This document shows, piece after piece, positions 1-64,000 of a stretch of 64,000 bases of DNA. A model generated the notes under the pieces. The model was not told the origin of the DNA. It saw nothing but the letters and a program-made list of their open reading frames with translations, and did no database searches. The stretch spans positions 1 to 64,000 of the forward strand of contig KV918941.1 of NCBI GenBank assembly GCA_002049455.2, read 5' to 3'. Each line of letters opens with the position of its first letter. The first letter of the stretch is position 1. The stretch comes from Porphyra umbilicalis. Its lineage: Eukaryota > Rhodophyta > Bangiophyceae > Bangiales > Bangiaceae. Both the position numbers and the translations under genes were made by a program.

Positions 1-146
1 CCACATTGAATGCCTAGGGCCCAGACCGAGTCGGCTTCGAATCGGGGCTCAGGATCGCGGCCTGGGCCCTGTTTTCTGCAGGATCCCAGGATCGGTGGCC
101 CGGGCTGGGATTCCGGCCGGAGACTTAAGGGACGCGGCCGATCCCA

Positions 147-200
147 CCTCGTGGTCGGATCGCTGAGGTTGGGATCGCAACCTCGTGGTCGGATCGCTGA
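147..200. repeat. 20-bp direct repeat upstream of IPMDH gene
   Basis: The 20 bases at 147-166 recur exactly at 181-200, and GGATCG words recur around them. The repeat lies 125-180 bp before the preferred start codon of the IPMDH gene, so it could be a promoter element or a chance short duplication. No TATA-like sequence is obvious between 1 and 324. The end of this stretch (about 225-300) is pyrimidine-rich, which is compatible with a 5' leader. Confidence 0.5.
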
Positions 201-324
201 CCGACCTCAGCCGGCGACACGCACTTGCACATGCATCACCCTGCCATCTCCTCCCCTTCCCATTCTTCCCCACCATCTCCCCGACCCCTTCTACAACTTG
301 TTCTGGTCCATACACCACTCATCG

Positions 325-1629
325 ATGGTGGCCTTTGTCTCGGCCGCCGCCGCCACCGTCGGCGCGGCGTCTCCCTTTGTGGCCGGCTCCCGCCCCGCCA
401 CGGCGGCACGGCGCCCCCTGTGGGTGCCCCGCTCCGCGTCGCCTATCGTCCGGCGATCTACCATCCTTTCCCCTTTCGCATCTGCCGGTACCCCCGTCGC
501 CACCACGGCTGACGCGGTGTCCCCCGCGACCGCCAAAACGCACACCATCACGCTCCTCCCTGGCGATGGTATTGGCAATGAGATCATGGACGCGACCGTC
601 AAGGTTCTCGAAGCGGTCGCCTCCCGTTTTGACTTGAACCTCGCCATGACGTCGGCGTTGATGGGCGGGGCGGCCATTGATGCGACGGGCGAGCCGCTGC
701 CGGCGGCGACGCTCGACCAGTGCCGCGCGTCGGACGCGGTGCTCCTCGCGTGTATCGGCGGCTACAAGTGGGACGACCTCCCCCGCGCGACGCGCCCCGA
801 AACGGGTCTCCTCGCGCTGCGCAAGCAGCTCGGCCTGTTTGCGAACCTCCGCCCGGCCAAGTCGTTTGCGCAGCTGGAGGGGGCATCCTCCCTGAAGGAC
901 GAGGTCGTCAATGGCGTGGATTTGATGGTCGTCCGCGAGCTGACCGGCGGTGTCTACTTTGGGACGCCAAAGGGCATTGATACGGACCCGTCCACAGGCG
1001 CGCGCGTCGGGTACTCCAACATGGTGTACCACGACTATGAGGTGCAGCGCATCGCGCGGGTCGCCATGGACATTGCGATGAAGCGGGGCAAGGCGGTTGT
1101 GTCGGTTGACAAAGCCAACGTCCTCGAAGTGTCCCAGTTGTGGCGGGAGGAGGTGATCAAGGTCGCTGCCGACTATCCTGAAGTCGACCTGTCGCACATG
1201 TATGTGGACAATGCGGCGATGCAGCTGGTGCGGTGGCCCAAACAGTTTGACGTCTTGGTCACGGGGAACCTGTTTGGGGACGTCCTCTCGGACTGCGCGT
1301 CGATGCTCGTCGGCTCCCTGGGCATGCTCCCGTCCGCGTCGCTCGGCGACGGGTCCGGGCCGGGCGTCTTTGAGCCTGTCCACGGGTCCGCACCGGACAT
1401 TGCCGGGCAAGACAAGGCCAACCCGGTCGCGTGCGTGCTGTCTGCGGCTATGATGCTGCGCTATGCCCTCGCAGAGACGGACGCGGCCGACGCCGTCGAG
1501 GCTGCCGTCGAGGCTGTGTTGAACGCGGGCTGGCGGACGGGCGACATCATGTCTGACGGCAAGACACTCGTCGGTTGCAAGCGGATGGGCGAGCTGCTCG
1601 TCGAGGCTGTATCCGCGGGCGGCAAGTAG
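325..1629 (+). CDS. leuB: 3-isopropylmalate dehydrogenase, plastid-targeted
   Basis: This enzyme catalyses the NAD-dependent oxidation and decarboxylation of 3-isopropylmalate, the third step of leucine synthesis. The predicted protein is 434 residues from the ATG at 325. The frame is open back to an ATG at 10, but the 105 extra residues are Arg/Pro-rich and look untranslated, whereas [13 protein letters not shown] at 325 begins a typical red-algal/plastid leader rich in Ala, Ser and Arg. The mature enzyme starts near residue 72 with the nucleotide-binding [11 protein letters not shown]. Further family signatures follow in order: [12 protein letters not shown], the catalytic-Lys region [25 protein letters not shown], the metal-binding [10 protein letters not shown], and the adenine-site [13 protein letters not shown]. 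The length without the leader (about 360 residues) matches bacterial LeuB. There is no intron. The plastid location is inferred from the leader only. Confidence 0.95.
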
Positions 1630-2514
1630 GACGACCCGCTCGATGAGGTGTCGCCGGCATGCATTTGTGGGTTTAGAGTCAACCCTGTGCTTCTCCGCAC
1701 TCGTCCCATCCCCGTGCCCCGCCGGCGCCCATGCCTTCTACCGGCGGCGACCGCGCCGCTTGTTGAAACGTGCGCAGCGGCGGGCTTCCTTCCGCCCCGC
1801 TTGGCGCCGACGCGGGTGCGCAGCCGCGATGCCCCTGTTGCTGTCGGGCCGACGGTGCCCTTCCTTTCGCCACTCTCCCACCCCCCGCTGCGGTCCGGTC
1901 GGGCAGTCATCGGTGGCCACCGGCAGCCTTGAGGGGGGGGGGCACCACGGGGGGAGGGAGGTGGTCCACAGCGGGGAGGGGGAGGGGAAGGACCCCCACC
2001 CCGTCCGCGCTGCCGTCGGGGGAGCCCCGACGGGCGCGCCGGGGGCCGTCTCGCGGGACAGGGGAGGGGGCTGGCGACCGCCGACGGCACGCCTCGCACG
2101 CCCCCTCTCTCTTTCTCTTCTCCCCCGCGCTGCCCAGTGTATCTCTGTCTCTCCTCCCCCCCGTCTCCCAATTAATGGTGTTCTCTCCTCCCCGCTGACC
2201 TTCCAGTCTCCGCCGCCAACAGACACGCGGCTGACGACCGGCGCCCGTGTCCATTGCCGGTGGGAACAGGGGGTGAGCCGCCGACGCTGCGCGGGCAAGG
2301 AGCGACTGCTGCCGAGGGTTGCTGCCTGTGGATGCGGGAGCGAGGGGAGGAATGGCACCTGCACTCTCCGCACAGGCCATGCTTTGTGGCTGGGGCGGGA
2401 AGAGGCAGACGGCAGGGCAGCGTTCGTGCTTTGTCAATGGCGCCGCCTCCTTTTTTTCAGACGGAAAGTGCGTGGAGAAACATGTGTAAGACTGTTTCCT
2501 AACCATGAAACCCA

Positions 2515-2590
2515 GCGCACGGCGTGGCCGCGCGTCCACTCCCGGCCGCGCGTTCACTCCCGGGAGTGGACGCGCGGCCACGCCGTGCGC
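2515..2590. repeat. Perfect 31-bp inverted repeat (hairpin)
   Basis: Bases 2515-2545 are the exact reverse complement of 2560-2590, separated by 14 bases. The loop can pair in an alternative register: the core ACTCCCGGGAGT at 2554-2565 is itself palindromic, with arms CCGCGCG/CGCGCGG. It marks the transition into the extreme-GC block and may be a remnant of a terminal-inverted-repeat element or a simple fold-back. Confidence 0.85.
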
Positions 2591-3000
2591 CGGGTGGTTG
2601 GGATCCCGACCGCACCGGCGGCGGGCGACGCGGCGGTTGGCTCCCCACCTGTGTTGTGCTCCGCGTCGACTTGCCGTCGCCACGAGCGACGACGGGCGTG
2701 GCGGGCGGCGCTCGTGCATCCCCGCGGCGGCCCCGGTCGGTGGGAGGTCCACCCCATCGCGGTGGTCCTCCCCCAGCCCGTGCCCCGCGGGCGGGGGCGC
2801 CCCGGCGCTGCTGCTCGAGCCGTTGCCGCTGCTCGGCGCGGCGGGGGTGGTACCGGGGGCGTCGCCACCGTCGCGCTGGGGGCCCCGCGACGGGGGCCCC
2901 GCGCTTCGGGGCTACACCGTCGCATTTGAGGGGGGCCACTGGGCGATCCGCGCGGCCCGCCCGACGCGCCGCGCCGCGTGGCGGTCGTGGCAGGCGGCGC

Positions 3001-3054
3001 GGGCGTGTCGGGCGGCGCGGGCGTGTCGGGCGGCGCGGGCGTGTCGGGCGGCGC
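3001..3054. repeat. 18-bp tandem repeat, three copies
   Basis: The unit GGGCGTGTCGGGCGGCGC is repeated three times without interruption. It sits inside the GC-rich block and keeps every frame open because 18 is a multiple of three, which explains part of the shadow ORFs. Confidence 0.85.
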
Positions 3055-4306
3055 GCACCTCGCGCGCCGCGTGCCGCGCGCCGCGGCGGTGCGCGACGGG
3101 ACGCGGTGGCGGCGGTGGTTGCGGGCGGGGCCGACGCCCATGGCGGCGGCGGCAGCGCCGGCCCCATCGACGGCGCCGGCGCGCGCTGTCCGAGACGCCC
3201 GCCCTGACGCTGGTGTCGGCGGAGGCGTCGCCCGAGCGGCCAGTGTTTGCTCCCGCGTGGTGACGCGGGCGGCCACGGAGGCGGGCCGGCCGGTGCCGCT
3301 GCGGCGGGTGTGGGTCGAGGGGGGGGGGGGGTGCCGACCGCGTCGCCGCCGGTGCCCGCGTCGCCCCGGCCGACAAGGTGGCCGGCGGCGGGGGCGTGCA
3401 AACGGGGCGCTGCGGGCAGACGGCCGTCGGCGCTCCCCGTGCACGCGCGCCGCGCCGGCGCGGCGCTGCGCTCGGCCGAGCCGCCCCCGTCTGCCGTCTG
3501 GCTTGGCGCACCAGGCGCCGCCGGTGCGGTGGCGCTGCGCGGCCCGCCGCCGACGTGCAAGGGCGTGCGCCCGGCCGCGGCCGAGGCGCGCGGCTGCGAG
3601 CGACGGGTCGTCCGTTTCGCCTTGCGCCAAGGCGGGGGAGTGGCTGCCCCGCTCCTTGCGAGCGGGAGGCAGGCGGCGCGCTTGCCTCGGGCCCGCGACG
3701 GCCCCCGCGTCCGTGCTCCTCGACACCCTGCGCGTGCGTGCGCCGCCCCCGCGCGGCGTGTGTGCGCGCCTCCAGCCCCTCGCGGCGGCCACGCCGGCGC
3801 GGCCACGCGCGTCGTGGGCGCCCGCGCGGGGCGGCGGCGCGCGCGCGCGGCGGCGGCAGCGACCGCGGCGGCGGCAGCGGCCGCCACTGCCGCGCGCGGG
3901 TGCGGCGGCGCCCGCCGGCCGCGGGCGGGCGCCGCGCTGTGCGCCGCCGCGGTCGCGGCTGCCGCCGCCGCGTCGCGGCGCGGCGCGGCGCGGCGCGGGC
4001 GGGCGGGCGGGCGGGCAGCCGCGCGACCGCCGCCGACAGTGGCGGCCGGCGGGTGGGGTCCCCTCCCCCCCCCGCCGCGCGCCCGGCGGGCGGCCGCGGC
4101 TGCCCGCGGCGCACGCGTCGGCGCGCGCGCGGCGGCGGTGGCGGTCCGACCCCCGCCGGCGGCGGGGGGGGCGGCCCCCGCGCGTGTGGGGGGGGGTGTG
4201 GGGGAGGCGGCGTAAGCGGGGGGGAGGCCCATCCGCCCCCGCCCGGCGGCCGCGCTGCGCGCCGCCGCCGCCGCCTGCGGCCGCGGGTGCGCGTGTGGGT
4301 GCGGGT

Positions 4307-4340
<34 letters not shown>

Positions 4341-5012
4341 GGGTGCCGCGGCGCGCCGCCGCCGACGGGGGCGGCGGCGGCCGCCGCCGCCGGCGCGGCC
4401 GCCGCGCCGGGTGCCCCCGCGGCGGGGGGCAGCGGGTGCGCCGCGGCGGCGCGGCGCCAGCGGCGCCCGCGGCTGCCGGGGTGCACCGCGTTCCGGTCGG
4501 GGCGCGGCGCGGCGGCGGTGGCCGCGGCGCCCACATGGGGGGGGCGCGCCCCCGCCAGTGGGCGGGCGCCGTCGGCGCGGCGACCGCCGGCCACGTGCCG
4601 GCGGCGGCGGCGGTGGCGGCGCGGCTCCCCGCGTGGGGCGTGGGGCGTGTGGGGGGCCCGCCGTGCGGGGGCGTGGCGTCGGCGGCGACGGCGGCGACGC
4701 GGCGGGCGGTCGGCGGCGCGTGGCCGTCGGGGGGGGGGCTCGACGCGGGCCGTGGGCGCGCGACCGCCGTGGGTGGATCGCCGCGCCGGCGTGCCCCGCC
4801 CGTGTGGCGACACCGGTTGGGCGCGTGCGCCCGCTGGAGGTGTCTGCCGCTCCCTCATCGCTACATTTTTCTTGGGCGTGTGCGTTTCGCCCGCACGGAT
4901 GCGTCTCTGCCGGGGTGCTTTGTTCTCTGCTCTGCTCGTGCAATGGTTTTTTATGCTGTGCATTGAAGCGTGGCGTGGCCATGTACCATTGTTCACCGTC
5001 CACAAAGCAGCG

Positions 5013-8000
5013 CTACACGCCGCGGTGGCCAGCAGGAAAAGCGTGCGCCAAAGAGCGGAGCAGAGCACGGACAGCAGGGCGGCTGCGCCGGCCACGCCCG
5101 CGGCGTAATCTCACCTCAATGTGGTGGACTCGACCCACAACAAACTCACCATCTTGACGCCAGCGCTCCCACTGCGGGCCAAACTGCTGCAGCGCCCGCG
5201 CGGAAACCAACGCCGCATCCCACCGCTCGGCATCCAGCTGTGCCAGCAACAAAATGAACGTCGCATGAGCCCATCCTTGCGGCGCCGTCTCCCGCGTCCT
5301 CACCTGCAGCGCCAGGCCGTAGCACTCGATGGCCTTGTCCACGTTGGCGCCCTTGTCCCCGGTCACGCGGTTCCTGTACGCGGCGCCGAGGTTCATCTGC
5401 GTCATCGCCCACTGCAGCGGCGCCGCGTCCCGCGTCCACACCTGCAGCGCCAGGCCGTAGCACTCGATGGCCTTGTCCGCGTTGGCGCCCTTGTCCCCGG
5501 TCACGCGGTTCCTGTACGCGTTGCCGAGGTTCGTCTGCGTCATCGCCCAGTCCAGCGGCGCCGCGTCCCGCGTCCTCACCTGCAGCGCCAGGCCGTAGCA
5601 CTCGATGGCCTTGTCCACGTTGGCGCCCTTGTCCCCGGTCACGCGGTCACTGTACGCGGTGCCGAGGTTCATCTGCGTCGTTGCCCAGTCCAGCGGCGCC
5701 GCGTCCCGCGTCCACACCTGCAGCACCAGGCCGTAGCACTCGATGGCCGTGTCCACGTTGGTGCCCTTGTCCCCGGTCACGCGGTTCCTGTACGCGTTGC
5801 CGAGGTTCATCTGCGTCGTTGCCCAGTCCAGCGGCGCCGCGTCCCGCGTCCACACCTGCAGCGCCAGGCCGTAGCACTCGATGGCCGTGTCCACGTTGGT
5901 GCCCTTGTCCCCGGTCACGCGGTTCCTGTACGTGTTGCCGAGGTTCATCTGCATCATCGCCCAGTCCAGCGGCGCCGCGTCCCGCGTCCACACTTGCAGC
6001 GCCAGGCCGTAGCACTCGATGGCCTTGTCCACGTTGGCGCCCTTGTCCCCGGTCACGCGGTCGCTGTACGCGTTGCCGAGAATCATCTGCGTTATCGCCC
6101 ACTGCAGCGGCGCCGCGTGCCGCGTCCACACCTGCAGCACCAGGCCGTAGCACTCGATGGCCTTGTCCGCGTTGGCGCCCTTGTCCCCGGTCACGCGGTC
6201 ACTGTACGCAGCGCCGAGGTTCATATGCGTCATCGCCCAGTCCAGCGGCGCCGCGTCCCGCGTCCACACCTGCAGCGCCAGGCCGTGGCACTCGACGGCC
6301 TTGTCCACGTTGGCGCCCTTGTCCCCGGTCACGCAGTTACTGTACGCGTTGCCGAGGTTCATCTGCGTCATCGCCCACTGCAGCGGCGCCGCGTCCCGCG
6401 TCCTCACCTGCAGCGCCAGGCCGTAGCACTCGATGGCCTTGTCCACGTTGGCGCCCTTGTCCCCGGTCACGCGGTTCCTGTACGCGTTGCCGAGGTTCGT
6501 CTGCGTCATCGCCCAGTCCAGCGGCGCCGCGTCCCGCGTCCACACCTGCAGCGCCAGGCCGTAGCACTCGATGGCCTTGTCCACGTTGGCGCCCTTGTCC
6601 CCGGTCACGCGGTCACTGTACGCGGTGCCGAGGTTCATCTGCGTCGTTGCCCAGTCCAGCGGCGCCGCGTCCCGCGTCCTCACCTGCAGCGCCAGGCCGT
6701 AGCACTCGATGGCCTTGTCCACGTTGGCGCCCTTGTCCCCGGTCACGCGGTTCCTGTACGCGTTGCCGAGGTTCATCTGCGTCGTTGCCCAGTCCAGCGG
6801 CGCCGCGTCCCGCGTCCACACCTGCAGCACCAGGCCGTAGCACTCGATGGCCGTGTCCACGTTGGCGCCCTTGTCCCCGGCCACGCGGTCACTGTACGCG
6901 GTGCCAAGGTTCATCTGCGTCATCGCCCAGTCCAGCGGCGCCGCGTCCCGCGTCCACACCTGCAGCGCCAGGCCGTAGCACTCGATGGCCTTGTCCGCGT
7001 TGGCGCCTTTGTCCCCGGTCACACGGTCACTGTACGCGTTGCCGAGGTTCATCTGCGTCATCGCCCAGTCCAGCGGCGCCGCGTCCCGCGTCCTCACCTG
7101 CAGCGCCAGGCCGTAGCACTCGATGGCCTTGTCCACGTTGGCGCCTTTGTCCCCGGTCACGCGGTCGCTGTACGCGGTGCCGAGGTTCATCTGCGTCATC
7201 GCCCACTGCAGCGGCGCCGCGTCCCGCGTCCTCACCTGCAGCGCCAGGCCGTAGCACTCGATGGCCTTGTCCACGTTGGCGCCCTTGTCCCCGGTCACGC
7301 GGTTCCTGTACGCGGCGCCGAGGTTCATCTGCGTCATCGCCCAGTCCAGCGGCGCCGCGTCCCGCGTCCACACCTGCAGCGCCAGGCCGTAGCACTCGAT
7401 GGCCTTGTCCACGTTGGCGCCCTTGTCCCCGGTCACGCGGTTCCTGTACGCGTTGCCGAGGTTCATCTGCGTCATCGCCCAGTCCAGCGGCGCCGCGTCC
7501 CGCGTCCACACCTGCAGCGCCAGGCCGTAGCACTCGATGGCCGTGTCCACGTTGGCGCCCTTGTCCCCGGTCACGTGGTCACTGTACGCGGCGCCGAGGT
7601 TCATCTGCGTCGTTGCCCAGTCCAGCGGCGCCGCGTCCCGCGTCCATACCTGCAGCGCCAGGCCGTAGCACTCGATGGCCTTGTCCAGGTTGGCGCCCTT
7701 GTCCCCGGTCACGCGGTTGCTGTAAGCGTTGCCGAGCGTCGTTTGCACGCTTGCCCACTTCGGTGCGTTGTTCCTCCGGGGAGCGGCGTCGAGGGCTCTG
7801 TGCACCCAGCTGATGGCGCGCTCGATGTTGGTGGCGCGGGGCCCAGCTATTCGGCCGAGGTAGGCATTCGCGAGACCTTGATAGACGCTGTACTGCAGCT
7901 GAGGGCTCTGCCTGGTCTCGCAGGTCTTGTCATCCGCCACCAGTAGCAATCCTGCGAGTACCGTCTCAACATCGCCCTGGTATGCCAAAAGTGAGCGGGT

Positions 8001-11000
8001 CCGCACACGGAGCCGCTCCCACTCCGAATGCAGCAACCAAGGCAGCCCCCACACGTCTCCGCTCGCCGCGACGTGGCGGGCCATGTTGTCGTAACAGTAT
8101 CCATCGTCTGTGCACATCCAAAACGGGTACGACCGCCTTGCGCCGTCCTCCACCATAGCGCCATGCCCACAGAGGTAGTCGCGCACCAGAAAATGATGCG
8201 TGGCGACGACGCGGCCTGGCCCCAGCAGCGCAGCAGCATACTCGCTCACGACGGGATGCACCGTCACGGACGAAACTTCTCCGGTGTCTGCATTCACCTC
8301 CCGGCGCAGCAGCCCGGCACGCACCAGTGTGTCAATCTCCTGCACCACCGGGTCACGCACCACCACGCCTTCAGCATGACGCGCACTTGTAGCTGAAGGC
8401 TCGCAAGCAGTGGTAGCACCGCTCAGCTGGGGTCGCCACAGCCTCTCTAGCGCGCACACAGCCACCTTGGCATTTGTGGGCAAGACGCTGCATGCCATGA
8501 ACGCCACGCGGCTCACGTTGTTGGGGAGAAGGTCCAGACTCATGTCCAGCGTCGCTCGGACAGACCGGGCCAGGCCGTCCAGCAAAGGCTCACAGCCAAG
8601 GTCCATCCACTTCTGCTCCAACGCGTCCACGACCGGGCGCCAAGCACCACCCATCTGGGCAATGTTCGCCCCGACAATGCTGAGCGACAGCGCGTGCCGT
8701 TCCGTCTTTTTCAGCACCCGACGCACCCAGTCAAACTCGTCTGCTGCTCCAAACGGGGACTCCACCTCCATCGCCGGCCGCCCCACCGCCTTGGCTAGCA
8801 CCGCCCGCGCGTCAGCTTCAGGCAGCGAGTCAATGGGCACGAGCGTGAACTCCGGGACAGACTCCACGACAGCTTGCGAGCGCGTCGTAAACAGGACGGG
8901 GGCAGCGCTGGGCGCGACCCGCAGCAGCGTGTGCAGCAGGTTGCGCTTGCTGTCCAGCACGTCATCAATGACGACCAGCTGCTCACCCGCACGCTCCGCC
9001 GAGACCGACCCCACGTGCGAGGCCGCCAAAGAAACAAAGTCGGCCTGTTCCTTCAGCCTGAAGAGCGCATTGGCAACGTCCTTCGTGCAAAACCGGTACA
9101 CCAGCGCCATCACGTCCTCGATGATCGTCACCGCCGTCGATGACGCGTTGAGCTGCACCCAGACCGTTCCTCCTGGATACAGCTCCTTGATGGCGCCACA
9201 AGCCACCAAACCCGCACAGGCAAACGACTTTCCGCTCCCGCCAATCGCGCAGATGCCCAAACGGGGCGCCAGGGAGACCCCGTTCCGCGCATGCTGCTGG
9301 AGTTTGCAAAGGATGGTGTGCTCTGCTCGCCCCGGTGTTGATACTCCAGGCACATAGGTACGTTCATCCAGTCTGGGTGGGATCCTCCGCACCTTGTACA
9401 ACGAGAGGTCGGGTCCCAGGGCCTGAGCCACACTGCCAGGTGGCCTCGAGACCTCGTGCTCGATTCGCATCACTGCCATGCCCAGCGCCCCATGCTGCCG
9501 TTGCTCACCGACCTTGTGGACGAGCTCGTCCAGCTTGCTCTTCAACCCGCGAATGGTCTGATCCGACGTGACGCGCCCCACAAGCCCCACCAGAACGGCC
9601 TCCTCCACCTGCTCCAGGAGCGTCTCCAGCTGACTTAACAGTCGGCACAGCCGCTCCTGATGGGCGACACCAAAGTCAGTCTTAAGAAGCTGCAGCGTCC
9701 CGAGCAGGTGCTTGAGCAGTTCATGAGCCAATTCCGAGCACCGCTTGGCCACTGACGTGCAAAGGTCAGCGTGATCCCGCACGCGGATGGCCACGGCACC
9801 AATGTGCACCACCAAGCAGGCGACGCGCAGAGCGATTTCCACAGCGGGCACACCGCTCACCTGACCCACAGCGTCCGCAACCTTCTTGACCACACTGGCA
9901 ACGGGCGCGCCCACGCATGGCGTCGGCTGCAGCCACAGCGACGCCTTCAGGACGGCTCGACGCCCGGACGTTCCCAGCAGCACAAACACAGCGTCGGACA
10001 CCTTTCCGCTCCGCGTGGGAGCCAGTGGATGCGTCTCGTCGAGCAGCCGCGTCACTGCCGCCACACTGGTCTCGTCGGCCACACCAGCCGGCAGCAGCGA
10101 CGACCAGGAATGCGCCAGGAACGACCCCGCCGTGGCCCACGACGCGCACACGCCCGCGTCGTCCGCTTTCAGCAGCAGCGTGATGCGGCCGAGGTCACAG
10201 CCGCCGTGTGCAGTGCTGCGCTCCATACCACGCACCCACAGCAGATGGTTGGTCAGATCAACGCCGGCCCGTTTCGCGTCGGCTGCATTGGCGACGCGCA
10301 GGTCACAGTCTTCCCGCGGCAGGTGGACGCACCGCAGCTTCCGCTTGACAAGATCGACCACCGACGCGGGCGGCGGCGCTTGCGCCTTGGCCGGCGCCAG
10401 GTACAGGTTGCGGCCGAGCAAGGCGTGTAGGACGGTGCCACGTTTCAATTTCTTGACGGTGGACTCACACGACAGCACCCGAAAGGTGGCCATGGGGTAC
10501 TCGGTCGCCTCGGCGTCGCAGCCAGCCCCGCCTATCGGGCCAGCCGCCGCGCTGCCCGACGCCCCGACGCCCATTGCGGCCGACGGCCCCGCCGTGTCGC
10601 CCTCATCGGGCACAGCGGCGGGCGGGCCGCCGCGCGCGGGCCCGCTCGCGGGGGCGCCTCCGTCGGCCGTGTCAGCCGCAGCGGGCGGCACGGCCTCCAC
10701 CGCGCCGACCACTGACGCCTGCGCAGCCGCCCCCGACGTAGCGCCCTCAGCAACCGGGCAACCCGCTGCCATGGCAGTTCCCGCTGGTGGGACAGGCCGA
10801 GCCGGTGTCGCCACCGCACCAGACGCGGCGCCGGCAGACGCGGTGCCCAGAGACGCGTCACCAGCAGCGGCGCGGCCAGCCGCCGCCGTGAGAACCGCCG
10901 CCGGTGAGGCGGGGGCCACGGGTATGGTCGCTGAGACGGGGCTTCCACCGCCGCCGCTACTGTCGCCGCCCGCCAGCTCAACTAGGGAAACCACAGCCTT

Positions 11001-11063
11001 CGATCCTGCGCAACGCAGGATCGAAGGCAAACGCGCAAGATCGAAGGCATATGCACCAATCAT
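5013..11063 (-). CDS. NB-ARC-like STAND NTPase with 18-unit TPR array
   Basis: This is a 2016-residue single-exon protein. Residues 1-190 are Ala/Gly/Pro low complexity; MATFRVLSCES near residue 190 is an alternative start. A helical region follows at about 190-560. The NTPase domain has P-loop IGGSGKSFA near 608, Walker B LVVIDDVLD near 698, sensor-like VLFTTRS, and HALSLSIVGANI in the GLPLA position. After a winged-helix-like region, residues 1103-1930 are 18 units of 46 residues of the form WAxTQMNLGNAYxxRVTGDK. The NTPase-plus-TPR layout is that of signal-sensing STAND switches: plant and algal NB-ARC-TPR candidates and bacterial regulators with the same type of TPR repeat. The repeats would bind a ligand and the NTPase would oligomerise. 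The family assignment rests on motifs; the immune role is inference from family. The 3' end is a TGA next to the GC-rich interval. Confidence 0.88.
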   Translation of the reverse strand: MIGAYAFDLARLPSILRCAGSKAVVSLVELAGGDSSGGGGSPVSATIPVAPASPAAVLTAAAGRAAAGDASLGTASAGAASGAVATPARPVPPAGTAMAAGCPVAEGATSGAAAQASVVGAVEAVPPAAADTADGGAPASGPARGGPPAAVPDEGDTAGPSAAMGVGASGSAAAGPIGGAGCDAEATEYPMATFRVLSCESTVKKLKRGTVLHALLGRNLYLAPAKAQAPPPASVVDLVKRKLRCVHLPREDCDLRVANAADAKRAGVDLTNHLLWVRGMERSTAHGGCDLGRITLLLKADDAGVCASWATAGSFLAHSWSSLLPAGVADETSVAAVTRLLDETHPLAPTRSGKVSDAVFVLLGTSGRRAVLKASLWLQPTPCVGAPVASVVKKVADAVGQVSGVPAVEIALRVACLVVHIGAVAIRVRDHADLCTSVAKRCSELAHELLKHLLGTLQLLKTDFGVAHQERLCRLLSQLETLLEQVEEAVLVGLVGRVTSDQTIRGLKSKLDELVHKVGEQRQHGALGMAVMRIEHEVSRPPGSVAQALGPDLSLYKVRRIPPRLDERTYVPGVSTPGRAEHTILCKLQQHARNGVSLAPRLGICAIGGSGKSFACAGLVACGAIKELYPGGTVWVQLNASSTAVTIIEDVMALVYRFCTKDVANALFRLKEQADFVSLAASHVGSVSAERAGEQLVVIDDVLDSKRNLLHTLLRVAPSAAPVLFTTRSQAVVESVPEFTLVPIDSLPEADARAVLAKAVGRPAMEVESPFGAADEFDWVRRVLKKTERHALSLSIVGANIAQMGGAWRPVVDALEQKWMDLGCEPLLDGLARSVRATLDMSLDLLPNNVSRVAFMACSVLPTNAKVAVCALERLWRPQLSGATTACEPSATSARHAEGVVVRDPVVQEIDTLVRAGLLRREVNADTGEVSSVTVHPVVSEYAAALLGPGRVVATHHFLVRDYLCGHGAMVEDGARRSYPFWMCTDDGYCYDNMARHVAASGDVWGLPWLLHSEWERLRVRTRSLLAYQGDVETVLAGLLLVADDKTCETRQSPQLQYSVYQGLANAYLGRIAGPRATNIERAISWVHRALDAAPRRNNAPKWASVQTTLGNAYSNRVTGDKGANLDKAIECYGLALQVWTRDAAPLDWATTQMNLGAAYSDHVTGDKGANVDTAIECYGLALQVWTRDAAPLDWAMTQMNLGNAYRNRVTGDKGANVDKAIECYGLALQVWTRDAAPLDWAMTQMNLGAAYRNRVTGDKGANVDKAIECYGLALQVRTRDAAPLQWAMTQMNLGTAYSDRVTGDKGANVDKAIECYGLALQVRTRDAAPLDWAMTQMNLGNAYSDRVTGDKGANADKAIECYGLALQVWTRDAAPLDWAMTQMNLGTAYSDRVAGDKGANVDTAIECYGLVLQVWTRDAAPLDWATTQMNLGNAYRNRVTGDKGANVDKAIECYGLALQVRTRDAAPLDWATTQMNLGTAYSDRVTGDKGANVDKAIECYGLALQVWTRDAAPLDWAMTQTNLGNAYRNRVTGDKGANVDKAIECYGLALQVRTRDAAPLQWAMTQMNLGNAYSNCVTGDKGANVDKAVECHGLALQVWTRDAAPLDWAMTHMNLGAAYSDRVTGDKGANADKAIECYGLVLQVWTRHAAPLQWAITQMILGNAYSDRVTGDKGANVDKAIECYGLALQVWTRDAAPLDWAMMQMNLGNTYRNRVTGDKGTNVDTAIECYGLALQVWTRDAAPLDWATTQMNLGNAYRNRVTGDKGTNVDTAIECYGLVLQVWTRDAAPLDWATTQMNLGTAYSDRVTGDKGANVDKAIECYGLALQVRTRDAAPLDWAMTQTNLGNAYRNRVTGDKGANADKAIECYGLALQVWTRDAAPLQWAMTQMNLGAAYRNRVTGDKGANVDKAIECYGLALQVRTRETAPQGWAHATFILLLAQLDAERWDAALVSARALQQFGPQWERWRQDGEFVVGRVHHIEVRLRRGRGRRSRPAVRALLRSLAHAFPAGHRGV
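5274..7757 (-). repeat. 138-bp tandem array, 18 copies, coding TPR units
   Basis: There are eighteen head-to-tail 138-bp units, each coding one 46-residue TPR. Units differ at only a handful of positions: N/A/T after NLG, RN/SD/SN before RVTGDK, V/A in GANVD, K/T in DKAIE or DTAIE, W/R in QVWTRD, and D/Q at the unit end. The same alternatives recur in different combinations along the array, a mosaic pattern expected from unequal crossing-over or gene conversion. Flanking the array, a degenerate half-unit precedes it and a capping helix beginning WAHATF follows it. Confidence 0.95.
10996..11028. repeat. 15-bp perfect hairpin just inside the NTPase start codon
   Basis: Bases 10996-11010 are the exact reverse complement of 11014-11028 with a three-base loop. 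The hairpin lies about 12-22 codons into the minus-strand ORF that starts at 11063. If transcription covers this start, the mRNA would fold strongly near its 5' end, which could favour the internal Met at about residue 190. Confidence 0.7.
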
Positions 11064-11269
11064 ACGACGCTATGCACCAGTCGACAGTGCTGTCAGCTTA
11101 GCAATGTAGCCCGCCGAGGAATACAGAAGGGAGCGGAGGCACCGCAACGTATCGCCTGCCCCCGGTGCCGCTGCCGCGTCGCAGCCGAGCCCCCGACCTG
11201 CCTGCGTGCCGTCACATCACGCCATCCTCGCCGTCCTCCCGGTGACCCTGACCGCCGCGCTGGCGGCCT

Positions 11270-11960
11270 CGAACCGCGCCGCCGTGCTGGGCGCCCCCCC
11301 CCCCCACCGCCACCCTTCCGCCGATCCGGGTCTCCCGCCCCCCACCGACGCCCCTGGTGTGGCTTCCCGCCGGCAGCGTCGTCCTCCCCGCCGCCCTGCC
11401 GGCGTGGTACCGGCGGCACTGCCCACCGCCGCGCTGGGCGCCGCCTCCCCCCCCCCTGCCACCCTGCCGCCGATCCGGGCCTCCCGCCCATCACCGACGC
11501 CCCAGGTGTGGCCTCCTGCTGTCGTCGTTGTCCCCACCACCGACCTGCCGACGTGGTGCCGGCGGTGCTGCCCGCCGCCGCTCTGGGCGCCGCCCCCCCC
11601 CCTCTGCCACCCTGCCGCCGATCCGGGCCTCCCGCCCCCCACCCACGCCCCTGGTGTGGCTTCCTGCCGTCGTCGTTGTCCCCACCGCCGCCCTGCCGGC
11701 GTGGTGCCGGCGGCGCTGCCCGCCGCCGCACTGGGCGCCGCCCCTCCCCCCCCCGCCGCCCTGCCGCCGATCCGGGTCTCCCGCCCCCCACCGACGCCCC
11801 TGGTGTGGCTTCCTGCCGGCGTCGTCATCCTTCCCGCCGCCCTGCTGGCGTGGTGCCGGAGGCGCTGCCCGCCGGCGCGCTGCGCACCGCTCCCCCCCGC
11901 CCCGCTGCCCTTCCGCCGATCCGCGCGCCTTGCCACCACTGCCCACGGAGAAGAGGCCGT
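11270..11960. repeat. 149-bp minisatellite, about 4.6 copies
   Basis: The marker GATCCGGG (or GATCCGCG) recurs at 11323, 11472, 11620, 11769 and 11918, spacings of 148-149 bp. Units contain long C-runs, and the frames are open on both strands with Gly/Arg/Pro content. It occupies the gap between the divergent NTPase gene (minus) and the KDZ gene (plus). Because 149 is not a multiple of three, the frame changes from unit to unit, which argues against a coding role. Confidence 0.85.
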
Positions 11961-12142
11961 GACCTTTGTGGGCGTCAGGCTCTTTGGCCAGGACCACGCG
12001 GCTGTGGTAGGCTGGTGGTGCGGCAGTGCCAGCCACCGCTGTGGTTGCGCCGCACGGCGGGCGGCGGGATACCAGGCCGGCGCGTCACCGTCGCACCTGG
12101 GGGGCGGGGCTGTGCTGCGGTCAGCCGTTGGTGCCCATCGTG

Positions 12143-15100
12143 ATGTCCGATAGGGGCTTTGACGAGCAGGGGTCCTCTGACGATGGCCAGCCACTGCTTG
12201 TGGCGTCCACGCTACCCTCCACGGATAGTCCCCTGCAGTCAGGGAGTGTGCCCTCTGTTGAGAATTGGGTTGGGGGTAGCTCAGCCGGGTCCGCTGTTGC
12301 TATTCCCGGTGGTACGGGGCCTGTTGACCTGTTCCCTGAAATGGGTTTTCAAGAGCAACAATGTGGTGGCCGTGACGACTGCGGGCTGGGCGACGATAAC
12401 GATCAGGGAGGCGGCGACGGCGGCGATGGCGGCGACGGCGGCGACGGCGGCGACGGCGGCGACGGCGGCGACGGCGGCGACGGCGGCGACGGCGGCGACG
12501 GCGGCGACGGCGGCGACGGCGGCGACGGCGGCGACGGCGGCGACGGCGGCGACGGCGGCGACGGCGGCGACGGCGGCGACAGCGGCGATGGCGGCGACGG
12601 CGGCGACGGCGGCGACGGCGGCGACGGCGGCGACGGCGGCGACGGTGGCGACGGCGGCGACAGCGGCATTCGTAACGCCTCCTCTCTGCCGCTCGCTGGA
12701 GCAGCATCCCCACCCACTGCTTCTAAAAAACAACGCTTCCAGCAAGCTCGCCCTGGGCCGCGTCACGGCATGGGGGGGCGGAAGAAGGGCACCGGCAGGC
12801 GCACGCGGGAGAACTTTGGTCGGGGGTTGCGTCGTGTCGTGGGGGCCTATTTGTCGGAGACCCCCGTCGAGTCCCTCGCGTCGGACTGCGGTGTCTCCCA
12901 CGATGCCGCCGCGGAGGCGATTAACCTGCTGCAGTCGTGATCGGAGGAGGGGGGCACGGAGCAGGTGTGGATGATTCCTGCCGTCTTTGGTGTCGTCGCC
13001 AGATGGGGCGAGTGGCGGCGAGACTCCCAAGGGGAATGCGCAAGCGCATGCGTGTGGCTGGCTGTGGATGGGCGATACAGGTGCACCTGTGTTGGGGCCA
13101 ACGTGCACCAGGACAACCATATTCACGAGCGCCCAACTACGTGCCAACACGCTGGAGTATTAGATGCGGCACTGCAAGAAGTCGCCGCGGTGCTGGGCGT
13201 AACGCCGCACGACGTCAAGCTACAGCTCGGAAGAAGGGCGCAACACACGGGCGATGGGAACGCGCAGGGCACGGCGGATGACCCCATGACGTTCAATGTC
13301 GTTGGTGCCCTGTACGTTGCCGTTTGTCCAACACCGCTTGGCATCGTGCCGGTGCCGCTGTACCTGACGGCCACCCGCTCTTCGTGTGGCTTCTGTCCAG
13401 GCGCTCGCACCAGAGTGTGCTCGCACCTAGGCGTTGCGCAAGAGTGCGGGGCGCCGCAAACATCCCACCGATCCTCTGCGCAGAGTATGGTCCGTAGCCT
13501 TGAAGTGTCTTCCGTGTCGCAGTTACCCATCCCCCTGCTCGACTGTATCGCGGCCGTGCGGTCCAACGCGGACGTGTGCTCCAAGACGATCAACGGCGAC
13601 CTTTTTGTCTTGCCACCCCCTTCATCCTGCTCGTTGTGCAGTGGCAGAGGCAGAAAGCACGACCTCTCGGGATCCTCCAAGAGAGCGGGTGTCATCGCGT
13701 GCACGCGAGGGTTTTGCAATATGGAGGTGCACCTGGCCAAGTGCTCATCCTGCCTGCAATGGATATCACGCGATGGTCGGGAGGAACACATCGTGTTGCT
13801 GACGCTGACGTCCGCGGCGACCGTCTCTTGGATCCGGTCCATGGCGCTGCAGACCTCGGAGGGGACGGCATTGACAACATGCACGACGAGGTGGGCGCGC
13901 GCCGTCCGTCGGGAGATGGTTGCCGGTGTCCAGGAACGGGGAGGCCGGACTCGCAGCGGCCGCGTGTTGCGGAACCTGGTGTTGACGGGCCTGAAGATGA
14001 TGGTGACGCAACTGCTCCCCGCTTTGTTCACTTGCTTGCACTGCATGGACTGCGACGGGCGGTACAAGTTTGTGTCTGCGGACTCCATATGGGTGGGGTT
14101 TGGCAGCGGCTCTGACCATGTGTGGTTTGAGCACATCACGCAGCACGTACCAGAGAACGAGCGGGCGGTCAAGGCCGCATATCTCGTTCGCGGGGAGAGC
14201 ATCCGCCGCGTCATTCGCGACGTGATTCAGCCGCGCAAGGAGGTGAAGGTGTTGTCGAGGACGCTGCGCGCGTCAGAGCAAGCCTTCGGCGTCCTCTTCC
14301 CTGGATCACTTCCAAAGGACGCGAAAAAGGAGGCCACCCCGGGAGAAAAGGCAATTGGCGCCCTCCTTGGCACGGTCTTTGACATTGGCGCTGCCGCAGC
14401 AAAGCTGCTATCGTCGGTTCGGACGGGGCTTGCCACTTACAAGACTCGCAGCCGCGCCGAGGCGCAACGTCGGGCAGCAGCCGCCCACCATCTGACGCAG
14501 TACATTGCCACCCAGCAGGTCAGCAAAGCGAGCACGGCGGGCACAGAGGGTACGGCTACCGGCGGGGCACCGGCGACGACGCGGCCAACACCGCCACCGC
14601 CGACAACCACCGGCGGGCCGCCGACGGCGACGCGGCCCACACCACTGCCGCCGCCGATGGCTACAAGCGGGGCGCCGACGGCGGCGCGGCCAACACCGCC
14701 GCCGCCGCTGACGACCACCGGCGGGGCCCCGGTGGAGACGCAGCCAACACGCCCGCCGCCGCCGGCAGCTACGGCCGGGGCGCCGACGGCTGCGCGGCCA
14801 ACACTGCCGCCGCCGCCGACGGCTACGGGTGGGGCGCCGACAGCGGTGCGACCAACACCGCCGCCGCTGCCGACGTCTACGGGCGGGGCCCTAACGGCGG
14901 CGCGACCAATAACGCCGCCGCCGCCGACGGCTACTCGAAGGGGGCCAACGGCGACGCGTCCAGTGCCGCCGCCGCCAACGACGGCCACCGGCGGGCCGCC
15001 GACGGCGACGCGGTCACCACCATCGCCGCCGCCGACGGCTGACGGCTGGGCGTCGACTGCGCCAAGACCGCCGCGGCCGCCGATGGCCACCGGGCAGGCA

Positions 15101-16720
15101 CCGCCGGCGACGCGGCCAACACCACCGCCACCGCCGGGGGCTACAGGTGCAGCTCAAGACGGACCAATGCAGGCAGCCGCCGCTGGCCTGTCACGAGTTC
15201 TCCGAGCGGACCCTGGGAACGGAAAAACAAGGGGAGGCGGGCGAAACTCCTACGGGGGTACCGCTACAAAGGGCAAGCGACGCAAGGTGGACTGTGGCCG
15301 GCAGCCTTTTAAGCCCGGAAAGGGGGACGCGGACGCCGACTCACCCTTCCTCGCTCGAGCTGTTGCGGATCTAGACAAGGACGCGCGGCGGGAGCTGCTC
15401 TCTTTTATCACCGCTATCACCATTGACAGCGTCGTGCTGCCATTTCGAGCGAGCCAGGTCGGCGCCGTGCGCAGCCTGGCGGCAATGCTGGTGGGCCACA
15501 ACCATCGGCAGGTGTTGGCGGAGCTGCTGGCTGCTTCCACTACGACCGCAGAGGTGGAAAATGACGACGAACGCAAGCCGATTGTGGACATGCTACGAGA
15601 GCTGCGGTTCTTCCAGCTGGGAATGCGCGCTGCCGTCGCTCTTTTCTTTTCTCTGCCCACCCTGGCCGCCGCTTTGTCCAACACGCTCGTGTGCGTCGCC
15701 GATGCCATCGACAACTTCATCATCGAGTGGCGCAATGGGCCCGAGCAGACGGTCGAGTACGAGAAGAAGTGGAGGAGCGGGGAGAGGTCACAGATGGAGA
15801 TGTCGCGGGACTTCCAACAGCAGTACCCTTCGGCCGCGCACGGGCACGAGCGGACGGGGACGTGCGCGCCGTCGCTGCCCCAGTGTCGGCCGGAGCCGTT
15901 TCTCTGGCAGGACGTTTTGTCTACGGGCATGTGCTCCAAGCACTACGCTAAGGCACACAAGTTTTCTCCCGGCGCAATGACGATTTGCTGCGGGTGCAAG
16001 CACCCACTCATCTTGGCCTTCACCGTTCTCGACAGGAAGGAGGCACCGCAGGTGCTCCTCAACATGCTGCTGACGCGTTTTGCCCGCATCCCGCGGTTAC
16101 TTATCTACGACTTCGCGTGCGGCGCGTTCCGGGTCGCGCTCGGTAAGGTCGGGTGGTTGCTAATGGACTGCACAGTGGTGTCCGACCGGTTCCACATCTT
16201 CAACCACTTGTGCTCGGACGCGTTCGACCCGCGGTCGTACGCGGAGATGGACGAGGCGGACTCGGGTGCCCCGGAGCAGCGAAATGCGCCCATCCGCCGG
16301 ATCCAGACGACGCTGCAGGGCATGGGAGTCGAGCCCTACACCAACCTGCTCGCCTACCAGACGGCCATCCTCAACCATGAGGCCCAAACCAAGTGGAACC
16401 CGGGTGTCGACCGTTTGTCCGAGGACGCAGACCTGGCGGGCGAGTACTTTTGCCGGTTTGACTGCATGTGCTGCGACGAGCCCCGCAGCGCCTCCGCGCC
16501 AGGACTTCCCACAATGAGTAGCTCCGATGACGGTGGAGATGTGTGCAGTGATTGCGAGCCGATTGCAAGTGTTGACCGCGCTCCTCGCGCGGTGAGGGAT
16601 GCGGACGGCGGTGGGATGTCGATAGCCTCGTCTGAGCGTGCCTCTGAGTGTGCTTCCTCGAGTAGTAACGATTCGATTGAGGGCGGGTCGGGGAGTGGCG
16701 GCAGCACTTTGGGCGAGTAA
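12143..16720 (+). CDS. KDZ-superfamily transposase with cysteine clusters (two exons)
   Basis: This is probably an RNase H-fold transposase that moves a DNA element. I read exon 1 as 12143-12936 and exon 2 as 13081-16720 (1477 residues), joined across a GT-AG intron that removes an in-frame TGA at 12938; without splicing the gene is broken. Exon 1 has an acidic GGD run and a basic GRKKGTGRRTR patch. Exon 2 has CxC-type cysteine clusters (13630-13760 and about 14030-14060, FTCLHCMDC), then a Pro-rich linker of about 21-residue repeats (14560-15145). The catalytic part follows: LLIYDFACGAF (about 16100), SDRFHIFNHLCS (about 16179) and GAPEQRNAPIRR (about 16272). Together these give the spaced D, D and E of Kyakuja-Dileera-Zisupton transposases. 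The tail is acidic and Ser-rich. The splice model is inference from frame continuity. Confidence 0.85.
12410..12664 (+). repeat. 9-bp microsatellite (Gly-Gly-Asp)n inside KDZ exon 1
   Basis: GGCGGCGAC is repeated about 28 times with a few single-base variants (GAT, AGC, GGT). The nine-base unit keeps the frame, giving a Gly-Gly-Asp tract of about 85 residues. The other frames read as pure Arg or Ser-Pro-Pro runs and are artefacts. Confidence 0.95.
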
Positions 16721-16781
16721 GGGGAGCACTTGTATTGTCTGACGTGTGATGCAATGAACACCACGCTTTTTTCCTTTCTTT

Positions 16782-17702
16782 CTACGATCCCTTCGGCTGA
16801 TTCCCCAAGACGGTGACAAATGGAAAGTGGAAAAACGCTGACACGATCATGCACACTACCAGTGCCGTGCACCCCACCACGCACGCATTCGCCACGTTTG
16901 CCGACAACGCGCTCGCGAGCGTGCCGTCTCCAGTGGCATCAATCCCCACCGCCGCACAGCCGCGGCACTCGATCAACGGCACGGCCGTGAACACCGCGTG
17001 CTCTACCTTGTTGTCCACGGCAAAGTATATCGCTGCCGCCACCGCCGTGCACCCCACCACGCAATTGCTGGCCGAGGCCGCCGACGACGCACCCGCCAGT
17101 GTGGCGGCCCCATCCGCTCCAATCCCCGCCGCGGCGCAGCCGCGGCACGCAACCAGCGGCACGGCCGTGACCACCGCGTGCTCCACCTTGTTGTCCACGG
17201 CAAAGTAAATCGCTTCAGACACCGCCGTGCACCCCACCACGCACGTGCTGGCCGAGTCCGCCGACAACGCGCCCGCGAGCGTGGCGGGCCTAGCCGCTCT
17301 CATCCCCGCCGCCGCGCAGCCGCGGCACGCAACCAGCGGCACGGCCGTGACCACCGCGTGCTCCACCTTGTTGTCCACGGCAAAGTAAATCGCTTCAGAC
17401 ACCGCCGTGCACCCCACCACGCACGTGCTGGCCGAGTCCGCCGACAACGCGCCCGCGAGCGTGGCGGGCCTAGCCGCTCTCATGCCCGCCGCCGCGCAGC
17501 CGTGGCACGCAACCAACGGCACGGCCGTGACCACCGCGTGCTCCACCTTGTTGTCCACGGTAAAGTACATCGCTCCCGACACCGCCGTGCACCCCACCAC
17601 GCACGTGTTGGGCGAGTCCACCGACAACGCGCCCGCGAGCGTGACGTCGCCCGCTGCACCTTTCCCTGCCGTCCCAAAGCCGGGGCACGCGGACAATGGC
17701 AT
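16782..17702 (-). CDS. Hypothetical protein made of 60-residue Cys-rich repeats
   Basis: This 306-residue ORF starts at the ATG at 17702, is convergent with the KDZ gene, and ends 62 bp from its stop. It consists of about 4.5 copies of a 60-residue unit. Each unit has a C-x2-C (ACRGCAAAG), a C-x3-C (CVVGCTAV) and a hydrophobic stretch (EAIYFAVDNKVEHAVVTAVPL). The protein ends with a hydrophobic segment, MIVSAFFHFPFV. The alternation of Ala/Val stretches and paired cysteines suggests a small metal-binding or disulphide-rich repeat protein, possibly membrane-associated. I do not recognise the family. The opposite strand is also open over much of the array, but its Arg/His-rich product is less protein-like. 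The repeat itself could be a non-coding satellite. Confidence 0.4.
   Translation of the reverse strand: MPLSACPGFGTAGKGAAGDVTLAGALSVDSPNTCVVGCTAVSGAMYFTVDNKVEHAVVTAVPLVACHGCAAAGMRAARPATLAGALSADSASTCVVGCTAVSEAIYFAVDNKVEHAVVTAVPLVACRGCAAAGMRAARPATLAGALSADSASTCVVGCTAVSEAIYFAVDNKVEHAVVTAVPLVACRGCAAAGIGADGAATLAGASSAASASNCVVGCTAVAAAIYFAVDNKVEHAVFTAVPLIECRGCAAVGIDATGDGTLASALSANVANACVVGCTALVVCMIVSAFFHFPFVTVLGNQPKGS
16846..17702. repeat. 180-bp tandem repeat, about 4.7 copies
   Basis: The phrase ACCGCCGTGCACCCCACCAC recurs at 180-bp steps (about 17040, 17220, 17400, 17580), and the two middle units are almost identical. The unit length is a multiple of three, so frames stay open through the array. 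Confidence 0.9.
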
Positions 17703-19305
17703 GGTCGTGCTTCTCAGCTACGATGGACGAAGCGGCCAAGGAGTCATCTCGTACAACGGGATGGTGCGCGGTGCCATCCCGACCGTTGGCGAACGGATTG
17801 CGAGCGACATGAGGAGCGAAAGGGGGGGGGGAAGCACTCTCAGGAAGGCGTCGAGAGAGACGCAGTCAGACTTGAAACGACCGCGACATGTAACTGAGGC
17901 AGGCTACCTTCACATTTGAACACGAAGTTAGATTTTCAAGTTCACGAGAAACAGATGTCAAGTCCTGTTTTCTCAATCAGATACCGCAATGATGTCGCTT
18001 TTAAGATGACCAGATGGTATTGGCAGTAGTAAGTCAGAGCTCGCGCTACGTTGCGTGTTGTCGCTTGCCATGAATGAGCCGCCAAGTGCCTCTCATTGGC
18101 CTCATAGCTGCCAAGCGTGGGAGCCGAACGGCTCCCTGGATGTCTACGAGCGTATAAAACTCTGCGAGAACATCGTCAGCGTCTTGACGTTTCTCTCGCA
18201 TCACTGGCACGCCGGAAAGGACCGGAACTGGCCTGCTACAACGCTGGCGCTTGTGACGCAGTCATGGCCCAAACTGTGTGTGCACCTGCGTGTGTGTGTT
18301 CACTTTCGGACCTGTACGAAAGTTCTCGTCCGTAGTGGTTGCGGCGGCGCGTCGTTCCGCAGCCTTGCGGATGGTGGCCAGCAGGACGGTCGGGCACGCA
18401 CCGCCCGTCGAGACCGCCCCGGCAGCACGGCTGCTTCCCCCCCGCCCCCGTAGTCGACGCCGCTCACCCCTCCCCCCGCCGTCATTACCACCAACGGCCG
18501 TCGGACACCCAGTGTCGCGAGCGGTGGCGCCCTGCCGTCCCGAACCACACCAAAGACGGGGGCAGAGTCGGCGTCTCCGCCGGCGGTGCACCTTCCCCCC
18601 CCTCCCCCCCCGCCCTGCGGCTGCGGCCGGCGGTGGCAGTGCGGCTCACCCCGTTGGCCACGCGGCTCTATACGTGGACGGCGCCGCCTCATCTCGAGCG
18701 GCGGCGGCCGCCGCTAACGAGGGTCACGGCCGGGGGGATGGCCACCACGGCCGCTGTCGCAGGCGCAGGTCGGCGTGCTTCTGTGCGTCGCAAAGACTGC
18801 ATGTAGAACGGGAGGCCGAAGGGGGGTCCCGTTCGGAGGCCGCCCATGCACCGTGACCGTGCATGCCACCACAAACTCCCATCATGCACCTCGCCGAGCA
18901 TCTTTACCACGCGCCCCCCCCGTCCACCCTGCGATGCATCTCCACATTCCGCCACAGTCGCCACCATGTACCCCCCCCCTCACGCAACTTCGTGCATCCT
19001 CACAAGATCACCCGCGACCCATGCAGCATTTCCCCACACAGCGGCCACCCCATGCCCTCCGACGCACGAGCACATGCACCAACCCATGAGTCTCCCCTAC
19101 CACCCCGGCACCCGTGCACAATGAGCCTTTCGCTCCATGCTTGGCTCCACAGTCAGCTGGAATTCTGTACTACCGGCTCAGCACCGTGACCGTGCTGGGT
19201 CACCTGTGCAACAGAAAACGACTCAGTCGCGCTTACAAACCACATGAGGCTAGTGCAGCACCCATGCTGAATGCTTCCCAACCACCTACGCTTACACGCT
19301 CCTCC
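17703..19305. other. No recognisable gene
   Basis: Bases 17820-18330 have ordinary composition with stops in all frames. Bases 18330-18860 are GC-rich with overlapping low-complexity ORFs on both strands (for example 18278-18856 plus and 18300-18692 minus), none with a recognisable motif. Bases 18860-19300 are C-rich and read as Pro/His/Thr in several frames. I see nothing supportable as a gene. Confidence 0.45.
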
Positions 19306-20035
19306 GCTAGTGTCTATTCTACCGCAAAATCGCATCAAATGATGCGGTGCTGCGCATCAAATGATGCGGTGTCGGAATCGCGGTTTCCGGGGCATCTGAG
19401 TGGGAAATCGGCCCTGTTGGCACCTATAAACCCACGTTGTTGCTGTTCTCGTCGGCAGTATGGAGCTGGGTGGTCGCCTTGTCAGCCCAGCATAAAGAAG
19501 ACCCGTTGAGGATGTCCCTCATATGAAAAAAAGGATGAAAGCCCACTCAGAGGGCATCTGCCGGCGGGGCCGAGCATCGCCCTCCCCCCCCCCCCCCTCC
19601 AGAACCCCCAAATACGTCGATTTGGACTTGCAACAGCCACTGTGGGGGCCCCGCGTACTCGTCTTGTTCGACGTGCGGAGGCTGTCCGAACATGTTGTTT
19701 CTGCCTAGGGACACCTCTGTGTCTCATAGAAAGGGTACGTGGAGTCTCCTGGAGCCGGACAACCCATGAAGAGCTCTGCTTCGTATGGGGCGGGGGGCGG
19801 GGGGGACATGGCAGGATGGTCTGCTGGGTGCTTCTGCGGCATCGCCTGTATGGGAAGGAAGAAATGTATTCTGGGCGGCCTCCTTCTACCCCAAGGATAA
19901 AAAGCCTACGCAGGACCCGTTCCTGCCGTCAGAATGAGCAACGGAGCAGCCATTCTCTCGTAGCAGAAGACAGAAAAACCGCATCAATTGATGCGAATCG
20001 CATCAAATGATGCGGTCGGTAGAATAGACACTAGC
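19306..20035. mobile_element. Short non-autonomous TIR element (MITE-like) with subterminal palindromes
   Basis: The 19 bases GCTAGTGTCTATTCTACCG at 19306-19324 are exactly inverted at 20017-20035. Just inside both ends lie paired palindromic words: CGCATCAAATGATGCG twice at 19335-19370, and GCATCAATTGATGC plus CGCATCAAATGATGCG at 19981-20013. The 730-bp interior has no long ORF, which fits a non-autonomous element mobilised in trans. I could not see a convincing target-site duplication. The subterminal palindromes could be transposase-binding sites. Confidence 0.75.
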
Positions 20036-21584
20036 AGCGCGGACTCGTGCCGCTGTGTGCAGGGCAATGATGCGGGACTGTTTGACGAGGAAAACGTCGC
20101 TTGCTGTCCATTCTGAGAGCACAGGTGTTCGCAGCGATGGGTCATTGCGTGAAGTGAATCCCGAGTACATGATCCAGGTCCCGTTCGTATTCGTCGGCAC
20201 AACGTTGTGCGCTTTCTGCCTCCTGGTCGCCACTGCAGGAATGAAAGAGACATCAACGAGCGCGAACAGGTTTTTCCAGAAAGGGCGGCTTCTGAGTAAA
20301 CATGGTGCGCTGAGATCGACTGCACCACCAGATTGTTCGGCAAAGCACTCATTACCTGTCCAGCGACCCCCGATAATCTGACGGTTGGAAAAACGGGCCG
20401 CGCTGACCGTTCCCATGTGCGCAAGAACGCCAAACTGCCTTCCCTTCATTCAAGAAGGTTGCTTTGCTGGTTCTTCACACAGGAGGACCTCGCTTCTGTC
20501 GGCACGGAACAACCAACGGCTTATATGGCCTCCAACAGGGCCGTTTAGAGGCCGGAATCGACCCTCGGCACGGCACGGAAGCGCCATGCGGGACGTGCCT
20601 GGCCGACAGCCAATAGGATCCGTAGAAGTCCCCTGCTGAATGGCCTTATGAGCGCATTGGGAATTGCTCCCAGCCCGGTTCTGTGGTGCACGGCAGAATT
20701 TTTGCAGGCCCTTCCGCGACCTCGCGGGCCCCCTGGGGGCTCATCTGGGGGGGGTCGCTTGTCGTGGTCCAGCGGTCGTTTATTGGTCAAATTCTGCTGT
20801 CAGCCAGTCGCAAGGGCGAATGCACATTGGTAATCAGCGATCACCCATGAATGAGATATGACCCGGGGACCACTGGTAGCCACTTGGTGGTCCGTTGCTC
20901 ATCGAGAGCGCGCCCTCCGAAATCGGGCACCGGGTGACCGTTGTTGGCCCGGCTAGCGTGGCGCCCAGCGTGGCGCCCACGCGCCCCGCCGCCACCGGCG
21001 CCCCCGCCGCCACCAGCACCCCGCCGCCCCTGCCGCCACCGGCGCCACCGGCGCCCCCGCCGCTGCCACGCCCGCGTCCGCCGCCGTCGCGGCGGCTGGG
21101 TACCACCGGCCGCTCCTCGGCCGCTGCTAGCTGCCGTCGCGGTTGCCGCCACCGCTGTCGGCGGCGGCCACGACCACTGCCAACCACCACTGGTAGCGGG
21201 TGCTCCCTATGCACGCTGTGGCGACCGCCTCCTTGCCGGAGATTGCCACCGCCCGCGGCGTGTGCCCTCCCCCCCCCCGCCTTTTGCCCTCTCTTTTGCA
21301 CGGTCTTCGTTTGCGAGATCTGCCCCGCATGACGTTTCTGGCTGCACGACCGCCACGCCTGACTCCGATTGCGGCCATATGCAACGGCCTCGGCTGCGGG
21401 GCGGCTTCTTGTCGCGCCCGCCCGTCATCTACGATCGCGTTGACACTGGCGTGATTGTCGTTGGATCATCCAACTTCGGTCTGCGTGTCGTGCCGGAGGA
21501 CGTGCGGCGGATCGACATTCTTGAAGCTCTCCACGGTGGGCCTGGAGATGATGCGGACAGGGAAGGGAGAGAGGGACATGATGA
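20036..21584. other. Mostly non-coding; possible 5' exon of the Ulp1 gene
   Basis: Bases 20036-20880 contain no supportable ORF. Around 20510-20600 the sequence resembles, in inverted orientation, 40190-40275. Bases 20940-21200 are GC-rich low complexity. In the plus frame that is open from 20941 to 21864, the part at about 21390-21560 reads like real protein (VIYDRVDTGVIVVGSSNFG, then VVPEDVRRIDILEALHGG). It could be an upstream exon of the Ulp1-type gene that follows, but I cannot fix the splice sites. Confidence 0.4.
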
Positions 21585-22031
21585 GGCCGGTGGGGACGAG
21601 CTCGGCGGGGGGGGGATGAGCTTGCGGGCGGAAGGGAGGGAGGGGGTTCCCATCGCGACGGGGCGACTGCGTCAACTGCCGCTGCCGATGGTACGGCTGA
21701 CGGCGGCGACGGGGCTCCTGCATATCGGGCTCGAGATGCCCGTGGCACCGGTCAAGGTGGTGATCTTCGTGACGGGGCGACCGCCGCAGCTACCGCGGAG
21801 GACGGGGCGCCCTCGGCATCCGGTGCATCTGCTTCACCCGGCTCTCCCCTTGCCCCTGATCTAACCGCGGCAACGGTTTCTCCCGCATCCAGGCGCCTGC
21901 TTCACCCGGCTCTCGCCGGGTCACCCGGGGCTACGGCGCCCCCTTCGTCCTTTCCTCCCCGGCGCGCCCCGCAACTTCCTGGCGCCGACCGTCAACCCGT
22001 CGACGAGGACACCCTTCTCGGCGTCTACTTG

Positions 22032-25000
22032 ATGCAGCTGCGTGCCGCGGTTGATCTGACGGCAAGGATGGCAAGCGCACAAGCCGTGCAGTCGGCATGC
22101 GTGCACGGCGCAAACGTGCTTGTCACGGTCGAAGCGTACGACCCCATTGCCACCTGGACGCAGTACAAGGACGGGACTTTGCTTGCCCTGTGCAGCTGCG
22201 CCGAAGTGCTCGGGCTCGGGCGGTCGTCTATCCGCTGGCTACCGATGGAGTATGCGCAGATGGAGGCGGCGCTGAACCGCAGCTGCACCTGTCGACACGC
22301 CATGGCGCTACTGCGGGCATACGACGAAATTGGCCACGACGTGGGCGCGATCAACCACGGCGACCTCTTTCGTGCGTGCCCCGCCCTGCTTGGGCCTCTC
22401 ACAGATGATGCGGACGACGCGCCGGTCGGGACGATCACGTACCTTGTCCTGCACTCGGGCAAGCGGCGGAGCATCCCCGTGTACGTGGTGTATTACAACC
22501 ATGCGTGGGCGCCCGTCGTCGTCCGACCGACGGCCAACAAGTTCAAGTTGGCAACCTGCTGTCAGATGCCCTGTCAGACAAGACCGTGGGGCTGCATACA
22601 CGCCAAGGCCGTGAACAAGGTTACGCGGGCGGACGCGTCGTCGGCGGCAGCGCGCGCCGAGATGGAGCGCGAGGAGGCATTGCAGTTTGGTCCTGACGGC
22701 TTGCTACTCGAGACAGAGACGGCGACTGACGCGCCAACTCCTGCAACGCGCCGGCCCGCAGCACCGATGCCTGTTGCTGCACCAGCGCCGCGGCACAAGC
22801 GGCGCGCTCGGAACATGTTTCCATGCGCGTCGGAGGTCGCCATGTGCGACTCGTACAGCGCCGCACTCGACGCGTTGCGCGACAACAACAAGGTACGCGT
22901 GCTCACCCCGGTCCACGCGGAGGAGTCGTGCCTAGAGTGCGGCGAGGAGCGGAACGGCAAGCAACTGACGGCGTGGGCGGCGCTTCTCTTCACGATGCGC
23001 GGGAGGATGCAGATCAACCTCGGCGTTTGGATGTGTAGCAAGGGGCATGTCGTGCACTACGACGGCGCGGAGGACGGGCTGTTTGCCTCTTCCCCCGAGA
23101 CGGTGTACGTGCGAGTCTTTTTGGACGCGGTGCTGGGCATTTGTGTCATCGGGCGATCAACGATGGCGGCAGCGGCGGAGTACCTGACCAGCCTGCTCCG
23201 CAACACCGGGGCGTACGCGGAGGGCGAGTTTGGGCAAGCAAGGCAGCTCCTCTCCGACGCATGCGGGGACTTCTCCGAGACCCTCATCATCCCCGACGTG
23301 GCGTTCAAGTGCACCAACTGCGGGGAGGACGAGGACATTGGCGGGCGCTTCGAGTGCGTCCCCATGGACGGCCAGGTCTTGGCCGTCTTGCATCAGCACA
23401 TCCTTCCCATGATGCGGCCGGGAATGAACGCCCCAAGGGTGGACTTGGCAATCACCTACGCCTGTGCCGTGCGCAACGCCACGGTGCGGGCGGTGATTCG
23501 GCATCGTGTGCGCTCCGGGGCCGACGACGCGGTGGCGCTCACATTGGAAGAGTCCCGGAAGTACCGGGCCTTTGCAGTGGAGCCATTTACGGAGCGACCG
23601 GCGCCCCCCCCGCCTCCATCTGAAAGAAGTCGTGGGCTGCGGTCGCAGCTCGAGGCGGAGCAGGCCCTGCGTTGGGCGGCGTCCAAGCTGTTCTCCACCT
23701 TCTTCACTGTGCCCAGCATTGACGCTGTCGGTTCTCTTCCTGCCGGAGCTGCTGCGGCTGCTGGTCGGGCGGATGATGCAGCGGGCGAGCACTCGGGGGC
23801 CAGCGAAGAAGACAGCCTGGTCGACTTGGTCAGCGCCGCCGGCAGCGCCGACGGCAGCTCATCCGAGTACTCAAGCGAGGAGATCATCATGGCAAGGGGG
23901 GAGGATGTCAGCGCGGACTCTGTCATCGGCGACGACGACAGCCAGCAGACGGCGACGGTGTTGGCCGCGGACGACAGCCAGCAGACGGCGACGGTGTTGG
24001 CCGCCACTTTTGCCTCGTCGGAGGTGAACGCAGCAGCTGACGGCGGTGAAGGTGGGGCTACCGATGCTGCCGACGCGGAGAGACTGGCGGGGGACCTCCA
24101 AGGTCTTGGTCTCGATGAGCCGGCGCCCACCAACTCGTCCTCCCCTTTGCCATCCACACCCCCTACGCCGCCGCCGGCCAGTGATGGCACCGAGTTTCTC
24201 TTGGCGGCGCCCGCTGACGAAGAGGACGCCGACGTGCCAAACGAGTTCGAGTCCGTCCGAGCGCGCGTGCCCAAGACCAAGTGCCGGTGGCATGTGCCGC
24301 TGTCGTCGGTCGTGCCGGCGTCCGATCCGCCGGCCGAGGAGGAGCACCCCGTCGCCCTCAACCCGGCTGACCCGAACTCCCAGCTCACGCAAAGGGCATT
24401 GAAGGCGGTCAACCATATTTTCAAGAAGAAGAGGACGGGGGAGCTGCTGCCCATCGTCCAGTACGGCGCCATCCCCCTCTACTCTGTCAACTTCACCAAC
24501 CTGCTGCCGGGGAAGTGGGTGGACGACGAGGGCATCAACGCGTACACGCTGTTGTTGGAGTGGCGCCACAAGACGACGCTCCAGCTCATCCCTACCGCCC
24601 CCAAGCTCTACTTCTTCAACACGTTCCTGTACAAGCAGCTGTGGTTCATGCACGACTACTCATACGACATTGTGCAGCGGTGGACCAAAAAGGTCGACAT
24701 CTTCTCCATGGACAAGGTTTTCATCCCAGTTAACGGGGCAGACTCCCACTGGGTCCTGGTGGTCGTGCGGGTCGGCGACGAGACGGGCACTATATCCTTG
24801 TACGACTCCCTGGGCTCGCAGATTTCGCGCATCACCTCCTCCATCAAGCAGTGGCTCATCGACGAGGCGAACGACAAGGGCAAGCCTCAGCGCGAGTGGA
24901 CAATCCGCTACCCCAAGTGCCGCAGCCAAGAGAACTCGGACGACTGCGGGGTGTTCATGTTAAGGACGATGGACCTCCTGGCGCGCGGCATGCCCCTGTC

Positions 25001-25082
25001 CTTCATCACGAGGAGCACCGCGTACTACCGCTGCCGCATTGCTGCCGAGCTGTTGGCGGGTTGCATTGATGGGGAGGGCTAA
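22032..25082 (+). CDS. Cysteine-cluster protein with C-terminal Ulp1/SENP-like cysteine protease
   Basis: The predicted protein is 1016 residues from the ATG at 22032. The frame is open back to 21585 without an ATG, so an upstream exon is possible. Residues 120-210 include a SWIM-like CCQMPC...CIH arrangement, followed by zinc-binding pairs CLECGEERN and FKCTNCGEDED (about 23310) that resemble the cysteine cluster in the neighbouring KDZ gene. After an acidic and Pro-rich linker, residues 800-1010 form a C48 peptidase: GKWVDDEGINAY, catalytic His in GADSHWVLVVV, Asp in LYDSLG, Gln in CRSQENS and nucleophile Cys in DDCGVFM. Ulp1 enzymes process or remove SUMO-like modifiers. Such domains are found in several eukaryotic DNA transposons, so a transposon-linked role beside two KDZ genes is likely. 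The catalytic set looks complete. Confidence 0.88.
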   Translation: MQLRAAVDLTARMASAQAVQSACVHGANVLVTVEAYDPIATWTQYKDGTLLALCSCAEVLGLGRSSIRWLPMEYAQMEAALNRSCTCRHAMALLRAYDEIGHDVGAINHGDLFRACPALLGPLTDDADDAPVGTITYLVLHSGKRRSIPVYVVYYNHAWAPVVVRPTANKFKLATCCQMPCQTRPWGCIHAKAVNKVTRADASSAAARAEMEREEALQFGPDGLLLETETATDAPTPATRRPAAPMPVAAPAPRHKRRARNMFPCASEVAMCDSYSAALDALRDNNKVRVLTPVHAEESCLECGEERNGKQLTAWAALLFTMRGRMQINLGVWMCSKGHVVHYDGAEDGLFASSPETVYVRVFLDAVLGICVIGRSTMAAAAEYLTSLLRNTGAYAEGEFGQARQLLSDACGDFSETLIIPDVAFKCTNCGEDEDIGGRFECVPMDGQVLAVLHQHILPMMRPGMNAPRVDLAITYACAVRNATVRAVIRHRVRSGADDAVALTLEESRKYRAFAVEPFTERPAPPPPPSERSRGLRSQLEAEQALRWAASKLFSTFFTVPSIDAVGSLPAGAAAAAGRADDAAGEHSGASEEDSLVDLVSAAGSADGSSSEYSSEEIIMARGEDVSADSVIGDDDSQQTATVLAADDSQQTATVLAATFASSEVNAAADGGEGGATDAADAERLAGDLQGLGLDEPAPTNSSSPLPSTPPTPPPASDGTEFLLAAPADEEDADVPNEFESVRARVPKTKCRWHVPLSSVVPASDPPAEEEHPVALNPADPNSQLTQRALKAVNHIFKKKRTGELLPIVQYGAIPLYSVNFTNLLPGKWVDDEGINAYTLLLEWRHKTTLQLIPTAPKLYFFNTFLYKQLWFMHDYSYDIVQRWTKKVDIFSMDKVFIPVNGADSHWVLVVVRVGDETGTISLYDSLGSQISRITSSIKQWLIDEANDKGKPQREWTIRYPKCRSQENSDDCGVFMLRTMDLLARGMPLSFITRSTAYYRCRIAAELLAGCIDGEG

Positions 25083-26290
25083 CTGATGAGGGCGGCGTGC
25101 GACAAGGTGTTGTACGGACTGCGGGGGAGCAACAGGAAATTTCTAGTTTGGGTGCGACGCGGGTACGGTGCGAGGGTTTGTACCATCTCTTCCTGTGCAA
25201 CGGTGCATAGTTTATGTTCTTTTTTCCTTTGGTGGGCTCTTGGAACAGGCGAGGAACAAAGTGCATGCCCTTGTGCACCGGTCAATGCCCGTTCTCTGCT
25301 CTCTGTCTCGGCCATGGTGGCCGTTCAGGGACTTGGTCGGATCGTAGGTCGTCTTCTTCGAGCCCTCTGTCGTCACCGGGCCTGCAGCTGCGTCCAGGTG
25401 ACGAATTCACAGGGGGGTAACCTTTGCCTTGATTGATGCAGTTAGATGGCAACTATGGAGTTACGAATACTACACATGTACAGCTCATCATGAGCCTCAT
25501 CAGAGAGGGTCTGTAGACGCTGACACTTCATTCTATCTGCCAAAGCTTGAATACAATTACCTCGGACTGGATAAAGGTAGTGCTGCCTTACCTCGTCCAA
25601 TCGATTTCGTCCGCTTCACAGCTCAGTCCGCGAAGTGGACCGAGAATCGTGGGATACGGGCCCGTCCGGCGTGTCGTTACAGTTCGCCCTGTGCAGGCGC
25701 CTGTCAGTCGATATGCGGAGGTTGCGGCACGACGGCGCTTCGTTGCCCCTCTCGACAGTCTCGCGCGTCTCTGGTGGCCCTTTCGCAATGACCCCCTTTG
25801 CTCCCGCCGGTTGCCTCTACCAACGACCCAGTTTTGGCCGCTCTTGGCTGTCCCTGAGTTGTCGCCCGTGTGCCCCCGCCGCTGCGACCGGCAGCTGGGG
25901 CCCCCACGGCCACCCTGCCCTCCCCCTCTCGCGTGCGCCTTCTCGCTTCTGAGGCCCGCCCCAGACGACCCCTCGACAGGTTGCCGTGGCCCGGTGTCTT
26001 CGGCACCATACGTCTCATGCCTGCCCCTCTCGCCTCTCCGCACCGCCGAGACCATGTGGAACCGCCACCCACGACCGGCCCGCACTGTGTGCGTCTCCGA
26101 GGGCCCTACCCGGCCACACTCTATTCGGAACCGCCGTGCCGAGAGCGGCTCCACCCACACCCTGCATTTCCCGCGTACCCCTCGGAGCGCTCTCCCCTAC
26201 CACCCCCTCCCCAAGACCGACGCCCTAGACGCGGTTTGCTGACTACAGTGGTGGTCTTCCTCCCACCGTCTTCTTCACCTTTGCGCGGCC
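25083..26290. other. Spacer between Ulp1-type gene and second KDZ gene
   Basis: This is about 1.2 kb with no supportable gene. Short ORFs at 25547-26242 plus and 25588-26160 minus mirror each other and lack motifs. Bases 25860-26240 are C-rich and may be promoter or 5' leader of the downstream KDZ gene. The spacing and shared strand are compatible with one two-gene element. Confidence 0.45.
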
Positions 26291-28501
26291 ATGGCCGGTG
26301 TTGGTGGCAGAGCAGTGGCACGTGCTCGCGCCGGCGCCGCGGCAGCTGCCGCCGGGGAGGACGGCCACATGGCCGTTGGTGGTGGCGGAGCAGCGGCACG
26401 AGCTCGCGCTGGCTCCTCGGCAGCTCCCACCGTGGAGGACGGCGACGCCCACGACAGTAGCCTCCGACACATGGCTATCAATGCGGGATGGAGCCGGGTG
26501 GTGCCAGACATGGTCGGGGACACGGCCCCCGAGACGCTGCTGGCAGGCGAGCCGACGCGAGCGTCCAACCCGCTGCAACTCGACGACGCCGCGCTCTCTG
26601 TCGAGGCGCTCATGGCGGCGGACCCGTCACCAGCGATTGCCCACCGCTCAACGGACGGGATGGGAACGTTGCGTGGGATTGAGCCGCCGTCGGTGGTCGA
26701 AGGCATGGCTCGTGTGCTGACGTGGCGGGCTGGCGACCAGTTGCAAACGGACCACGCGGAGTGGCTGACGAACAACCTACTGCAGACGGACCACCTGCGG
26801 CGAACGGAAGAGTTGCTGCCGCCCACCGAGCCCCCGCCCTCGACCGAGCCGACGCCGTCGACCGAGGCGCCATCTTCCACCGAGGCGCCGCAGTGGATCG
26901 AGCCGCCGCCGTTGGCCGACACGCCGCCGTCGACCGACAGGCCGCCGTTGGCAGACACGCCGCTACCGACCTACGCGCCGCTGCCGACAGACACGCCGCC
27001 GTCGACCGACGCGGCGCCGTCGACCGACACGCTGCCATCGACCGATACGCCGCCATCGACCGACGCGGCGCCGATGACCGACACGCCGCCGTCGACCGAC
27101 ACGCTGCCTTCGGCCCAGCCGCCGCCGTCAACCGAGGCGCAGCCGGCAGCGACCGCTGCCCCCGCCGCTGACGCGATTGTGTGCATCTGTACGGACTTCT
27201 TCCCTGAGACACGCGACCCCGACGTTGACCAGGACCGGTGGATGACGGCGCGGACATTCATCTCCGCGATGCTGGCGGAGCCAGTGCTGAACGTGTTCGG
27301 GGGGTGCAACGCGATTGACGTCGAGGTGTTGGCGCGTGCACTCATTAACACTGTGCCGAGCGCTGTGTGGATACAGCTCGCGCCGGCTGTGACTTCCGTC
27401 GTGTTCGTTTGGCAGTTCTTGCTGCTGTTGCGCGACGCGATGGATGCGTCCCCTTCCCTTTGTCAGGCTGTCGGCGAGCTGATCTTTTTCTGCGTCACGG
27501 CCGAGGAGGAGACGATGCCGCGCTGGGAGGCCAAGGCGGGGCGGGCGGCCAAAGACTACCGCCAGCAGTGGCAAGATGGCGATGCCACCGTGTACAAGGA
27601 GTGGCTGCAGTCGCTCGGCATTGAGCCGGCGGTCAGCCACGTAGTCGCCGGCGACGCCTCCAAGGCGCGCGTCGTGGAGCAAGCCAACGAGGAGCGGACC
27701 GGCCAGGCATGGCCGGGCCGAGAGGTCCTCCGCGCCTTCCCCGAGGACTCGACGGCTGAGCGGCAGCGGTCCAAGGCGGCGGACAAGCGCAAGGACGACA
27801 AGCCAAAGACCAAGGAGGCCAAGAAGGCGTGGGACGCCGACGACTGTCGGCACGACTACCCGGTGAGCGTGCTGCGTGCGCCGGGTGTAATCACATTTAT
27901 GTGTGGGTGTGGCTACATTATCGGGTTTGAACTTCTTCGAGAGACCGAGAGCCCTGCGCACGCGGTGGCTGCATTGGTACAGAGATTCAAAACCCTACCC
28001 CGTGTTATCTTCTTTGATACTGCTTGCCAAGCGCAGCGCAACGCTTTGCGCCGGGTGCCGTGGCTGATGGACGGCTACTGCACGGCGTGGTTTATTGATA
28101 GGTTTCATCGCTGCAACCACAAGTGCAGCCCGGTGTTTAATGCAGACCAGTTCCCACAGCTTACCCGCGGGCACGACACGTCGGGGGCAGAGCGCCAGCA
28201 CTCGATCAAGAAGCGGTCCAAGAACAGCCTGTCCTACATGACTCAGCGCCGATTTATTGTCCGCTCGCGCTTCATCGCGGCTCACAACAACATCCGCGTG
28301 TCGCAGCGGCGCCAGGCAACGGCCATGGCGGCCGCGACGCGCGTCAAGGGGGAGCCTAAGACGGCCGTGGAGATCCAGCACAAGCCCGTGGAGGCATACT
28401 ACCACCACTATATCGTGAGCCATTACGAGTTGGGGGATGCGTGCCCATGCCGCCAAGAGGTGAAGCGCGCGGGACCAGCGGGGTTGGAGAGGAAGGCGTG
28501 A
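26291..28501 (+). CDS. KDZ-superfamily transposase, second copy
   Basis: This is 736 residues from the ATG at 26291, in a single exon. Residues 1-170 are Ala/Gly-rich. Residues 175-290 are an 18-bp-repeat Thr/Pro/Ser linker (TDTPPSTDAAPSTD type). The folded part begins near 295 (IVCICTDFFPETRD). Catalytic motifs are VIFFDTACQAQ (Asp near 576), WFIDRFHRCNH (Asp near 602) and TSGAERQHSIKK (Glu near 633), the same D-D-E set and spacing as in the 12-16 kb gene. MCGCGYIIGF upstream of the first Asp matches the ICCGCKHPLILAF segment of that gene. It lacks the long N-terminal cysteine cluster; that module is in the adjacent Ulp1-type protein, so the two genes may share functions that the other KDZ protein holds in one chain. 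Confidence 0.88.
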   Translation: MAGVGGRAVARARAGAAAAAAGEDGHMAVGGGGAAARARAGSSAAPTVEDGDAHDSSLRHMAINAGWSRVVPDMVGDTAPETLLAGEPTRASNPLQLDDAALSVEALMAADPSPAIAHRSTDGMGTLRGIEPPSVVEGMARVLTWRAGDQLQTDHAEWLTNNLLQTDHLRRTEELLPPTEPPPSTEPTPSTEAPSSTEAPQWIEPPPLADTPPSTDRPPLADTPLPTYAPLPTDTPPSTDAAPSTDTLPSTDTPPSTDAAPMTDTPPSTDTLPSAQPPPSTEAQPAATAAPAADAIVCICTDFFPETRDPDVDQDRWMTARTFISAMLAEPVLNVFGGCNAIDVEVLARALINTVPSAVWIQLAPAVTSVVFVWQFLLLLRDAMDASPSLCQAVGELIFFCVTAEEETMPRWEAKAGRAAKDYRQQWQDGDATVYKEWLQSLGIEPAVSHVVAGDASKARVVEQANEERTGQAWPGREVLRAFPEDSTAERQRSKAADKRKDDKPKTKEAKKAWDADDCRHDYPVSVLRAPGVITFMCGCGYIIGFELLRETESPAHAVAALVQRFKTLPRVIFFDTACQAQRNALRRVPWLMDGYCTAWFIDRFHRCNHKCSPVFNADQFPQLTRGHDTSGAERQHSIKKRSKNSLSYMTQRRFIVRSRFIAAHNNIRVSQRRQATAMAAATRVKGEPKTAVEIQHKPVEAYYHHYIVSHYELGDACPCRQEVKRAGPAGLERKA

Positions 28502-31192
28502 CAATAAACAGCATTGTTAGTTAGGCTTTCCATCATCGCCAAGGTAGAATGAGACGCAAGGATGACACACGAGTGTGCTAGCAGCCATTGCACGGGGACA
28601 GCAGACACACAACCAGAAAATAGACGTACCATAGGACTGCCTCAGGGCCGAGACCCCCTGAATGGGCGTCGGCAACGCCCGAAGCTTGCCGAACTGTCAC
28701 AACTACAAGCACAGAAGGGTTCCAAGAGAACAGCACTGCAAAAAGGGCCAGAGAGGCAGAGAGCACGTTGCATCAGTGGGCTGCATGTCACCGTGCCACC
28801 TGCAGGAGTCCAGGTCAAATAACACGAAAACCGACACACACACCTACCTAGCGACGTGACGCTGCGGGCAGTGCGCTGCGGCACCCGGGGGCATGACCCT
28901 CGGGAAGAAGGGGGGAGAAAGCGACCGAGCGTCCACTACAGGAATGGTTGCTGTGGAAGAAGCGGTCAAGGGGAGCCCAGTCCTCCATCACCGCATGAAA
29001 GAGTAGGCCGTGTCCAAGCCCCCACCGCAACCAGCCGCAAGCGCCAGGCTCCCCGACCGTGCAGCTGTCGCCAATGGATGCCTCCATCACCCGAAGAAAG
29101 GCAAGAAGAAACAAGACGACCAACAGCCAGTGCAAGCGATGGTCCACGGCGGGCAGGATCACGGCCATGCCTCGGCAAGCAGGAGCGACGGAGGTCGGAG
29201 CCCGGCGGTTGCTGCCCGTGGGCGGCACCGGATCCACACTGGGCCAGGTGGTGGAGGGCCCCTGCAAGCACTGGAATCGTGGGCGGCGGGTGCCACGCAT
29301 ACAGAAACGTGCGGCACCCACGTCATTCCGCGATCTTTGCGTTTCCAGGTGGTGCGCAACACAAGGACAGCAAGGTGCCGCGTGTGGCCAATGGCCACTG
29401 GCCATCAAAAGTGTCCGCATGATTGGCACACGAAGGCCGATCACCGCTGATATCTCGCACCAGGCGAGACTCCCGATAAGAGAACCAGGCCTACAACTCT
29501 TGTGCAAGTCCGTTAAGTGCTCATAGTAGCCCCCTTCATTGACGGCATGCGCCTTTTTCGATTCAAATTGAAACGACACTATTCAAATGACTCACTGCGA
29601 GTGGGGGCGTCAGGCATCCACCGAAGAGCTCGAAGCTCGCCTTGGCCGTACCTAGTGGCTGTCGGTCGCCGACGCCGGAAGGTGTGAGACTGTCGTCCCA
29701 TGCGCCAGCTACGTCAGTGGCAGCGGTTGGCAGTCCTGCCTGCCAATTTGCGAACGCGGGTCCGCAAAGCAACAACTGCACCCACCCGGTTATGGGGGTC
29801 TGTCTTTGCCACAGGCGTACCCTTTTCCTCGGCCGGGCGTGCTTCTGCTCGTCGCCTGTACTTGCTGGACGTATCTACGCCACCCCCTATCTGAAAACCA
29901 TTCATCATGCACGCATAAGCCAGAGTCGTTCTGAAATGTGATTGTCACCCCTAAAGTCAGAGCTCATTCCCATCTTGCTTCTGTAGTCGCGCACGCATCC
30001 ACGGGGCATGCGCCACACATCCAAGCGCCAGCGCGACAGCTCCACGTCCGCAGCCCCAGACCGTGCGCTTGCAGAGTGCTCCTGAGCTCGCCAATTGCGT
30101 ATCCAGCCACCGCACGAAGCTATCGAGCCATGCTGGCAGTCCCATACGTCCGATGTTGTTCATGATATGATCAAGTCACTGTCGACCGCGGCGCACAAAC
30201 AAAAGGCAAGTGGGCTGCAGCGCACCCCAACTCGACCCTTTCAGAGTGCCTTCTGCTTTGACGGAGTATTATCGCTGGGGTTCATCAGCAAGCCTTGGAA
30301 CGCAAATAGTGCCGGCAGCGCACATAAAACTGATGGCAGCTGGGAAGGGGGCCCATTTGCGGTGGTGTGATCTGTACTGGAGTGGTAGGATGGTCCCGAA
30401 GCTTGCGTGCTACCAACCAGTCACACCAGCTATGCGAAACACCTCCGAGTTGGTGGCGCCTCGCTGGCCACGCTTTGCGGCTAGGCTTTGTTGACAGCTG
30501 TTCATGACTGCTGATGCGTGCCACCGGCGGCGGATCCTGTTGAACCAGGAAGCCTACTCGTACTAGTCAGTGCTTAGAGGATCACTGCTGGACACATCCA
30601 ACACGTGGGAACGAATTGTTGCCAGTGCTGCGGTCCCCACACCATACGCTGCACTGGTCGAGCTGAAGGGAGCCAAGTACGAAAGACAACATGCTATTGT
30701 GTTTGTGTCCCTAGAAACTGCGTTCCACTGGGGAGGGCGCCCACCTGTGGTGGTGCGACACAAACTGGAGCGGTAGGATGGCCCCAAACTTTGCGTGCTA
30801 CCAACCAGTCACACCAGCTCTGAGAAACACCTCCGCGTTGGTGGCGCCGCGCTGGCCACGCTTTGCGGCTAGGCCTTTTCGACAGCTGTTCATGGCTACA
30901 GGTGCGTGCCACCGGCGGCGGGTCCCGTTGAATAAGGAAGTCTACGGGTACAAGTCAGTGCTCATAGGATCACTGGTGGATACTTCCAACAAGTGGGAAC
31001 TAGTTGTTGCCAGTGCTGTCCTCCCCACATCATACCCTGCACAGGTCGAGCTGAAGAGAGCCAGATACATAAGACAACATGCTTTTAAGTTGAGTATCCC
31101 TAGAACCTCCCTTCCGTTCTATGGACACGCTCCCGCCCAACGTGACCCCCCCACAATGTCCCCCACCCGACCGCCCACGTTCCCTTCTACAC
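28502..31192. other. Intergenic, no supportable gene
   Basis: Between the KDZ gene and MUS81 the ORFs are short and overlap antisense partners (for example 28848-29579 minus and 28856-29422 plus). No domain is visible. Base composition falls to moderate GC, with AT-richer patches at 29540-29600. The last part is occupied by a 388-bp repeat. Confidence 0.5.
30320..31115. repeat. 388-bp tandem duplication, about two copies
   Basis: GTAGGATGG and its surroundings occur at 30385 and again at 30773. The sequences following each (GCGTGCTACCAACCAGTCAC, the gene-free stretch to CAACATGCT) run in parallel for a full unit, and part of a third copy trails off near 31115. Units diverge by roughly one base in ten by eye. 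It ends about 80 bp from the MUS81 stop codon. Confidence 0.8.
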
Positions 31193-32659
31193 TCACTGCT
31201 GTTGCACGACAGCGTCGTAGTCCTGCGAAGTGAACAAGTCATACATGTACGTCGAAACATGGGTCGGGATGCGGGTGCACCCGGGGGGCGGCGTCAGCAT
31301 CTTCAATAGCGCCTTGCCCTCCTCAGGTGTAGACGTCGCGCGGTAGGCTGCCGCCAATGCGGCGGGCACCTTCAAGTCACCCTGCACTATGGTGTTGGCC
31401 CGCGCCGGGCCAATGCCAGGAATCACGAGCAGCTCCAGCGCCCACATCTGCTGCAGCGTCACGGAGCCCCGCATCTCGGCCATCTCGCTCTCCCAGAGGG
31501 AGTAAGTGAGCACCCCGTCCGCACCGGGGACGCCGCCGTCAGTGGCCCGGTTGTACGACAGCCACCACGCCAAGCCGTCGGCACTGCCCAGCCGACGGCC
31601 TTGGTGACGCACCAGAGACGCGAAGTAGGCGGCCGTCTCTTCGAGGTTGCCCGTGTACTTGATGAAGAACGGCGTGGAGACGGTGAGCGTCGCCAAGAAG
31701 GTCTCGGCCGCCGCGCACATGTTGTCGTCGTTCTGCGTCGCGGCGTCCAAGTCCCCCTCCACGATGCAGATCAACGACGAGCGGCCCGACGCGGCCATGA
31801 AGTACGTCTGCTCGTCCAGCCGGCCGTCACGCACTGAGGCGACTAAGTCCGACGCCGTCTTGCGCTCGACAAGTTGGTCGAGCATAATCTCTGTCCCCGC
31901 AGGCGGCGCGCCCGCAACAGCCGCCGCTCCAGCCGACGTCACGCGCGCCACAAGTAGCGCGTCCCCGATCGGCAACCTCCGCTGCACGACCCTGCCCGTG
32001 AGGCCAGGGTTGACGCGGAGGCGGTTGAGGAAGGCCGCGCGCGACGGCTCGACGCCAGCCGTCTCGCGGTCGTCGACGACGAGGTAGACCTCTGCTGCCG
32101 ACGGGCCCGAGGTGGAGGAGGGCAGGGAGGACGTCAGCTCCAGCGGCACGCGCGCGAGCGCCATGCCACCGACTGGGGCGGGGGTACGCCCAGCAGAAGC
32201 AGCGAGTGCGGAGGCGCCAAGAAGATCCGCTGCTGTTTGGAGGTGCGCTCCGGCGCCGCCGCCGTCGTCAGCGGCACGCGAGCCGGCGCGTGTGGGCGCT
32301 TTCGCAGCCGCGCCAGCCTCCTGCACGCCAGTGTCAGAGAGGACCGCTACCGTAGCGGCTGTGCCGTCCGCCGCATCTGTTGTCGTTGAGCGGGAGGCGG
32401 CGTGAGCCACGAGGGTGTCGGAGTCGCCGTCCGAGACGACACTGTGCGCCACGACAGCGTCGGCGTCGGCGTCCGAGATGGGCACGACGTCATTGTCGTT
32501 TCCAACGACAAGCGGCACCGCCGCGGCGACGCCCCCTTGAGCAGCTTCCCGTCCCCGCTTGCACCCAACACCCAGCCCGGCACTATGCGACGGTGGTAGC
32601 GAAGGGCCGCTCCCGCCGTCCGCGTCACTGTCGCCGCCGCCAGGGGCGTAAGATGCCAT
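31193..32659 (-). CDS. MUS81: MUS81-type structure-specific endonuclease, catalytic subunit
   Basis: MUS81 with an EME partner cuts branched DNA such as replication forks and Holliday-type intermediates in the nucleus. The predicted protein is 488 residues from the ATG at 32659; the frame extends further upstream (to 33028) but that part is Pro/Arg-rich and unlikely. Residues 1-180 are disordered Ala/Gly/Asp-rich. The XPF-family nuclease core follows: VVDDRETAG near 190, GD in LPIGDALLV, and the hallmark VERKTASDLVASVRDGRLDEQ near 262. A C-terminal helix-hairpin-helix has LLVIPGIGPARANTIV near 412. The usual N-terminal HhH and winged-helix parts of MUS81 are not recognisable, so the protein is short at that end, or an upstream exon is missing. 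There are no introns in the recognised part. Confidence 0.93.
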   Translation of the reverse strand: MASYAPGGGDSDADGGSGPSLPPSHSAGLGVGCKRGREAAQGGVAAAVPLVVGNDNDVVPISDADADAVVAHSVVSDGDSDTLVAHAASRSTTTDAADGTAATVAVLSDTGVQEAGAAAKAPTRAGSRAADDGGGAGAHLQTAADLLGASALAASAGRTPAPVGGMALARVPLELTSSLPSSTSGPSAAEVYLVVDDRETAGVEPSRAAFLNRLRVNPGLTGRVVQRRLPIGDALLVARVTSAGAAAVAGAPPAGTEIMLDQLVERKTASDLVASVRDGRLDEQTYFMAASGRSSLICIVEGDLDAATQNDDNMCAAAETFLATLTVSTPFFIKYTGNLEETAAYFASLVRHQGRRLGSADGLAWWLSYNRATDGGVPGADGVLTYSLWESEMAEMRGSVTLQQMWALELLVIPGIGPARANTIVQGDLKVPAALAAAYRATSTPEEGKALLKMLTPPPGCTRIPTHVSTYMYDLFTSQDYDAVVQQQ

Positions 32660-35378
32660 CGCCGGTGCACAATTGCACCTACCCCAGTGAAGAGTGTAGG
32701 TGGGTGACGAGAGTTGAGGAGGGGGGGGCAGGGGAGAAGTGGAGCCAAGAAAAAGAGGGTGAGAAGGTCCCGCGTGTGGAGGGGGACGGATCGAGGTTGG
32801 AGAAAGGAGGCGGGAAGCGGGCGGGGGGAGGGGGGGGGACACAGCGGCAGTGCGGCAGGGAACGTAGGAGGGAGGTACTGATTCGAGCGCAGGTGGATGA
32901 GCGTGGACGTCCGAGTCACGGGACCATGGCGGCGCGTACCCCCTCAGAGCTCCAGATTGGGGGGGGTGGTCGCATTGGCTGCGACAGACCGCTGAGACAG
33001 CTCGCCGCGACAGCTCGCCGCGACCCACTCAGATCGGGCCGACTAGAGGGTGGTGGGAAGACACCATCCCAGATCGACCCGAATGGTAGGTGTCGAAAGG
33101 CGCTTCTCCAGCACCTGGATCCATCCCAATGCCGCACTGCCTTTTTTCATGTCGTGTCTGCGGGGGGCCATGTTCAAAATGTGGCAATATTCGAATATGT
33201 GAAGAGCTCTTTGAAGGATTACTCTATAAGATAACTTCAAAAGTCCTGCAGCGTCGCATCTTGGTGTATCTGGTAGGCTGGTTCCTTGCAGCACGCCGTC
33301 TCGACGAGGACACCTCAGGTGCCGCGGACGCCTCCTGGGGCCTCGCTCGAGCTTGTTTGGTCTGGAACTGTTAGTCAGCAGTGTCGGCGGGCCTTGCAAA
33401 CAGTGTGCCGCGGAGGGCATGCTGAAAACGCCTTGAGCAGAGCCGCGTGGCATGTCAGCGCACATTGTGCAGCCCTCCAGAATTTGTTTCTGGGCGCGCT
33501 CCGCAGGCAGCGCCCAGGCAGGCCAGCAGGCGGGCTGCCGTTCGTGTGGCTCGGCGGGGCTGCTGCGGTTGCCGTCAGTGGGCGGATGTGGCGCTGCCGT
33601 CGCACCGACGGATGCAACCGTGCGGGCCGCCTGGGCTGAAGCGGCGGTGGCACGCCTCCGTGCGGGTGACACGGGACTGCCACGGTCCAAGAGCGCGCCC
33701 TTGCGGGCGGTCGCATGAGCGGCGGGGACGCGGTTCAGAGATGGATGGTCGCCATTATGCAAGACACTCGCCTCGGGTGGTATACGCGCTGGCGCTTCGG
33801 GTAGGGTTGCGCAAGCCTGCGTTGATGAACGGCTGCATTGAAGCCGCCCCGCGCGCCCCCTGTGCGTGGCGTCGCAGCCGACCCTGCCTCTGGTTGCCCA
33901 TTGTGGGGCGCACTGCCAAGCAATGTAGGCGCGCTCTCTTTTTGCCACCGCTCTCCCGGGGCATTTCTTCTGTCTTTTTTCGCGGTCCCGTCGTGCTGTA
34001 TTGTGGCCTTAGGGGGGGGGGTGAGACGGGGTGTTTACAGCGCCTGGTCGCGCAGCCTCTGCCGCCGCAGCCGGACGGGTGTCCACGTCGCCCCCCGTGC
34101 GGATGGACAGAGGATCCAGGCGAGCGCGCTTGTGGGCGAGAGCGGGGTCCGAATCTCGAGGAGGGCGCCTGTTTGTATTGGCACATGGTACGTACGTGGG
34201 GTGGAGAGCAAGCACTCTGGTTCGGGATGCGAGTCTGGGTTTGGCCGTAGGTGCACGGGGGTGGAGCACCCTAGAGCTTCGCTGCGCGTGCGCGCTATTG
34301 AGTGGAGTAGCCGCCGCGACCCCTATCGCTCACGCAACGAGCATAGCTGCCGCCGCCGCCGTGTCGTTGTCGCGGCTGCCGAGTGCGACGAGGGGTGGTC
34401 TTTTGTTTATCAGTTTGTGCTCTGACACCTTCCGTTTCCTCTTTCGTCACACTGTCGCACGCGCTACTGGCTGGCGGCGCCGCGGACAACACGGTGCGTC
34501 GTTTCTTTTGGTGGTGGGCGGAGGTGCCTGGATGAAGTGGCAACAGGGCGAGCCCCAGCATGACAGGGTAAGGTTGCGCTGTCTGGTCATGCGGTGGTGT
34601 TGATTGGAGCTGAGTAGCGTCAGGAGCGACGATGGGAGTCAGACGTGAGAACAACTTGTGGGACTGGTTTGACCACGAGCGAGCAGCGGGAAAATGGCGT
34701 CTGCGAGAGAGCCGGGTGCCAGCGGCCGCCGATGAGGCTCGACACCGTCGTGCCTGACCACGCTGACGGCCTGCTCTTTGCTTCTCTGTTTTCTTTTTTC
34801 TTGGACGCTTTTCACAGACGCTGTTTCTGGCTGTACACTCCGCTGCCTTCTTACGCAGGGTTCCCCTCTGCACACCGTCGGCTGAACACCCTCGGTGTGC
34901 GGCTCCCTGAGCATTCTTATTTTTTCACGGCTTAGTATGTGCGTGGGGGTGGTAGCGGGCGGGGAGTGAGGGGTGGGGGAACTAGGGTAACGTACACCTC
35001 GATGCATGCAGTCTGTGGCAAGGCGGTGACGGCCGGGGTGCAGTATGGACAGTGGTTGATAGGAGAAGTGATATTATGTTGTGTTCTGTTGTCCCACCAC
35101 TGGTCAAGTATGCATCGCCATCAACAGGCAGTCCCCAATCCCTCTTCTATGCGAGCGGAAGCTCAGGCGCGCAGGAAGGCTTCTTCGTTCCGCCGAGGCA
35201 GCGACGGATACGAGCATCAGATACGGAGGGAAAGTATGATACCATGATACAAAGACGAGTCGCGCAGACAAGACACATGGCGCAAAAAGCAACTGCAAGT
35301 AGAAAACAATGACTGCTTAACAGAGAGATAAAGGAATATACATGGAGACGCGAAGCCGAGCATAACAAAACCAGCAGA
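32660..35378. other. Intergenic, no supportable gene
   Basis: Bases 32700-32870 are purine-rich on the plus strand (G-runs), upstream of MUS81 on its antisense side, and could be its promoter. ORFs at 33043-33948 minus and 33447-34250 plus overlap in antisense and lack motifs. A short AT-rich palindrome, ATTCGAAT, lies near 33188. I see no RNA gene. The interval separates two minus-strand genes. Confidence 0.45.
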
Positions 35379-38300
35379 CTATTGGAGCGTCAAACAGTTC
35401 AGTGACCACGCCACTGTGGAACCGACAATGCTGTCGAGGTGCACAGCCGCCGCGCGGCGCCTGTCCACGAGTGGGTACCGGTCGTTGTAGGGGTAGCAAA
35501 CGGATGGCTCCAGAACGGAGCAGAGCTCCACCGCCGTCATGTCCGCATCAATCCACCTGCTGTTCACCTTGAGACGCTCCTTCATCAGCCGTCCCGTCGC
35601 CACAGGCACGCCGAGCTCGGAGAGGAGGGTGCACTCAGTGCGGTTGGCCACGTCGTTGAGTCGCATCGCCGGTGCCGCTGTCGTCGACGACGGCTCCTCC
35701 GCTGGCGACAATGTCGCCGCAGACTGCTTCTGCGCGGCCGACGAGCGCTTCTCCCGATCAACGAGCCGGCGAGAGCGCTTGAGGGCAGGCGCAGCGGTCG
35801 CGGTCGGCTCTTGAGCGGCAGGCCTCTTTTTCTGCAGCACAGCTACCGGCTTAGGAACAGCCGTTCCCTTCCCCGCGCGAGTGCTGCGCCGTAGGGCATC
35901 AGCGGCCAGCCCAAAGGCAGACCTCCCCCGTCGCGCGCTTGCGCCGCCCGATGGTCGTGGGGAAGTCCCCACCGCGGGCGCCTTGTCGCCAGTTTCCGGG
36001 GGCCCGCTGCCTGCCGACACCCCCACCAAGTTCTCCCCGGCGTTCGCCGCGGCACTCTTCTTGGTGCTCGTGTCGGCGCCCGCCAGGGCGCGCGGCTTGG
36101 CGCTCGTCGTGTTGCTCGGCGTGGCAGCCATCTTGGAGCTCGGTTTGGCCGCCGTCTTGGCGGTCGGATTGGCCGCCATCTTGGAACTCGGCTTGGCGGC
36201 CGTCTTGGCACTCGGCTTGGCGGCCGTCTCAGCACGCACTCTTGCTCTGGTCTTGGCGCTCGAGTTGATACCCGACTTGGCGCCCTCTTTTGCGCCGACC
36301 TCGGTCGAGCGCTTGGGCGCAGCAAACACATCTTGTGGCGGCGGGCGTCCTGGATGAAGAGGGGGGCGCCGAGAGGAAGAGCCAGGGCGACTGATCGTGC
36401 TTGCACTTGTTGGACCACCAGAGGCTGCTGTAGAGCCAGGCGCCGCCGCCGACCGACCGGTGACCGGCGCGGCGGTGGACTTACGAGTTATCGCCTTGGA
36501 GGCGGCAACAGCGGTAGGGGAGCCCTCCAATGAGGAACGGCCACCCGATGGCTCCGAGGAGGGGGGGCGGGGGGAGGTGGGGCGGGAGAGCGTCGTCCTT
36601 GACACGTCGGCCCTTGGAAGAGCAGGAGCAGAAGCACCCGTTGACAATGCTGCCGATGCATCCGACGGAGACGTAGAGCTTTTCGCACCGCGTGGCGAAC
36701 GTGACACACTAGGCGAGTGCGAGGTATGCAAGGCACCAGCTCCCAGGCTAGGAGGTGCATCTCCAACGGTCAGGGCCCCTTGTGAAGGTACCAGGCCCGG
36801 AAGAATTGGCGATGAGCCGGCGCTGGATGGCCGCGGCGGCACAGAGGTTGGGCAGGTGCCTCCAGGTGCGGCCGTCACAGAAGCAGCCGACGACGCTGCC
36901 CAGGGTGGTGCAGTTGCCGTGGTCAAAGATGTCGCCGTTGCTGTTCGCTTGGAGGATGGAGTAGAGGCCGCTGCTGCAAGCGGAGCAGTTGCCGTGGTTG
37001 TCGATGCCGCTGCAGCACGCGGCGTAGAAGAGGTGCCAGGCGCCGCTGGTGCAGGCGGCGCAGTTGCCACGGCGGACGGCTTTGCTGCTACTCTAGGCGT
37101 AGAAGAGGGTGCAGGTGCCGCTGGTGCAGGCGACGTAGTTGCCGCGACAGACGGCTTTGATGCTGCTCTCGGTTTAGAAGAGGGTGCAGGTGCTGCCGGT
37201 GCAGGCGGCGCAGTTGCCGCGGCAGACGGCTTTGCTGCTGCTCTCAGTTCAGAAGAGCGTGCAGGCGCCGCTGCAGCAGGCGGTGTAGGTGCCGATGTAG
37301 ATGGTGTCGCCGCAGGACGCGGCGTAGACGACAGAGTGCGTGCCAACGGGGGTGGTCGAGGTGATGGAGGCGTCGCCCCACTACCCCGGGATGAGCCTGT
37401 CGTCGCCAACGCACCAGCTCGCATCACCGATGCTCGACTACCGCTGGAAGACGCGCGCGGCTTGTTTGACGCTGCCCGCGCGACCAAGGTTGCCCGGAGG
37501 TCGTCGGCAGCCGCCTTGGCGGCTGCTGCAGCAGTGCTCGGCGTACTTGCCGCGCTCCTCCCCGACTGCGCTATAGCAGCGGGGTGGTGGGGAGGCAGAG
37601 GGGCGGGAAGTTCCGGTGGCGGCATCCGCGTCTGACTTGTTGGCCTCGGTGACCCGTTGGCCACCCAACCGGCAGGGCGACAGGGGGCACTAGAGAAGAG
37701 CTGGCCAGGGCGCCGTGGGTCTGCCTGTTGCCCTGCAAACGCGGCCGGGGATGGTGCAATCCTTGGAGCCGCCCTCAAATCCGACAACCCCGAGAGCGAC
37801 AGCCCCGAGGATGACCGCACCTTGGCGGGTGGAAGCGCCGTTGGGTTGAAACCGGCGATAAACCCCGAATTTGTCGGCGTTGGCCTGGTCACTCTTGTCG
37901 ACGAGCAGCAGATACTCGGCGATGCGGCGCTCGACAGAGAATGCCCGGGGGATGTTCAGCCACGGCAGCACCGCCTTGACGACACCTTTCGTGGCCTTCT
38001 GCTTTGGATCCGCGAGCTTGACCAGCGAGTTGTCGACCACGACGGTCAGCGGCCACAGCTGCTCTGTCCCTGGCTGGCGGGGCCACCACGGCAAAATCAG
38101 CCGCGCTCGCCGCCACGACCACGTCCCCGCCACCGCCTTGTTGCCGATCACGAGCGCCTTCCGCAGCAGTGTCATGCCGTCCCTTGCGGTGATGACCGCC
38201 TTGGCCATGTTCACGGCGGCGTCGGACGGTAAGATGTCCGCAGGGGGGTTGGGGGTCGGTGGAGCTGTGACCGTCCAATCGCGCCGCAGCCGCTTGACCA

Positions 38301-39156
38301 CTGGTTGTCGGGTGGGGCGCGCACCGGCAGCCGCCGCCGCGCGCTCGTCCTCGTCGTCCTCCTCGCTCTCATTGTCTTCGATCCCCGCCAGGGGGTCATC
38401 CCGGATAGCGTCAAGCGCGCCGCTGCCGCCACGACCAGCAACTGCGGCAGAGGAAGCGCGTGGTGCCCGCGGTCGGGCTCCAGCAGGAGGAGGATCTTCC
38501 TCAACGTCTCCGTCGACAATGGCGGCAGCAGCCGCTTGTGCAATGGCCAGTTGAGCATCGGCCGTTGTCAACCCGCCCGTGTCGCCTCCTGTCGCACCCA
38601 CGCGCACCATCGTGCCGCCCTGGACGCCCGCCGCGGTCCCACCGGCGCCCCCGGCGGTCCCCGCCAACCCTGCCGCCTCGTCCGTCCGATCACCGCCGCC
38701 GACGACCGTGTCTCCCTCACCACCATCGTCTCCCTCCCCCGAGGCGGCCCCGGCACCGCGCAAGCCGGGAGGTAGCGCGAGCGGCGGTGCATCTCGCAAG
38801 CTAGGTGCGAGTGGCAGCGGCGCCGGGTCATTTGACATGATGGAGGCCGCCGTCGCCTCCATGCAGGAGCCGCTCTCCACGTAGCGGTACACTGGGCCCA
38901 ACACGTTGGAGGCAGCGCTCTTGAGGACGGCATCGTCCTCGTAGATGGGCAGCCAGAAGAGCTTGCCCTTCTGGTCGTACCCCGACACGTGCACGTGCCA
39001 GTTGAGATCTTTGTTCTCCTTGGAGAAGAGCTCCACCTGCTTCAGTAGCAGCTTGACCTGCTGCGAAGTGACGGCGCCGATGCGCCGCTCCCCGACGGCC
39101 TCGACAAAGGAGGTGCAGGTCGCAAGAGCAGCCTCTTCCACAGAGGCAGACACCAT
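35379..39156 (-). CDS. Two-exon low-complexity nuclear-type protein, family member A
   Basis: I do not recognise the family. Two overlapping minus ORFs join cleanly through an 88-bp GT-AG intron (37733-37820, donor AAG|GTGCGG, acceptor TTTGCAG): phases match and no residue is lost. The joined protein is about 1229 residues from the ATG at 39156. Residues 1-110 look folded (HVHVSGYDQKGKLFWLPIYEDD). An acidic region follows, then a conserved block of about 75 residues (WPLTVVVDNSLVKLADPK to NADKFGVYRRF) that aligns by eye with genes at 44-46 and 53-55 kb. Exon 2 is Ala/Pro/Ser-rich, with four 25-residue repeats and 8-residue AKTAAKPS/SKMAATPS repeats like histone H1 tails. It ends with a Cys-containing conserved-looking tail. 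Basic, Lys/Arg-rich composition suggests a nuclear, DNA-binding role (inference). Confidence 0.65.
36110..36290 (-). repeat. 24-bp coding repeats (Lys-Ala-Pro-Ser octapeptides)
   Basis: The words CTTGGCGGCCGTCTTGGC and CTTGGAGCTCGGTTTGGCC alternate several times, coding AKTAAKPS and SKMAANPT octapeptides in the minus-strand gene. The result is an H1-tail-like basic stretch. Confidence 0.7.
36960..37290 (-). repeat. 75-bp coding repeats, four copies
   Basis: The 75-bp units code 25-residue blocks of the type SKPRAASKPSVAATTSPAPA in the minus-strand family-A gene. Units differ at scattered positions and the frame is kept. Confidence 0.75.
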
Positions 39157-41534
39157 CGCAGCGGGTCCACCAGAGCAAGGGTGCCACCCACGGCGGGTAC
39201 GCAACCGCCCCCCCCCCACCCCCACCGCACAATCCGCTCCCCGACACAATCCCTCCCCCCCGCGTCCCCCACGATCGCCGCGACGGGCAGGTCCCCCGCC
39301 GCCGCACAACCCACGGACGGTTCAAGCTCCCGGTCGACACCCCCGCCGCAGCTCAAGCGAACGACAGTTGCGACAAACGCCGCCGGGAGGAGCTGGCGCC
39401 GGCGAAGTGCGCCGTCGCCAACAAAGGCCGACGCGAGGAGCTGGCACCACGACGAGCGCCGTCACCTACGGCCACCGGGGCCCGAGAAGCAAAGGAAATG
39501 ACGAGCCAGGCGGGCCACAGCCACGTGGCCGCCGAAGCGAAAAAATCGCAGCTGCGATATTGCTTCGATCTCGCAGCCACAGGGGAAGCGGAGGGTGCGC
39601 CCACACAGAGACCGACGCAGCAAGTCACCTCCTGGCAATCAGCGAAGCGCGCCCCACGCGGAGGCGTGCGTCCCGCGTCGGCACCTGCAACGGTGACGGC
39701 AGGCGGGACGAGGACGCCCCCAACACGGGTGCGTGCAGCGAGCTGAGGGGACCAGCCCCTGCTCAAGCGTCGCCAACAGGCTGCTGAGGGGCCCACCGAC
39801 GCGTGTCGGCCCGAGCCGGCCACACAGGCGCGTGCGGGTACGCCCGCGAGAGAGTCGACGCACCGTCGAAAAGTGACCAGTGGAAGGCCCGCGAGGAAAG
39901 GGCGCGTTTGCCGGTCCTCCCCGAAGGCTGAATGCAGGTCCCGCTCGGCCCAGGCACGAGCTCACCGGACCCGTCGTGAGCTCGGACGGGTCCTGGTCCG
40001 GAAGCTCCATTTTGCAGGGTCACCCTGCTGCTGTAAAGCTATCGCCAAGGAGCTGCCTGAAATTTTCGCACGATTCTGCAGGCACCCGCTGGCAAATGGT
40101 GGCGGCCCAAATACGGCCAGAGGGGGGGGTGAGGAAGGGCCATTCCCAGGCTCTGATTGGTCAGAAGGTCGGCACGGTTGAGAAATGGCAGTTGCGTGCC
40201 GTGCCGAGGGTCGATTGGGGCCCGGAAACGGGGCGATTAGAGGCAGTGAGGCCGTTGGTATTACCGTGCCGAGGAAAGCGAGGTATTCCTGGACCGGTTC
40301 TTCGTCTTCCGTATTGCGCCCCCCCGTCCCGAAGGCGACAATTGCGGCATGAAGCGTATAATCGCAACGTCTGCGGACAGACCTGATACGCGGCCCACAG
40401 GGCTACAGGACTACATTTTTTCAATGCAACTGTATTAATGCAATGCAGCAAGACCTTTCAGACTCTGATGGACGCACAAACGCTCACGTCAAGCGTCTGG
40501 CGTCTCCCAGTTGAAAACAACAGAAGAGGGGTCATTCTCGTCACTTCTTGGCTCCTTGAACTCCCATGAACGATCTGCTGATGCCTTTCGATGACCTCAG
40601 AGCTGAGGACATGTATGTCCATACCTGCATGAACCTCTGCTACGCCTCGCAGGGACAATAGGGTGCCCTGCAGACACACATCGAAGGCGAGGCGGCCCAT
40701 TTATGCCCACCTCTGCCTCCGCGTTAGTGCCCGACTGTGCATTCTCTTCTTGTGCATGCTTTGTGCGCTTCTCTGTACCGTCCCAGAGCTCGTCGAGGCC
40801 CGCATCCCTGCCATAGAAACGCACAGTCGTCATCTGGCATTGAGAAGCGCATAAGATCGAGTTCAACAACTACAAATGAACTGCAAAATTATCACATTGA
40901 CAATTGTATCAATTCCTACCTGTAATTGCATATCTGTTCGCTCAGCACTGGGTGGTCGATTCTATTTCTGGCCGCGAGTGCTTTGCGTATACGTCAGAGA
41001 GGCGTGCACCACCGACGTTCTGGCTTAAGGCGGCGCAACGTGATGGCTTCTCGCAGCATGTTGTGGTTGTGTGGTTGGGCAGCGTCTTGGTGGAAGCCAG
41101 GAGGGCCGCGCGAGGCGGCTCGGTCGAGGGCCCGGTGTCAAAAGAGAGACGTTGAGGTTCGACTCGTGAGGCTGACATTGCCATCCGCGATGAATGCCGT
41201 GCTGTCAACATGCTGCGGTGGCGTCCAGTTGCCATGCTGGCCGGCGTCGGGTGCCCGCCCGCCGACGGCGACCCTCGTCAGGCTGGCGGCTTCATTGTGT
41301 TTCTGCCAAGCCGACCACGCTAGGAGGCCCGTTGTGTACGTGGTATTTGTGCCATTGACCTCCTGCGAGTGTACGTGACTTTCCCAGTGCTCGGTTGAGC
41401 ACATCTTTCCGAGCGCATCCTGGTTGTCCCTTTTTTCTTTCCACCTGCTCGGGGCGCTAACAGTCCTGGACGGGGTTTCTCTTGCCACCCCTCTTTGGAT
41501 GATCGAGTTTCATTCATTTGCAGTTGTGTCTACG
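39157..41534. other. Intergenic, no supportable gene
   Basis: The first few hundred bases (39157-39330) may be the promoter of the minus-strand gene. ORFs at 38945-39787 plus and 39353-39823 minus are antisense pairs without motifs. A hairpin-forming pair (GAGCTC...GGACCCGTCGTGAGCTC) lies near 39957-39990. Bases 40190-40275 resemble 20510-20600 in inverted orientation, including GCCGTGCCGAGGGTCGATT. Bases 40380-41400 are AT-richer with no long ORF. Confidence 0.45.
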
Positions 41535-43138
41535 ATGAATCCGTCCCCCGGAGCGCAGGTTGACCAACCATTGGAGCTCGACGCGTCGCAGCAGCGGGCG
41601 CTGTCTCTCTTTGAGGCCGGTTCCAACGTTGCCGTGTTGGGTCGGGCGGGCTGCGGCAAGAGCGAGGTCACGCGGCGCATGATCTCGATGGCCATTGCAA
41701 CCCACGGCCGGGAGGCCGTTGCCGTTACGGCCCTGTCGGGGTCGGCGGCTTTGATTGTGAGCGGCCAGACGCTCCACTCGCTGTTCAGCATGAACACCCG
41801 TCCGATGGGACACGATGCGTGGTTGCGCGAGACGCTGAAGCGCCCGGAGGTTTGCCGTCGACTGAACCGGCTTCAGGTGCTGTTTATCGACGAGGTGTGC
41901 ACCTTGTCGTCGTCGCTGTTCTCCCGATTTGGCTTTGTGATGCGCCGGGTTGCACCGCCGCACATGCAGCATCTTCCATTCGCTGGTTGCCAGCTTGTGT
42001 GTACGTTCGCCCTTTTCTGCAGGCTATATTTTGGAGTGCGCCCCGTGTTACGTGTGTTGCTTGCAGCCTCACAGTTTGGGGTGAGTACATGGCCAATTAC
42101 TGACGCTGTTGTTACTCTATCGCATTGGCCCGACCCTTGGTCTTGTTCGTCTTGGCTTCCTGCTTCTTTCGCTTTCGTTTCTCTTCAGGTGCGGGCGATC
42201 CGCTCCAGGTCGTGCCAGTCAAAGTGACCGAGACGTCCGTGGACCGCATGGTCTTTGGCTGCGTGACGTGGCGGAGCTGCTTTGAAGGTGCGGCGGGCAA
42301 CGTCGTTTGCCTCACCGGCAGCCACCGGCAGCGGAGTGCGGACTTTCAGAGGGTGTTGGACCGGGTGCGTTGGGGCCGCGCCGGTGTAGCTGACGTGAAC
42401 AAGATAAACGCCACCGGGACGGCCATCATCACCGGGCGCATCACGCAGCTGCGCATCAGGAAGGCCTCCGTGCTTTCTATCAATGAGGAGCGCCTCGCCC
42501 AGATCGAGTCACCCGCCGTGGTGTTCACCGCGACGGACGAGATTTTGACCAACGACGAGAACTTGATTGAGGAGGCCGTCTCCTCGCTGCGGTCATGCGT
42601 GGACCTGTCGGTGGTCTTGAAGCTGCAGGCGTTTGTCATTTTGACGCGGAAGCTGGGCAACGTCGCGCCGGGCTCGCGCGGCGTGGTGACCCGCTTCATC
42701 AAGGCCGGGGACCAAGGCGCGGACACGGTGACGGAGGTGGAGTGCGACTTTGCCGGCCAGCTCGTCGTGGTCGGCCGCTCGCGCGTTTCGGCCTACAACT
42801 CGGCGGGGACGGAGCTGGCCTTTTGCGAGCAGCTGCCACTCCTGCTCGGCTGGGCAGTAACGGTGCACCGCGCACAAGGCCTCACGCTCGATGCAGTGGA
42901 GATTGACTTCCAACTTGACACATGGTCGACGGCGGGCCTGGTGTACACTGCTCTCTCGCGGGTTCGGTCTTTTTCGTGTCTTCGTGAGAAGGGATTGCGC
43001 CGGGACCTCATCCAGGTCAGCCGTAGCTCGGCCGCCTATTACGACAGAAAGCTTGTCGAGAACAAGGTTGACCCGGAGGAGGACGGGCGACCGCCAATTG
43101 AGCCGTCCACAATACCGGTCATTGAGGTAAGCACGTAG
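41535..43138 (+). CDS. PIF1: PIF1-family DNA helicase, two exons
   Basis: A 5'-to-3' DNA helicase of the PIF1/RRM3 family, acting in nuclear or organellar genome maintenance. Exons are 41535-42000 and 42189-43138 (471 residues). The 188-bp intron (GTACGTTCG to TTCTCTTCAG) splits the protein between motifs II and III, and joining restores CQLVCAGDPLQVVPVK in phase. Motifs in order: I VLGRAGCGKSEVT, Ia VAVTALSGSAALI, II LQVLFIDEV, III as above, IV LTGSHRQ, V PGSRGVVTRF, VI TVHRAQGLTLDAVEIDF and the C-terminal YTALSRVRS. The domain set is complete. There is no Rep/HUH nuclease region, so it is not a full Helitron protein, although an isolated Helitron-derived fragment cannot be excluded. The start was chosen because MNPSPGAQVDQPLELDASQQ leads straight into the helicase fold; an in-frame ATG at 41499 is also possible. 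Confidence 0.92.
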
Positions 43139-43288
43139 AGTTGCAGCTTTTGTGCTTCTGTTTTTTACTTGTAGTCTGAAGTACCAGTGTGTCCTGTGGC
43201 TGTTTGCATGCTTACGGCCGGGCCTGCCCCTCTGCTCGCTTGAGCCATTGACAGGCATCCGTTAAAGCTCCAGCGCGTCTTTTTGAAA

Positions 43289-44105
43289 CTACAAAGCAGA
43301 TGCAAAGCGAGCATTCCACAACACAAGCAGTCTTCGATGCTCGCCGTCCATTCCCTCTTGGAGGCGACGCATCGTCTTGGCGTAATACACGTTTTTGGCA
43401 ACAAAGTGAGCCTGCAGCAGGTACTCGTACGCGTCCGTGAAGTAGAGGAGGTCCATGGCGGGGTAGTCATCGTTTAGATGCGACGACTCAACCTCGACGC
43501 CGTAGACAGTCAGAGCCGGCATGTGCCGGGTGACCAGCATGCCCAAGTTGCCAAGGGCTGGTAACGGTGGTGCTGCTTTGTGCAGAGAAGCGCTACCGAG
43601 CTTTCTGGCGCCAGGACCCGGAGGGCGGTCCCACAAGCACACGCGTGGACTGAGATAGACAGAAGATGAAAACGAGTACAGGGCAGAGAAGATGTCATAG
43701 TCCAGTTCGAAACGACTCGTTGGCGGTACGGATACAGCAAGAAAAGCGTAAGTGAAGCAGGACGGCAAGCTAGCCACACAAAGAAACGAGCACATACCCG
43801 GTCATCCGCGCTTGCCAAACCAACGTATGAAGGGGGACGACGTTGAGCATCGTTTCGGTCAGCGAGCCATCGCCCCAAGCCCAGCAAGGAATCGTGTCGG
43901 CGTCATCGCCGAGCGACCGGACCTGGACCGGTACATATCGTGACGGAAGTGACCCAGTAGGCACCAAAGCGCAGTCCACATCGACGACCCCGCGAGCTGC
44001 AACACGATCAGCATGGTAGAGCTCTCGGAAAGGAGGGCACGCCTGGACAGCGCCAGCACCCGGCGCCCAGTCTCGAGCGCGGCAGTCAAACGCCGACTCG
44101 GTCAC
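43289..44105 (-). CDS. Hypothetical two-exon protein, 5' end not seen
   Basis: I do not recognise this family. Two minus ORFs look like successive exons. The first (44105 down to 43798, frame open from 44117) contains ELYHADRVAARGVVDVD, LPSRYVPVQVRSLGDDAD and ETMLNVVPLHTLVWQARM. The second (about 43604 down to 43289) contains LPALGNLGMLVTRHMPAL and MDLLYFTDAYEYLLQAHF. A donor G|GTATGTG at 43797 and an acceptor GCGCCAG at 43605 join them in phase (193-bp intron); another in-phase acceptor lies at about 43593. The first exon has no ATG at its start, so a further 5' exon probably exists, perhaps in the Gly-rich ORF just upstream. Varied amino-acid use, unlike the surrounding low-complexity ORFs, is why I think it is real. 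Confidence 0.45.
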
Positions 44106-44299
44106 GATCGCTGACCGTCACACCAGATGTGAGTAGCACAGGTTGGCGTATACGGTACAAAGTGGCCGCGTGGGAGCCGCGGCTAGCAGACCACTTTCTC
44201 CATCAGCCCGGGGCCGCCGGCGTCCCAAAGGGGTGCTCGCATGAGCGTTTCCATCCCGCCGCCGAGACCGAGCAGCCAACGGTGCCGCGCCGAACGTAT

Positions 44300-45480
44300 C
44301 GGTTGGCAATCGGGACGGGCTGCCCTCGGCGGCGGATAAATCAGTGCGCGCAGGACCGCTGCAACCCGCCCCACCACCAACCGCCGCGTCGAGGCCACCC
44401 CCGCCGCTACCTTCGTATGCGGGGGGCGGGGCACCGCTGCGACCCGCCCCACGACCAACCGCCGCGACGCGGCCATCCCCGCCACCGCCTTCGTGTGCGT
44501 GGGGCGGGGCACTGCTGTGACCCGCCCCGCCCTCAACCGCCGCGCCGCGGGCGCCCCCGCCGCTGCCTTGGCTTAGAGTCGGTGGGGTACCCCTGCGACC
44601 CGCCCCACCACCAACCGCCGCGACGCGGCCACCCCCTCCACTGCCATCGTGTGCGTGGGGCGGGGCACCGCTTTGACCCGCCCCGCCCTCAACTGCCGCG
44701 CCGCGGGCGTCCCCGCCGCCGCCTTGGCCTACGGTCGGCGGGGCACCGCTGCGATCCGCCCCACGACCAACCGCCGCGCCGTGGCCGCCTCCGCCGCCGC
44801 CATGGCCTACGGTCGGCGGGGAGCGGCCGTGACGGGCCCCACCCACAACCGCCGTTCCGAGGCCACCCCTAGTGCCACCTTGGCAAAAGAGGGCGAGGCC
44901 GACGCTGCGACCCGCCCCAACACCAACCACCGCGCCGCGGCCACCCCCAGCACGGCCTTCGCGTTCGGGAGCCGGGGCACTGTTCTGACCCACCCCACCA
45001 CCAGCCGCCGCGCCAATGCCACTGCCACTTCCGCCTTGACCGACGGGCGGCTGAGCGCCGCCGCGACCGCTCCCACCTTCAACCGCCCCGCCAGGGCCAA
45101 ATCGTCCTTCGCCTTAGCCAATGGGGGGCAGGGCATCGATGCCACCCGCCCTGCCCGCCACGGCCGCGTCGCGGCCACCCCCGCCGACGCCTTCGTGTGC
45201 GGGTAGCGGGGCACCGCTGCGACCCGCCCCATCACCAACCGCCGCGCCGCGGGCGCCCCCGCCGCCGCCTCGGCCTACGGACGGCGGGGCATCACCGCCA
45301 CCCGCCCCGCCCTCAACCACTGCACCGCGGCCCCTCCCGCCTCCTCCCTCGCCTGCGGGGGGCGGGGCACCGCTTTGGCTCGCCCCATCACCAACCACCG
45401 CGCCACCGCCACCCCCGCCGCTACCTTGGCCGACGAGCGGCGGGGCGCCGCCGCGACCCGCCCCAGCAGCAGTGTTGGCA
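44300..45480 (-). repeat. 78-bp tandem repeat, about 15 copies
   Basis: GACCCGCCCC or a close variant recurs at 44363, 44441, 44519, 44597, 44675, 44753, 44831, 44909, 44987, 45065, 45143, 45221, 45299, 45377 and 45455, exactly 78 bp apart. On the minus strand it codes 26-residue Gly/Ala-rich units of the kind GAGRSGAPPPAHEG. Copies differ by about 10-25% by eye. Confidence 0.92.
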
Positions 45481-45599
45481 GTGGCTTTTGCCCGGGAGCC
45501 ACCGCCCGCCACCTCGCCGGCACCTCCCACCTCAGAGGCGCCGTTGCGAGTAGCACCGTTCCCCTGCGTTCCGGCATCGCCGTAGACACCAGTGCCGCC

Positions 45600-45740
45600 G
45601 CTACCATTCCCACCACCACCACCGTCGCCACCACCGTCGCCGCCATCGTCGCCGCCACCGCCACCGTCGCCGCCACCGTCGCCTCCACCGTCGCCGCCAC
45701 CGTCGCCGCCACCGTTGCCGCCACCGTCGCCGCCCTCATT
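45600..45740 (-). repeat. 12-bp-type microsatellite (Gly/Asp-rich coding)
   Basis: CCGCCACCGTCG-type words are repeated. They code GGDGGGDGG in the minus-strand family-B frame, similar in kind to the Gly-Gly-Asp tract in the KDZ exon at 12.4 kb. Confidence 0.8.
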
Positions 45741-46563
45741 GCCATCGTCGTTCTTGGCGGCGCCGTCGCCGGCCGCGCCATCTTCGATCGTCTTGCGCTG
45801 CGGCACGCCGGCTTTCTTGGGTGCCGGGGGCGCGCGCTTGCCGTCGCCGTACAGCTTTAGCACGAACTTGTAGAATGCGTCTTTGATGTGTACCATGTAC
45901 ACGATCAACGCAAGGCCCGCCCCGACGCGCATCTGAGACCGGTTGCCCATCTTGAGCGCGACCATGTTGAAGGGCTTTCGGGCCCGAGGGGTCGTCGTGG
46001 GAATGCGTACGGTGACGCCCAGTGTAATCACAGGGGCAAGCTGCTCGTAGACGACCTGTGAGATGTCCAACGCCTGCTTGCAGTAGTGTGCCATCACGTC
46101 GAAGAAGCCCTGCACGTCGGCCAACAACACCCGCCTCAGCTCGCCAGCGCACAGCTGCAGCCCGACATCACGCACGACCGCGGCTTCCACGGGTATCTCC
46201 TCCTTCTGCGCGGTGGAAATCTCCAACAGCCTCGCTCGATGAGAGGCAAGTGCGTTGGCACGCGCAACTCGTTGGACCGGCGTCTGCGGGCCATCAGCGT
46301 CGTTGTCTATTTGAAGGCCTGATCCCACCACCGCCGGTACACGGATGCCCCGCGGAAGAGGAGGAAGAGACTCCGGGGCGGCAATAGCGGCGGGGTGAGC
46401 CACCGCGGCTGCCGTAGGGGGGGATGATCCGGGGCCGGGGGGGGTGGTTCGGCCGGCGGGGGGAAGGGCGGGTGGACCGGCAAGGGGGAGGGGGGGTGCG
46501 CCGGCGGGTGGGGATGACGCGAGGGTAGTGGATGACACAGGAGCCTGCAGAGAGTGAGGCGCA

Positions 46564-47461
46564 TCAACCCTCGCGGTCACGGCGGTCGGTGCTACGCGCG
46601 CGAAGGCGCTGGCGGAAGGCCTCCGTGTCGGGAAGCTGGTCCGCGAGGTCCAGCAAAGCCCCGAGGGTAGCAGCCGCCTCGGCGTCGGGACCCGCGGGGT
46701 TGATGCAGATGTTGGACGCCCCGAGGGTGCGGATCCAATCGAGGAGACGCGGGGGGTGACGCCACAAGACTTGGCGGGTGCGGAACGTCTCGAGGAGAAC
46801 GACGGCCGCCGCGAGGGCCCACTCGCTACGGAAGACGGCCCACGAGGCACGCCGGCCCGCGTAGAGGTCGTCCGTGGCGTAGGCGTGCACCCACGGGAGT
46901 TCCACCATGCAGCCGTACGGGACTTCCACCCCGGACCACCACGCGGGAGTGGGCAAGTAGAAGTGCGAGCGGATCGCCGTGGCACAGATCGAGTACTCCG
47001 CCTGGTGCCACGCCACGAGGTGCCCGGTAAGGCCGCCCCGGTGGTTGCGAGCCGTCGTCAGCTGCACCGTCGTGGGGCCCTCCGCGTCCGACACGCCGAT
47101 GAAGGGCGGGCACGTGAGGATGTACTCGAAGGTCGGCACCAACGGCGGGTCCACCGGGGGGTCGTCCATGAAGCCCACGAAGGACCGGCGGTACCCCACC
47201 TCGCGGCTACGCCGCACCACGGTGATCGACGAGGCGCGGTCATCAGGAAGGCACGAGGGCGTGCGGCATCGCCGCGATGTGCGTGGCGAACGGGTTGGAG
47301 GGGCGCGTCGAGTCGATGCCCCGAAACGTCGCGTGGGCCAGCGACCCCGCCACCCCCATGCGGGCCTCCTCACGGGCCCACGCGGGCACCCACGTCACCG
47401 GGTTGGACAAGACGGGCAGTGGGCCCACGACGGTCTGATAGCGCATCTCCTCGTCGGCCAT
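46564..47461 (-). CDS. Unrecognised protein in two frames meeting at a TCC-TGA-T site
   Basis: The upstream frame reads protein-like from MADEEMRYQTVVGPL (ATG at 47461; the frame is open further upstream and may start earlier) to AAMPHALVPS, then TGA at 47245-47243. The +1 frame takes over at exactly that point with DDRASSITVV and continues for 226 codons (RRSFVGFMDDPPVDPPLVP, TFEYILTCPPFIGVSD, YLPTPAWWSGVEVPYGCMVE, TLGASNICINPAG) to a TGA at 46564. The join would give 298 residues. Both halves have balanced composition, unlike neighbouring shadow ORFs. A +1 shift at TCC-TGA-T, a small indel, or a tiny intron could explain it. I recognise no domain. It is followed on the same strand by family-B sequence. 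Confidence 0.5.
47242..47248 (-). other. Candidate +1 ribosomal frameshift heptamer TCC-TGA-T
   Basis: On the minus strand the end of the upstream frame reads GTG CCT TCC TGA TGA. Reading TCC, skipping T and continuing GAT GAC CGC moves exactly into the downstream frame. TCC-TGA-T is the known shift site of eukaryotic ornithine decarboxylase antizyme genes; the encoded protein here does not look like antizyme. No stimulatory structure was verified. Confidence 0.4.
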
Positions 47462-50400
47462 CGCGGAGGACGACGCGGGCACGGGCGTCCCGTCGACGGG
47501 CGGCCGCCGGGTCCTCGGTCCGACAAGGAGGGGGGGGGGGACCCCCGGGGGCCGACAGAAACAAGAAGCGGCGGGCACCACGGTGGGGGTGGACGGCACG
47601 TCGTGGGGTTGGCGGAGGAACGAGTCGGCGAACACCGCGTCGCAGCGAGCGCGGAGGGTTACGTCGTGGGGTGGCGTGGGGGAGTCGTAGAGTCGCCTGT
47701 GTGGGGGGGGGGTGAGCCCGGGGTGTGCGTGTGGGCCCACGGGGAGGGGTGGGGCCAACGTGTGTCTCGGGGGGTGTGGGGGCCACGGGGCACTCGTGCG
47801 GGCCGCTCGCCACGCCACGCCGGTGTCGCGTGGGGCCGATCCCGTCCGCGGACCGACCTCGACAAACCCCCCGGGGCGAGGATCGGGGGGGGGGGGTGGC
47901 GGTTGTGGCCGGCACCAGGCCAGGGGGCCGGGCCGGAACCCCCTCCTCAGGGGTCGTCGCAAGACGGGCAGGGACGCCACGTCACGCGACGAGGGGGCTG
48001 TGTGGCGGTCGGGGGTCCCCAGTTGGAAGGGGCGTGGCCCCTCAGCTGTGGACAGCACACCCCCGGGGGCCGTCCCGAAATATCCCGATCCGGGCCAGCA
48101 AGGGAATGACCTGTCCAGATCTCGGGGAGATTGGATTCGGTCGGGGGCGGGGCTTTTCCCAAGTGGTTTTCCCAGCCCCCCTACTACTTGTTTGAACTTT
48201 TCGCTTTGGAGGGATTTATCTGTTTGGCGCATTTGAGGTGGCTTCTTTGGCCACCGGCGTTCGGTTTGGGAGGGGTAAATTGACAGCGGGGACGCCGTCC
48301 CCGTCGCCGTTTGATAAAACCAACTGTGCTTTGGACTACGATTCCCCCCTGGGCTTCGCCGTGATCCTCTCCTCCTGTTGGGGGAAGGCTGTTCTGTGGG
48401 TCGATTTCCGGGGCAGTTCCTTCGACGGACCGAGCTGATCAAGAGGTCACTTCGGCCAGACGACGAACCAACGTGGTGGTGCTTAGAACCGCTACAGTCG
48501 CGTCAGTGTTGCGCGCGCGGTCGACCAACGGCGAGTTGAATGCAGCCTGAAAACGAGAAAATCTCGCAAGACACCGCGTGCGTATCGAGCTCCTCTGGCG
48601 CTCATGCAGCCTGGCAAGCCAACTCCTAGAGTGATGTCTGACGTGCAGCACGCACTGCTTTGTCTCCGTTCCTGGAAAAATAGCCGTCTTCCACGGAAAG
48701 GTTCGCGGTGTCAGCGGTCAACAATCGTCTCGGGCTTGAAGACGCATGACATACATGACAATGCCGTCCACGGCAGCGTGCCACGCACCAATTTGCATGT
48801 CAGCAGCACAGCCTCGACGCAAGGTCAGATGTCCGACTTGCGTCCGAGGTGACGGACCACGTGGCGGCGCACGCGTTGAGCGCTCCCCCCACCGCGCTGT
48901 CGAGGCGATGTTGCAAGGCGTGGTCAAACTGCACCCAGATGACCTGTTATCCCCACCGCGGATACGCCCCCCTCTTGACTCGCTCCGTCGGCTGCTTCGG
49001 AAAGACCGGATGAGGTCAAGTCTCCTTGAATCTGGTTATTCACAAGAAATCGACTCGTCGATCTGGAAAACCATGGTCGGCTACAGCTGTATTTGATGGG
49101 GGGCTACTGAGGGCGCTTAGGGCGCTGGGGGCGCTGGTAGGCGCTGTTAAGGCGCTCATAGGGCGCTAATACGCACAGCGCCCTCAAAATAGGGGCTCAC
49201 ATATCAACCCTGCCTGAAATCATCCGTGAGCGGCCGCCCACGTCATCATCACCGACGGAGGTGACCTTGGCATGGCATAACAAATTGACGTTTGACCGAC
49301 TGGAGGCCAGAGAGCAGCGCGAGTGGCAACTCGATCTGTCGTCCAAATGAATTTTCGGGCGGTGATGGCACTACGTCTGGGGCGATGAGAATCCCCCACC
49401 CCCACTCAATGAGCACCGGCTGCGGCAGGGCCACCCGCCACCGGCACCGCTCTTGCCGACACCACTGCCGCGCGGCAGCTCTGCAGCTGGTTGCTGTCTG
49501 CAGCCGCCCCCTGGTCCCCCACTATTCGCCGGGCCACTGGCCGCCGCCTCTTCCCCGCCATGAGCACCTCGTGGAGGCGGGCAGTCGGCACCGTGTCTGG
49601 CGGTCGTGGTGCACGAGTTGCGTCAACGCGGTGGCAGCGTGCTTAGACCACCCAGCGCGGCTGTGCGGCCGTGGCACAGCAGCACCCGCTGCCGTGACGG
49701 CATGCCCTTTCCACTCTGGCGTTTTCTTGCATCGCTGAAACAAACGTTGCCTGATCTGACACTCATCCTTTTGTCTGCCATGGTGGTCTGCCTGTCACCC
49801 CCTCGTGCCACTACCGCGCTTTTGCCTGCCGTCCCCACCTCCTGCCTGTTCCTCCCCCCCGCAAGCCCCAATGACCCGAAAATTTTGAAACAAGTCGCTT
49901 ACCTGACCAAAGAAGTCTACCGGCGCCTCGGGCGGGAGAGAGGGGGGACCCCGACGCCGTCTCCGACGCAGCCGCCCCGCCGCCACCACCCGGCCGCCAC
50001 CCGCAGGCCAAGAGGACGGGGCGGTGGAGGGGTAGGGGAAGGAGAAAGATGAGACGCGTGAGGCGCTTTTTGGGGAGATGAGGGGGGTCGGCGTTGCGGG
50101 TTGAGGGCGGCGGGGGATGGCGACGCCACGACGCGCCCGCATGCCCAGGGGGGGGAGGGGGTGCATACGCGGGACAGGCAAGCGTCAGAACGGCTCCCCT
50201 CGCGTCAGTCGCCGCCGTAGCAGGTACTGTGAAAGTGTTCATGATTGCGCGTGGCGGCGGGTTACGACGCGTCGAGCGGCGAGCCGCCCCCACTCCTCTG
50301 ACCGCTGCCCGTGCCGCTGGCGGCCATTCCTTCCAGTAGCTGCCCCATTGCTGAGCGCTGTCCCCACCGTGGGCCACCCCCCCGCCGCTGGCCGCTCCTC

Positions 50401-50680
50401 GCCGCTGGCCGTCACTCTCGACGCTGATGGCCGCCCCCGTTTCGTTCGCTAGACTGTTCTTTACCCACTCTATACACTGTTTCTTGCTTCTGAAAGGTGA
50501 GATGTGTGATAGGTGGTCCATAGGTACGCTCGTCTGGGTCGAGTGCCGCAGGCTGTCTCGGACTGGTGGCACCTTGCCTGTCCAGTAAAAGCATGAATAA
50601 TAAGTTTCTGCGCGAAACGACGCATACCATCGCGACCAGCCCACGTGAGTGCACCAGGTGTGCTTCCTAGCAGGAAGTGC
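47462..50680. other. Intergenic; no confident gene
   Basis: Bases 47500-48000 are GC-rich with G-runs. The minus frame upstream of MADEE stays open to 48442 and may hold more of that gene (RARCDAVFADSFLRQ is protein-like). Bases 48440-49110 contain a short plus ORF (48746-49096, 116 residues) without motif. Bases 49200-50460 are C-rich with antisense-paired low-complexity ORFs (49811-50644 minus, 49606-50052 plus). Confidence 0.4.
49111..49183. repeat. GGCGCT short repeat cluster with terminal hairpin
   Basis: GGCGCT or GCGCT occurs seven times at roughly 10-bp steps. The last copy, GGGCGCT at 49161-49167, can pair with AGCGCCC at 49177-49183. The pairing potential changes register along the cluster. 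Function unknown. Confidence 0.7.
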
Positions 50681-51289
50681 GTGTTTTGGTCGTTTTGCTC
50701 ATCATTTGCTGGCAAGGGCCCGTTTCACCCCCGGGAGAGACACGACACCGGACTGGCACATATGAAGAAAGACAGCCATGCGGACAGCTTTTTACATGGA
50801 TGGAGATGCTCAGCAGAGATGGAGTGCCCTCCAGGAGACAGGTCCATCGCTTTGTTTTGGAAAAAACCATGAGAAGTGCCGTCGGCAGGTGGGAAGCGCG
50901 ATTGCGTGTTGCAATGGATTTGCAGTGTCAGCTGCCTGCGATCAGCATGCTCTGCATCGACCACATTGAGCCGCAGATCAGTTGCGATCCCCAGATCGGT
51001 TCTGACACTCGCCAATGCAGAGCACGAGGAGCGCAGCTGACACTTCACAATGCAGTGCAACGCGCGGTCGCGCTTCCCTCCTGCCTACGGCACTTCTCAT
51101 GGTTATTTCCAAAAAAAAAACGATGGACCTGTCTCCTGGAAGGCACTCGATCTCATCTGAGCATCTTCATCCATGGAAAAAGCTGTCCGGATGGTCGTCT
51201 TTCTTCATATGTGCCAGTCCGGTGTCGTGTCTCTCCCGGGGGTGCAATGGACTCTTCCCTGCAAAAGATGGGCCAAACGACCAAAACAC
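50681..51289. mobile_element. Fold-back element with 277-bp inverted arms
   Basis: Bases 50681-50957 and 51014-51289 are inverted copies of each other, clearly similar over their whole length by eye (ends GTGTTTTGGTCG / CGACCAAAACAC, inner ends TGCTCTGCAT / ATGCAGAGCA), around a 56-bp centre. The arms differ by scattered substitutions, so the insertion is not very recent. No coding capacity is visible. Long-TIR fold-back elements of this sort are usually non-autonomous DNA transposons; no flanking target duplication was evident. Confidence 0.85.
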
Positions 51290-52787
51290 ACATTTTCTGC
51301 AAGAGAACACATTACAAAGAGCGCGAAGCGCAACGAACAGCCTCGGACCGTGTGCTCCGTGAGAAAGTTGGGCAAGGCACGCGCCACAAAAAAAGAGCAA
51401 CAGCAGCACCATGGACCTCGTGCACGTGCGGAGCTGTCGTACAACAGCAGCACCTCTGTCCCTCGGCATTGACCAGCCCCCCCACCCCTCCCCGCCGCAC
51501 TGCCGCTTTCGTCATCTGCGTCCACTCTGCCAGCCCCGCAAAGTGGCGCCCCCCCCACCCGTGCCACCAACATGAGGGGCTCTCCCCTCGCCACTCACGC
51601 CCCTCCCACAGACCCACTGCGGGGGCACACGCGCATCAAGCGGCGGCAGTCGGACCGCCACCCACGCCTCTCCACGGCTGGGCGCGTCCCTCCGCGGCGT
51701 CATTGCCCCTGAGAGGGACCTCTGCCGCCCGATGAGCGCCCGCCACGGCGGTGGGCGACGTGTCCGGGACCGCCGGAAAGGGCAGTAAAAAGGCGGCCAG
51801 CGCGGCCGCCGACGCGTCCCCCCGCCGCGCGCCGCACGCCGACAGGCGGCGCAGAGGTTCGTCGTCTCCCGCCAAAGCGCGCGCCTGCACACAGCCCTCG
51901 GCCGATCAGTCGGTCGAGCTGGGCGCAGACGTCGCACAGACGCGCGGAGAAGGACGCCGCTCTGCGCCGCGGCGCCGCCGCCGCCCCTCACTTTCACCGC
52001 CCACCGCCCCCCATCCGCACCGACGCGCGCCGACGAGGTCATGTCCAGACGGGCGTGGCGCTGATGACCGCCGCCCCATGGCCGCTGCAGGTCGCCGCCG
52101 CAGCGCAGCTGCGGCGCGTCGTGGTCTGCCCTCCGACTGGCAGGACGACGGACCGCGACGGCGGCAGCGGCTGCGGTAGCGGCGGCGGCGGCAGCTCAGT
52201 GGTGGCGACACCCACTGCCGATCGCTGCCCCTTGCTGGGCGGTTTCGGCGAGATGCCGACGCCACGGCGCGCCGCGCGGACCGCACAGGCGGGCGCGCCG
52301 CAAGGGCCACAGGCATCGCTAACAGCAGCCGCTGTTGCCTCGCCGCCGCCCCCACGCGCCGCGCCTCCGTCGCACGATGGCGCCGCGCGGTGCCGGCAGC
52401 GGCGCCGCCACCGCCGGCGCGACAGCACCCCGAAGGTGGCAGTTACACCGCTTGCTGGCTTCGGCGCCGCTGCCGCCACCGGCTGCACATTGCGGGCGTG
52501 CGGGCGCTCTGGCAGCGTCAGACACCCGAGGACACCTCCGACGGCTCCGGCGGCGCCCCGTACGCCGCTGGCCACGCCGCCAGTTGGCGCTTTTGCCGGG
52601 CCCGTGGCGGCGGCCGAGGGGGGACCCCCGCCGCCCGCCGCCCGCCATCGGCCGCCACGCGGCTCGACCGGCGTAACGTCTGCTTCCGCCGCCCCCGCCG
52701 ACGACGCTCCGAGACTGAGACCGCTACGATCGCGCCAGCGACAACGGCGGCAGCACCAGTGGGACCGCCGCCGGTGAGCCGACGCTC
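51290..52787. other. GC-rich interval without confident gene
   Basis: Antisense pairs of Ala/Arg/Pro-rich ORFs (52039-52911 minus, 52055-52777 plus) fill this stretch. None has a motif. The minus strand near 52730-52800 may be the decayed end of the frame described at 52788-53312. Confidence 0.4.
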
Positions 52788-53312
52788 TCAAAGCGGACGA
52801 GGGGATGATCGTTGACGGGGATAGGCGTGCCGTCTGTGCCGGCGACGCGGCGCATAAATGCGGTCCGGCGCCGCGCCCCGCGCCGCTGGACGGCGCCAAC
52901 CGCCGGCACACCGCGTGCGCCGCGGCACTGGCCTTTGGCCGTGTCGCCCCCGACCACCACCTCGTTTGTTAGCGACGTCGGAGCCCACGCCCGGCGGCGC
53001 AGGCACATCGTCTGTGCGACGATTGCTTTGGTCGGCGGCGGTCCCAGCCTTGTTAGCGCGGATTTTGTCCAGCTCTGGGACAAGGGCAAGCAGCTCGTCC
53101 AGCCACAGCTGCCACGGCACGCGTACAGCCGGCTTTCTCTTGCCAGCCGCGGTCGTCGTGACCTCCTGCTTGGCCTCCTTGTCCTTTCAGTCGGGGTCCG
53201 GCCACGCAACGTCCCACAGGCGCAGGATATACACGCGTTCCTTCTCTTTGTTGTCGACGCCGGGTTTGCCCATGGCCACTTGGCGTAGCTTGTCGTAAAC
53301 CGGGTCCTTCGG
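52788..53312 (-). pseudogene. Charged protein frame interrupted by one TGA
   Basis: A minus frame from about 53312 reads GKPKDPVYDKLRQVAMGKPG, then NKEKERVYILRLWDVAWPDP, then a TGA at 53189-53187. It then continues in the same frame as KDKEAKQEVTTTAAGKRKP, VPWQLWLDELLALVPELDKI and NRRTDDVPAPPGVGSDVA before drifting into low complexity. The charged, varied composition on both sides of the stop suggests a gene remnant. The first part resembles the C-terminal tail of the adjacent 53-55 kb frame (KQDPTWRRMMVAARILMEAY), so it may be a duplicated tail. If the TGA is real, the upstream gene simply ends there. No function is recognised. Confidence 0.4.
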
Positions 53313-53375
53313 CTTACCGTACCCCCTTCAGAGAAATGAAGACACCTTTATACGCCACGACTCCGCGCTGACGTT

Positions 53376-55594
53376 CTATTTCGTCTCGGAGATGACATCG
53401 GGGCGGATGTTGTCCACGTCGGACCAGATGTCCTGCTCTGCGTCGTACGCCTCCATGAGGATGCGCGCGGCCACCATCATCCGCCTCCAGGTAGGGTCTT
53501 GCTTGTTCGGGTTGACCTCGTTGACGACTGCCTCCTTCTTGGCGCCGCTGCCCTGACGAACGCTTTTCCGGGGTGAGCGCGCCGCGGCGATGCCGCCTCC
53601 TCCCCCCTTAAGAGTAGGGGCAGCCGGCGTGCTTGGTGGTGGCGCGACCTGGCTTTCCGAGGACGGTGTGTTCGTCAACGCGGTCTTGACGCTCGCCGCC
53701 CCAGGGAGCGCGGATGGCGACGACTTGGCGACGCCCAGCAGAGCTACAATGGTAGCATCAGGAGCCGCCGAGTCCGGCAGCTCATGGTTGAACTTTGCAT
53801 ACAGGAGGTGGATGACGGTGAGCAAATTGAAGATGAGGAACGGACCCACCTGCCGGATCTTTCCGATGATGCCCGCCGGCAGCGCGTCACGCAAAACGTC
53901 CAGGAACCACGGCTCCAGCCCCCTCTTGGTCGCCGGTGGCGAGTGGATCGAGCGACCAGCCGCAAAGTTGATCAAGAAGAACGGCCACACGTCGGCCTTA
54001 ACGAGGACGGAGATCAGTTGGTAGCGGGGAGCGGCGTCGAAGACGGCACCCACAAAAGCAAACAGCCGAGCCCGTATGCTTCCTAGAGTCTCGGAGACAG
54101 GAGCAATGACAGGGACGGCCGGGGGGGTCGCCCAGGCTGCAGCGCCCGCCCCACCGCCCACAGGAAAATCGTTGCCGGCACCCGCGTGAAGCGGCGGCGG
54201 CGGTGACGGCGCTGCGGTAGCGTCCGAAGAGGCCCCGTAGCGGGACCTACGCAGCTTGGATTGGGGGCCACCACCAGCTTGCGGGTGCCAGGCACTGCCG
54301 TCAGGGACCGCCGGCGGCCCACGAGGTGCGCCGCTCCAGACCGTTTGATCAGCTTTTCGGGCGGCCACGCTGAGCTCAGCAGCGGCCGCGTCGTCCGCCT
54401 CCGAGCGCTGTGGGTGCACGGCCGCTGCCTTCTCTTCTTCCGCGGCATGACGCTCAGCCGCCGCTGTTAGCGCGAGCGCCGACGCCGCCACCTGCTCGTC
54501 GGCGGCCTTGCGATCCACGGCGGCCTTGCGCGCTAGCGCCGTTGCCACCTGTTACTCTTCGGCGGCGTTCCGGTCGACGGCGGCCTCGCGCGCGAGCGCC
54601 GCCGTTGACTCCTCCTCGTCCGCGGCCTTGCGGTCGGCGGCGGCCTTGTGCTTCAGCGCCGCCGCCGCCTCCTGCTCGTCGGCGGCCTTGCGGTCGGCGG
54701 CGGCGATGCGCGCGAGCGCCGCCGGCGCCTCCTGGTCGTCGGCGGCCTTGCGGTCGGCGGCGGCCTTTTGCTCCAGCGCCGCCGCCGCCTCCTGGTCGTC
54801 GGCGGCCTTGCGTTCGGCGGCGGCCTTGTGCTCCAGCGTAGCTGCCGCCTCCTGGTCATCGACGGCCTACCGGTCGGCTGCGGCTTTGCGGTCTATCGAG
54901 GACGCCGCCTCCCGCTCGTCTGCGGCCTTGCTGTCGTCGGCGGCTTTGCGCTCCAGCGCCGCCGTCGCCTCCTGCTCTTCGGAGGTCTCGCGGTCGGCGG
55001 CAGCCTTGCGCTTAAGCGCCGCCGCCGACTCGTGCTTGTTGCTGGCCTTGCGCGCGGCCGCAGCGCCGCGCACAACCACCGCTGCCGCCTCCTGGTCGTC
55101 CGTGGCCTTGCCGCAGGCCGGAGCTTCACGCTCGCGCTTCCTCCCGGCTCCGGCCTTGGCGGTGCGGTCCTTCACGCCGCTTACTGCTTCTTTGGCGGTT
55201 TGGCAGCGCCGCTCCTTCTTGGCTAGCCGTCGCGAGGGCTGCCTGTCGCCTGCGACGGCTAGGAGCTTGTCTTTTTCAGCGGCCAAAAGCGTCGCTCGAG
55301 GTCGGCGTTGTCCTCCGCAACTGTCGCCTCAGCCGCGGCGATGGTCTTGTGCATTGGGCTTCGGGCAGGCGCCGAGGGCTGGGAGGCAGCCCGAGTCCCA
55401 GCGCTGCTGTTTTGCGGTGAGGCCCGTTCGTTGGCAGTAGCGCCGCCAGGGCGTCCGTCCGACGCGAATTTGGCCAGCCTGGCGCGCTTGGAGCGCGGAG
55501 AGGATGGGACATTGGAAGAACCTGTAGCCGGTGCACAGTCGCCGGCGTTGTCGATGGTGCGTTTAGTGCGCGGCTTGCGCTTGTTGCCGCCCAT
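53376..55594 (-). pseudogene. Family member C: coiled-coil repeats plus conserved core, with frameshift and two stops
   Basis: The reading begins at the ATG at 55594 with basic MGGNKRKPRTKRTIDN and runs to ADLERRFWPLKK. Removing one T near 55285 would restore a continuous frame into AAEKDKLLAVAGD. After that the minus frame is open to 53376 except for TAG at 54869 (where repeats have AAG) and TAA at 54554. The middle is about ten 20-residue repeats (AADRKAADEQEAAAALERK type), a probable charged coiled coil. The C-terminal core has IRARLFAFVGAVFDAAPRYQ, VLVKADVWPFFLINFAAGRS, VGPFLIFNLLTVIHLLYAKF and a tail MMVAARILMEAYDAEQDIW. This core aligns by eye with genes at 35-39 and 44-46 kb. Three lesions argue for a pseudogene, unless they are introns or assembly errors. 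Function unknown. Confidence 0.55.
54470..55110 (-). repeat. 60-bp coding repeat, about ten copies
   Basis: GCCGCCTCCTG(C/G)TCGTC and GGCGGCCTTGCG recur every 60 bp across the stretch. On the minus strand they code 20-residue Ala/Glu/Lys/Arg units with heptad-like spacing of charges. Confidence 0.9.
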
Positions 55595-55674
55595 CTACGA
55601 AGAAAAGGCCAATGCAGTCGCACAATCGGTGTTGCACACGAAAGGACATCAAAAAGCAAGGGAGTTTCAACGTG

Positions 55675-56830
55675 AGCCTACAGTGCTCCGCGTGCCTTGA
55701 CGCCGATCAAGAGTATGCCTCTGCCCCTCGTGTACCAAACCAGACCATATTACCAACACGCGAAAAACCAAGTCACAAGGTCGAGGTGCAGTCATACCGT
55801 TGGAACACAAACCGACGCGGCGGGGCTTGAGCCAAAGTGAGGCACACCAACAACACCAAAAGCGAGCAGCCCCTCCCCGCAGCCAACAGTGTCGGCCGCA
55901 GATTGTACTACTGCGCCGCGCACACCAGCACAGGAGCATTACATGAAAGGGCAGCAAAGAGTATGGGAGTTTCAAAGTTAGACTACAGTGCCTCGAGTGC
56001 CTTCATGCCCATCAAGAGTATGCCTCTGCCCCTCTTGTACCAAATCAGACAATATTACCAACACGCGAAAAACCAAGTCACAAGGACGAGGAGCAGTCAT
56101 ACCGTTGGAATACAGAACGACGCGGTGGGGCTTGTAGCCAGAGTGAGGCACACCAACAACACCAACAGCGAGCAGCCCCGCCCCGCGGCCAACAGTGTCC
56201 GCCGCAGAGTGTACCACTGCGCCGCGCACACCAGCACAGGCACAGTACATGAAAGGGCAGCAAAGAGTATGGGAGTTTCAAAGTTAGACTACAGTGCTCC
56301 GCGTGCCTCGATGCCCATCAAGAGTATGCCTCTGCCCCTCGTGTACCAAACCAGACAATATTACCAACACGCGAAAAACCAAGTCACAAGGTCGAGGTAC
56401 AGTCATACCGTTGGAATACAGAACGACGCGGTGGGGCTTGTAGCCAGAGTGAGGCACACCAACATCACCAACAGCGAGCAGCCCCGCCCCGCGGCCAACA
56501 GTGTCGGCCGCAGTGTGTACCACTGCGCCGCTCACACCAGCACAGGCACAGTACATGAAAGGGCAGCACAGAGCATGGGAGTTTTAAAGATAGACTACAG
56601 TGCTTCGCGTGCCTCGATGCCCATCAAGAGTATGCCTCTGCCCCTCGTGTACCAAACCAGACAATCCCACCAACACGCGAAAAACGAAGTCACAAGATCG
56701 AGGTTCATCCGTACCGTTGGTAAAGAGAACCAAGCAGCCCGGTTTGTAGCCAGAGCATGGCAAGAAAGCAGCCATCAGCTCTGCCCCGCAGCGAGTACTG
56801 ACGGCAGCCGACCGTAGCACTGCGCCTAGC
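55675..56830. repeat. 306-bp satellite, about 3.8 copies
   Basis: Units start at 55675, 55981, 56287 and 56593, marked by (GA)CTACAG followed by CCAAACCAGACAATATTACC and GCGAAAAACCAAGTCACAAG. The three full copies are more than 90% alike by eye; the last degrades near 56830. The unit is a multiple of three, so ORFs extend across units on the plus strand (55837-56817), and each unit holds a minus ORF of about 90 codons. I regard it as non-coding satellite unless transcripts show otherwise. Confidence 0.9.
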
Positions 56831-57986
56831 GCACCAACACGGGCACAGGTCCACCGCAACTGTGAAAGATGCACAGACACTGACAGCTACAAAGACAGAC
56901 GCGATTGCCTCCCAGACGCGAACGGAGGTCGATGCGTGCGAGATGAGTGCGCCATGCCTTGTCGGGTGCGTGGCCAACTTCGTGACAGCATGCGGTGCGC
57001 AATCGAATCGTTACCATGTGACCGGGCTCCCAATGTCTGTAATGATGACGACACCTGACGTAGAGACATTTGTCAAATGATGCGGCTAGATTTTGTCGAA
57101 GTTGCACGACATATAATGATCTAGTTACTAGATGACAGGGCTGCTTACCATTTCAGAAAATTACAGTCTGTCGCATTTTGACTCTTAGCTCGGGTCGTAT
57201 CTGACGCAGGGGCCAACCTGTTCGACCGTCACGCGCACCGTGAACATTGAAGCTTGCGTGTGCATTTGGTAAGGATGGGGCGGCTGTGGACGGCGCCATG
57301 CGGACACATCGGTGCGGCCACCCGCGACGCTGGGGCGGACCGGGGGGTCAACGGACGTGGCGGTCCGAGCCGTGACGGGACTGGGCGGGGAACGTCGCCG
57401 CCGCCGCCTCGACAGCGGGCACGCGTCTCTGTGTGGGGTGGAATGGTCGGCGGCAGTGCCCTCTGTGGCGCGAGCGGGCTGGGTATGAAGGCGGTCGTGG
57501 CAGCGCCGGAATTTTCATCTGACGCCTTTCGTGCAATTTTGTGTAGGAGGCTGGTGGGGGGCGGGACGGGTGCGGCGTGTGCGGTGTGGCGTCCGGCGGC
57601 AGCGCGAATCGCCCACCTGAGTGGTGCATGTACCTCTTATAGCGTACTGGCGGGTTGCGTCGTTGGGTGTGGTTGGGCGCGAGGCCGGGCTGAGGGCGGT
57701 GTGCCTCCATGCCGCTCGTTTGCAGGCGGCGGGTGGCAGCTGCGTCAGCGGCTGCGCTGGCCGCCTGTGCTTGCTTTTGTGACCCATGTTTGTTCTGCGG
57801 GCCGCTCCAGCGCTGAGCGCGTGTCGAACGGACGCCAAGAATGCAGTTGGTGCTCAGGAAGCTCTTTTTATGGCCCGCAGAGTGGCGATTCAACACTCAC
57901 AAGTAAATGAGCCCGTCTGTTCTTTGCATCTACGATCCACGCAACATGGCAGAGCAAAACCTGTGCACCTCGTTATATCCAAACCG
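56831..57986. other. No supportable gene
   Basis: An AT-richer patch at 57060-57200 includes AAATGATGCGGCTAG, like the subterminal palindrome word of the 19.3-20.0 kb element. Bases 57254-57910 are GC-rich with antisense-paired ORFs lacking motifs. Confidence 0.45.
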
Positions 57987-58403
57987 CTATTCTCGCCCAG
58001 CCCGCTTCACGCGCTCCACGCGAAGCTGGTCACGAAGTGCTGCCCACCCACCGGCTCTGCTCGCAGCCTTGGCAATTGCTCGGCGCTTGACGAGCATGGA
58101 AGAAGATGCCCGTCCAAAATGCGGCTTCTTGTCCAGCTCGCGTCGTTCAGGCTGGCCCTGTTGAGGCTTTTTGAGCGCGATGGTGGAACAAACACCTACT
58201 TCCCAAGACCGCTCGACGACATTCATCATAAGCTTCCAGTCACGGGGAGGCCGCTCCACTGCAATTGGCTCAGCACGGATCTGCAAGGCAGCGGATGAGC
58301 TCTGCTTACGAGGATGAACGCTGCAAGTGCACGAAGCACAACCGCTAGCACTGGTGACCATAGAAGGTGGCAAGCTCCCTGCGGGCAGCGCGCTTGACCG
58401 CAT
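57987..58403 (-). CDS. Hypothetical ORF, possibly 3' exon
   Basis: This is a 138-residue minus ORF from the ATG at 58403. The later part is balanced and charged (VERPPRDWKLMMNVVERSW, RRELDKKPHFGRASSSMLVK, ALRDQLRVERVKRAGRE), suggesting coding. It lies just downstream of another protein-like minus ORF and could be spliced to it, but I could not find a unique phase-matching junction. No family recognised. Confidence 0.3.
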   Translation of the reverse strand: MRSSALPAGSLPPSMVTSASGCASCTCSVHPRKQSSSAALQIRAEPIAVERPPRDWKLMMNVVERSWEVGVCSTIALKKPQQGQPERRELDKKPHFGRASSSMLVKRRAIAKAASRAGGWAALRDQLRVERVKRAGRE

Positions 58404-58478
58404 CGACTGGGACCTTTCCGCCTCCAGAATCGGTTGCCCGAAAGAGGCACTGGCAAGAACCGTGGCCGACTGAACGAC

Positions 58479-58994
58479 CTAGGCGGCAAAACCAACGGAG
58501 GCAGAGCCTAGGCGATGGGCTTCTTTGATGTTCTTGAGCCGGGCCTCGATAAAGTTGCAAAGCGCGCGAACCGGCGCAGATATTTGTTGCTGCCGTCGAC
58601 CAGCCACGAGGGCGTGCGCGAGACGCAAATGACCGTCAATGTTGTCAGAAAGAGGACGCGGTCCAAAAGCACGGTTCAACGGGTTCACGGCAGCAGCAAT
58701 CCCGACGACGAGCTTGTCTTGGGTTGGATGGCGGGCTTCTTCTCGTGCAGTTCGCCCTTCCGATGCACGTGCCGCGGCATCTGCTTCCAGCAAAGGAGGG
58801 CGGGCAGCTGTCGGAGGAAGAGCCATCAGACGACGCGGAATTCTGACTTGCTCACGACAGAGACTGCTTGTGACACGTCCGAGGTTGGCGAGGCAAAGCA
58901 AGATGTCGGTCGCGTCCTGCGGGCCAAAGACACCCCCGATAAGGGACGAGTTTTGCTTCCATAAGGTCCGAGCCGTTATGGTCAGAAACCGCAT
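58479..58994 (-). CDS. Hypothetical protein, 171 residues
   Basis: This is a minus ORF from the ATG at 58994 with balanced composition: MRFLTITARTLWKQNSSLIG, GPQDATDILLCLANLGRV, LVVGIAAAVNPLNRAFGPR, and a C-terminal helical stretch, RALCNFIEARLKNIKEAHRL. Its G+C is lower than that of the low-complexity ORFs around it. It lies about 0.9 kb from the tyrosine recombinase gene, on the opposite strand, so it could be cargo of the same element. Not recognised. Confidence 0.35.
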   Translation of the reverse strand: MRFLTITARTLWKQNSSLIGGVFGPQDATDILLCLANLGRVTSSLCREQVRIPRRLMALPPTAARPPLLEADAAARASEGRTAREEARHPTQDKLVVGIAAAVNPLNRAFGPRPLSDNIDGHLRLAHALVAGRRQQQISAPVRALCNFIEARLKNIKEAHRLGSASVGFAA

Positions 58995-59868
58995 GTGGAC
59001 GGGCGTCGCAATTGTGGTCCACTAATAACAGATTGCACGCGTTTCGTGATTATCGATGGAGAGAATTGCATCGCCGTTCCAATCGCTCAAGCAAATTGAG
59101 AATCCGGTCCGGGAGAACGCCATCCCGTCACCGAATTGCAGACATAATTGGGTAGGTAATTGTATTTGTCTGGGCGTATCTTGTCCGTCGCGCACAACGC
59201 GTCCCGACGGCCAATCGGATCTGCGCAGCAACAGCCCGCTGAGAGTGGCTGATCCGGTTGCCCGATCCAGTCCCTGGTTTGTTGGCCCGGTGGGCCAGGC
59301 TGCCGCAGTCGACGCATGTCAAACGCCGATCCGAGCTCCTGACGCGCCCACCTTTTGAGTCAGCCGCCCCAACTCGTGTCTCATCATCGCTTTTGATTTT
59401 CTCTGCTTACATACACACACTGTGCCTCACTGTCCAGCCCCCTGAAGTGTACTGGAGATTGATTCTCTACGACGTGCACAGCCTGGTCGTCAGCAGCCGC
59501 GGGGACTCGTCTTTGCGACCAGGCGCTTTCGAGGAGCACTTCATATTTTGGGTTTCCTATCGTGTCGCACTCTCTTCATACCTCATGGTCACGTCCCTGC
59601 TGACTAATCCTGCCCCACAGGCGTCACCTCCATTTTATGTATCGGCGCCCCGTGATGGCAACGCAGTCGGGAAGGCGGACGAATCGGCGCGGACTGCTCC
59701 ACCCGTGTTGCGCGTTCTGAGCGGATACGCTGTACGGGCCCATCCTGCGCAATCATGTAGTGTGCTTTTGGCAGCTTGTAAGCGACAAGGTGCCGGGGCC
59801 CTGCTCGGAGAATAAGGGGAAGAACCCGCTTCTCGCTTACGTCGGCTTCCAAGCATGTGTCTGCCCAG
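58995..59868. other. Upstream region of the recombinase gene
   Basis: A plus ORF at 59258-59815 has no motif. CTGCCCAG|ATGAC at 59861-59872 looks like a splice acceptor directly before the first ATG of the recombinase, so the missing N-terminal DNA-binding part may be encoded here or further upstream. Confidence 0.4.
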
Positions 59869-60950
59869 ATGACATTGTTTTTTAATGAGCTAGGTTGCAC
59901 TGGTCGTTGGACGACGGGCGAGATCGACGGAAAGGCGTTTGTCAAGGGGAACCCGAACGTCAGCAAAGCTGTCGAGGACATGAAGCGAGCTCATAAGGTC
60001 AAGCTCACTCGCGATGGACGCATGACACCTCCGATGGACCCGCTGGAGTACGGGCACATCTGTGCCTATTACGAACACTTCATTTTCGAACAAGACCACG
60101 TCTCCCCGCGCATTTTTTCGCAGTTTGCCGCCATGATGACGGCCACCTTTCTTCTTATGCGCTTTGACGAGGTTACCAAGATCAAATACGTAAATGAGAG
60201 TTCACGCCGAGTGCGCGACCAATCCATCTTTGCGCCTGTCCAAGCCGAGGCCTCGTAATTTGTACTCGGCTTGTCTCGATCTGATCTTCACGGGCACTGA
60301 TACTAACCAGTTTGAGCTCATCTGTCCGAATGCGGTTTTTGTTTGGAACGTATTGTATACACGGCGCTTTGTGACGCAGGCGAGAAGACGTCCTGCAGAC
60401 GGAGGACGTGCGAGGTGACCAGGTGTTTCGCATCAACATCCTTGACGGAACGAAGACGTCAACGTCAGGCCGACGGTACTACCTTGAAGGTGGGCCGGGT
60501 TTGCTGGGCGACCCCCGCGTGGATCCTGCTCTGGCTTTGGCCAGGTACCTGATGGTGCGTGGAGATGCCGACTGCTTCTTGTTCTGCCCATTTTACGCTC
60601 TGCCGTCTGTGGGTTGGGAGATGTCGGTGCACATCAAGCTCAAGGACAACGTCTTTGTCGAGTCCTTGCGCCATTCGTTTGATGAAGCTGGTGTGGACTC
60701 GTACAAGTTCTTGGGAACCCATTCCTGCAAGCGTGGAGGTGTCCAGCTTTATCATTTTCTGGGTGTGGCCGATACGAAGATCAAGGAACGCGGTGGTTGG
60801 CATACCATGGCCGCGTACTGGGCCTACGTCCAAGCATCTCATCGGCTTGAAAAGCTCTTTACGTACACGTCTCCGGCGGCGGCGCTGGCAGATGTAACTG
60901 TCAATGGTGGGGAGGTGCCCGAGTGCGTGCATCGGAGTTTGGAGATGTGA
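59869..60950 (+). CDS. Tyrosine recombinase, two exons, N-terminus probably incomplete
   Basis: A site-specific DNA strand-exchange enzyme of the eukaryotic mobile-element type (Crypton/DIRS/captain-like). Exons are 59869-60189 and 60399-60950; the 209-bp intron (donor TAC|GTAAATGAG, acceptor TCCTGCAG) joins ...KIKY to TEDVRGDQVF in phase, giving 290 residues. The first catalytic Arg is in TFLLMRFDEVTKI. Box II is FLGTHSCKRGGVQLY, then IKERGGWHTMAAYWAYV supplies the W/H and the nucleophilic Tyr. The usual H-x-x-R Arg position is Lys here (HSCK), followed by Arg. The N-terminal core-binding domain is short (GNPNVSKAVEDMKRAHK is its end), so an upstream exon is likely. It is followed on the same strand, 434 bp later, by a RecQ-like helicase, which suggests one mobile cassette. 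Confidence 0.82.
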
Positions 60951-61384
60951 AGAGCTAGTCACAACGCCCGGTTCAGAATGACTGCCTTCTGCCAAGAAAT
61001 GGTGTCGATCTTCTCTTTGCTTTGTACGATGATTATTGTTCGAAGAGCATCGTGTGATGGTGGAACATTGGTTGCGACATGGTGATCATGCCTTCTCTAT
61101 TTCCTTGTGCATACTCTCCAGTCGTGAGATGGTCACGCGCTCTCATGCGCGGTGAAAATACATGTAGGCATGTATACGTGATTTTAAGCTTGTACGGTAC
61201 GCTGCTTTGTGATTACCAGATCACGCCATAACGTAACGCGATTATGACGTTCAAAGAGAGGGCTCGTGCGGATGCCAAATTCGTCAGCTGGGACCTTCGT
61301 AAAGAGACTTGAGGGGCGGCGCCGTGCGGCCGCGGCCAACCCTGAACGTCGTGCACGTGCGCGGCGACACACTCGTGCGTAGCC
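60951..61384. other. Spacer between recombinase and RecQ-like gene
   Basis: This 434-bp stretch is AT-richer with no ORF of interest. It probably holds the recombinase 3' end and the helicase promoter. Confidence 0.5.
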
Positions 61385-63325
61385 ATGGAGCGATCCGATG
61401 TTGAGGCAGCCGCTCTGGATACCCTCGACCATAAGTTTGGCCATGCAAACTTTCGGGCTGGACAGCTTGAAGCTATCATTCCACTTCTCGAACATGACCG
61501 TGATGGGGCGGACGTCCTGTCTGTGATTGCCACGGCATCGGGCAAGTTATGCTACATCTCGTCTTTGGGCGGAGTCCGTGCTTCTCGTTCTGGTTCCCGT
61601 TCAGTGTGTGTGGCATGTGCGGCAGCGACCGTCGCATTTATTTTTCCTTTTGTCAGTGCACTGATAAGATTGATTCTGCTCGCTATTGACGTCGTTTTCC
61701 TGCATCACCTGTAGACGACTATCGTTGGTGTTGCTGCTACCCGCCTCTATGAGCAACGCAAGGCTTGAAGCGTTATGCTGGTCCCTCTGAAGGGCCTCGG
61801 CCGTCAGCACGCGGATATGATGACAAAGGCTGGCGTGCCGGCATTGGCACTTTCTTCTTCTAGCACGACGGCGGAGTGGGCGCGCTGCAAAACGATGATC
61901 ACCGAGAAGGCTATGTGCGCGCTCTTCATCTCTCCAGAGGTGTTGTGCCACAACCCGAGCTTCGTGAAGCTGTTGAATGATCACAACACCGCTCTTCTTT
62001 ACTTCGACGGAGCTCATCTCTACAACGACTGGTACCTTTGGAGGCCCACCATGTCAATGGCGGCATCCTTGGTGAGCGCTCAACGAGGCCTGGGTCTGAC
62101 GGCCACTATGCGTCGTCGGGACCAGCAGCTGGTCGTTAGGTGCACAGGGATTTCTGCCCCCATCGTGCAGCGTGACCGCTTCCTCCGGTCAAATCTACTT
62201 CTTTAAGTCATCAAGCGGCCGGCTGACCTGACGTTTGACCGGGCGTCACTGGCGGACCGACTTTCGGCGGCCACTGAGGCCAAATGGCGGATTGCACGCA
62301 CTCTTCGTATGGCCATCAAGGCTCGGTCCCTCCAAAGGAACACCATCGTTTATGTGCCTTCACGTACACAGGCCGAGACAGTTGGCAAACAGCTGGTGCA
62401 GGAAGCCAAGGACCAGAAGTTGGTTGCTGAAGGGGCGGCGTTCAAATTTCGCCCTTATCATGCAGGCCGTACGGACCGCTCCGAGGTCGAACAGCTGTTC
62501 TTGTCCCAGCGCGGAGTCGTCGTGGTCGCGACGATTGCGTTTGGTCTTGGCGTAGACTGCGCCCACGTCCACGTGATCATCCATTTCGTACGTTGTTGGT
62601 ATTGCTGATCCCCCAATTCTGTCCTCATCGCCCCGGAACGGTAGTGGAACGGCAATGAATGCAGATCGCTCATTGGTCGAGCAGTCCGACAGCAGTGCAT
62701 GTCCGGCCCGATCTTTACAGAATGTGCCCGTACGGCCCCCAATCGCACAATCGACGCCTTCGTTTTTCTGCACTTTTCTGCGTATCTCCCAGAAAATCTC
62801 GATATCCCAACGATTGCGGGCCGGTTGCTCCCTTGACACGGAAGGGATCGGAAGAAAATCTTAAGAAAAAGAAGGATCTCGGTTCTGCACGAAAGTGGCG
62901 GTGGGAGAGCCAATAGGACGTCTCAGATTCGTGCTGAGCAGCTGTTTACCGCTGCGTTTAACCAATAGATGGCCAGTTCCACAAGAACCGTACCGCCAGG
63001 AACCGTTCCTGGTCGATGAGGACAGAATTGGGGGATCAGCAATACTTTGCTCACCTGCTCTGGTCACCATGTTCTATACTTGTAACCATCTGAGCCGGAT
63101 TTCTCGTGCTTCGTACTGGCAGCCAGCTTGATGTCCGGTCTTGAACAACGACGTGGACAGCTCGAGCTCACCATCTTTTTCATTATATGCGTGCGCTTTT
63201 CTTGGCGTATCTTCTTTTCTCTCTTGTTTTTTTTTTCACACGTGGCCTCTATGTACGTCTGATTCAGTCAGGGGCGAGGTCCTTGGCTGAGTACGCTCAG
63301 AAAGTCGGCTGCGGCGGACGTGACG
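61385..63325 (+). pseudogene. RecQ-type DNA helicase, decayed, at least three exons
   Basis: RecQ enzymes unwind DNA 3' to 5'. Exon 1 (ATG 61385) has motif 0 FGHANFRAGQLEAI and motif I VIATASGKLCY. Exon 2 (from about 61771) has motif Ia MLVPLKGLGRQHADMM, motif II LLYFDGAHLYNDW, motif III GLGLTATMRRRD, then a TAA at 62204, and continues in the same frame with motif IV NTIVYVPSRTQAETV and motif V VVVVATIAFGLGVD to IIHF at 62587. Exon 3 (from 63268) gives SGARSLAEYAQKVGCGGRDG, motif VI, with exactly the family spacing; a donor GTGAG follows at 63326. The intron 62588-63267 carries a TIR element. The TAA, and DGAH in place of DEAH/DECH, argue that it is inactive. The exon 1-2 junction could not be fixed. 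Same strand as the recombinase. Confidence 0.75.
62599..63044. mobile_element. Small TIR element (MITE-like) inside RecQ intron
   Basis: The 32 bases at 62599-62630 (GTATTGCTGATCCCCCAATT...) are perfectly inverted at 63013-63044, bounding a 446-bp element with no coding capacity. Similarity of the two ends continues inward more weakly. The left end is 11 bp downstream of the intron's GTACGT donor. Flanks show at most a 3-base TTG match, so the target duplication is uncertain. Perfect TIRs suggest recent arrival. Confidence 0.85.
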
Positions 63326-64000
63326 GTGAGGACGCGTGTGACGGTCTGTCACATGGCCCCCACACTCTGGGATCCAGATTCCCCGGAAATATGCCCCACT
63401 AACGCATATTTTAAATTGTTCCGTTGGCGACCCTCTTGTGATCATCTCGTGGCTCACCAACCACAACCGCAATCCCAATACTTCCCTGGGATTCATAACC
63501 CCCTCGAGCGGGCCCCTACTTAAGGGCCTAATTTTGTGTAAACCCCACTTGGATTATCGACTTATGTTACTTTGTGCCCCTGACTCCGGGGCGCCGCGAG
63601 GGTGTCACGTAGCACCCTTCCCCCCGCCTCTACTCAAGGCGGTATTCGAGGCTTCGGCCGTCCTTCGGGTTATGAGCCCAGTGGGCCCTGAGAAGAGAGG
63701 GCTTTCCGTGGGTCCTTTGAGGGTGTCTGAGGAGGGTTTTCCGAGGGTCCTTTGAGGGAGTCTGGGGAGGGTTTTCCGAGGGTCCTTTGAGGAAGTCTGA
63801 GGAGGGCTTTCCGAGGGTCCGAGGGGAACGGATGGGATAAGAGGGTGAGGCGTGAGTGTCGCCTCGAGGCCTTCGACGCGGGCAAGTAAACTTCCGGTCA
63901 CACAACGCGTGTTTGTCGCTCGGGGCGCCTTCCCCCGGTCGACGCCGTGCGTGTGTGCTCTTCGGGGTTTCCTTCCGGGGCGGGTATACCCCGACAGGAC
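63326..64000. other. End of window, possible further RecQ exons not resolved
   Basis: Apart from a 35-bp repeat, no gene is visible. Short ORFs have no motifs. A helicase C-terminal exon could lie here or beyond the window. Confidence 0.4.
63702..63822. repeat. 35-bp tandem repeat, 3.4 copies
   Basis: The unit TTTTCCGAGGGTCCTTTGAG plus 15 bases starts at 63702, 63737, 63772 and (partial) 63807. Copies differ by one to three bases each. Confidence 0.92.

Follow-up and report, generated by a model that had tools for sequence, protein, structure and literature searches.

An NB-ARC gene of the red alga Porphyra umbilicalis with 18 near-identical TPR units, and repeat shuffling in related genes

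The window analysed here is a stretch of 64,000 nucleotides of Porphyra umbilicalis DNA (contig KV918941.1, positions 1 to 64,000), and its gene BU14_0283s0002 consists of one open reading frame of 2016 aa on the - strand (5013..11063), the start codon of which is uncertain. From the N-terminus, the frame comprises a predicted PH-like fold (ORF aa 190-319, 10107..10496), a predicted, mostly helical stretch leading from this fold to the NB-ARC domain (ORF aa 358-539, 9447..9992; model secondary structure of mixed confidence), the NB-ARC nucleotide-binding domain (PF00931; ORF aa 602-820, 8604..9260), a degenerate first TPR unit (ORF aa 1058-1103, 7755..7892), an array of 18 TPR units of 46 aa, or 138 bp, each (ORF aa 1104-1931, 5271..7754) and a C-terminal tail behind the array (ORF aa 1932-2016, 5016..5270), all on the - strand. 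PF00931 matched the frame with an E-value of 8.8e-7 and 28.9 bits (cut-off 23.5), which confirms the NB-ARC-like protein that an earlier note on this DNA had recognised and places the domain in the same open frame as the array. Presumed motifs within it are Walker A (GGSGKS, 9225-9242), Walker B (VVIDDV, 8958-8975) and TTR (8880-8888). The 18 TPR units are C-terminal superstructure-forming repeats of the STAND or NLR-like class and, judged by its sequence, the window protein is an NB-ARC STAND (NLR-like) protein with a near-identical TPR array.

A Foldseek search with the predicted N-terminal region returned nothing at E < 0.1 and ranked non-PH folds at the top; only a second look with VIA-align pointed to the PH reading, which is used here as a prediction. 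For the helical part (ORF aa 358-539) Foldseek listed two rows, both designed proteins and uninformative. A HeLo/MLKL/RPW8-like bundle was considered for this region as well, found no supporting structural-match row and is not claimed.

The array was detected by TRF with a period of 138, 17.8 copies and 94% matches at 5279-7736, and it resolves into 18 contiguous in-frame units of 46 aa, no two of which are identical in DNA (18/18 distinct). The 18-unit array of 138-bp units seen by the earlier reader is thus real; its given span of 5274-7757 sits 3 bases off the TPR register (5271-7754). Mean identity between units is 86.2% in amino acids and 93.3% in DNA. The canonical TPR is a 34-residue helix-turn-helix with the pattern L7 G8 Y11 A20 F24 A27. 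A profile built from nine three-unit segments matched consensus TPR structures with an E-value of 4.7e-26, and its alignment to the consensus TPR chains kept the LG..Y core in register, each unit being 12 residues longer, in agreement with the TPR pattern; in Pfam, TPR_12 and TPR_1 scored above the cut-off in the window frame and TPR_2 below it. A confident single-sequence AF2 model of eight units, an all-beta solenoid, was set aside as an artefact of the type that the available text of PMC11795689 describes for repeat proteins, and the residue mapping therefore rests on TPR numbering and not on the model. Position 45 of the unit resembles canonical 33 only when counted back from the next unit, and it was kept out of the main tests because the profile alignment places an insertion there.

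All the variable sites named in the earlier note exist: N/A/T at unit position 9, RN/SD/SN at 12-13, V/A at 23, K/T at 25, W/R at 37 and D/Q at 45, to which positions 2 and 5 can be added. They also recur in many combinations, as had been stated, with 12 different residue combinations at positions 2, 5, 9, 12 and 13 among the 18 units and 69 of 120 pairs of informative sites incompatible with a tree. A two-segment mosaic test of the window units was unclear (50 mismatches, against a shuffle mean of 55 and minimum of 49).

The P. umbilicalis genome holds 41 NB-ARC matches, and a three-unit peptide matched at least 173 places. The sequence examined consisted of 25 array stretches and the eight best NB-ARC loci and contained one N among 305,887 bases. 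It yielded 31 array segments with at least four units, of which nine entered the position test, eight the PHI test (L031 omitted) and eight the bootstrap (L013, the sister of L012, omitted); end units were trimmed in several arrays, and the three tests also excluded the diverged arrays as well as L014, L032, L033 and L011, the frame of which is interrupted by stops. When each unit was compared with all others (252 units, with L011, L013, L022 and L023 left out), the nearest unit lay inside the same array for 137. In the window array this was true of all 18 units, the pattern of concerted evolution; the proportion was likewise high in L017 (34/35), L010 (14/15), L030 (15/15), L009 (11/11) and L012 (14/15), and it was 0/11 in each of L016, L020, L021 and L024. 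These last four represent one gene in diverged copies, and their 11 units correspond one-to-one in 6/6 pairs. L017 (C101:196500-206499), with 35 TPR units in an open frame of 2915 aa, has almost double the unit number of the window array and carries an exact 424-bp repeat 16 units apart. PHI was significant in 5/8 arrays, the exceptions being L030 (p = 0.065), L009 (p = 0.21) and the window array itself (p = 0.09 with 16 sites). The proposal that units exchange segments is accordingly supported in the family, while the window array taken alone falls short of significance.

Two further observations concern these loci. Six of the eight best NB-ARC loci (L001, L002, L003, L004, L006 and L008) run into WD40-like repeats, named by eye, and where several units were readable they resembled each other (0.86-0.95 over 28 residues in L001-L003), so that a second homogenised repeat class may exist. 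L022 (C211) and L023 (C390) align over 5.5 kb, as far as C390 reaches, at 99.5% identity and with 25 gap openings; from their sequence, they probably represent a duplicate contig or haplotig.

Repeat shuffling itself, which the earlier note had put forward as a possibility, was observed in a related gene. A DNA search with the gene on C69 found two copies at 99% and otherwise pieces of 64-81%. The three copies (C69, C429 and C439; alleles or paralogues) are 99% identical in the 3.4 kb leading up to the array, and their arrays have 15, 15 and 17 units within one assembly. Between C69 and C429, 3330/3363 bases are identical before the array, 269/276 in units 1-2, 1336/1518 (88%) in units 3-13, 261/276 in units 14-15 and 932/947 behind the array; C429 starts within the C69 homology, which ends about 1.3 kb short of the end of C69. 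Among units 3-12 of L012, nine find their best match in L013 under another number and unit 7 matches L013 units 7 and 3 equally well, whereas units 1, 2, 13, 14 and 15 match the L013 unit of the same number. The near-identical arrays draw on a shared variant pool: they have no fixed difference in any of three comparisons, and 128/169, 146/195 and 156/196 minor-allele occurrences are also present in the partner array. Composed from two segments of L012, L013 shows 88 mismatches, against a minimum of 89 and a mean of 98 in 60 site-order shuffles; with three segments the 77 mismatches fall inside the shuffle range (minimum 73). The array on C439 contains a fresh six-unit duplication, units 3-8 recurring as units 9-14 with 131-138 of 138 bases identical, and an in-frame stop in units 6 and 12 (L011) was duplicated with this block, so that a probable pseudogene still underwent array duplication. 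Shuffling is therefore real and confined to some genes of the family, since the copies on C69, C429 and C439 are re-sorted and the four diverged copies keep their order.

Hypervariable concave TPR positions associated with ligand specificity are 2, 5, 9, 12, 13, 33 and 34, according to the portion of PMC1261162 available. This list was drawn up after the window and seven other arrays had been viewed and was then confirmed in the literature, so that the choice of positions, though literature-derived, was not blind. In nine arrays, the positions with the highest mean non-synonymous difference are 9, 5, 2, 45, 13, 37 and 12. By entropy, the top seven include position 2 in 9/9 arrays, positions 9 and 13 in eight, 45 and 37 in six and 12 and 5 in five; in L013 position 2 is the only member of the set {2, 5, 9, 12, 13} among them. 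This set exceeded random position sets in 9/9 arrays (permutation p 0.00005-0.00145). The expectation that the variable residues lie on the exposed face is thus supported by their agreement, in TPR numbering, with the published concave ligand-contact positions.

At the five positions pN/pS was above 1 in 9/9 arrays (L009 without any synonymous change there), and outside them it was below 1 in 7/9. Pooled over eight arrays, the ratio was 2.0 (1.58-2.54) at the five positions and 0.52 (0.46-0.58) elsewhere, these pairwise counts treating recombining units as independent. Pooled pS was equal in the two classes (0.188 and 0.190), which argues against a mutational hotspot at the five positions. Counted as distinct variants in nine arrays, two of them sister copies, non-synonymous to synonymous changes were 136:22 at the five positions versus 341:217 elsewhere (Fisher p 1e-9). 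In the dN/dS-type comparison across units that had been proposed, the pooled family thus lies above 1 at the five positions, but for the window array alone the 95% interval at the five positions (0.72-7.01) includes 1. In the order-keeping copies (L016, L020, L021 and L024) pN/pS at the five positions was 0.39-1.43 over six pairs and higher than elsewhere in 5/6, the exception being L016/L021.

The public gene model differs from the contig. The annotated protein, 1551 aa long, begins at ORF aa 98 (window 10772) and contains 10 units, versus 18 in the contig; apart from the later start, it equals the window frame minus blocks of one unit (7236..7373), five units (6408..7097) and two units (5718..5993), all on the - strand. 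Each block can be placed between sites in the same codon, the one-unit block as an AG|GT-bounded intron, with AG|GT giving way once to AA|GT (the 5' side of the two-unit block is CAA|GT). This codon carries CAG|GT in 17/18 window units and CAA|GT in one, so that joining any two of them, by splicing or by mitotic recombination, would drop whole units in frame. The 12-mers of three other annotated family proteins (P0005, P0024 and P0032) all occur in their open frames, although such a test may overlook a skip that joins identical stretches, and exon-like splicing was rejected as the main explanation because these proteins lack such gaps. As P0005 retains all 11 units, the three-block gap in the window model may be an annotation artefact, unit-skipping splicing being the less likely cause. 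It is doubtful, though worth stating, that the array diversifies within an individual too, by splicing or mitotic recombination, besides germline shuffling; if so, one gene would supply many array variants, as the splicing of repeat exons has been proposed to do in brown algae but here without such exons, and the sensor module concerned would be one also found in cyanobacteria.

Relatives of the array were found well beyond this genome. P0002, a 75% identical homologue on a 14.8-kb JGI contig, has two units only, and its contig may be a collapsed assembly. Eight arrays in proteins not labelled P. umbilicalis (at least 6 units, identity at least 0.6) are most variable at positions 2, 9, 5 and 45. 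A two-unit peptide searched against prokaryote genomes gave 76 loci that are cyanobacterial by title among the best 80 of 361; the same query had no match in phage records. Among the prokaryote matches listed, 61 arrays have at least 6 units, and 52 of these reach an identity of at least 0.6, with variable positions 12 (48 arrays), 13 (44), 2 (43), 9 (37), 45 (31), 37 (29) and 5 (9). Six bacterial long frames picked from the 61 arrays, five cyanobacterial and one from a proteobacterial MAG, all contain a CHAT domain, and NB-ARC is absent from these six at E 0.001. The cyanobacterial TPR-CHAT proteins thus share the 46-residue unit, with up to 66% identity to the two-unit query, and are also homogenised (0.91 amino-acid identity in the best array, variation mostly at 12, 13, 2, 9, 45 and 37), but those examined have CHAT and no NB-ARC match. 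It follows that the unit type and most of the variation pattern are not peculiar to this red-algal family and that the partner domains differ.

The closest parallel among known systems is found in fungi. Fungal NLRs with high internal conservation combine a NOD domain with near-identical repeats (>85% identity over at least 100 aa), examples being the Podospora HNWD genes het-e, het-d and het-r and the NB-ARC-TPR gene Pa_2_10340, and they undergo repeat re-sorting and positive selection at few positions, which in the TPR members lie on the concave side, as set out in the available parts of PMC4986451 and PMC12222747. The window repeats, at 86.2% identity, fall in the same range, and the family likewise has re-sorted copies, in a related gene, and a pooled pN/pS of 2.0 at concave positions. 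The differences are that the host is a red alga, that its 46-residue unit type is common to cyanobacteria, and that the N-terminus is predicted to be PH-like in place of HET, sesB-like or prion-forming domains. In brown algae, NB-ARC with shuffled TPR repeats has been proposed as an immune repertoire, the repeats being shuffled as exons (LRR exons in ROCO genes, TPR exons as cited), as stated in the accessible text of PMC11378527, citing Zambounis 2012 and Teng 2023. The comparison with brown algae made in the earlier note holds as far as the window array does lie in one open frame, and the exon-per-repeat arrangement is absent; even in the annotated model, with its three whole-unit skips, most units stay joined, unlike separate exons. 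Fungal NLRs are a closer parallel to the window gene than brown-algal exon shuffling.

Among red algae, NB-ARC with TPR is reported for Pyropia yezoensis and NBS with TPR for Porphyra umbilicalis (PMC6928737, in part), and of the NB-ARC proteins of Chondrus crispus 58/61 are NB-WD40 (PMC7145615, in part). The portions of these two papers available make no mention of repeat homogenisation, and a literature search, with most subscription papers outside its scope, found no red-algal account of shuffled, contact-diversified arrays among the entries listed.

The reading we favour, and consider probable, is that the gene encodes an NLR-like receptor, with unequal exchange turning over the array and selection diversifying its concave face. 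An NB-ARC switch, preceded by the predicted PH-like fold and helical region, would carry an open-ended TPR solenoid of 18 near-identical 46-residue units. Unequal crossing-over and gene conversion would keep some arrays of the family alike, and the same exchange would re-sort, add and remove units in the array interior. Selection would favour amino-acid replacements at positions 2, 5, 9, 12 and 13 on the concave, ligand-facing side, and the likely outcome, by analogy with fungal NLRs, would be a stable switch bearing a recognition surface that changes quickly, which may bind ligands and serve in immunity or in self/non-self recognition.

Neutral concerted evolution, in which unequal crossing-over homogenises the units and the variable sites are simply the least constrained surface with no role in recognition, would account for much the same positions varying across architectures and kingdoms, including the bacterial CHAT proteins, and it agrees with the window-only pN/pS interval that includes 1 and with the values near 1 in the order-keeping copies. 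We nevertheless regard it as unlikely, as relaxed constraint brings pN/pS to 1 at most and the pooled value is 2.0 with equal pS, and the excess of non-synonymous changes among distinct variants speaks against it too. A fixed-partner TPR scaffold, or a switch in death or development, for which shuffling would be a by-product and no diversifying receptor would exist, draws on the part that NB-ARC proteins also play in non-immune programmed cell death. Such a protein would be selected against change at its contact positions; the pooled family shows the opposite and, as a weak further point, one of four NB-ARC + TPR transcripts of Pyropia yezoensis rose 2.31-fold in severe oomycete infection (PMC6928737, in the part available), which makes this account rather improbable.

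The chance is slight that the array or its re-sorted copies are assembly chimeras or collapsed repeats. Arrays of 138-bp units that average 93% identity are difficult for assembly, the start of C429 lies within its homology to C69 and the annotated protein has fewer units than the contig; against this, the sequence examined holds a single N, the four diverged copies keep 11/11 units in order in all pairs, the end units of the re-sorted copies remain matched, and mis-assembly would not concentrate change at five codons.

Repeat shuffling joined to selection on contact residues is known from some fungal NLRs. Evidence of a comparable mode of evolution in a red alga, with a repeat unit that recurs in cyanobacterial CHAT proteins, suggests that sensors built of homogenised repeats with diversified contact sites have arisen, or spread, more than once among living things. 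How fast and by what mechanism seaweed receptors diversify could be measured in the three near-identical copies with re-sorted arrays.

Some other features of the window were recorded. An open frame at 10-1629 (+) looks like a plastid 3-isopropylmalate dehydrogenase, and G+C content at 2001-4000, near the 3' side of the gene, is 79.4%, versus 54-76% in the other 2-kb bins. A 1251-aa open frame at 12965-16720 (+) had no Pfam match at E 0.01 and in our view resembles KDZ-type transposases. Further long tandem repeats lie at 16864-17643 (180 bp x 4.3), 30376-31105 (388 bp x 1.9) and 55636-56755 (306 bp x 3.7).
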